The position numbers were made by a program, and so were the translations under genes. This document shows, piece after piece, positions 1-32,610 of a stretch of 32,610 nt of DNA. Numbering within the stretch: position 1 is the stretch's first letter; each line of letters begins with the position of its first letter. Source of the stretch: a virus; the IMG/VR virus record IMGVR_UViG_3300033150_001768, positions 1 to 32,610 of that record; one strand, given 5' to 3'. A model generated the notes under the pieces. The model saw only the letters and a program-made list of their open reading frames with translations, was not told where the DNA came from and searched no databases.

Positions 1-195
1 CTACCTTACTCCTTTCTGCCTCTCTATGCCCCAACTCTTGTGATCCAGCTGATATTCAAATCCACAATCATAGCACCGAAAAAATATATCTCCATACTTA
101 TTCCGAATATCTGCGTTGACGTTCTTACTGTGACATCGAGGACAGTATTTAGTGTACCATTTAGTGGCTCGATCGCCTGTATGAACTTTAGCCAT
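1..195 (-). CDS. Small zinc-ribbon protein
   Basis: A 64-residue protein with two CxxC knuckles (CPRC near residues 18-21 and CYDC near 41-44), the usual layout of a small zinc ribbon. Such ribbons bind DNA, RNA or a protein partner; nothing shows which. The start is firm: a near-perfect AGGAGGTGA ribosome binding site lies just before the ATG. The stop codon is at the very edge of the window, so the gene is complete. It follows the terminase genes in the same transcription unit, a position often filled by small phage proteins of unknown role. Confidence 0.75.
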   Translation of the reverse strand: MAKVHTGDRATKWYTKYCPRCHSKNVNADIRNKYGDIFFRCYDCGFEYQLDHKSWGIERQKGVR

Positions 196-209
196 TTTTC
201 ACCTCCTCT

Positions 210-455
210 TTATCCCAAATTTTCCAACTCCAACTCCAAATCATCTTTTCTATTTTCGTAACCTGCTTCTATCAATTCTATTACTCTTTTTCTCACTTCT
301 TCAGGAATTTCCACCTCTCTTTCCCTCCAACTTACTATCTTCAATGGATAATAAGAAAGCTGAGTCTTCATACAATCCAACTCTCCCAAAGCCTCTCTCA
401 CCCTATCCAATTCCTCAATTATTTCTTTTCCCTTTTCGATAGTTTCTCTCTTCAT
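210..455 (-). CDS. Small helical protein of unknown function
   Basis: I do not recognise this protein. It is about 81 residues, highly charged and predicted helical (long Glu/Lys/Arg runs around IIEELDRVREALGEL and EEVRKRVIELIEAG). An open frame extends upstream to 518, but the start used here is the ATG at 455, which has a strong GAGGAGGGG site upstream. The extended version would read through a structured noncoding element and lacks a good site. It ends 14 bp before the zinc-ribbon gene and is probably co-transcribed with it. Confidence 0.6.
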   Translation of the reverse strand: MKRETIEKGKEIIEELDRVREALGELDCMKTQLSYYPLKIVSWREREVEIPEEVRKRVIELIEAGYENRKDDLELELENLG

Positions 456-501
456 TCTTTCGCCCCTCCTCTTTTTTTCAAAATCTCCTCTTTCTCTTCG
501 G

Positions 502-560
502 GGCAGAGCCTTCGACATCTCCCCTGCTTAACCGCTCCAGCGATTAACACAGTCTCTGCC
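502..560 (-). other. Structured intergenic element (nested inverted repeats)
   Basis: A 7-bp inverted repeat (GGCAGAG at 502-508, CTCTGCC at 554-560) encloses a near-perfect 20-bp palindrome at 528-547 (TTAACCGCTCCAGCGATTAA, one mismatched pair plus the centre). In RNA this would fold as a closed stem around an inner hairpin. It lies in the only sizeable gap near the left end (456-593), which has no convincing gene. There is no U-run after it, so it is not a standard terminator. It could be a small structured RNA, a processing site or a protein-binding site. Confidence 0.4.
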
Positions 561-593
561 TATGGAGTCAACCCCGCGGTTTTTCTCATTCCC

Positions 594-734
594 CTATTTC
601 CCCTTTCTCTCTGTGTCATCTTTCACATTTCCCTTACCACCACTTAACAAGTCCTGTAACACGGAACTCTTATCACTAACATTGACCGGTTTCCTTATGC
701 TCCTGGTTTTAATTCTTTCTTTTCTATCTCCCAT
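594..734 (-). CDS. Small basic hypothetical protein (46 aa)
   Basis: A short reading frame of 46 codons beginning ATG at 734, preceded by a good GAGGAG ribosome binding site about 10 nt upstream. It overlaps the end of the preceding gene by 11 bp, as is normal in this genome. The product is hydrophilic and basic (begins MGDRKERIKTRS, ends TERKGK) with no domain I recognise. Support is the ribosome binding site and the tight spacing only; conservation in relatives would decide. Confidence 0.45.
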   Translation of the reverse strand: MGDRKERIKTRSIRKPVNVSDKSSVLQDLLSGGKGNVKDDTERKGK

Positions 735-891
735 ATTTCTTTTCTCCTCTGTTCTTTTTATATATTATAAAGCTTTTTCTCATATTCCTGTCAAAAATCT
801 TTATTTTCCCATCCTCTTTTCCAATTATCAAAAAACCTTTCCTCTTCGCATATTTCAAAGCCTCCTCTTCATTTTCAAAAATAATCCCCAT
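724..891 (-). CDS. Small hypothetical protein
   Basis: A protein of about 55 residues starting MGIIFENEEEALKYAKRKG. The pattern of a short strand, an acidic helix and then two strands (GFLIIGKEDGKIKIFD) suggests a small alpha/beta fold of unknown function. The start is placed at 891 because GGAG lies at good distance; the longer frame to 915 has no such site. It overlaps the upstream gene by 17 bp. Confidence 0.55.
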   Translation of the reverse strand: MGIIFENEEEALKYAKRKGFLIIGKEDGKIKIFDRNMRKSFIIYKKNRGEKKYGR

Positions 892-1228
892 TTTCATTCT
901 CCACATATTTCTCAATTACATCCAAAACCTCTCTCATCATTTTTTCGAGCCGTTCCTGACTTATCACATACATCCAAGACCTCACCACCACTCCATTCCC
1001 GTAACCTGATTCATCTTTATCCAATTGTAAATGTTTTATCCAATTGCCACTTTCTAACATAGCGAAAAATTCATCCGTTATCCTCTCTCTTAACACTTTC
1101 CTATAAACATCGATAACCCCCGCCTCATTCACTGCCTTCAATACATTCTCATCATTAACACTCAACACTTCCAATCTAGTTATGTTATCTAAAATCTTTG
1201 TCAATAATTCCGTTTTGAATTCTGTCAT
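875..1228 (-). CDS. Hypothetical protein downstream of terminase
   Basis: A 117-residue acidic protein that I do not recognise. It starts with an ATG sharing one base with the terminase stop (TAATG), with a GAGGGGG ribosome binding site just upstream, so it is translationally coupled to the terminase large subunit. The middle has alternating strands (GNGVVVRSWMYVIS) between helices. Its place next to the terminase suggests a packaging or head-associated role, which is inference from position only. Confidence 0.6.
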   Translation of the reverse strand: MTEFKTELLTKILDNITRLEVLSVNDENVLKAVNEAGVIDVYRKVLRERITDEFFAMLESGNWIKHLQLDKDESGYGNGVVVRSWMYVISQERLEKMMREVLDVIEKYVENENGDYF

Positions 1229-2928
1229 TACATCCCCCTCGGTTTATTCCCCACTATTCTTCCGTGTTTCTCAAAGTAAGCCACACCATATCCCAACGCA
1301 TCACTAGCATGACTAGCCCAATCGTGAATTGGTTCATCCGTATAATTTCCATCCACTCCTTCTTTCCTCCGATAATTCATCAACCGCTCTATCACTTCCA
1401 GCTGATCCTTATCCACATAAAACCTCCCAGCCACTGGATCCATTATCTTATTCACCAAAGCTATCCTATTCATCACTCCAACAGATATCACCGTCACCTT
1501 CATCCGCACAAACCCCCGATTTATCAAGTGAGCGTTCCTCATTTGATCCCGCACGCTCTTCTTACTTTTTATCCCCCGCTGTAAAGCGTCGGGGCCTACC
1601 ACCTGTATCTTTCTGCGATAGTCTCTTTCTCTTGCCCTTTGGATGAACTCTAGAGTTTTCTTCTTCTGATCATAAGGAAGCAGATCGAAGTCCTCTGGCT
1701 GATGACCTTGGACTAAGCTTATGTAGAAGCGGATAGTCTGTTCGCTGTTTATGTAACTATCCACTAAAGCAATGCGCTTGTTGAAATCTCGGCACAATAC
1801 CAAAATCACCGTCTCATCCGCCAACCCTAAGTCCCAAGCCAATATAGTCTCCCACGTCGGATCGTATTCAATCCGCTGACTAGCGTGATGTTCCACAGAA
1901 AACTTATACCAAACCCTCCCCTCCACGCTCTCGCTGTAATTAATGTCCAGTTCTTGAGCCAATTGGGTGGGAGTGAGAATTTTCTTTTGACGTTCGTACC
2001 ATTCGCTAGTCCATTTGCCATTCACCTGACGGAGGCCTTTTTGTCTTTCGGGATGAAGACGCCAATGAGAGGTCACCACGTGTTCTGCTCCGAAATCTTT
2101 ACTCCACCTCAACCGAGCGAAAGCGTTGCCCTTGCCTTTTACTGTGCTGTTAAGATGTAGACTGCGTGCTGCTTGTTGAATGGAGGCTAAAATTGTTTCG
2201 CTTTTGGGAGTTCTTGCTGCTTCATCCCATAAAGCTATTCGATAAGTTCCGCCTCTTCCGGATTCCGTCGTCGTGGAAGTACCCACTATGTAAGCACCCG
2301 TCAACTTATTACTTATTCGCAAACTCTTTATCTCCAACACACCCTTAAATCCCAACCGCTCATCCAACCGCTCATACATAAATCGAAGTTTACCCAATAA
2401 AGAATCCGGAGTATTCCGCATTCCCCCATCATCTACCAAATCCTCTTTATAACTCAACACACATCCACTAAACGATTCATCATACAATATTCCCCAAAGA
2501 AAAAAAGCCATATATAACCAACTAAACCCCATCTGACGGCTTTTTTCGTTCAAAAGAGGTTCCTGCTTCTTATAAGCATCGTAAATCCTCTCCACGTATT
2601 TCCATTGAAAAGGATAAAGCCGAAAAGGAATCACTGGAGGATCTTTCTCAACATTTAAAATCCAACATTCATTGTTAATAAAATTTGCTGGATTATTTCG
2701 GTAATCTTTGTGTTTTTCGATGTATTTCTGTTGCTCGAGGAGTTTGATCTGATATTGTAAGAGTTCCTCCTGATATGCTAAGATTTCTTTTTTTTCTATT
2801 TCTAAAAATTGTCTTTTTATTTCATTTTTCGTACAGCGCCTCTCGATTTCAATTTCCTGTAACCGCTGCTGTATTTGCTGTAAATCCTCCCACCAATTGT
2901 TTAAGCTTTTCTCTGAGTTTTTTAACAT
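1228..2928 (-). CDS. terL: Terminase large subunit (DNA packaging motor)
   Basis: The ATP-driven motor that packages DNA into the prohead and cuts the concatemer. At 566 residues it has the usual length. The ATPase domain shows an atypical Walker A (SRQMGFSW, residues 130-137), a Walker B with catalytic acid (IALWDEAAR, 231-239) and a motif III-like KGKGN near 264-268. The RNase H-like nuclease domain starts around 361 with its first aspartate in LAWDLGLAD (D366) and has a late aspartate in HDWASHASDALGYG. The N-terminal 75 residues are a charged coiled coil. The gene overlaps the small terminase by 80 bp, with GAGG very close to its start codon. Packaging strategy cannot be told from the sequence. 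Confidence 0.95.
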   Translation of the reverse strand: MLKNSEKSLNNWWEDLQQIQQRLQEIEIERRCTKNEIKRQFLEIEKKEILAYQEELLQYQIKLLEQQKYIEKHKDYRNNPANFINNECWILNVEKDPPVIPFRLYPFQWKYVERIYDAYKKQEPLLNEKSRQMGFSWLYMAFFLWGILYDESFSGCVLSYKEDLVDDGGMRNTPDSLLGKLRFMYERLDERLGFKGVLEIKSLRISNKLTGAYIVGTSTTTESGRGGTYRIALWDEAARTPKSETILASIQQAARSLHLNSTVKGKGNAFARLRWSKDFGAEHVVTSHWRLHPERQKGLRQVNGKWTSEWYERQKKILTPTQLAQELDINYSESVEGRVWYKFSVEHHASQRIEYDPTWETILAWDLGLADETVILVLCRDFNKRIALVDSYINSEQTIRFYISLVQGHQPEDFDLLPYDQKKKTLEFIQRARERDYRRKIQVVGPDALQRGIKSKKSVRDQMRNAHLINRGFVRMKVTVISVGVMNRIALVNKIMDPVAGRFYVDKDQLEVIERLMNYRRKEGVDGNYTDEPIHDWASHASDALGYGVAYFEKHGRIVGNKPRGM

Positions 2929-3343
2929 TTTCCTCTAATTCCTTCGTGCTCTTTTCTGAGACGTTCAAATCCCCCTTTACATTTATTTCGTTTACTAATT
3001 TTCCCTCCTTTTTCCAAAACAACTCTATAGCTCTCAATTTCACGGCGTCGCTAGTACTCTTACTAGTAAGAATCTCCTCAAACTGATCGTTCACTATTCC
3101 ACGCAAATACTCAAATCTAGCACTCTCTATCTGATCCATTTTATCGGAATACAGATTGTACGCCTCCACGTACTTGGGATGTTTAATCCATTTACGCACA
3201 GTAGCACTGCTTTTATGAATTATTCGAGCTATTTTTTCCGCACTGTATCCAGCATACTGATATTTCATAATACGCCAATGGATATCTTTCAAAACAAAAA
3301 TCTCTCTTTTTCTCTTTCTAGATTTCTTCTTCTCTTTTTCCAT
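2849..3343 (-). CDS. terS: Terminase small subunit
   Basis: The DNA-recognition subunit of the packaging terminase, 164 residues. After a basic N-terminus there is a helix-turn-helix (YSAEKIARIIHKSSATVRKWIKHPKY, about residues 33-58), then an oligomerisation region and NEINVKGDLNV, a segment common in Firmicute-type small terminases. It sits directly upstream of terL and overlaps it. The ATG is preceded by a run of six G that is partly included in the palindrome at 3351-3364, so its translation may be tuned by RNA structure. Confidence 0.85.
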   Translation of the reverse strand: MEKEKKKSRKRKREIFVLKDIHWRIMKYQYAGYSAEKIARIIHKSSATVRKWIKHPKYVEAYNLYSDKMDQIESARFEYLRGIVNDQFEEILTSKSTSDAVKLRAIELFWKKEGKLVNEINVKGDLNVSEKSTKELEENVKKLREKLKQLVGGFTANTAAVTGN

Positions 3344-3350
3344 TCATCCC

Positions 3351-3364
3351 CCCTATTAATAGGG
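3351..3364 (-). promoter_or_regulatory. Perfect palindrome overlapping the terS ribosome binding site
   Basis: CCCTATTAATAGGG is a perfect 14-bp palindrome whose last three G on the minus strand are part of the AGGGGGG ribosome binding site of terS. It could act as an operator, or as a short hairpin that partly hides the site. It is preceded by a T-run and AT-rich DNA in a 70-bp gap between the transglycosylase and terS. No convincing promoter boxes with normal spacing were seen. Confidence 0.35.
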
Positions 3365-3413
3365 AAAAAATAACACTTAATTATTAATTAAATCATATTT
3401 AATTTAATCCTTT

Positions 3414-4235
3414 TCAAATCTCGCCTTTTTTTATCCTCGTATACACATTCAATACATTATTTACATACCGTTTCCCCGCCACTAGTCTTTTATCTTCATC
3501 GTTCAAATCAGCAAATCTCATATTCCCATCATTCCAATAATACTTCAATACATACTGAGGTCCGACATTATACGCCAATAACACCCACTCTATCCTCCCA
3601 TCAAAAGTTTCGAACAAATGATACAAAAACAACACCTGCAACTTCTTAGAATACACCGGATCAAACAATTTCTCTTTTCCATACGCAGTAGGTCTCAGCT
3701 CCTCATACGGAGTGTAAAAACAAGAAACCATCCTAGCCGTATAAGGCATAAATTGACACACACCCAAAGCACCCACCTTAGATTTAGCTCGTTTATTGAA
3801 TCCCTTACTTTCCACTCCATCTATAGCCACTAATAAATAAGGATCTATTCCGTACAATTTCCCTCCAGCGTAACTTATCTCTAAATATTTTCTCAATTCC
3901 TCTTTATTCATTCTATTCCGCTTTTCTACTTTCCATTTTTCACTTTCAACCAAAACATACTTCCCCGATATCAACACAAATCGTTCAAACTTTTTCGCAT
4001 CCGTTACATAATAATCGCTAGCTAAAAAATCTTTCAAATAAAAAGCAGTGTCCAATAGGTCTCGATTTTTTTCTTTCAACTCATCTATTTCTTTCGCATA
4101 TTTCGATTTTAAATTCTCTATTTCTTTATTTAGACTGGGAATTATTACCAACATCGCTATCCCTAAAACCACGCTAACTATCAACAAATACACCCCTACC
4201 AATATTCCCACTATTTTCTTTTCAACATTATTCAT
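3414..4235 (-). CDS. Membrane-anchored lytic transglycosylase (lysis protein)
   Basis: A 273-residue peptidoglycan-cleaving enzyme of the SLT/GEWL type. Residues 8-32 form an N-terminal membrane helix, residues 34-65 a charged coiled coil. The C-terminal domain carries the catalytic glutamate in AIDGVESKGFN (about E142), the GALGVCQFMPYTA motif (155-167) and the LLAYNVGP motif near the end. The membrane helix would act as a signal anchor, which fits either a SAR-type endolysin or a virion-associated wall hydrolase. It follows a one-TM small protein by an 8-bp overlap, as in a holin-endolysin pair. Confidence 0.85.
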   Translation of the reverse strand: MNNVEKKIVGILVGVYLLIVSVVLGIAMLVIIPSLNKEIENLKSKYAKEIDELKEKNRDLLDTAFYLKDFLASDYYVTDAKKFERFVLISGKYVLVESEKWKVEKRNRMNKEELRKYLEISYAGGKLYGIDPYLLVAIDGVESKGFNKRAKSKVGALGVCQFMPYTARMVSCFYTPYEELRPTAYGKEKLFDPVYSKKLQVLFLYHLFETFDGRIEWVLLAYNVGPQYVLKYYWNDGNMRFADLNDEDKRLVAGKRYVNNVLNVYTRIKKGEI

Positions 4236-4398
4236 CGATTTCCTCCTCCGATTTTTCTAATTTATTGATAATGAAATTTTCCAGCTCCCGAACTCTTCCC
4301 CATAAGGATGAAACTTTCACCACAGACAAAACTCCCATCACCATGAGTCCCAAATAAAAACCAACACCAAAAACTCCAACTAAAATTAAAACGTTCAT
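4228..4398 (-). CDS. One-TM small membrane protein, holin candidate
   Basis: A 56-residue protein starting MNVLILVGVFGVGFYLG. Residues 3-27 form one strongly hydrophobic helix, followed by a charged tail (RVRELENFIINKLEKSEEEIDE). The start has a good AGAGGAAT site, and the gene overlaps the transglycosylase start by 8 bp, so the two are coupled. Size, topology and position fit a one-span holin or another lysis accessory protein. Holin function is inferred from context, not from a recognised family. Confidence 0.6.
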   Translation of the reverse strand: MNVLILVGVFGVGFYLGLMVMGVLSVVKVSSLWGRVRELENFIINKLEKSEEEIDE

Positions 4399-4401
4399 TT
4401 T

Positions 4402-4788
4402 CTATTCCTCTTTTTCCTTTATCAAATCCCGATGAATCATGCCCCTAGCTAAATACTCAATATATTCTAATCTCTTTTTTAATTCTAATTTTTCCCTCTC
4501 CAGCTCCTTTATTCTATTCATTAATCGCTCACACACTCTATTCATTAATCGTTCACACACTTCTCCGTAATCAACGGTTTGACTTGTGTAAGGATATGCG
4601 GGGAGATTCTGAAGATTTTCGTAATCGGCATAAAACACCGCTTCGCAAAACCGATTACACATAGCATTGTAGAGGAAATCCCCTGGCTTGATTCCTTTTT
4701 GAACGTATCGATGGATAGCACTCATCATCCGCTCTGGAATAACCCATTGTCGATGCTTATAAAAAGTCATATTAGGATCGTAAGGCAT
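4402..4788 (-). CDS. Conserved phage protein of unknown function with internal duplication
   Basis: A 128-residue protein resembling a widespread phage hypothetical family with the pattern IPERMMSAIHRYVQKGIKPGDFLYNAMCNRFCEAVFYADYENLQNLPAY. The function of that family is not known to me. The C-terminal half is a coiled coil. Inside it VCERLMNR occurs twice in tandem because the DNA has a 24-bp direct duplication. The start has an AAGGAGAGG site. It overlaps its upstream neighbour by 17 bp. Confidence 0.7.
   Translation of the reverse strand: MPYDPNMTFYKHRQWVIPERMMSAIHRYVQKGIKPGDFLYNAMCNRFCEAVFYADYENLQNLPAYPYTSQTVDYGEVCERLMNRVCERLMNRIKELEREKLELKKRLEYIEYLARGMIHRDLIKEKEE
4514..4561 (-). repeat. 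24-bp tandem duplication within a gene
   Basis: Two adjacent 24-bp copies (4514-4537 and 4538-4561) differ at one base. They keep the reading frame and duplicate an eight-residue coiled-coil segment (VCERLMNR). This looks like a recent slippage event. Confidence 0.85.
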
Positions 4789-5095
4789 CTTCCTCTCCTT
4801 TTTTTATAAAATTTTTTTCATTGCATCCTAATCTTATTTCATGTTTTTCATCTATAAAAGCTATCCCGTCAAATATACTGCGTCCACTCTTTTTATTAAT
4901 ATTCCAAGCTTTCGCAACCTTATGTAAATGTGGTTTTTTCTCATTGAATTCGCCTTTTTCTTCATCAAAAACACATCGATAATAAACCAAATCCGTCCTT
5001 TCCCGCCCATAATGTTCTATTATCCATAATTTATACAAATAATCATAATCAAAAAAACTATTCAAAAAACTATTAGTTAATTCTACATAAACCAT
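4772..5095 (-). CDS. Hypothetical protein
   Basis: I do not recognise this 107-residue protein. It mixes aromatic and charged residues (begins MVYVELTNSFLNSFFDYDYLYKLW), with no membrane segment and no clear motif. The ribosome binding site is weak. It lies between the ATP-grasp gene and the duplicated-coil gene, overlapping the latter, which supports it being translated. Confidence 0.5.
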   Translation of the reverse strand: MVYVELTNSFLNSFFDYDYLYKLWIIEHYGRERTDLVYYRCVFDEEKGEFNEKKPHLHKVAKAWNINKKSGRSIFDGIAFIDEKHEIRLGCNEKNFIKKGEEDALRS

Positions 5096-5133
5096 TTTTA
5101 CTTTTCCATATGAATGTCTATTTTTCCACCATT

Positions 5134-6192
5134 TTAATAAAAAATCTCTTTATAATATCGTACCATATTCTTAAAATAATAATATTCATATCTTTCAACT
5201 GTTCTCCATATATTCTTTCCCTCCGCAACCTCTAAAGCCAATCGAGGGAGATTTACCACTTGTGAGCTCAACACTATCGTTCCACTCACCCGTGGATTTA
5301 TCTCTATGAGTTTAAAACCTCGTTCGGTTTCGATAAATTGAAGATTAACATTATAATAAAGATCCAACTTATCCACAATATATTTAGAAATCTTTTCCAA
5401 TTCCTCATTTTTTTCTATTCTTCCTTTTACGCATATTCCACTTCTCACTCTTTCCCTCACTCTAGTCACAATTATGGAATTTCCATAAAAGTCCCGCACA
5501 ATATCCGCACTCCATTCTTTACCTTTAAAAAATGGAGTTATCAAAAGGCCATTAACTTTTTTTACTTGTTCCCAATTTATGACTTTTAACAAATTGTCTT
5601 TATGAACAATTTGATAAGGAACAGGTTTAGATTCTAAATCTATTACACAATATTTATCCTTTAATATACATTTCATCAATCCTCTACTTCCATTACTTTC
5701 ACAAGGTTTAATAAAAAGTCCATTTTTCATTTCGTCCTTTTCCCAACATTCAATATCTTTTTCCATAAAACGATACATATCATCTTTATTATTCACTATT
5801 GAATAATGATACAAAAAATCTTCCTCATAAAACATTCCGCAAGTTCTTCCCTTATTTAAACATATTTTTAATTTCTCTTTATCATTTACCAATATTTTAC
5901 AGTCCTCTATTCCATTATATACTCGAACAGCTTTTAAAATACTTAATTTCATCAATTCCTGACTACTCATAGGTAATACAAAATCGATATTCTTTTCTCT
6001 GATAATTCTTATTATATCGTTTAAATATCTGTCGAAACTAGCTGGAAATATTACTTCACCCGGAATCATCTCCAATCCATAAGCCTCCGGATCACAATCC
6101 ACCCCATACAAATCATAGTAATTTCTTAATAACCGAATTATCGAACCAGCCCCAGGACATCCTACCGCCGTTAATAAAACTTTCTTTTTCAT
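5134..6192 (-). CDS. ATP-grasp ligase
   Basis: A 352-residue protein of the CarB/PylC-type ATP-grasp family, which joins a carboxylate to an amine or similar nucleophile through an acyl-phosphate. The N-terminus has a pre-ATP-grasp Rossmann-like fold (KVLLTAVGCPGAGSIIRLLR). The ATP-grasp core shows FIKPCESNGSRG (phosphate-binding loop), a strand with EWSADIV, and the metal-binding FIETERGFKLIEINPRVSGT. The substrate is unknown. It is two genes downstream of a PIG-L deacetylase; this pairing is seen in carbohydrate-modification clusters, so a role in modifying a sugar, DNA or the cell surface is possible but unproven. Confidence 0.8.
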   Translation of the reverse strand: MKKKVLLTAVGCPGAGSIIRLLRNYYDLYGVDCDPEAYGLEMIPGEVIFPASFDRYLNDIIRIIREKNIDFVLPMSSQELMKLSILKAVRVYNGIEDCKILVNDKEKLKICLNKGRTCGMFYEEDFLYHYSIVNNKDDMYRFMEKDIECWEKDEMKNGLFIKPCESNGSRGLMKCILKDKYCVIDLESKPVPYQIVHKDNLLKVINWEQVKKVNGLLITPFFKGKEWSADIVRDFYGNSIIVTRVRERVRSGICVKGRIEKNEELEKISKYIVDKLDLYYNVNLQFIETERGFKLIEINPRVSGTIVLSSQVVNLPRLALEVAEGKNIWRTVERYEYYYFKNMVRYYKEIFY

Positions 6193-6283
6193 TTTATTTA
6201 TCCCATTATGATTTTCACTAAATTTGAATTATCCAAAATCTCATTATATCTATTTACAACCCTCTTTTATATCAACTCCCATT

Positions 6284-6571
6284 TTAATTGTCTTTTTTCT
6301 CCTCTCTTAAATTATATAATAACATATTTTTCAAATTACATTCAAATTTCTCGTCTGAAACGAGTTCATGAGGATTGAAATTAATTTTTTTCTTTTTATT
6401 CAAATAACGAATAATATCCTCTTCGTTCAATTTTTTATAACTCAAAAATCTATACGATTTCCCGTAATAATTTATCTCTGCTCTTATACGTCCTTTACGA
6501 ATTAACAACGCCAAATAATCCCTTTGAAAACCGTATTTTTTACAAGCCTCCTCCATATCTATTGTTCCCAT
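6284..6571 (-). CDS. Excisionase/MerR-like winged-helix DNA-binding protein
   Basis: A protein of about 95 residues starting MGTIDMEEACKKYGFQRDYLALLIRKGRIRAE, followed by GKSYRFLSYKKLNEEDIIRYL. This is the helix-turn-helix plus wing plus C-terminal helix pattern of excisionase and MerR-type domains. The start is set at 6571 because GGGAGG lies at good spacing; the longer frame to 6601 has none and would overlap the upstream stop. It may be a local transcription regulator. No integrase is visible in the window. Confidence 0.6.
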   Translation of the reverse strand: MGTIDMEEACKKYGFQRDYLALLIRKGRIRAEINYYGKSYRFLSYKKLNEEDIIRYLNKKKKINFNPHELVSDEKFECNLKNMLLYNLREEKKDN

Positions 6572-6587
6572 ATTTTCTTCCTCCCTT

Positions 6588-7202
6588 TCAATTATCCACA
6601 AAATTAATTATTTCAAAAGCCTCAGCATATTCTACATTTATTATTCCTCCGTAAAATCTAGCCATAGCCTCTATATATTTTTGATTAGTATATTTTTTAC
6701 TGCTTTGAGAAATATAATTAGTTATCGCTTCGATTTTTGTCATAAGATGACACTTCTCTAATACAATAAAATCATTTACAAACGAATCCTTACAATTCCA
6801 AGGTTGCTTATAAGCAATCATATTACATCCAGCGAAAGCTCTTAAGCATTCCCGAGCCAAAACATGATGATCTTGATGCTTGTCTTTAACACTGGGAACT
6901 ACAACTAAATCAGGTTTAATTCTTCCTCTCAACCAAATTAAAGTATCTAAAAGCTTTTGCCGTACTTCGTAAAAATATCTCGTTCTGAATCCGTATATTA
7001 AAACATTATTCTCTTCAATTCCTAAACACTTTGTAGCCTCGTAGCATTCCTCTCTAGTATTATACTTTTTATTAATTTCGTCAGCGCTGCTCATAGCAAC
7101 GTAATGAACATCAAATCCCATCTCTATCCATTTAACTATACTCCCCCCAACCATTAATTCTACATCGTCCACATGAGCTCCAATACATAATATCCTCTTC
7201 AT
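6588..7202 (-). CDS. PIG-L family deacetylase
   Basis: A 204-residue zinc-dependent N-deacetylase of the PIG-L/LmbE family, which removes acetyl groups from N-acetylglucosamine-type substrates. The zinc and catalytic motif AHVDD (residues 9-13) and a downstream HxDHH-type motif (KDKHQDHHVLA) are present. Length is typical. An AAGAGG site precedes the ATG. The neighbouring ATP-grasp enzyme suggests a small carbohydrate or cofactor modification pathway; the true substrate is not evident. Confidence 0.88.
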   Translation of the reverse strand: MKRILCIGAHVDDVELMVGGSIVKWIEMGFDVHYVAMSSADEINKKYNTREECYEATKCLGIEENNVLIYGFRTRYFYEVRQKLLDTLIWLRGRIKPDLVVVPSVKDKHQDHHVLARECLRAFAGCNMIAYKQPWNCKDSFVNDFIVLEKCHLMTKIEAITNYISQSSKKYTNQKYIEAMARFYGGIINVEYAEAFEIINFVDN

Positions 7203-7223
7203 TCAAACCTCTTACATTTCATC

Positions 7224-7718
7224 TTATATTTTTTCATAATACAAATATTTCTTTCTCAAATACATTTCTCCATATTTCCATATACACCAAGCATCATACA
7301 AATGCTGATTTTCAAATTTCTTTTCCCACATACTTTCCACCCGATGTTTCACCTCAGCCTTTCCTATATTTCCTTTTCCCAACACCATTTTTTTCCAAGC
7401 CATAGGAGAAACCATCTCACATTCTATTCTGAAATTTTTAAAAACATTCAATTTTATCACTCCATTCACCTCACCCATTACACTCATAGATCTAGAAAGA
7501 GAGCCAAAAGACACTTCTTCCAAAAATACAAAAAACTCCCCGCTTTCGACTTTATTGATAATTCTCCGAAACATATCGCTTAACCTCTCATCTATATGAG
7601 ACAATCTCAAAGCTCTATCTTCCTTTTTTCCCTTAGTAACTACCCAATCATAACCATCATCCCAAACCACCGCTGTCACATTCAATCCCGGATCTATTCC
7701 TATTATCATTTTTTCCAT
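7224..7718 (-). CDS. RuvC-like Holliday junction resolvase
   Basis: A 164-residue RNase H-fold endonuclease of the RuvC type, which resolves branched DNA before packaging. The acidic residues are visible: D9 in IIGIDPGLNVT, E67/E68 in FLEEVSFG, and the C-terminal D142 in HLYDAW. GKGNIGKAEVK matches the usual pre-catalytic segment. The ATG at 7718 and a second in-frame ATG at 7709 are both possible; the latter has better spacing from GGAGA. The upstream small gene overlaps the 5' end. Confidence 0.85.
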   Translation of the reverse strand: MEKMIIGIDPGLNVTAVVWDDGYDWVVTKGKKEDRALRLSHIDERLSDMFRRIINKVESGEFFVFLEEVSFGSLSRSMSVMGEVNGVIKLNVFKNFRIECEMVSPMAWKKMVLGKGNIGKAEVKHRVESMWEKKFENQHLYDAWCIWKYGEMYLRKKYLYYEKI

Positions 7719-7839
7719 TCTCCATATTTATTCTCTTCACATCGTAATCAATCAGAGAAGGCCAATCTACCGTTGATATAAAATCATTGACCTCATCGAC
7801 GTTTTCTACTTCTATATAAAAAGTAGCAGCATAAATCAT
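7657..7839 (-). CDS. Small hypothetical protein overlapping the resolvase gene
   Basis: A 60-residue frame starting MIYAATFYIEVENVDEVNDFIS, which reads like a small beta-alpha protein. It is coupled to the upstream HAD gene by a 4-bp ATGA overlap and overlaps the resolvase by 62 bp. Its last third is therefore dictated by the resolvase sequence. I do not recognise a family. The start coupling and the sensible N-terminal two-thirds support it as real. Confidence 0.5.
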   Translation of the reverse strand: MIYAATFYIEVENVDEVNDFISTVDWPSLIDYDVKRINMENGKNDNRNRSGIECDSGGLG

Positions 7840-8234
7840 TTCTTTACCCTCTCATACAAATGTCTATTTTTCCATCTCAAACGCCAATACGTTTTCCACC
7901 AACTCCATCTTTTATTTAAACTTTTCACATCCCTATCATCTAAAAATACGTGAGCGAAAATTTTATGATTTAAATTATCATACCAGTTTTTCACATCTTT
8001 ATTAATTCCATCCACCTCTATACCGAATTGAGACAAATAAAATTTCAAATTGACTGTCTCCGGTCTAGTCGTCCAAACTATCACAATCCATCCTTCTTCC
8101 CGGAGTTTTTTCAAATATTTAATAGCTCCCCGTATTGGTGGACCCATCACGTTGTGTCCCTTCCATCGATCATATTGAGCTATCACACCATCGAAATCTA
8201 CAGCCAATACCAATGGAGTTTTTAATTTTTTCAT
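7836..8234 (-). CDS. HAD-superfamily phosphatase
   Basis: A 132-residue HAD-type hydrolase. Motif I is LAVDFDGVIA (residues 11-19, nucleophile D13 and acid D15), motif II is VIVWTTRP, and a late acidic motif is VFLDDRDV. The small size and HVFLDDRD ending resemble phage HAD proteins related to 5'-nucleotidases and polynucleotide kinase phosphatases. The substrate could be a nucleotide or a DNA/RNA end. It overlaps the upstream gene by 4 bp. Confidence 0.8.
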   Translation of the reverse strand: MKKLKTPLVLAVDFDGVIAQYDRWKGHNVMGPPIRGAIKYLKKLREEGWIVIVWTTRPETVNLKFYLSQFGIEVDGINKDVKNWYDNLNHKIFAHVFLDDRDVKSLNKRWSWWKTYWRLRWKNRHLYERVKK

Positions 8235-8848
8235 TTCAATCTCCCTACTTTTTCCTTATCTTCAAAAGACAAACGATAATTAGAATTCTTCTTCAATTCT
8301 ATCAATAACTTTCCAAATTTTTTCAAACCATCCACAGAACAACCAGAAAGAAAATAAATCACCTCATCTATTACATAACGAACAAAATGAACACTATAAC
8401 CTAATTCTCTAGCGGTATCTTTGAGATTTTTCTGTTTTATCCAACTCTTCAAAATATCAAAATAAACATTTCGATTCCCGTCCAATCTACAAATTTCCGC
8501 AATCCAATCCAAAGATGTTTCGCTTAATGTTAATTTTATACGACTCAATCCCAAACTTCCTAAAAAATACTTTTTGTACAATTCTTTTTCTAATACACTA
8601 AAAATATTTTTATAATTCTCTTTATCCAAAAAATCGAACCACACATCCACCACTCGCATAATCATTTTAAATCTCTTCAATTCGGTTCTATTTAAATTCA
8701 CCCCGGATAAAGCTTTATCAATCAAAAAATTCTCATAATCATTAAGAAAATTCTTTCTAATCACTTTCAAATACCTAAACTTTCTCTTTAACTCTTGTTT
8801 TCTATAAAAATCCTCGTCATCATTTTCGAATATCCATCCCTTCATCAC
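8231..8848 (-). CDS. Hypothetical protein with C-terminal helix-turn-helix
   Basis: A 205-residue helical, basic protein. Near residues 142-165, LKDTARELGYSVHFVRYVIDEV looks like a helix-turn-helix of the sigma region 4 type. The rest is not recognised. The frame opens with GTG then ATG directly after the NusG-like gene; the ATG at 8845 has the better-spaced GGAG. Its position between a NusG paralogue and the replication genes makes a role in transcription control plausible, as inference. Confidence 0.55.
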   Translation of the reverse strand: MMKGWIFENDDEDFYRKQELKRKFRYLKVIRKNFLNDYENFLIDKALSGVNLNRTELKRFKMIMRVVDVWFDFLDKENYKNIFSVLEKELYKKYFLGSLGLSRIKLTLSETSLDWIAEICRLDGNRNVYFDILKSWIKQKNLKDTARELGYSVHFVRYVIDEVIYFLSGCSVDGLKKFGKLLIELKKNSNYRLSFEDKEKVGRLK

Positions 8849-9460
8849 CTATCTCTCCAACTCCAATTCCTTAGAGATATCTCTATCATAATTCCTGCTT
8901 TCCAAAACTCTAACCAAATCAGTTTTTCCCAAAAGCCGAACAGAATTTACATCAGTTCTGATCAAAGACACTTTCCCTAAAAACACTATAGACACAAAAA
9001 TCTCATCCCTCCGTACCCTCTCCACTATTCCATCGAACCCCTCAAACAACCCCTTCTCTATTCTTACCACGTCTCCTTTTTTTACTTTACTTGAACCTCG
9101 AAAAAGTCCTCTTTCCATATTCAATATCAAAGCCCACTCCTCTCTATTCAAAGCATAATACCTCCATCCATCTCTACAACTATATTTTAAAACTCTCACG
9201 GGATATTCATACGAATCCAATTCCCGTAAAAATCTTTCGTGAACTTCTTTTTTTAAATTATCACTAATTCCCAAAAATCCATACCCCGGAAACATTCGAA
9301 CTCTATGCTGAACGGTTCTTCCATGAACATTTTCCTTTATTTTAAGGAAAGGAATTTTAATTAATATTCCGCTTTCTAATTTTAATTTATTCTTTATCAA
9401 TTCCACAATGCGATTCAACTTGTCTTCTTCTGAGGGGTAATTCAACACGTACCATTTCAT
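8849..9460 (-). CDS. NusG-family transcription elongation/antitermination factor
   Basis: A 203-residue NusG paralogue. The N-terminal NGN domain begins KWYVLNYPSEEDK and includes RMFPGYGFLGI. The C-terminal KOW domain reads VKKGDVVRIEKGLFEGFDGIVERV, then VSIVFLGKVSLIRTD. NusG-type proteins bind RNA polymerase beside the DNA and change pausing and termination; specialised paralogues such as RfaH and LoaP act on chosen operons. A phage copy would be suited to reading through terminators in long phage operons. It sits in one operon with genes for repair and replication. Confidence 0.82.
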   Translation of the reverse strand: MKWYVLNYPSEEDKLNRIVELIKNKLKLESGILIKIPFLKIKENVHGRTVQHRVRMFPGYGFLGISDNLKKEVHERFLRELDSYEYPVRVLKYSCRDGWRYYALNREEWALILNMERGLFRGSSKVKKGDVVRIEKGLFEGFDGIVERVRRDEIFVSIVFLGKVSLIRTDVNSVRLLGKTDLVRVLESRNYDRDISKELELER

Positions 9461-9463
9461 AGT

Positions 9464-10018
9464 TCAACCTTTCACTATGAACGGATTCTCTGATAAATAC
9501 AAAGACTTAATTTTACAAATCAATTCAGCCACCTTTTTATATTGATAAGCCTTAGAAGGTCTCAAAAATATCTCAGGCAAACTCCCCCTCAATCTCCTAA
9601 CATTAGAAGGATTCAAAAGACTTTCCTGTTCTTTATCGTATAAAATCACTATACAATTTTTAAAACTCACGTAATTCTTCAACAAATCTTCCATTGTACC
9701 TAATTGTATCAAATAATCCACCACCGAATACAAAGAACTAGAAACCTCAACAGAAGATTCAGCAATAATGTAAAATCCTTCCATCTGTAACCGATGAAAC
9801 AAAACACCCAATTCATGATCTGCGAACAAGAAAGGATCTGAACCGTAAAAATAAACGTATTTACTGCCTATGTATTTTCTAGAAAAATCTATCATTCGAG
9901 AGGCCAATTTATCAGGACTCAAATTATCCCCCTTATTAGCAAAACAACACAAAGCAGGCTTTCCATAATAATGATAATTAAATTTCAAAATACCCCTTTG
10001 ATACCCAAAATTAATCAT
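9464..10018 (-). CDS. Degenerate radical-SAM (QueE/activase-like) protein without cluster motif
   Basis: A 184-residue protein whose layout recalls small radical SAM activases and QueE: a segment KYVYFYGSDPFLFADHELGVLFHRLQMEGFYIIAESS occupies the place of the usual GGEP...ETNG strands. The cysteine triad CxxxCxxC is not present; only CCFANKG occurs where it would be expected. If the relation is right, it cannot bind the 4Fe-4S cluster in the usual way and may be a non-enzymatic relic or binding protein. The start is supported by AAGGGGAAAG. Family assignment is tentative. Confidence 0.35.
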   Translation of the reverse strand: MINFGYQRGILKFNYHYYGKPALCCFANKGDNLSPDKLASRMIDFSRKYIGSKYVYFYGSDPFLFADHELGVLFHRLQMEGFYIIAESSVEVSSSLYSVVDYLIQLGTMEDLLKNYVSFKNCIVILYDKEQESLLNPSNVRRLRGSLPEIFLRPSKAYQYKKVAELICKIKSLYLSENPFIVKG

Positions 10019-10030
10019 AACGCTTTCCCC

Positions 10031-11206
10031 TTAATATTTAGATTTTCTAACTATTCTGGCTCTTTCTTCTATTTCTTCCCATTTCTCAACCACTTTCTTG
10101 GTTAATTCTGCTTGAAGCCCTTTGGCTTCAATAAATTCTATTAATTCCTCTCTACTCATAGATTTTCCAAATACTTTTTCGTACTTAACCTTTAAATCAG
10201 GATTTTCATTTATCCACTCTATTATTTCAGATTTCTTTAACACTTTTCTAACATTTTTCTTATAATTATCCAACATTCCCTCTTTTTCTAAAAATTCTTT
10301 CAAATTCTTCAAATTAGGACATTTTCCACCCCAGACAATTTCACTCTCTTTAGCTTTAGACAATTGTCCCGTTTCTCCTCTCAAATCATACAAAAAATCT
10401 ATATTACTCCCTATATTATCCACGCCATAATCGAACAATATCGTAAACAAACAAGACCGATAAGGCCGAGGTGTCTTGCTTTTATCCGTCTTAGCTTTCA
10501 AAACCACCCCCACTGGTATATTCTCTTTTTTTATAGTAGTCAAATTAGACAACCACAAACAAGTATGAGCGTAAAAATCTAAGGCTTTTCCGCCTGCTCG
10601 TTTTTGTTTTTTAAACATTGAATTAATAGCCTCTCTGGTTTGAGAAATAATGATTAATAATACATTTTTTCGATATGTAGGTTCCGTAAGCGTGCGGAAA
10701 AACTCCTGAGACAGAAACTTAGCCGAACCCATCTGATAAGATCCTTTTTCGTAATCCTTTCCTTGTTTGAAAGCTCGATATCGTTGATCTCCGATTTCCT
10801 GTATTTCTCTAGAAGAAAGTCCATCTAAAGAATCCACCACGTATATACCCACCTCATCCTCTTTTATTCCATCTAGAAATTCCCGATAATTACAATATAA
10901 TTCTTCCACTGTTCTACTTTTTCTATCTGTATTCAAAATATCGAAACCATACAATCTTTCCGTATCAAAAGTAAATCCACTTTCCGCATCATCATATACC
11001 CATTTAAATTTTTTCCCATACACATGTCTAGCTTTAGCAATTATTTCACAAGCCAAAAAACTTTTTCCCGAACTCTTATCTCCCACTATATTGATTATAT
11101 TTCCAGCGGGGAAACCCATCCCCATTCCCCCGCCCACTACCAAATCCAATAAATCTGATCCTGTACTAAAGTATTTTTTCTCAATTTTTTCGTTTTCGTC
11201 TTTCAT
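10031..11206 (-). CDS. uvsX: UvsX/RecA-like recombinase
   Basis: A RecA-fold strand-exchange protein of about 391 residues. The Walker A is GDKSSGKS, Walker B lies in VGIYVVDSLDGLSS, and LLIIISQTREAI matches the RecA-type loop after strand 5. The C-terminus is a charged helical tail. An ATG at 11242 opens the frame, but the one at 11206 has a clear AAGAGG site and is preferred. It follows the ssDNA-binding protein and a UvsY-like gene, which together form the T4-type presynaptic set. Confidence 0.85.
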   Translation of the reverse strand: MKDENEKIEKKYFSTGSDLLDLVVGGGMGMGFPAGNIINIVGDKSSGKSFLACEIIAKARHVYGKKFKWVYDDAESGFTFDTERLYGFDILNTDRKSRTVEELYCNYREFLDGIKEDEVGIYVVDSLDGLSSREIQEIGDQRYRAFKQGKDYEKGSYQMGSAKFLSQEFFRTLTEPTYRKNVLLIIISQTREAINSMFKKQKRAGGKALDFYAHTCLWLSNLTTIKKENIPVGVVLKAKTDKSKTPRPYRSCLFTILFDYGVDNIGSNIDFLYDLRGETGQLSKAKESEIVWGGKCPNLKNLKEFLEKEGMLDNYKKNVRKVLKKSEIIEWINENPDLKVKYEKVFGKSMSREELIEFIEAKGLQAELTKKVVEKWEEIEERARIVRKSKY

Positions 11207-11244
11207 AATAAAACCTCTTAACAATTCGATTTTTTTATTCATAG

Positions 11245-12282
11245 TTAAGCTTCAGCACATTCATCCCAAATTTCGCAATCATTGCAATCATCATATTCAT
11301 CCCAATCATCTCCAAATTTATGTCCATAAGGACATTTGTTTTTGGATTTAGATTTTTCTTTATTAGATTTAATTTTAGACTCTTCCTCTTCTTCCTCTTC
11401 TTCATCCTCATTCTCGTCCTCTTTTTCATCTTTTTCGACCTTCTCTAATTCTCTTTTTTTAGATTTTTTCTTATTTTCTTTCTTTTTTTCTCTTTCCCGT
11501 TCCTCTTCATTCTCCTCCTCTTCTTCATCCTCATCCTCTTCTCCATTCATACCATAAAAAACCTCTTCCAAAGTTTTATAATCATAAACTCTCATAATCT
11601 CATCAAAACTTATCGCCCTATCTACCAAATCCTCATCCAACTCTTCATCTCTATCGATAAATCTAAAACTCCTAAACTCCATATATTCAAAACCACCCTT
11701 CTTCACTTTTGATGCTCTAAAAGAAATTATCTTTCCATTTTCAGGATCAGCGAAATCTACAAATTCACCATCTTCACTCGAACCCGCTTCGTCTATTAAT
11801 TCCTTCTCAAAAAGAAAATACGATGTAGAAAAAACTTTCAATTTCCTATCTGGATCTTTCATATCTATAACATTATAATACACCCGTCTACTCGGTCTCA
11901 AAGCCTCATACTCCTTCTGCTTACCCATATCTTTGTATTCGGATGCCTTTTCACAAATTGGACACGGCTTTCCGTACGTTCTTTTCAGACAAACCTCATT
12001 AGTTTCCGCAGGACCCACCATGCGATGTTCCCAAACATCCATCATATAATCCATTTCTCCGATTTCGTAATTTCCACCAACAACCAGTGGATGTTTCTCT
12101 GATTTTATCCAGTAAGGAACGATTATTATTTTGTTTCTGCCCTCTACTGGATGGAAAAATTCCACATCATCATCCACTTTACTCCAATCCATAATCCCTA
12201 TATCCCTGATACCTGAATCCTTAGTGTCGTGAGAATACTTGTAACGCTTTTGTAAACTTCTGGATTTAGATTTCTTTTTCAT
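11245..12282 (-). CDS. Single-stranded DNA-binding protein (gp32-like)
   Basis: A 345-residue protein with a central OB-like region. It has a zinc-type motif (CLKRTYGKPCPIC, about residues 98-110), a long run of Glu, Asp and Lys (about residues 245-320), and a C-terminal cysteine-rich end (CPYGHKFGDDWDEY, then CNDCEIWDEC). Phage proteins of this kind coat single-stranded DNA. The acidic linker recalls the gp32 tail that contacts partner proteins. It overlaps the UvsY-like gene by 4 bp and precedes the recombinase. Confidence 0.75.
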   Translation of the reverse strand: MKKKSKSRSLQKRYKYSHDTKDSGIRDIGIMDWSKVDDDVEFFHPVEGRNKIIIVPYWIKSEKHPLVVGGNYEIGEMDYMMDVWEHRMVGPAETNEVCLKRTYGKPCPICEKASEYKDMGKQKEYEALRPSRRVYYNVIDMKDPDRKLKVFSTSYFLFEKELIDEAGSSEDGEFVDFADPENGKIISFRASKVKKGGFEYMEFRSFRFIDRDEELDEDLVDRAISFDEIMRVYDYKTLEEVFYGMNGEEDEDEEEEENEEEREREKKKENKKKSKKRELEKVEKDEKEDENEDEEEEEEEESKIKSNKEKSKSKNKCPYGHKFGDDWDEYDDCNDCEIWDECAEA

Positions 12283-12758
12283 AACTCTTCCTCCTCATCA
12301 TTATGTTTTTTATTTAATCTTTTTCTTGCTTCTTGAGAGCCTTGAAAAGTTCTCTTATCATTGTCCACTGTAAAATAATTAGCTAAAAACAAATCCTTCA
12401 AAACTTTCAACTGACTATTCCGTTGTTCCAAAGCTGATACCACCGCTGAATACACATATATTTCCTCCTTAATCTCCGCTAACCTCTTCTTAATCTCTAT
12501 TACTTTCTTATTCTTTTCCACTAAAGACTTAATAACGGACTCCGTGATCTTGATTTTTTCTGGCGGTTTTTCCCTAATGCTCAACTCCACCTCAGCCAAT
12601 ATCAAATTCAACTTATTCTCCATTTTATCTTTTTTCCCTTTCAATTCAGCCAATTCATTAGCATAATAAAAATACAAAGATGGCTGTTTCTCGGATTCTT
12701 CCTCCAATTTAAACCTATTAATTTTAACATCTCTTTTCACATCTTCCACGTTAATCAT
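12279..12758 (-). CDS. UvsY-like recombination mediator (putative)
   Basis: A 159-residue, almost wholly helical protein. The pattern of a short N-terminal strand (DVKINRFKLEEESEKQPSLYFYYANELAELKGKKDKME), then a helix ending in ELSIRE, then a C-terminal helical hairpin resembles the organisation of T4 UvsY, which loads UvsX on SSB-coated DNA. Sequence identity to UvsY is not obvious; the call rests on layout and on its place just before SSB and UvsX. The AAAGGAGAAAGG site fixes the start. Confidence 0.5.
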   Translation of the reverse strand: MINVEDVKRDVKINRFKLEEESEKQPSLYFYYANELAELKGKKDKMENKLNLILAEVELSIREKPPEKIKITESVIKSLVEKNKKVIEIKKRLAEIKEEIYVYSAVVSALEQRNSQLKVLKDLFLANYFTVDNDKRTFQGSQEARKRLNKKHNDEEEEL

Positions 12759-12799
12759 TTCCTTTCTCCTTTATTATATTATAATATCTAAACACCATT

Positions 12800-13732
12800 T
12801 TAACCCGAAATAAAACTCAAATAGCAAGACAAAACCAAAGAACTTTCCACATCTGTAGTCTGATCTAATAAATTCAAAAAAACATCCAACACCTCTCCCG
12901 CCTGTCTATTATTTTTTCCGCTTAATAACACCTTTTTCATATACCCTATCACAGCTAATTTAACCTCCATAGGTTCCTTATTTTTTAAAACTTCTTTTAA
13001 CGTATCAGCTATCTCTTTCCAACTCTTATCCTTTCTCTTTATCAACAATCTACATAAATCCAAAACATCCTTAGACAAATACAAAGAATCCTCTTCCAAC
13101 ACGTCTAAAGCGTCTTCATTATCCAAATCTTTCACCTTTTCCAACAAAATCAAAGCCTCTCTAGGATTTCCCCGACTTTTTTCGGCTATCGTGAGATAAA
13201 CCTCTTTACTTTTAATTATATTTTCTTTTTTAGCCACCGATTTCAACAAATACACTATCTCTTTCTCTTTCAATGGCTTAACTTTAAATTCCATACACCT
13301 AGATTTCAAAGGTTTAATCAATTTCTCCGGATTAGTAGTACACAAAAAGAAATAAGAAAACTCGTTCACATCTTCCAACGGTTTCAACATAGAATTTTGC
13401 CAATCATTAGTAGTCTTATGTACTTCATCTATTATAAAAACCCTAGGCAATCCATCTACAGGTAGAAATTTCATATCATCTATTATTTTTCTAGCAGTGT
13501 CTATTCCTCGATTATTAGAAGTATTAATCTCCGTTATTCCATAATCAGAAGCACCGATTTCCTTAGCACATATTCTAGCCAAAGTAGTTTTTCCGCACCC
13601 CCTATCCCCCGAAAACAAATACACATGAGGTCTATCTTTTCTTTTTATCACGCTTTTCAAACTTTCTATCACAATTTTATTTCCCACCATTTCCTCGAAA
13701 TTTTGTGGTCTGTATTTGTTATATAGATTCAT
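12800..13732 (-). CDS. Clamp loader ATPase (RFC/DnaX-like)
   Basis: A 310-residue AAA+ clamp loader starting MNLYNKYRPQNFEEMVGNK, the hallmark opening of RFC small subunits and DnaX. The Walker A is SGDRGCGKTT, the Walker B is VFIIDEVH, sensor 1 is FFLCTTNPE, and the arginine-finger motif is KPLKSRCMEF. It loads the sliding clamp onto primed DNA. The start is the ATG at 13732, which overlaps the polymerase stop (AATGA) and has a GGGGAGG site; the upstream extension to 13780 is discarded. Confidence 0.92.
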   Translation of the reverse strand: MNLYNKYRPQNFEEMVGNKIVIESLKSVIKRKDRPHVYLFSGDRGCGKTTLARICAKEIGASDYGITEINTSNNRGIDTARKIIDDMKFLPVDGLPRVFIIDEVHKTTNDWQNSMLKPLEDVNEFSYFFLCTTNPEKLIKPLKSRCMEFKVKPLKEKEIVYLLKSVAKKENIIKSKEVYLTIAEKSRGNPREALILLEKVKDLDNEDALDVLEEDSLYLSKDVLDLCRLLIKRKDKSWKEIADTLKEVLKNKEPMEVKLAVIGYMKKVLLSGKNNRQAGEVLDVFLNLLDQTTDVESSLVLSCYLSFISG

Positions 13733-16248
13733 TGCGCGTTCCTCCCCTTTAAACATCCTCCATCTTTCATATTTCCCCAATTTCCATTTATCTCAGAATA
13801 CTCCTTTTCTATTGTCAAAGGAACTATTATCCAATCCCAATGTTCCCTTATTTTTTTCGTTCCATAATACCAAATCCAATAATCTATCTCCTCTTCATCC
13901 TCAGGACATACGTCCATAACTATGGAATCATGAATCTGTCCTATAATATAACTTTTATCCATCTTTTTCATTTTTCGAGACACCTGTATCAAAGTCCAAA
14001 GCAAACAATGAAAAGCGCTTCCTTGAATCAGATAATTAATTACTTCATTCTTTCTCATAGGACCGTAGCAACGAAAACCCGTATACATATCCAAATAGCC
14101 TTTCTTTTTATAAGAGGACAATATTTCTTCTCGCCATTCCTTAAAAACCCGAAATTTTTCATTCCAAAACCTATACTCTACCATCTCCAAATGATCTTCA
14201 AAATCCTCTACATTCTTTATTCCCTCTTTTTCCAAATGTTCCCGAGTACCATCTGGTAATCTTTTCCATATATCTTCATACAAATTTCCATACCAACTTC
14301 CATAAAACTCCGGAAACACGAATCCATTCTTAGCCAAATATCTTTCCTCTTTAGTCACATCATCTTTCAAAAACAATTCCTTAGCCATATCACGATGTAA
14401 ATCTGAGGAAGGATTTTCGATATATCTAATCAATTCCGGATCTTTATTATAACAAGCCGACACATTAACTTCCATAGATTTATAATCATATTCCACTAAT
14501 TTGTTTCCCTCTCTGGGTATTAGCAAAGATCTTACGATTCTTTTAATCTTTTCGTCTCTTTTTGGAATATTTTGAAAATTAGGATTGGAAGAAGAAGAAC
14601 GAAAAGTAGCCACATTCTCAAGCCGAAACACCGGATGTATAAAACCGTCTTTAATTTCTCTACTAAATTGCTCTAAATAATTTTTCAATTTATCCCACTT
14701 TCTGTATTCCAATATTTTCCTTGTAAAATCGGTATTTAAATCAGCTAAAACATTTTTAGATGTAGAAAAATTTCCCCTCGAAGTGTAATTTTCAGCCTTG
14801 ATGCCCAATATTCCGTATAACAACTCAGACAACTGTTGATTAGACCTAAAATTAATTTCAGTTTTTTTATTTTTTTTCCACCTTTGAGCCTCTGAAGAAC
14901 TTAAAATATCCTCACCTATCCTATTCAGCCTCTTAACTAATTTATCTCTTTGAATTTTCAATTTATTTTCATTAATTCTTATTCCATTATAACTAATGTC
15001 GGACAAAACAATGTTCCCTTTCAGAAAAAATTCCACTCCTTTCAACAAATTCTCTCTCTCTTTTTTGGAAAAAAACTTTTTCTGTTTCAAATATTCCCAA
15101 AAAGTGAACAAAGAATCCTGAGCACAATAACGACTAATTTTTTCCGAATCCGCTTTATCCAATTTGTTAAATGAAGAGGTGTCTTTGGGATCTTTACCCT
15201 TAATGAATTTCTCAGAATAATCATCATACCCCAATATACCAAAATCCTTATACACCAGATATTTCAATCCCACTGCTTTAGTATTCTGAACACAATGTTG
15301 AACTATCATAGTATCCCATTTCCAATTTTTCACCTCTATATCCAATATTTTTTTACTCCATAATTTTTCGAACCTAGCATTATGAGCAATTTTCCCTATT
15401 TCCTCAGACATCAAAAACTTTTTCCATAATTTCAAGAATGTTTCATTCTCGAAAAAAGGAAATCCGAAAGCCCTTTTACCATTACTAATGCTGGCAAATA
15501 ATATTCGATGTCCTTCTCGATATGGGGAAAGTCCCGTAGTTTCGTAATCAAAAGCCCATTCCTTTCCATTTTCGCCCTTCAAAATTTTAATCAAAACACT
15601 AACAATCCTCCTCGGATCCGTTACAATTTCTATTCGTTTATCTATATCGGAATAATCAGGAAATTCCACAGAATCCAAAAACATTAAAGCCTTTCGAATA
15701 TATTTCATCCATAATTTTTTCAATACCTCATCTTTTTCATTTCTCATAATATAAGCAGGATGCCAAACAGGACATACCCAAGCCTTTAACTCCTGATCCG
15801 GTATAATTTCACCTACCCAATTACCAAAACTCAATCCATTTATTCTTCCACTAATCCGATAACCTAACAATCCCTCAAAAGCAACCTTACCAAACAAAAA
15901 AATCAATTTTGGTCTTAAAATTTTTGTTTCTTTTAATAAATAATACCTACACAAACTGATCTGTCTCCCTGTGGGCGTTTTATTCTCAGGAGGTCTACAA
16001 CGAACCGCATTCGTTTTCCAACAATCCTCCTCCATCTCTATATCCAAATCCTCTAAAGCCTCCCTTAATATCTGTCCACTTCTTCCCACAAATTGAACAT
16101 CTTTCTCATCCTCCACCGCACCCGGAGCCTCCCCCACTATTAATATCTCTTTTTTTCCCTTCCCCGTATATCTCATAAAAGGATTTCTAGCCCCCTCATA
16201 TAAACCACACTTTCTACAATCTTCCGAAATATCTTCCAATAAATTCAT
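13729..16248 (-). CDS. Uracil-DNA-glycosylase / family A DNA polymerase fusion
   Basis: An 839-residue replicative polymerase with an N-terminal family 4-like uracil-DNA glycosylase. The glycosylase part has GEAPGAVEDEKDVQFVG (39-55), NAVRCRPPENKTPT and VWHPAYI, and four cysteines (C11, C14, C84, C100) placed as in 4Fe-4S family 4 enzymes. The 3'-5' exonuclease shows DYETTG (234-239), HNARFEK (289-295; Glu where Asp is usual) and YCAQD (374-378). Polymerase motif A is EYDYKSME (587-593), motif B is RYLAKNGFVFPEFYG (636-650), and motif C is IHDS (772-775; Ser replaces the usual Glu). It overlaps the clamp-loader gene. Confidence 0.93.
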   Translation of the reverse strand: MNLLEDISEDCRKCGLYEGARNPFMRYTGKGKKEILIVGEAPGAVEDEKDVQFVGRSGQILREALEDLDIEMEEDCWKTNAVRCRPPENKTPTGRQISLCRYYLLKETKILRPKLIFLFGKVAFEGLLGYRISGRINGLSFGNWVGEIIPDQELKAWVCPVWHPAYIMRNEKDEVLKKLWMKYIRKALMFLDSVEFPDYSDIDKRIEIVTDPRRIVSVLIKILKGENGKEWAFDYETTGLSPYREGHRILFASISNGKRAFGFPFFENETFLKLWKKFLMSEEIGKIAHNARFEKLWSKKILDIEVKNWKWDTMIVQHCVQNTKAVGLKYLVYKDFGILGYDDYSEKFIKGKDPKDTSSFNKLDKADSEKISRYCAQDSLFTFWEYLKQKKFFSKKERENLLKGVEFFLKGNIVLSDISYNGIRINENKLKIQRDKLVKRLNRIGEDILSSSEAQRWKKNKKTEINFRSNQQLSELLYGILGIKAENYTSRGNFSTSKNVLADLNTDFTRKILEYRKWDKLKNYLEQFSREIKDGFIHPVFRLENVATFRSSSSNPNFQNIPKRDEKIKRIVRSLLIPREGNKLVEYDYKSMEVNVSACYNKDPELIRYIENPSSDLHRDMAKELFLKDDVTKEERYLAKNGFVFPEFYGSWYGNLYEDIWKRLPDGTREHLEKEGIKNVEDFEDHLEMVEYRFWNEKFRVFKEWREEILSSYKKKGYLDMYTGFRCYGPMRKNEVINYLIQGSAFHCLLWTLIQVSRKMKKMDKSYIIGQIHDSIVMDVCPEDEEEIDYWIWYYGTKKIREHWDWIIVPLTIEKEYSEINGNWGNMKDGGCLKGRNAQ

Positions 16249-16249
16249 A

Positions 16250-17320
16250 TCATTCCTCTCCTTCCTCTTTTCTCAAAGAGGACATGATCAAACGATACTC
16301 ATCAGAATAAAAAACAATAATAGTCACTGCTCCTTTAGGTTTTAAATAAAATCTCAAAGCGTTCCTAAATCCACTTATCAACATAGAAGGATAAAACCAT
16401 AAATCCAAATTTACTTCCGATTCGAAAGGTTTTTCAAATTCCATTTTTTCCGAAAAATTCCCAAAACTAGCAGAGGATTTCACCTGAACAAAACCCCTTC
16501 TAATTTTAAACAGAACAGGATCATACACATCTCCAGTAAAAATCATACACCTTTTCAACGTTTCCAAAAACTCCTTTCCCCACTCATTTTCCAAATCCTC
16601 TTCAGTTTTTTCGACGTCTTTAATAATATTTTTAACCTTATCTAAAGGGAAAAAATCTGTACTCATTTTTCTTATTGAAAAATATGTTTCGAAACCCGTT
16701 CTAAAATGAATCCAACCTTCATCCTCAGCGTATTCTTTCAGTCCCTCCATTTTCACCAATTCTTTAGCAGAATCATCAGGAATCATAAATTCGCTCATCT
16801 CTTTTTCCAGTTTCCATACACAAATTCTTTTTCTATCCGTAGATAGCATTTCATCTTTCGATACAAACACCCCTTTCATCTCAGTCAAATTATTCGGTAT
16901 AATACAAGCAGACAAACCCTCTAAAAAATTCCCCGGCAATTCTTTCCACTCTTTCTCTTCAGACATTAAAGACAAAATAGAGGAGAAGGTCGATTGTTCT
17001 GTTAAGTTAAAATTGGCACGAGAATTGCCGGAAACCACCTGGACAGATTCTTTCCTTTTAATCATTTCGAATTCATCACTCTTCAAAGAATTCAAAAAAT
17101 CATAAAACTTTCTAGCTTTAACAGAAATCACCTCCCCTTTCTCCAAATCCTCAAAGTTAAAAGGAACAGACGCAAAAATATAATCATTATAAGAATACAC
17201 CCGTCTACCGTCGAATAAAAATGAATCTGCCCCCTCGATTAAAAAGTCCTCTCCAACGCTAATCCCCGGCAAACATCTGCTTAAAATGGATAAAAATCCT
17301 TTTCTATCTTTTATTTTCAT
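16250..17320 (-). CDS. DNA polymerase III beta-like sliding clamp
   Basis: A protein of about 356 residues with the three-domain spacing of bacterial beta clamps. Recognisable pieces are the domain-2 segment LSTDRKRICVWKLE (compare TDGKRLA in DnaN), STDFFPLDKVKNII, and a C-terminus ending DEYRLIMSSLR where DnaN has its final strand. It tethers the fused polymerase encoded just downstream. The ATG at 17320 has GGGAGG at ideal spacing, so it is preferred over the GTG at 17326. Confidence 0.75.
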   Translation of the reverse strand: MKIKDRKGFLSILSRCLPGISVGEDFLIEGADSFLFDGRRVYSYNDYIFASVPFNFEDLEKGEVISVKARKFYDFLNSLKSDEFEMIKRKESVQVVSGNSRANFNLTEQSTFSSILSLMSEEKEWKELPGNFLEGLSACIIPNNLTEMKGVFVSKDEMLSTDRKRICVWKLEKEMSEFMIPDDSAKELVKMEGLKEYAEDEGWIHFRTGFETYFSIRKMSTDFFPLDKVKNIIKDVEKTEEDLENEWGKEFLETLKRCMIFTGDVYDPVLFKIRRGFVQVKSSASFGNFSEKMEFEKPFESEVNLDLWFYPSMLISGFRNALRFYLKPKGAVTIIVFYSDEYRLIMSSLRKEEGEE

Positions 17321-17322
17321 AT

Positions 17323-18072
17323 TCACGCCTCCCTACTATATATTGTATTGATTTTCGTTGGATTCAATCTCTTTTTATACCATTCCAATCCTTCACTATC
17401 CAAACATCCACCATCGTTGACCAATCCCTGATGAAAAGCCCAGCGATAGAAAAATAATCGGCTGATGTCCTGTAGCTTAGGATAGTCCAAAGTGAGCAAA
17501 TAACGAAAATTAATATACATATAATTTCTGTCCCAAATCATTATTGAATATAATTTTCCACTTTCCCTTCCGTACAAAAACATTCTCTTACCAGTTTCAA
17601 AAATCGTTCTAAACATAACCTCTGGTTCATACCAATTCTTTCCTTCATTCTCCTTCACCCATCTATCCAAAAAGCTTTTCAACACATCCTCATCAACCTC
17701 TTTGCTCAAAATCAATTCAGCTTCCACTTCATTTCGGAATTTTCTTATATTTTTTCTAAATAATTTCCATCGCTTTCCCTCCAAATTCATAAAACTACCG
17801 GGATCATATATAAATTCATAATCCAAAAATTTCCCTTTATTATAATCAGGAAAACCTGCCCAAAAATCCATCTCATCATAATCGAACCTCTCCTCAACTA
17901 TATCAAAAGCTGGCAACATGTTTTTTCCATCTTCATCTACAACGATTAAATATTTCCCGTCAAGCACCGCCTTCCATCCGGCATATTTCCAATAATCTTC
18001 ACTACAAAAAAAGTTAGGTTCAACATTTTTACGTTCCAAAGCACTCAAATAAACATCCTCTCTTTTACTCAA
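17323..18072 (-). CDS. GNAT/DUF2156-like acyltransferase-fold protein
   Basis: A protein of about 250 residues resembling the C-terminal GNAT-fold domain of phosphatidylglycerol lysyltransferases and FemX-like proteins. Supporting segments are KLFRKNIRKFRNE, GKLYSIMIWDRNYMYINFRYLLTLDYPKLQDISRLFF and NDGGCLDSEGLEWYKKRLNPTKINTIY, where a family-typical N-D-G and a late fold-closing strand appear. The open frame runs to 18108. A TTG at 18072 behind a run of G is likely the start, overlapping the stop of a small gene. The substrate is unknown; DNA base modification is a speculation from its radical SAM neighbours. Confidence 0.6.
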   Translation of the reverse strand: MSKREDVYLSALERKNVEPNFFCSEDYWKYAGWKAVLDGKYLIVVDEDGKNMLPAFDIVEERFDYDEMDFWAGFPDYNKGKFLDYEFIYDPGSFMNLEGKRWKLFRKNIRKFRNEVEAELILSKEVDEDVLKSFLDRWVKENEGKNWYEPEVMFRTIFETGKRMFLYGRESGKLYSIMIWDRNYMYINFRYLLTLDYPKLQDISRLFFYRWAFHQGLVNDGGCLDSEGLEWYKKRLNPTKINTIYSREA

Positions 18073-18202
18073 AAAGTTTCCCCCCTTCCCGCTTTTTATT
18101 TTTTTCAATCACTTTTGACACTTGTTTTCTTATTCCGCTTTTCTTTAACCTATCAATAAGTTTCTTACTTATTGTCCCCGTCTTTCGACTTTTTCCTCCC
18201 AT
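18065..18202 (-). CDS. Small basic protein (45 aa)
   Basis: A 45-residue strongly basic frame starting MGGKSRKTGTISKKLIDRL. It has one of the best ribosome binding sites in the window (AAAAGGAG, 7 nt from the ATG). It overlaps the end of the preceding clamp-like gene by 38 bp and the start of the next gene by 8 bp, so it links them translationally. It has no recognised domain. It could be a nucleic-acid-binding peptide or simply a coupling leader. Confidence 0.5.
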   Translation of the reverse strand: MGGKSRKTGTISKKLIDRLKKSGIRKQVSKVIEKNKKREGGKLFE

Positions 18203-18935
18203 CTTTTTTCTCCTTTTTTATTTTTTCAATTTTTCCCAACTCATCATATTTACACAACGACAAATACCCCTTCATTTTTCCCCTCCTTCCCTCAACAAAC
18301 AAAAAATCCTTATCATTATCAAAATAAAATCTCAATTTTTTTTCCAACGTAAAAACCCCCACAAAATCCATCGTTCTCATTCCTTTAGGATCTAAATAAC
18401 CCTTCACCTCTTCGAACAAAAGACCCTCCTCATCGTCCTCCGTAATAGTAATCAAAGCCCCCGAATAGATATCCCTCTGTAAAATCTCCAAACCGGAATC
18501 TCTATCTTTACGGAATTCCACATGAGACAAATCCATATCTAACAAATCTACTATCTCTCGATTAAAACTCACGCTTAAATCCTTTTTCAATCCCTCCGAT
18601 TCCAAGTCCTTCCAAAAACCATTCACATCGCTGAAAAGATTCCTCGTAGATGGACAAACTTTCTTTCTTTTATAATTCCCAGACTTGGTAAAAAATATCA
18701 CCCTTTCACTTCCATCATCCATTGCCTTTATTCTATTACTTTCATAATCATTAGCAAAAAAAGAAAATTTAAAAGGAAACTTTTCATTCAACTCATATCT
18801 AATCAAAACAGTGTTGTCCATATTCAAAATGTAAACATAATTTTCACCACAATGAATAGTGGATTTGAGTCTACCGGTTTGATAAAGTGCTAAACCGATT
18901 GAAAAAATAGATTCTACATAAGGATTTATTTTCAT
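18165..18935 (-). CDS. Second clamp-like protein (PCNA/gp45 type, putative)
   Basis: A 256-residue protein with two similar beta-rich halves and a basic tail. The second half ends MDFVGVFTLEKKLRFYFDNDKDFLFVEGRRGKMKGYLSL, which resembles the last strands of PCNA-type clamps (short strand, acidic turn, then a final edge strand). Length fits a two-domain trimeric clamp. No invariant residues allow certainty. A GGAGGG site precedes the ATG. The nearby beta-like clamp makes a second clamp unexpected, so the alternative is an unrelated beta-rich protein. Confidence 0.4.
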   Translation of the reverse strand: MKINPYVESIFSIGLALYQTGRLKSTIHCGENYVYILNMDNTVLIRYELNEKFPFKFSFFANDYESNRIKAMDDGSERVIFFTKSGNYKRKKVCPSTRNLFSDVNGFWKDLESEGLKKDLSVSFNREIVDLLDMDLSHVEFRKDRDSGLEILQRDIYSGALITITEDDEEGLLFEEVKGYLDPKGMRTMDFVGVFTLEKKLRFYFDNDKDFLFVEGRRGKMKGYLSLCKYDELGKIEKIKKEKKDGRKKSKDGDNK

Positions 18936-20246
18936 AAAATTCCCTCCAATAATTTTTCTCTAAAATCATACTCATCATCATATTTCCACACTATTCCCCA
19001 TTCATCCTGGCCCACTGCCGTTATCCCTTTAGCCCAAAATATTGGCCAAGCAGCATTCCCTTCTCCATTCCAAAGCATCCACACTTCTTTTTTTATACCT
19101 CGGGAAAGAAAACCACCTTTACTATTAACGAAATTTTTAAAATCTTTCCAAGACACTTTTTCTCCTCTCTTGGATTTAATATATTTTATAGCTATAACAC
19201 CGCAACCCCAATTAAATCCTTTTCCGAACCGATCCCCCACACTACAACATATCCAATCGTCATTATCTGGAACATTTCCTGAATCGAAAGTACTAGCTTG
19301 TAACCCTCTACTCTTGAAATAATTGATGAATTTTCCTAACAAATAACTAGACAACCATTGACTATCCGCAGAAAGCAAAAACATCCTATCAAAATCCATT
19401 CCTATATCGTAAAAATTCTCCGCTATCCCCCGACTCCAAGCCGAATAACTATAACTATCAAAAGTCAAATACTCCGCCCCCACTTCTTTCATTTTTTCTA
19501 TATATTCACCGTTTTTCGAAAGAGGGAGCGCCCGGTTCCACCTTTCTTATAAATTCCGGATCCGCAGAAATAAGAGTCATGTGAACGGCAGACCCCGCTC
19601 CATTATCAGACAAAACTCTCACGTATTCCTCTTCCCCTATCAAATCACTTTTAGTATTCACCATAGTGGGATATTCCACATCTCTCAAATACTTCAACAA
19701 CTGCAAAGATATCCCTTTTTTTCTTTCAGCATAAATAAAATCCTCAAACCTTATTCCCAATCTCATAGGTATTTCCAATCTTATAGCGTTTAGCAGAGCC
19801 TTTGATTCAATGTCGGTTTTCTCTCCTCTATGTTTTAAAATTTTATCCAATTTCGAAATATAAAACTTAGGATCAGAATACCTCAAACCCAAATACTTAC
19901 TATTATCAAAAAAACTAGTATACAATGAATGTTTAAAATAATCAGCATAGCAATAACGACATCGGAAAGGACACCTCATTCCATCCCAAACATCTATATT
20001 AAGAGGCATAGGGCAACTTTGAGCCCTCAGCGACACTTCAGCGAAACTCTTTATATTCTCTTTATCCAACAATCTCTCTATTTTCACGTTCTCCCTTTTC
20101 ACCAAATTAAATTCGTAGTAATTACTCTTCCTCCCTTTTTCTTTCAATCTATAAACATTTCCAGTATCAAACCGAGATGATCTCGGAATGAGTTTCGCTA
20201 TTAATTTTCTCAATTCCCAATAATCCATTTCCTTTAATTCATTCAT
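18932..20246 (-). pseudogene. Radical SAM (SPL-like) gene split by a +1 frame change
   Basis: Two adjacent frames read as one radical SAM protein. The first (19506-20246) carries the cluster motif CPFRCRYCY (C92, C96, C99) and reaches EPGAPSFEKR, matching the EPGTxSFxxR region of spore photoproduct lyase-like enzymes. It then stops at TGA (19506-19508). Skipping one T (CGG-T-GAA) continues directly as EYIEKMKEVGAEYLTFDSYSYSAW in the frame that runs to 18932, giving about 437 residues. It may be a mutation, an assembly error or programmed +1 shifting at a CGG-TGA site. The product could repair DNA lesions or modify bases. Confidence 0.75.
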
Positions 20247-20263
20247 TAAACAAATCCTCTTTT

Positions 20264-21337
20264 CTAAAATAAATCGCCCTCATCCCTTTTTTCACACTTT
20301 ATGTCTTTCAAGCTATACACCTCATCTATTTCACCTTTCAATATCTTCAAACCGAAATCAAAGTCCCCCACCCCATCCCAAGTCTCTTTCGCTATCGAAT
20401 CCAAATCTCCAATTCCCTTCAAGCGAAGCTTCTTCCAATTTATAATATTAAAAGTAGTAGGATTAGGAACGTCGATTCCACAACAGGTGTTGGCTTGCTC
20501 TTGATACTTTCCGGAATTAACAAAATCCGGACATCCCAAATCTATTCCATTCTCAACAGCTATCTCTATTAACTCAGGCAACACTCTTCCCCAATTTTCG
20601 TCTCGATTCATTATCCATATCCTCTCTATGTCCAACCCCAATTTAGTCAACTCCTTAGCCACCCAATCGTTCAAATGTAAGTTATATATATTATATGATT
20701 TTATTCCAAAATCTTTTAATTTTTTTATCATTTTTTCAAAATCTTTTACACTATGATACCCAGGAATGAACGGTTCACCGTTCACTCCCACGTTAAACCC
20801 TGCTTCCTGAAGAAGTTGAACGTGTTCTAACCTTTCTATTGGATTAGTAGTTCTTTCGAATTCCAACAATTTCCAATCTTTCTCCAATCCACAACTAATC
20901 ACGGGCATTATTGTTATATTCTTTTTATTCTCTTTTAAATATTCCAAATCCCGTAAAAGATTAGCAGTAGATTTGGTTTGAATAACATAACTCCATTCTA
21001 ATTCATTTAACACCTGTATTAATTTTTGAGTAACTTTATATTCGATTTCGCAATCTTGATAAGGATCAGCTTTATTTCCAAAACGAATGGTTTTCCTTTG
21101 TTTTATAGCAAAAGCCAATGGAGTTCGAGGATTGGGATTTTTTAAACCATTAATCAATTGTTTTTTCACTAAATTGGGGTCCGTCTTTCTTTGTTCAAAA
21201 CCCCACGTTCTATTCATTCTCCTCATAAAACAATCAGCACACTGACTATAACAATTCCAATAGGAATCCAACTGAAAACTCAAAGGGCAATAATAACTAT
21301 CTCCACGAATAGATAAAGCCTTCTTTAAAATCTTCAT
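20264..21337 (-). CDS. Radical SAM protein
   Basis: A 357-residue radical SAM enzyme. The cluster motif is CYSQCADC (C29, C33, C36). Later segments fit a TIM-barrel radical SAM core of the spore photoproduct lyase-like group: IRFGNKADPYQDCE, YVIQTKSTANLLRDLEYL, ITIMPVISCGLEKDW and ERTTNPIERLEHVQLLQEAGFNVGVNGEPFIPGY. Extra cysteines (ANTCCGID, LGCPDF) near the C-terminus might bind a second cluster. The reaction is not known. It neighbours a second, frameshifted radical SAM gene and the DnaB-type helicase. A GGAG site supports the start. Confidence 0.85.
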   Translation of the reverse strand: MKILKKALSIRGDSYYCPLSFQLDSYWNCYSQCADCFMRRMNRTWGFEQRKTDPNLVKKQLINGLKNPNPRTPLAFAIKQRKTIRFGNKADPYQDCEIEYKVTQKLIQVLNELEWSYVIQTKSTANLLRDLEYLKENKKNITIMPVISCGLEKDWKLLEFERTTNPIERLEHVQLLQEAGFNVGVNGEPFIPGYHSVKDFEKMIKKLKDFGIKSYNIYNLHLNDWVAKELTKLGLDIERIWIMNRDENWGRVLPELIEIAVENGIDLGCPDFVNSGKYQEQANTCCGIDVPNPTTFNIINWKKLRLKGIGDLDSIAKETWDGVGDFDFGLKILKGEIDEVYSLKDIKCEKRDEGDLF

Positions 21338-21340
21338 ATA

Positions 21341-22747
21341 TCATTCTCCATCTTTTTTCAAACTATCCAAATCCACCTCTTTTCTATATCTGCTATCTAA
21401 ATGTACTTTCCCTATATCTAAAGATTGTAACACAACTACATCATCCCTTCCCTTTCTCCCCTCTCTTTCCTTAATTAAACGAACTCTGGAAATGTTGTAT
21501 TGATGTTCTTGTTTGTCCTGATTTATGCTTATCATTTTCGAAACATGATTCAACTTTCTTATATCCTCAGCCACGTCTCCCTCTGTTACATCTTGTAAAG
21601 CGCCTTTACGAGTGGATTGAGTAGCAGTAACCAAAAGAACATTCTTTTGATGAGCATAACCTCGAAGTTTTTTCCATATGGAATCCAACTGATGTCGATA
21701 CTCAAATCTACTCTCCCCCAAACTAGGCCTAATAATATCAGCATAATCTATCACTATCACATCTGGACAATAATTATCATAATATTCCAAATCCTCCACT
21801 ATATTGAATATATCTTCCACCGTTGCTCCATAAGCAGGCAAAGCGTCTAATTTCAAACCGCCCTTAAATCTAAATCTCAACTTCTTTTGTATTGCCTCTA
21901 TATTTTTCAACTCCTTAGACATACCCCTTCTATTTTCCTTTTTTATCTCTATCGTATACTTTTTCTTTTTATCATCATAATTAAATTTAGGAATTTCCAC
22001 TTCCATACTCTTTTCAGGTTTTCCCACTAAACTTTTCCATATTCTCCGGATCAGCTGATTCCTGGTCATCTCCAACGTAAAAAACACCACCTTATACCCA
22101 TAAGTCAAAGCCACATAAGACGTATACCATAACCACCATGTTTTTCCTCTATTAGTAAAAGCCAAATAAGAAACCAAATCCCCCCTACAAAAATTTCCCA
22201 AACTCTCTCCCAACACCTTAGGAAAACGAAATAATCGGTCCCTCTCCTCATTCAAAGCCTCATAAACATAAAAAGGATCGGTCAAAATATTCACATCTTC
22301 TACATTAAACCGCTCCACCCTCTGAAAAGAAGCTACAAGGTGTTCGCCTTTCTTTGGATTTCCCGTCGTTATGCTCTTTTCCAACTCCTCCCTCAACCAT
22401 TCCAAAGATTTCAATCTCAACCAATTTTCCGCTTTCTTAATAAAATATTCATAATTAGATATTTTTTCATATTTCTTCAAATTCGCTGATAAAAACTCCT
22501 CTATAATTTCCGAATCATCCTCGTTCAGAATAAAAGCCTTGTCCTTTGCTATGTCTAAAATGTTTTGTTTGGGGGATTCTTTGTATTTCTCGTAAAAATC
22601 TAACACCCATTTTCCCAATATTCTAGCATAATTAGACTCCAAATATTCTAACTTTATCATCTTTGAAATATCTTTCAAAAAAACCGTATCCATTATCATA
22701 TTCAATATAATCTTTTTTTCCATATCAACATCATCATTTCTCTCCAT
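21341..22747 (-). CDS. DnaB-type replicative helicase
   Basis: A 468-residue RecA-fold hexameric helicase. Residues 1-110 are a helical N-terminal domain. The Walker A is AFTNRGKT (196-203), VVFFTLEMTRNQLIRRIW matches the DnaB strand-2/helix region (FSLEM...), the Walker B is DVIVIDYADII, and LLVTATQSTRKG matches motif H3 with its glutamine. It unwinds the fork ahead of the fused polymerase. A GGGAGAGG site precedes the ATG. It lies just after the SNF2 helicase and primase genes. Confidence 0.9.
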   Translation of the reverse strand: MERNDDVDMEKKIILNMIMDTVFLKDISKMIKLEYLESNYARILGKWVLDFYEKYKESPKQNILDIAKDKAFILNEDDSEIIEEFLSANLKKYEKISNYEYFIKKAENWLRLKSLEWLREELEKSITTGNPKKGEHLVASFQRVERFNVEDVNILTDPFYVYEALNEERDRLFRFPKVLGESLGNFCRGDLVSYLAFTNRGKTWWLWYTSYVALTYGYKVVFFTLEMTRNQLIRRIWKSLVGKPEKSMEVEIPKFNYDDKKKKYTIEIKKENRRGMSKELKNIEAIQKKLRFRFKGGLKLDALPAYGATVEDIFNIVEDLEYYDNYCPDVIVIDYADIIRPSLGESRFEYRHQLDSIWKKLRGYAHQKNVLLVTATQSTRKGALQDVTEGDVAEDIRKLNHVSKMISINQDKQEHQYNISRVRLIKEREGRKGRDDVVVLQSLDIGKVHLDSRYRKEVDLDSLKKDGE

Positions 22748-24028
22748 TCACAATCCTCTCCCACTTATACTATATATAATACTATTCAAAACATCTTTTT
22801 CACCAAAAAACCTCTCTCCCTCTTTTCCATCTATAAGTTTTTTTATTGTTTTATTCTTTTCCAACAACAATTTCACTATGTTCTCCTCTATCGTATCGGG
22901 TGCTATGAGATAGTAAGCGAATACGGAATCGGCCCCTTGTCCTATTCGGTGAATCCTATCCTCCGCTTGTTCATGATCGGTAGGAACCCAAACAAATTCC
23001 ACAAAAGCCACTGCTGATGCTGCAGTAAGAGTTATCCCCACACCAGCAGCATGAATCTGACCTATAAATAATTTTACCTCAAAGGAACTTTGAAAACTTT
23101 CGATAGCTCGTTGTCTCTCCCGCGCAGAAACAGAACCATCCACCTTCACAGCAACATCTCCAAATTGAGCCATCAAATCATCTATAACTTTACGATGATA
23201 AGCGAATACGACTAACTTTTCCCCCGTACTCAGAAAATCCTTTATCCAATTTATTACAGACCTCCGCTTCACAAAATAAACTTTACTCTTCAAGCCATCC
23301 AACTTCTTCTTAACCTCTACATAATTCAATTTTTCTTCAGAACCCACCAACCATTCTCTAATACTCCGACTCTCCTCATCGTAATCAGCCAAATAGGAAA
23401 CATCTTTCTCCATAGGAACAACAGTTCTTACTTTCTCCGGCAATTCCTTCAACACCTCACTTTTTCTCCGTCTCAACAGCAACGGATTCACCAACCGTCT
23501 CAACTCCTCTACTCTCGTCGCCCCCTTAAAAGTCCATCCAAATCCATTAAACTTAGGTCCGCAATATCGCTGTAAATAGCTCCAACGATTAGCAAAATCC
23601 TCAGGATCCACCAAATTCAACATTGTAAAAAAATCTTTAGGATAATTGCGGATAGGAGTACCTGTGAGGAATATGATCCTTTCGGATTTTTTAGCTATTT
23701 TTATGAAAGCCTTGGTTCTTTTAGCAGAATAATTACTCACACACTGCCCTTCATCTCCAATTACCAAATCCCACTCAACCTTTAATAACTCATCCATCCA
23801 GTGAAATAAAATATCGTAATTAATAATTATGTTAATTTGATCCTCTCGGTTTTCTCGAAGTGGAGTGGGTCTTTCGCCCCATAGCAATTCAAAATCTCTA
23901 TCCGTCCATTTGTCGATTTCCTCTTTCCATTTCAATTTCATACAACTAGGACAAACCACTAAAACCCGCCCGAATTCAGGATGAATCCTCAAATAGCCCA
24001 ATGCTGTAATAGTTTTTCCCAATCCCAT
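22748..24028 (-). CDS. SNF2-family helicase/translocase starting at its P-loop
   Basis: A 426-residue SF2 ATPase of the SNF2/SMARCAL1 type, which remodels forks or recombination intermediates. The first residues are MGLGKT, the P-loop itself. Further motifs are Ia (VVCPSCMKLKWKEEI), DEGQ in place of DEAH, III (LTGTPI), and C-terminal IV-VI with HAAGVGITLTAA and QAEDRIHRIGQ. The Q-motif region and the strand before the P-loop, normally about 30-50 residues, are absent. A TAG directly precedes the ATG in frame, and AAGGTGA supports initiation here. The HARP-like domain is in the overlapping upstream frame. Confidence 0.82.
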   Translation of the reverse strand: MGLGKTITALGYLRIHPEFGRVLVVCPSCMKLKWKEEIDKWTDRDFELLWGERPTPLRENREDQINIIINYDILFHWMDELLKVEWDLVIGDEGQCVSNYSAKRTKAFIKIAKKSERIIFLTGTPIRNYPKDFFTMLNLVDPEDFANRWSYLQRYCGPKFNGFGWTFKGATRVEELRRLVNPLLLRRRKSEVLKELPEKVRTVVPMEKDVSYLADYDEESRSIREWLVGSEEKLNYVEVKKKLDGLKSKVYFVKRRSVINWIKDFLSTGEKLVVFAYHRKVIDDLMAQFGDVAVKVDGSVSARERQRAIESFQSSFEVKLFIGQIHAAGVGITLTAASAVAFVEFVWVPTDHEQAEDRIHRIGQGADSVFAYYLIAPDTIEENIVKLLLEKNKTIKKLIDGKEGERFFGEKDVLNSIIYSISGRGL

Positions 24029-24288
24029 CTATTCACCTTTTTAAATTTCTTAGGTAAAACCTCATCAGATTCATATCCCACAGGTATATCAAAATCATAC
24101 ACCCTCAACACATCTATAACCTCTTTAGTACAAGGCAAAACCCAACAACGGGATTTCGGTTTATAATAACTACCAGGAATAGATTTCATAACACTTACCA
24201 AATGGAAAAACTCATCTTTATCCCTCCTCGTAAATTTCACGAACAAACTATTTCCTACTTTCTCAGCCTTTTGAGTATCCGAAAACAT
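23989..24288 (-). CDS. HARP-like domain protein, probable detached N-terminus of the SNF2 helicase
   Basis: A 99-residue frame with the pattern of the HARP domain that precedes the ATPase in SMARCAL1-like proteins: VKFTRRDKDEFFHLVSVMKSIPGSYYKPKSRCWVLP, then a helix-strand pair. It overlaps the SNF2 frame by 40 bp and ends shortly after the P-loop codons in another frame. The most economical reading is a former single gene that lost an internal piece together with the frame. Independent translation is possible, since AAAGGAG lies upstream. Confidence 0.55.
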   Translation of the reverse strand: MFSDTQKAEKVGNSLFVKFTRRDKDEFFHLVSVMKSIPGSYYKPKSRCWVLPCTKEVIDVLRVYDFDIPVGYESDEVLPKKFKKVNRWDWEKLLQHWAI

Positions 24289-24289
24289 T

Positions 24290-25186
24290 TTAAAAACCCA
24301 ACTCCTTTCTCAATTTTCTCGCCTCCCTATCGGTCAGATCCCCTGGATCCCCCTTTTCCAAATTCACCACTCTACAATCACAATCATACAAAAACTCCAA
24401 ATTCTTCTTAATTTTCCACGCCTCTTTCAAAGCATTCCTCTCCGAATCAAAAATAATAAACACTTTTTTCCACCTCCCCAGCAATTTCAACTGACCAGGA
24501 GTAACGGAGGTCCCCATAGTAGCAACGAACCCATCTCCCATTCTCCAAACATCCGTCGGCCCCTCTACCACTCCCACTTTTTCTCCAAAACTCCTATCCA
24601 CATTATACAATACATCTTTCGGATTCTTAGAATTGATCTCCGACGGAGAGGTCAAATACCTAACCTTCGTCAACCCTGTTACATCTCTGCCCTGAAAAGC
24701 TATAATTCGATTTCGATAGCGAATAGGAATAATTATTCGAAATTTCCAATCACCAACCTCTCCACCCCACCTCAAATCGTATTTCTCTATAACGTAATCT
24801 GGATCGAATCCACGTTTCAATAAAAAATGCTTTCCATAAGAACCTATTTTTTCGTCAGGAATATATCTCACCTCATCTACCTTTTCTTTCTTTTTCTTAA
24901 TTTTTAAATTCAAATCCTCCACTATTCGGCCTCGAGTATCGTACTGAAACAATATCCTCTTAGCCTCCTCACTATCGACCAATGCCAAAGCCTCCACCAC
25001 TTCCACCAAACTATGCCAACCGCATCTCCAACAATTATAATAAGACCCTTTCAAATTAAAACCACCATGATTAGAGGGATCATCACAAAAAGGACAATTT
25101 ACATTCACCCAACCCTCCTGAACATTATTACCGGAATCCCAATACTCTATTCCATTATCTTTTAAAAATCTTACAACATCAAACAT
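24290..25186 (-). CDS. DnaG-type primase
   Basis: A 298-residue primase that makes RNA primers at the fork. The N-terminal zinc-binding domain has C31, C34, H40, C52 and C55 (CPFCDDPSNH, then NCWRCGWHS). The TOPRIM core shows VGVVEGPTDVWR with its catalytic glutamate, ATMGTSVTPGQLKLL and VFIIFDSERNALK (acidic D/E pair). It is shorter than bacterial DnaG because the helicase-interaction domain is missing, as in many phages. An AAGGAG site lies 9 nt from the ATG. Confidence 0.9.
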   Translation of the reverse strand: MFDVVRFLKDNGIEYWDSGNNVQEGWVNVNCPFCDDPSNHGGFNLKGSYYNCWRCGWHSLVEVVEALALVDSEEAKRILFQYDTRGRIVEDLNLKIKKKKEKVDEVRYIPDEKIGSYGKHFLLKRGFDPDYVIEKYDLRWGGEVGDWKFRIIIPIRYRNRIIAFQGRDVTGLTKVRYLTSPSEINSKNPKDVLYNVDRSFGEKVGVVEGPTDVWRMGDGFVATMGTSVTPGQLKLLGRWKKVFIIFDSERNALKEAWKIKKNLEFLYDCDCRVVNLEKGDPGDLTDREARKLRKELGF

Positions 25187-25191
25187 CCTCT

Positions 25192-25701
25192 CTATCTCCT
25201 TATATATTTATTGTAACATCTCTTCACCTCATTCCAAGCCCGGTCCAATCTACATTTTCTCCACCCCTTATCGCCAACAAAATGACGAAATAAAGACACT
25301 TTTTTAAACCGTTTTCCATGATTTGTAAACAATATCCAATCCAACACCTCTTTTCCATCTTCATCCAAATCATTCATCATTAAATTATAAACAACATACT
25401 TCTCCATCATGTATTTCTCGAAATCGAAACCCTTTCTATTTTCCAAATTCTCATCCAAATAACAATTACTCTTCAACTCCCTGCGAAAAAATTGATGATA
25501 ATTTTTAAGCGAGCTATAAACAAAAGAGGTCAAACTCCCTTTCCCCGGATCATATCTCCGCACCGCTTCTAATCCTATTCGGAACCCCTCTTGAACCACA
25601 TCACGGGGATCCAAAGCATAACCGTACAGCCGATGATAATACATGGCTCGATCCACCACTAAACCGCCACAATTCTTTACGAATTCCTCCGGAGTCATCA
25701 T
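25192..25701 (-). CDS. Sigma-70-like transcription factor
   Basis: A 169-residue protein with a sigma region 2 signature: DPRDVVQEGFRIGLEAVRRYDPGKGSLTSFVYSSLKNYHQFFRR (residues 31-74), the part that binds the polymerase clamp and the -10 element. The C-terminal half is helical and basic but has no clear region 4. It may direct host RNA polymerase to phage promoters, or serve as a sigma-like DNA-binding factor. It starts at ATG-ATG after GGAGG and overlaps the Rad50 C-half gene by 4 bp. Confidence 0.75.
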   Translation of the reverse strand: MMTPEEFVKNCGGLVVDRAMYYHRLYGYALDPRDVVQEGFRIGLEAVRRYDPGKGSLTSFVYSSLKNYHQFFRRELKSNCYLDENLENRKGFDFEKYMMEKYVVYNLMMNDLDEDGKEVLDWILFTNHGKRFKKVSLFRHFVGDKGWRKCRLDRAWNEVKRCYNKYIRR

Positions 25702-26315
25702 CCAACCTCCTTCACTATGGATTCTTTACCAATTTTTTCAACTTTAAACAATTTATCCTCCTCTTTCACAATATCCATCATGAGTTCGCTGTGAGTGACT
25801 ATAATTATCTGAAACCCTAAATCGAAGCTCAATTCAGATAACATTTCACCCACCACAGGTAGCAAATCTCTAGACAGATACTTGAAAGGTTCATCCAATA
25901 TTATCACATTCTCCTTATTCCCACTCAATGCCCACAAAGCTATCCTCAACCCAAAGCTTATCACATCCACCACCCCTCCCCCACTCGCATCCATAGGATA
26001 TATCCTATCTCCGTCTATTCCTTGTATATACATGTCCAATTCGGTTTTACTTCTTTTAACCACGTAATCCATTTCAAAATTATAATTAAAACAACTCTTC
26101 AACACCAAATTCACTATCTCTTCTACCGAATAACATAATTCTTCCTGTACCCGTTTTCCAACCTCTATGACCACCTCTTCCGATTTCGTTACGGTTTCCA
26201 GCCTCTTCTTCAACTCCAATTCTTTATTTTTCAATTCATTGAGCCGATTTTGGATAAACTCTCTTTCGTGTTCCTTCTTTTCCACAAATTTTCTCAATTC
26301 AATCAAATTCAACAT
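25698..26315 (-). CDS. Rad50/SbcC C-terminal half
   Basis: A 205-residue protein equal to the C-terminal ATPase half of a Rad50/SbcC protein. A coiled coil (residues 1-60) leads into the ABC signature DASGGGVVDVISFGLRIAL (111-129), the Walker B NVIILDEPFKYLS (138-150) and the H-loop IIIVTHS (172-178). The matching N-terminal half is at 27985-29064. Together they would form the Rad50 head that works with Mre11 on DNA ends. ATG 26315 follows AAAGGGG, so it is preferred over the TTG at 26321. Confidence 0.88.
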   Translation of the reverse strand: MLNLIELRKFVEKKEHEREFIQNRLNELKNKELELKKRLETVTKSEEVVIEVGKRVQEELCYSVEEIVNLVLKSCFNYNFEMDYVVKRSKTELDMYIQGIDGDRIYPMDASGGGVVDVISFGLRIALWALSGNKENVIILDEPFKYLSRDLLPVVGEMLSELSFDLGFQIIIVTHSELMMDIVKEEDKLFKVEKIGKESIVKEVG

Positions 26316-26553
26316 CTTCAATCCCCTTTAATTTTTCTTCAATTTCATTCATCATTTTATCCCTTTTAGACTCCAGAATTCTCAACTTTTCTTTAATCTT
26401 TTTAACCCTTTCCCGCCCTTCTTCCAAACTGTTTATTCCATGTTTTTTCAATTCAGATTTGACGGAGGAGAGTCTCGTTTCCACTCTTATTTTCTCCCTC
26501 TCTGCCTCTTCTACTCTTTTTTTCAGTTCCTCCACTCTTTCTAATTCACTCAT
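26299..26553 (-). CDS. Coiled-coil protein, possible part of split Rad50
   Basis: An 84-residue frame that is entirely coiled coil, with heptads from SELERVEELKKRVEEAEREK to EEKLKGIEDVEFD. It overlaps the Rad50 C-half gene and could supply part of the returning coil of a Rad50 arm, or be an independent helical protein. The start at ATG 26553 has AAGGAG in front; the TTG six bases upstream is less likely. Confidence 0.6.
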   Translation of the reverse strand: MSELERVEELKKRVEEAEREKIRVETRLSSVKSELKKHGINSLEEGRERVKKIKEKLRILESKRDKMMNEIEEKLKGIEDVEFD

Positions 26554-26737
26554 TCTCAATCTCCTTATTAATTTTTTTTATTTCAGTCTTTTTACATAAT
26601 ATTTTATTTCCATTACCAACTATTATCATATAATCTTCATTTAATATATTTACTATTTTACCTTTAAATTCCAATCCATCAAAAATACTTCCAATGTAAT
26701 CCAACCTAACAATGACTTCATCACCTATCCTTAACAT
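26546..26737 (-). CDS. Small SH3/KOW-like beta protein
   Basis: A 63-residue protein: MLRIGDEVIVRLDYIGSIFDGLEFKGKIVNILNEDYMIIVGNG. The alternation of short strands with the opening GDEVIV resembles SH3-like or KOW-like barrels that bind nucleic acid or protein. AAAGGAG precedes the ATG, and the gene abuts the stop of its upstream neighbour. The function is unknown. Confidence 0.6.
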   Translation of the reverse strand: MLRIGDEVIVRLDYIGSIFDGLEFKGKIVNILNEDYMIIVGNGNKILCKKTEIKKINKEIENE

Positions 26738-27025
26738 TCAATTCTCCTTTTCTGTAAAAATATTTACTCTCATTAAATTCAAAAAAGAATCTATAATTAT
26801 CACCACTCTAACCCAATCATCTTCATTCCTAACCACCCGACAGTCCGGATCATTAAAAAGAAAAATAGGCAAGTCTTTCATATTATACAAAAACCTCCTC
26901 AACTCTAACAAATCCTCCGCACTCACCCCACTTTCCTTTATTAACCTTTTCACATCATTAAACAACTTTACCAAACCTTCATCTTTAGATAAAAGCCTAA
27001 CAAATAACTCTTCCCCTCTTCTCAT
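26738..27025 (-). CDS. Hypothetical protein between Mre11 and Rad50 C-half
   Basis: A 95-residue, mostly helical protein I do not recognise (begins MRRGEELFVRLLSKDEGLVKLFNDVKRL). It overlaps the Mre11 stop by 4 bp with a strong GAGGAGG site. Being embedded between Mre11 and the Rad50 C-half, it may be an accessory of that complex; this is inference from position. Confidence 0.6.
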   Translation of the reverse strand: MRRGEELFVRLLSKDEGLVKLFNDVKRLIKESGVSAEDLLELRRFLYNMKDLPIFLFNDPDCRVVRNEDDWVRVVIIIDSFLNLMRVNIFTEKEN

Positions 27026-27834
27026 ATTTTTTCCTCCTCCATTATTCTCAGTAAATATTCTTCCAAATCTTTATCCTCGTTTTTTTCCAAAAACTCTTTC
27101 AAATAATAAGGAAAATTCACTAAAAGATTTCTCTTCCCCCTATTCTTTATTATATTGCTTAACTGTAAAAAAATCTTATTTTTTATTTCGCCTTTCATAT
27201 CCTCTTCATCCCCTACCTCTATATATTCAAAAAAATTAGGCACATATATTCTTTCGTACTCATCAGTTTCCAAATTCAAATAGAACGCTGAAGGCTTGTA
27301 TTTAAGTTTTAAAAGATCTGCTGTCTGAACAGAAATACAACCCAAATTCACCACTTTCTGTTTTCCCTGTAGTTTTTCCCAGCCCACATGATTATCGCCA
27401 AAAATAACCCACTTCTCGTTAATCTCCGACAACAAATTTTCCATATTCATACGCGGATCCACAAAAACATGAGCAAACAATATTTTCCCAGATTTCCGAA
27501 CGTCTTTAAACTCACCTCCGAAATTCCCCGCCTTTCCTATTTCCCAAAGAAAACCCAAAGCCCCTCCACCCGCTTCAGCCAAATTGTAAGGAATCCCTAT
27601 TAAAGACTTGTCTATGTTTTTCTCGGAGTGATAAAGTAAATCGTGATTCCCTGCTATGAAATAAGTTTTAACTCTATTTTCAATCCAAAATCTATTAACC
27701 ACATCTAAAAATAAATACAACACAGAGGAATGATCCTGGGATCGATGAAATATATCTCCAAGAATCCCGACATCAGCTCCTCTCTTCACCGCCTCTCCAT
27801 ATAACCATTCCAAAGTTTTTTTCTGCCCCTCCAT
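27022..27834 (-). CDS. Mre11/SbcD-like nuclease lacking metal motif I
   Basis: A calcineurin-fold nuclease of the Mre11/SbcD family, partner of Rad50. Metal motifs visible are GDIFH, GNHD, a histidine in ILFAHVFVDP, and IFGDNH. The family's first motif, DxH near residue 10, is absent. The frame is open only to a GTG at 27873, which gives a strand-like SVLFFS followed by GGG instead of the DxH. A stop lies within array 2 just above. GGAGGAGG then precedes ATG 27834, the probable start. Either start leaves the protein without motif I, so nuclease activity is doubtful. Confidence 0.8.
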   Translation of the reverse strand: MEGQKKTLEWLYGEAVKRGADVGILGDIFHRSQDHSSVLYLFLDVVNRFWIENRVKTYFIAGNHDLLYHSEKNIDKSLIGIPYNLAEAGGGALGFLWEIGKAGNFGGEFKDVRKSGKILFAHVFVDPRMNMENLLSEINEKWVIFGDNHVGWEKLQGKQKVVNLGCISVQTADLLKLKYKPSAFYLNLETDEYERIYVPNFFEYIEVGDEEDMKGEIKNKIFLQLSNIIKNRGKRNLLVNFPYYLKEFLEKNEDKDLEEYLLRIMEEEKI

Positions 27835-27861
27835 CCATTCCTGTCCTCCTCCACTAAAAAA

Positions 27862-28015
27862 TAAAACGCTCACTCTAAGTGGTTTTCTCTCTGTCTATGG
27901 CTCGCTCTAGTGAAATGGATTTCTCTCACCGTGTGGCTCGCTCTTATATTATGGTTTTCTCCGAGAGAATGGCTCGCTCATTTATTATGGTTTCCTCTTA
28001 TTAGATGGCCAAGTT
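27862..28015 (-). repeat. TIGR-like array 2 (orphan array between Rad50-N and Mre11)
   Basis: Four 36-bp units with exact periodicity. On the minus strand a 10-bp edge repeat (GAGCGAGCCA) alternates with a 10-bp loop repeat (GAGAAATCCA or GAGAAAACCA), separated by 8-nt variable segments. Edge copies start (plus coordinates) at 27862, 27898, 27934, 27970 and 28006; the two outermost are degenerate. Loop copies start at 27880, 27916, 27952 and 27988. All eight spacers differ. The units contain in-frame stops, so this is not a peptide repeat. The repeats match array 1 beside the Tas-like gene, so that protein could process or use both. The array forms the 3' end of the Rad50-N gene. Confidence 0.85.
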
Positions 28016-29064
28016 TGTCCGCAGAGAGGACAAATGTCTGGTAAAGCCTCTTTGTCCTCCGATATTCTTTTTTCTAAATCTTCGATTCTCTTCTTTCCAT
28101 TAATCCACTCATTTAGCAAAGATTCCACCTCAACAACCTCTTCCCGTAATCCTCCCGCCTCCTTTTCCATCTTACTTATTTCTTCAATCCCTTTTCTCAT
28201 CCCCACAACATCATTTAATTTTTTCCTTTTCAATTCCAATCTCTCCGCCTCATCCAAAAGCCCTCCCACCTCTTCGACTTCAACTTCCAAATCCCGCACC
28301 TTTTTCTCCAATTTCTCCAATTCGGAAAAATCGCCCTTAAGTTCCTCCAAAATCCTTAACCTCTCCAACGCTCTTTCCATCCGTTCTATCTCACTCAGTA
28401 AAGATTCCACCTCAACAACCTCTTCCCATTTCGCCTTAATCCGATAATCCAACTTTTCACAGCTCTCCAACTTTCCCTTAATCTCTTCCACCCATCCTAA
28501 ACTCTTCAATCGGCTCTTCAAATCACTTTTCTCTTTCTCAATCTCACCCAACTTCATCTTCACCTCTCTCTTATCCCTGGACATCCGACTGTACAGTCGA
28601 TCTATCTTATCCAGTCCCATCAGCTTATTCAAATAGCGGGTGGCCTCCCCCGAACTCCAAGACAACAGAAAAGAGGAATCAAATTGCCTCTGAAAATTAA
28701 TCTCATTCAAATTCAAAATCCTCTTCACGCTTTCCGGAACATCCCTTCCCACTGCTTTCAATTTCTCTCCATTCACCACATAATAATTCTCTTTATCAGT
28801 CCGAACCCTCACCACCTCATCTTCATCTTTTCGTATTTTCACTTTCACTGGCTTAATAATTCGGCCCTTATTGTCTCGATTGTAATTCCCTACCATAGAC
28901 AAACCTGACGGCCGATTGTACAAAACCCAACTGATAGCCCTCAATACAGAAGTTTTCCCCACATTCGATCCTCCTACAAAAACATTAATTCTCGGAGAAA
29001 ACTCTATGAAAGTGTTCCGATGTGATTGAAAATTAACCAGTCTTATGCTTTTTAACATTCCCAT
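27985..29064 (-). CDS. Rad50/SbcC N-terminal half ending at the zinc hook
   Basis: A 359-residue protein equal to the N-terminal half of Rad50/SbcC. The Walker A is GGSNVGKTS (31-39), and INFQRQFDSSFLLSWSSGEA provides the Q-loop region. A long coiled coil follows, ending in the zinc-hook motif CPLCG (345-349). The gene stops ten residues later, inside array 2, whose first loop repeat encodes the last residues. The C-terminal half is encoded separately at 25698-26315. The start overlaps the initiator gene and has GAGGAGG upstream. Confidence 0.88.
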   Translation of the reverse strand: MGMLKSIRLVNFQSHRNTFIEFSPRINVFVGGSNVGKTSVLRAISWVLYNRPSGLSMVGNYNRDNKGRIIKPVKVKIRKDEDEVVRVRTDKENYYVVNGEKLKAVGRDVPESVKRILNLNEINFQRQFDSSFLLSWSSGEATRYLNKLMGLDKIDRLYSRMSRDKREVKMKLGEIEKEKSDLKSRLKSLGWVEEIKGKLESCEKLDYRIKAKWEEVVEVESLLSEIERMERALERLRILEELKGDFSELEKLEKKVRDLEVEVEEVGGLLDEAERLELKRKKLNDVVGMRKGIEEISKMEKEAGGLREEVVEVESLLNEWINGKKRIEDLEKRISEDKEALPDICPLCGQTWPSNKRKP

Positions 29065-30422
29065 TCATCCTCCTCATTTTTTTCTTCTTCTCGCTCATTG
29101 GTATGAAAAGTTTTATTCATCCGCGCCTTGTCTTCATCGGGGAAAAGGTCATAGCCGAAAGTTTGTTTTATGTGATCATTAAACCGATGCCAGGTGGTCG
29201 TATAAACTCCTAATTGACTTACACTTAGATCCCTCCACTCTTTCAAGTACTCAACATAATACCCGAAATAAGTTCTCCAATTTCGAAAATAAGAATCGAA
29301 ACCGCTTTCATTGAAATTTTGCCAATAAAGGGTTTCCTTGTTTTCCTTCCACCATTTGTAGAGGCTATACATTTTTTTCCAATAAATCAGCTCATTAAAA
29401 CCTGGCCTATAAAATTCTTCAATAGGTTTCCGATCCTCTGCGGGAATAGATTCCTTGATTTTCCTTATAATGATTTGGCCTGAACTCTCCGGTTTTTTAT
29501 TTAAACAAAACATAAACCACGATTTTTTATTATAGCCATCATATAACCAAAGAGAGAAATCCCGCGTCAATATGTTTTTATTGGATGGTTGATAATTCTC
29601 ATCCCACATTTTAACATATCTTTCCACAGCCTTTTTCAATAAACTTTTAAGCCCCTTCTCGCTGTATTTTTTACCAAATATATTCCTCTTCAATTTCCAT
29701 TTTTTAATCCATTCCTCATCCAACTCTGGATTGAATTCCCCGTTTAGCATCCCTATCAATATATTTATTATTCTATCAAATTTCTTAGTAGACTGGCCAG
29801 CTCCAGGTATCCTGTTTTTAAAGCCCCCCAACTTTATCATTTCTACAGCAATTTTTTTAGCAACTTTTTTAAGGGAATTTGTTGTGTTAATTTTTTTATT
29901 GGATTTCCTAAAAGAGAGGGAATCCTCGAATTCTTTGAATTCGAGTATATCTTCTTTAGAAGATATTTTTCTATTAGTAATATTATTATTACTTTGGTTA
30001 GTTAAGTTTTTTAACTTTGGGAAGTTAAATTTTTTAACTAACAGAACCAAAAAATCCGGCCTCAACCGATAATGAACCACAGGAAATCCTCCCACCTTCT
30101 TCACCTTAGTTTCCAGCACTCCCATCTCTTTTAGTTGTTTTGCGGAGGACATTACCTGGTATTTAGACAGGTTTATCTCCTTTTTCCAGTCCTCGTAGGT
30201 CTTGAATATCCAACCGTCTTTCGTCTTATCTGTCCAATACAACAGCTGGCTTAACAACAACGCAGTATTTATCCTTCCGTCGCAGTAATCTATGAACAAT
30301 CGGGGGATTACTAAAAGGTTGGCCTGGCCAGAGAGCTGTGTTATCATGTGTAGGACTTGTCGTTGGCTTAGGTGGTGATTAACATTTTCTTTCGTATTCG
30401 AGTTTTCTTTTTCTTTGTTCAT
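29052..30422 (-). CDS. Replication initiator (winged-helix replisome organiser)
   Basis: A 456-residue protein. Residues 30-125 form a winged helix like those of phage replication initiators and DnaD-type organisers: NLLVIPRLFIDYCDGRINTALLLSQLLYW, YEDWKKEINLSKYQVMSSAKQLKEMGVLETK, GGFPVVHYRL. A low-complexity linker (about 135-175) coincides with a cluster of DNA inverted repeats. The C-terminal part is rich in aromatic residues and not recognised; it may bind the helicase. It is the first protein gene after the tRNA, at the head of the replication module. GAGAGG lies upstream of the ATG. Confidence 0.72.
   Translation of the reverse strand: MNKEKENSNTKENVNHHLSQRQVLHMITQLSGQANLLVIPRLFIDYCDGRINTALLLSQLLYWTDKTKDGWIFKTYEDWKKEINLSKYQVMSSAKQLKEMGVLETKVKKVGGFPVVHYRLRPDFLVLLVKKFNFPKLKNLTNQSNNNITNRKISSKEDILEFKEFEDSLSFRKSNKKINTTNSLKKVAKKIAVEMIKLGGFKNRIPGAGQSTKKFDRIINILIGMLNGEFNPELDEEWIKKWKLKRNIFGKKYSEKGLKSLLKKAVERYVKMWDENYQPSNKNILTRDFSLWLYDGYNKKSWFMFCLNKKPESSGQIIIRKIKESIPAEDRKPIEEFYRPGFNELIYWKKMYSLYKWWKENKETLYWQNFNESGFDSYFRNWRTYFGYYVEYLKEWRDLSVSQLGVYTTTWHRFNDHIKQTFGYDLFPDEDKARMNKTFHTNEREEEKNEEDEWEC
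29926..30043. other. Candidate replication origin inside the initiator gene
   Basis: A 118-bp AT-rich stretch holding four consecutive inverted repeats: 29926-29946 (CTCGAATTC-TTT-GAATTCGAG), 29948-29967 (ATATCTTC-TTTA-GAAGATAT), 29977-29994 (AGTAATA and TATTACT arms), and 29998-30043 (GTTAGTTAA and TTAACTAAC arms). The last contains two near-identical direct copies of AGTTAARTTTTTTAACT (30001-30017 and 30024-30040), each itself a hairpin. It encodes the variable linker of the initiator. Iterons inside the initiator gene are the arrangement known from lambda O and other phage origins. Confidence 0.55.
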
Positions 30423-30543
30423 ATTATCGGGAAAACCTCTCTATTTTTATATAATATAATATAAAAATTACTTAACTTTTTTCATAAAAAGAAATTTTAA
30501 TTTTGTTGTTCCTTTTTTTCGGTTCTTTACGTAAAAACTCATT

Positions 30544-30627
30544 GGGGCAGGGCAGGATTCGAACCTGCACAGCACGGCTTGTCGAACCATGTGCCCGACG
30601 CGTCTATCCAATTCCGCCACCTGCCCC
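30544..30627 (-). tRNA. Leucine-type tRNA with apparent CAU anticodon
   Basis: An 84-nt cloverleaf. A perfect 7-bp acceptor stem (GGGGCAG/CTGCCCC) is followed by A73. The D-arm GCGGAATTGGATAGACGC is the bacterial leucine form. The T-arm is GCAGG-TTCGAAT-CCTGC, and a long variable region has a 3-bp stem. This body is class II tRNA-Leu. The anticodon arm TCGGG-CACATGG-TTCGA has two G-U pairs and puts CAU at positions 34-36, with A instead of the universal U at 33. CCA is not encoded. It may be a functional odd tRNA or a decaying gene. Confidence 0.8.
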
Positions 30628-30677
30628 GTGCGGTAAATAATAATGTTCTGCACAATTATTTATTTATAGCGTTTATT

Positions 30678-30905
30678 TGTTTCGCTCGGCTATGATGGTT
30701 TTCCCAAACTCCTTGGCTCGCTCTCCCAACTTGGATTTCTCTTGGTTTTTGGCTCGCTCTCCCAACTTGGATTTTTCTTGGTTTTTGGCTCGCTCGGAAA
30801 GTGTTGGTTTCTCTTAACGTGTGGCTCGCTCTTCATTTTTGGATTTCTCTTTTTAGACATGGCTTGCTCATGGGCGATGGATTTCTCTTTCCTCCTGGCT
30901 CGCTT
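30678..30905 (-). repeat. TIGR-like array 1 (tandem interspaced guide array)
   Basis: Six 36-bp-class units plus a closing repeat. On the minus strand, edge repeats GAGCGAGCCA alternate with loop repeats GAGAAATCCA, separated by 8-nt variable segments (occasionally 9 or 10). Edge copies start (plus coordinates) at 30678 (degenerate), 30714, 30750, 30786, 30822, 30860 and 30896; loop copies at 30696, 30732, 30768, 30805, 30840 and 30878. Units 30714-30749 and 30750-30785 carry identical spacer pairs, a recent duplication. The array begins at the stop codon of the Tas-like gene, as expected for a co-transcribed guide array. A 36-nt unit with two spacers matches the described tigRNA layout. Confidence 0.88.
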
Positions 30906-31611
30906 ACATACCATGTCTCTTTCCCAGGTATTCCTCCGAATACGGCTTTCTCACTGGCAATCCTTCCAACGTCCTCCACGCCACGTACAGATCCTTAAGA
31001 AACATTTTTACCATATATCGATTAGCTGCATTGTGTTGATGAAAAGCCTTGGGATTTTTGGGATCGCTTGGGTTCTTGCTGGGTGTGCCCCAGTCTTTTG
31101 AATGCAACCTGTTTTTCATATTATCGTAATATTCGCGATAAGGAGAATTACTCATCAGGAACGAATGCCCCAGGACTCCCAGAAGCTTAGATTTAAGAAA
31201 TTGATTGTACGGGCATTTTTTTCCTTTCGTCTTCTTGTCTTTGCCTGGAGCTAGTCCGCTGAAACTCCACAGTTTGCTTACGGTGTCAGCTTTATGGATA
31301 TCAAACTCACTAATAATCACTGCCGCCATAGTCTCTCCACACCCCTTCACATGTTTTAAAAAGTTTTCCCACAGCGGATGTTTGCGTATTTCTTTGGCAA
31401 TTTTGCGGGAAATCTCTTCTTCCATCGCCAGCACGTCTTCTCTGCGATTTAATATCTCTACTAAAAACGCAGGGTCACGCTCTGGAGCTCCTTTTTTTAC
31501 CTTTCCGTTTTTCTTAATTCCCAATCTGTTGTCGAGGGATATGCGTTCGCGTTGGTAATCGTAGTATATTCGTGTTAGTGTTTTGATAGAGTTTCTTGTT
31601 TTTTCATCCAT
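30904..31611 (-). CDS. Tas-like Nop-domain protein (IS110 C-terminal-related), no nuclease domain
   Basis: A 235-residue protein related to the C-terminal domain of IS110-family transposases and to Nop5/Nop-domain RNA-binding proteins. Residues 47-80 form a coiled coil. Residues 84-165 contain HVKGCGETMAAVIISEFDIHKADTVSKLWSFSGLAPGK and FLKSKLLGVLGHSFLMSNSPYREYY, matching the helix-hairpin-helix and GLAP region of that fold. The N-terminal DEDD domain of IS110 is absent, and the serine-bearing segment after GLxP is replaced by KDKKTKGKKCPYN. No HNH or RuvC domain is fused. It ends on array 1, so it is probably the guide-RNA-binding effector, of the nuclease-free Tas type. Confidence 0.8.
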   Translation of the reverse strand: MDEKTRNSIKTLTRIYYDYQRERISLDNRLGIKKNGKVKKGAPERDPAFLVEILNRREDVLAMEEEISRKIAKEIRKHPLWENFLKHVKGCGETMAAVIISEFDIHKADTVSKLWSFSGLAPGKDKKTKGKKCPYNQFLKSKLLGVLGHSFLMSNSPYREYYDNMKNRLHSKDWGTPSKNPSDPKNPKAFHQHNAANRYMVKMFLKDLYVAWRTLEGLPVRKPYSEEYLGKRHGM

Positions 31612-32281
31612 CGTTCTCCTCCAAAATCTCTCCCAGCCTGTTATACAGCTTTCGGAGTAATTTCATTGTCTTTTCGTTTAATTCCAAAACATCAGCATTC
31701 AATGCATTCAACAACATCCGGGCATACATCTCCGGGAGGCATCCGTTCGCTGTTCTTGCGTAGTGCTCCTGTTTTTTGTTGAGTGTTTTCCCTGCCAGCC
31801 TCCGAGCTCCATAAGGAAGAGGGATGCTTTGTCCATCTGAAGTTTTAGCAATTCTTTCCTCAATAAACTCATTCATTCTCTTCACATCCATTCCCAACGC
31901 TTCCGCTATGGTCTCTGCTGGAATACCCATATCCATAGCTTTAATAAGGAAATGAGCGCGGTCTTTTTGATTCATTTTTAGCCCGTGTTTACAATTTAAT
32001 CTACCCGCCTCGAGAAACATTTCTGCGTCGCTCTTATAAGATCGAGCCTCAGCATCGATTTCTCCACTCGCTCCCATAACATCCCATACAGCACGAGCTC
32101 GATGAAATCCGTCTACAATGCGGTTGTCTTTCTCATTGATGATTATGGGTGGAAGAGAAATCCCCGCACGAATAGCATCACGAAGATGATTCAAGTTAGT
32201 ACTGTCCAGCGAGTCCACTTTATACCTCGGATAAATGTCAAAGTCAAATACAAGCTCAGATACTTTGACTCTTTTCAACAT
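31604..32281 (-). CDS. ParB-domain protein coupled to the Tas-like gene
   Basis: A 225-residue protein with a ParB/sulfiredoxin-type N-terminal domain: KVSELVFDFDIYPRY, LPPIIINEKDNRIVDGFHRARA (the GxHRxxA motif at residues 58-64). A helical DNA-binding part with a helix-turn-helix follows (IPAETIAEALGMDVKRMNEFI). Such domains bind CTP in ParB or act as nucleases or sensors in other proteins. It overlaps the Tas-like gene by 8 bp, so the two are coupled. It could control the locus, segregate DNA, or be part of the effector. AAAGGAGAGG precedes the start. Confidence 0.8.
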   Translation of the reverse strand: MLKRVKVSELVFDFDIYPRYKVDSLDSTNLNHLRDAIRAGISLPPIIINEKDNRIVDGFHRARAVWDVMGASGEIDAEARSYKSDAEMFLEAGRLNCKHGLKMNQKDRAHFLIKAMDMGIPAETIAEALGMDVKRMNEFIEERIAKTSDGQSIPLPYGARRLAGKTLNKKQEHYARTANGCLPEMYARMLLNALNADVLELNEKTMKLLRKLYNRLGEILEENDG

Positions 32282-32316
32282 TTTCCTCTCCTTTCAATTA
32301 ATCTTTTAAAATAACC

Positions 32317-32356
32317 GGAGTCCTTTCCTTTCCGAAAAGGAAAAAGAAAGGACCCC
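32317..32356 (-). other. Strong intergenic hairpin upstream of the ParB-Tas operon
   Basis: A long imperfect stem: GTCCTTTC (32320-32327) pairs with GAAAGGAC (32346-32353), extended outward by GG/CC past one mismatch, with an inner CCTTT/AAAGG hairpin. It fills the 86-bp gap between the preceding gene and the ParB gene. On the minus strand it is followed by TCCGGTTATTTT, a poor U-tract, so it may be a weak terminator, an RNA processing site or an operator. Confidence 0.5.
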
Positions 32357-32367
32357 TTTACCCCTCC

Positions 32368-32604
32368 TTATCTCCTTTCTCTTTTCATAGCCTCTCGCCA
32401 CACGAAATCACTGAACTTCCTCTCACATTCCACGCGATATCCCGATTTCATCACCCTGCGGTCGTGGGTCATGAGACGCGTGAACACATTATACAGGTAC
32501 CAAAGAGTAAACTGCTTCTTGATGGATATTTCTTTTTCTGACGACACCTTTTTCAAGTCATCATCAAAATCCAGATACCCCTCCTCTCTCATCCTCTCGA
32601 ACAT
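32368..32604 (-). CDS. Hypothetical protein, possibly cut by the window edge
   Basis: A 78-residue basic, helical frame (begins MFERMREEGYLDFDDDLKKV, ends VWREAMKRERR) that I do not recognise. The frame stays open to the window edge, so the real start may lie outside. It ends just before the strong hairpin that precedes the ParB gene. Confidence 0.5.
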   Translation of the reverse strand: MFERMREEGYLDFDDDLKKVSSEKEISIKKQFTLWYLYNVFTRLMTHDRRVMKSGYRVECERKFSDFVWREAMKRERR

Positions 32605-32610
32605 CGCAAT

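What the first reader, a model, noticed from the sequence alone, without database searches (positions are those of the whole stretch)
30544..30627. Class II leucine-type tRNA with CAU anticodon and A33
D-arm, long variable region and A73 identify a tRNA-Leu body, yet the anticodon loop reads CACATGG: CAU at 34-36 and A at 33 where U is nearly universal. If charged with leucine it could read AUG (or AUA after lysidine modification). It might misread start codons, be cleavage-resistant, or be a decoy.
Basis: partly seen in the sequence, partly recalled or inferred. Interest (0 to 1): 0.6.

Follow-up and report, generated by a model that had tools for sequence, protein, structure and literature searches.

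The report
Phage tRNA-Leu-like RNA, anticodon replaced
An uncultured phage carries a small RNA gene folded like a leucine tRNA whose anticodon arm is closed into a stiff hairpin that probably cannot read codons; it looks like one member of a large, apparently undescribed group of phage tRNA-Leu-shaped RNAs in which the anticodon region has been swapped for other sequence.

Summary
The gene is real: ARAGORN and Rfam both find a tRNA at 30543-30627 on the minus strand, with a tRNA-Leu D-arm, long variable region, perfect T-arm and acceptor, and CAT at the anticodon position. "A CAU-decoding tRNA" is probably wrong. The arm pairs as GTCGGGC-ACATG-GTTCGAC, a 7-bp helix with a 5-nt loop, 7.7 kcal/mol better than the 5-bp/7-nt arm. 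Of 61 bacterial tRNA-Leu genes with this D-arm, all have U33 and a canonical arm, and none has C32:G38. The D-loop GG-AT-AGACGC carries one extra nucleotide; no tRNA with such a loop turned up in 260 bacterial genomes, while the ordinary form was in 88 of 101. In viral contigs the same D-arm marks a large set of elements with matching acceptor and T-arm but no anticodon arm: 161 of 168 distinct ones have an insert of 20-229 nt instead. The triplet at the "anticodon" position is essentially arbitrary, so CAU here is likely coincidental. Best reading: a non-decoding, tRNA-Leu-scaffolded phage RNA, a compact member of that group. Its function is inferred only. No paper found describes the group.

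The parts
30543..30627 (-). tRNA-Leu-like RNA gene, 85 nt, CCA not encoded
   Evidence: ARAGORN; Rfam RF00005; sequence
30620..30627 (-). acceptor 5' strand GGGGCAGG (8 nt; pairs with 30544-30551)
   Evidence: sequence; structure
30600..30619 (-). tRNA-Leu-type D-arm TGGCGGAATTGGATAGACGC with 2 nt between GG and AGACGC
30581..30599 (-). hairpin in place of an open anticodon arm: GTCGGGC-ACATG-GTTCGAC, 7 bp and 5-nt loop, two G.U pairs
30589..30591 (-). CAT at the nominal anticodon position (probably not a working anticodon)
30569..30580 (-). class II variable region with a 3-bp arm AGC-CGT-GCT
   Evidence: sequence inspection; structure used
30552..30568 (-). T-arm GCAGG-TTCGAAT-CCTGC
30543..30551 (-). 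acceptor 3' strand CCTGCCCC followed by A (discriminator if the acceptor is 8 bp)

Best explanation
It is a non-decoding, tRNA-Leu-shaped small RNA of a phage. The phage keeps the parts that tRNA-handling enzymes recognise (acceptor, D-arm, T-arm, long variable region, A at the 3' end) and has a closed 7-bp hairpin in place of the anticodon arm. Likely course (inferred): it is co-transcribed with its neighbours, cut out by host RNase P and 3' tRNA nucleases, given CCA and thereby stabilised; it may be charged by LeuRS, which in bacteria does not need the anticodon, but cannot decode. It then acts off the ribosome, most plausibly as a stable scaffold or decoy that engages host tRNA-binding proteins (LeuRS, EF-Tu, tRNA-targeting defence nucleases). 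Shown here: sequence, predicted structure, the shared D-arm, and the existence of many similar anticodon-less elements in other phages. Not shown: expression, processing, charging, target.
For: Hairpin: -38.6 vs -30.9 kcal/mol for the canonical arm, pair probabilities at least 0.99 with the cloverleaf held. Cellular control: 61/61 Leu tRNAs with the same D-arm pattern have canonical arm, U33, A73 and a 1-nt D-loop spacer; C32:G38 0/61; 26:44 Watson-Crick 1/61. Extra D-loop nucleotide: no tRNA among 260 genomes of three phyla (the one hit, L188, shows no tRNA), ATAG form 0/199 in the phylum of an Alicyclobacillaceae genome, ordinary form in 55/60 and 33/41 genomes; in viral elements found without selecting for it, 19 of 119. 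Viral class: 161 of 168 distinct elements lack a canonical arm; a scan on an acceptor ending GCAGG, blind to the anticodon, gave 18 contigs with no canonical U33 arm, one (L268) with the window's 7-nt acceptor GGGCAGG and a 148-nt insert. Compact relatives with short hairpins: CCCC-GTYGA-GGGG (L028, L034), GGGWA-ACC-TWCCC with a compensatory change between L033 and L058. Elements sit mostly between same-strand genes, as in the window. LeuRS identity without the anticodon: PMC9976931.
Against: The window's insert (31 nt) is the length of a normal class II anticodon-plus-variable region, so it could be a tRNA-Leu with a mutated arm. Its acceptor is not the AGTCAGG of the main group and it lacks the group's common upstream T. 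The D-arm used to find the class was chosen from the window. No close relative carrying an orthologous copy was found. No expression data.
Confidence: 0.6

Rival explanations
1. A degenerating tRNA-Leu pseudogene: an acquired tRNA-Leu whose anticodon arm drifted after selection for decoding was lost.
For: G37 and the insert length fit descent from a CUN-reading tRNA-Leu (G36-G37 in 39 of 61 cellular Leu tRNAs). Truncated or odd Leu-like elements occur elsewhere (L013).
Against: Acceptor 8/8, T-stem 5/5, D-stem 3/3 are perfect while all oddities fall in the anticodon arm and D-loop; the arm's changes increase pairing (7 bp) instead of breaking it. The extra D-loop nucleotide was not found in cellular tRNA-Leu.
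Confidence: 0.22
2. A phage tRNA that still decodes but whose anticodon loop was altered to escape host anticodon nucleases.
For: Such phage tRNAs with mutated anticodon loops are described (PMC10264068).
Against: Those tRNAs are proposed to keep decoding; here U33 is lost, the loop is closed to 5 nt and the triplet no longer matches the leucine body.
Confidence: 0.07
3. A processing or regulatory element in the leader of the replication operon: the tRNA shape is a cleavage signal for RNase P or a binding site for a synthetase.
For: It lies 122 nt upstream of the O-like replication gene 29052-30422 and 277 nt downstream of 30904-31611, all on the minus strand; most related elements also lie between same-strand genes.
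Against: In many other phages the elements lie among tRNA genes (e.g. L035, L068), where no leader role is obvious; the consensus scan found no terminator, and its promoter-like sites lie downstream of the element, not upstream.
Confidence: 0.08
4. A working CAU tRNA charged with leucine (or methionine) that reads AUG or AUA.
For: CAT at the nominal anticodon position.
Against: Closed loop, no U33, G37 after U36; class II body; among the Leu D-arm plus CAT matches in viral contigs (18) and in 84,980 bacterial and archaeal species genomes (8) no intact class II CAU tRNA was recognised.
Confidence: 0.03

Closest known systems
Bacterial tRNA-Leu (class II)
   Same: D-arm, long variable region, T-arm, A after the acceptor
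   Different: anticodon arm closed (7 bp, 5-nt loop), no U33, no leucine anticodon, extra D-loop nucleotide, 8-bp acceptor
Bacteriophage T4 stable RNAs, species 1 (rnaC) and species 2 (rnaD)
   Same: phage-encoded stable RNAs beside tRNA genes; rnaC ends in a T-arm CCGGG-TTCGAAT-CCCGG
   Different: no tRNA-Leu D-arm seen in either; different sequence and length (139 and 119 nt)
Phage tRNAs with anticodon-loop mutations that evade tRNases (van den Berg et al. 2023, PMC10264068)
   Same: phage tRNA with altered anticodon loop
   Different: those are proposed to go on decoding; this arm is not expected to
GOLLD and ROOL RNAs (PMC12286853)
   Same: noncoding RNAs of phages and prophages near tRNA islands
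   Different: far larger, no tRNA-Leu scaffold; Rfam finds neither in the loci tested

Membership tests
functional tRNA-Leu | Leu-type D-arm with U8, A14, G18G19 | tested here: met
   pattern shared with 61 cellular genes
functional tRNA-Leu | open 7-nt anticodon loop with U33 | tested here: not met
   A at 33, C32:G38 pair; 61/61 cellular have U33
functional tRNA-Leu | leucine anticodon | tested here: not met
   CAU
functional tRNA-Leu | A73 discriminator on a 7-bp acceptor | tested here: inconclusive
   A only if the acceptor is 8 bp; C with 7 bp
tRNA-Met / tRNA-Ile2 (CAU) | class I body, U33, A37 | tested here: not met
   class II variable region, A33, G37
tRNA-Sec | UCA anticodon and long D-stem with an 8-bp acceptor | tested here: not met
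   8-bp acceptor present, but CAU and 3-bp D-stem
phage anticodon-less tRNA-Leu-scaffold RNAs (group defined here) | D-arm TGGCGGAA..GG..AGACGC with paired acceptor and T-arm | tested here: met
phage anticodon-less tRNA-Leu-scaffold RNAs (group defined here) | no canonical anticodon arm | tested here: met
phage anticodon-less tRNA-Leu-scaffold RNAs (group defined here) | acceptor AGTCAGG and T at -1 (main subgroup) | tested here: not met
   acceptor GGGCAGG, G at -1; other acceptors occur in the group
anticodon-nuclease-insensitive phage tRNA | decoding competence retained | not testable with these tools
   structure argues against it

The most novel reading that the evidence does not exclude
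Tailed phages carry a widespread class of modular RNAs in which a fixed tRNA-Leu scaffold presents a hypervariable insert in place of the anticodon arm, several different ones per genome (L035 five, L068 and L170 four), matured by host tRNA enzymes and working off the ribosome, for example as decoys against tRNA-targeting defences or as scaffolded regulatory RNAs; the window holds a compact member.
Probability: 0.45. Interest if true: 0.85.

Novelty: new variant of a known kind. Interest (0 to 1): 0.62.

Why it matters
Phage tRNA genes have been explained by codon supply or by replacing cleaved host tRNAs. Phage RNAs with a tRNA-Leu body and no anticodon arm fit neither and are called by tools as ordinary or odd tRNAs (e.g. 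Met, Gln, Arg) or missed. If they are expressed they make a testable new use of the tRNA scaffold, and they would change how phage tRNA counts are read.

Tried and rejected
An intact class II CAU tRNA lineage: Leu D-arm plus CAT patterns in viral contigs and species genomes gave no recognisable one. An intron restoring a leucine anticodon: the window's insert is only 31 nt and some related inserts are 20-24 nt, too short for an anticodon arm plus variable arm plus intron. Nearest tRNA by blastn: only partial matches in phages and weak ones in plasmids, no near match. Close relatives of the phage by replication, terminase and helicase proteins: none or too short to cover the site. Host: not identified. 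A dedicated aminoacyl donor for a tRNA-dependent transferase (ORF 17323-18108 has a sub-threshold LPG_synthase_C hit) was considered and left as too weak. Insert clustering gave 99 singletons of 150, little covariation to use. Literature searches found no description; the library lacks most subscription papers, so absence is weak evidence.

Full report
What is there. The window is one virus record of 32,610 bases: terminase, PolA fused to a uracil-DNA-glycosylase domain, clamp loader, UvsX/RecA-like, RuvC-like, primase, helicase and replication genes, nearly all on the minus strand. One tRNA gene is found, at 30543-30627 minus, called tRNA-Met(cat) by ARAGORN and tRNA with 38.8 bits by Rfam. 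Minus-strand sequence: GGGGCAGG TGGCGGAATTGGATAGACGC GTCGGGCACATGGTTCGAC AAGCCGTGCTGT GCAGGTTCGAATCCTGC CCTGCCCC A.

Anatomy. With U8 as anchor the acceptor has 8 pairs, followed by A; counted as 7 pairs the next base is C, pairable with G-1. The arm at the anticodon position pairs as GTCGGGC-ACATG-GTTCGAC. With the cloverleaf held, this is worth -38.6 kcal/mol against -30.9 for the canonical 5-bp/7-nt form, and all seven pairs have probability at least 0.99. Without constraint the minimum is another fold at -39.8. In 61 cellular Leu tRNAs with the same D-arm pattern, position 33 is always U, 32:38 is never C:G, 26:44 is Watson-Crick once, and position 37 is G after G36 or A after A36. The window has A33, C32:G38, G26:C44 and U36-G37.

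The D-loop. GG-AT-AGACGC has two nucleotides where cellular tRNA-Leu have one. In 260 genomes of three phyla the two-nucleotide form matched once, and that match (L188) shows no tRNA. The ATAG form was absent from 199 genomes of a further phylum, that of an Alicyclobacillaceae genome. The one-nucleotide form was present in 55 of 60 and 33 of 41 genomes, so the search works.

The viral class. Searching the window's D-arm in viral contigs gave 33 loci, nearly all with paired acceptor and T-arm but without an anticodon arm. In all, 161 of 168 distinct elements lack a canonical arm; inserts run 20-229 nt, median 56 (the longest may span two elements). Of 179 D-arm hits, 166 have a matching T-arm and acceptor against 2 of 3580 shuffles. 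The triplet at the anticodon position takes 49 values in 156 elements. A scan on acceptors ending GCAGG, blind to the anticodon, gave 18 contigs, none with a canonical U33 arm; two (L259, L263) look like coding sequence, and L252 has a near-normal arm with C33. Some contig names carry isolate-type IMG identifiers, which suggests prophages; this is an inference from the names. Inserts are diverse (99 singletons of 150) and weakly structured (mean z -0.72). Rfam sees the elements as weak tRNA or not at all.

Placing the window element. It shares the exact D-arm, T-arm type and lack of a canonical arm, and its 7-nt acceptor GGGCAGG recurs in L268. It differs in acceptor and upstream base from the main subgroup and its insert is no longer than a normal one. 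Membership is likely, not proven; a degenerate tRNA-Leu is the main rival. The shared D-arm was the search key, so the D-loop comparison with cellular genomes and the blind GCAGG scan are the stronger tests.

Function. LeuRS identity in bacteria rests on A73, A20a, tertiary contacts and the large variable region, not the anticodon (PMC9976931), so charging is possible but uncertain given the extra D-loop base. Decoding is unlikely. Where a neighbouring ORF was called, 140 of 161 elements have a same-strand ORF upstream and 125 of 153 downstream, so release from a longer transcript by tRNA-processing enzymes is plausible. Decoy or scaffold is the proposed role, by inference only.

Verdict. The interest lies in the apparently undescribed group to which it seems to belong.

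Noticed in passing
window 30694-30904 and 27880-27998: arrays of a 36-base repeat with alternating TGGCTCGCTC and TGGATTTCTC half-units, in largely noncoding DNA near the ParB-like and replication genes; possible origin, parS-like or regulatory repeats
   Followed up: partly
window 30904-31611 minus: stand-alone protein with an IS110-family Transposase_20 domain, PHROG transposase 4285, next to the tRNA-like gene
   Followed up: no
window 13729-16248 minus: single ORF joining a uracil-DNA-glycosylase-family domain to a family A DNA polymerase
   Followed up: no
window 19506-21337 minus: two adjacent ORFs matching the same PHROG 13321, one with a weak radical SAM hit
   Followed up: no
window 5134-7202 minus: ATP-grasp and PIG-L deacetylase genes close together, possibly for DNA or surface modification
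   Followed up: no
window 30443-30468: directly adjacent 13-nt inverted repeat (92% complementary) ATTTTTATATAAT/ATAATATAAAAAT just upstream of the O-like replication gene
   Followed up: no
inserts of the viral elements, e.g. L035, L101: AGTAAG is the commonest 6-mer in the inserts (22 of 146), and GAGTAAGG also occurs in T4 rnaD; meaning unknown
   Followed up: partly
L253, L257, L264, L266: Leu-like elements with T-loop TGCAAAT and a shared upstream stretch GATAGGTTGGAATATCTATC; in L266 the element lies between a small regulator-like ORF and an HNH/terminase region
   Followed up: partly
L251:6614-6684 and L250:1505-1666: a Pistol ribozyme and a DUF2800 RNA in viral contigs
   Followed up: no
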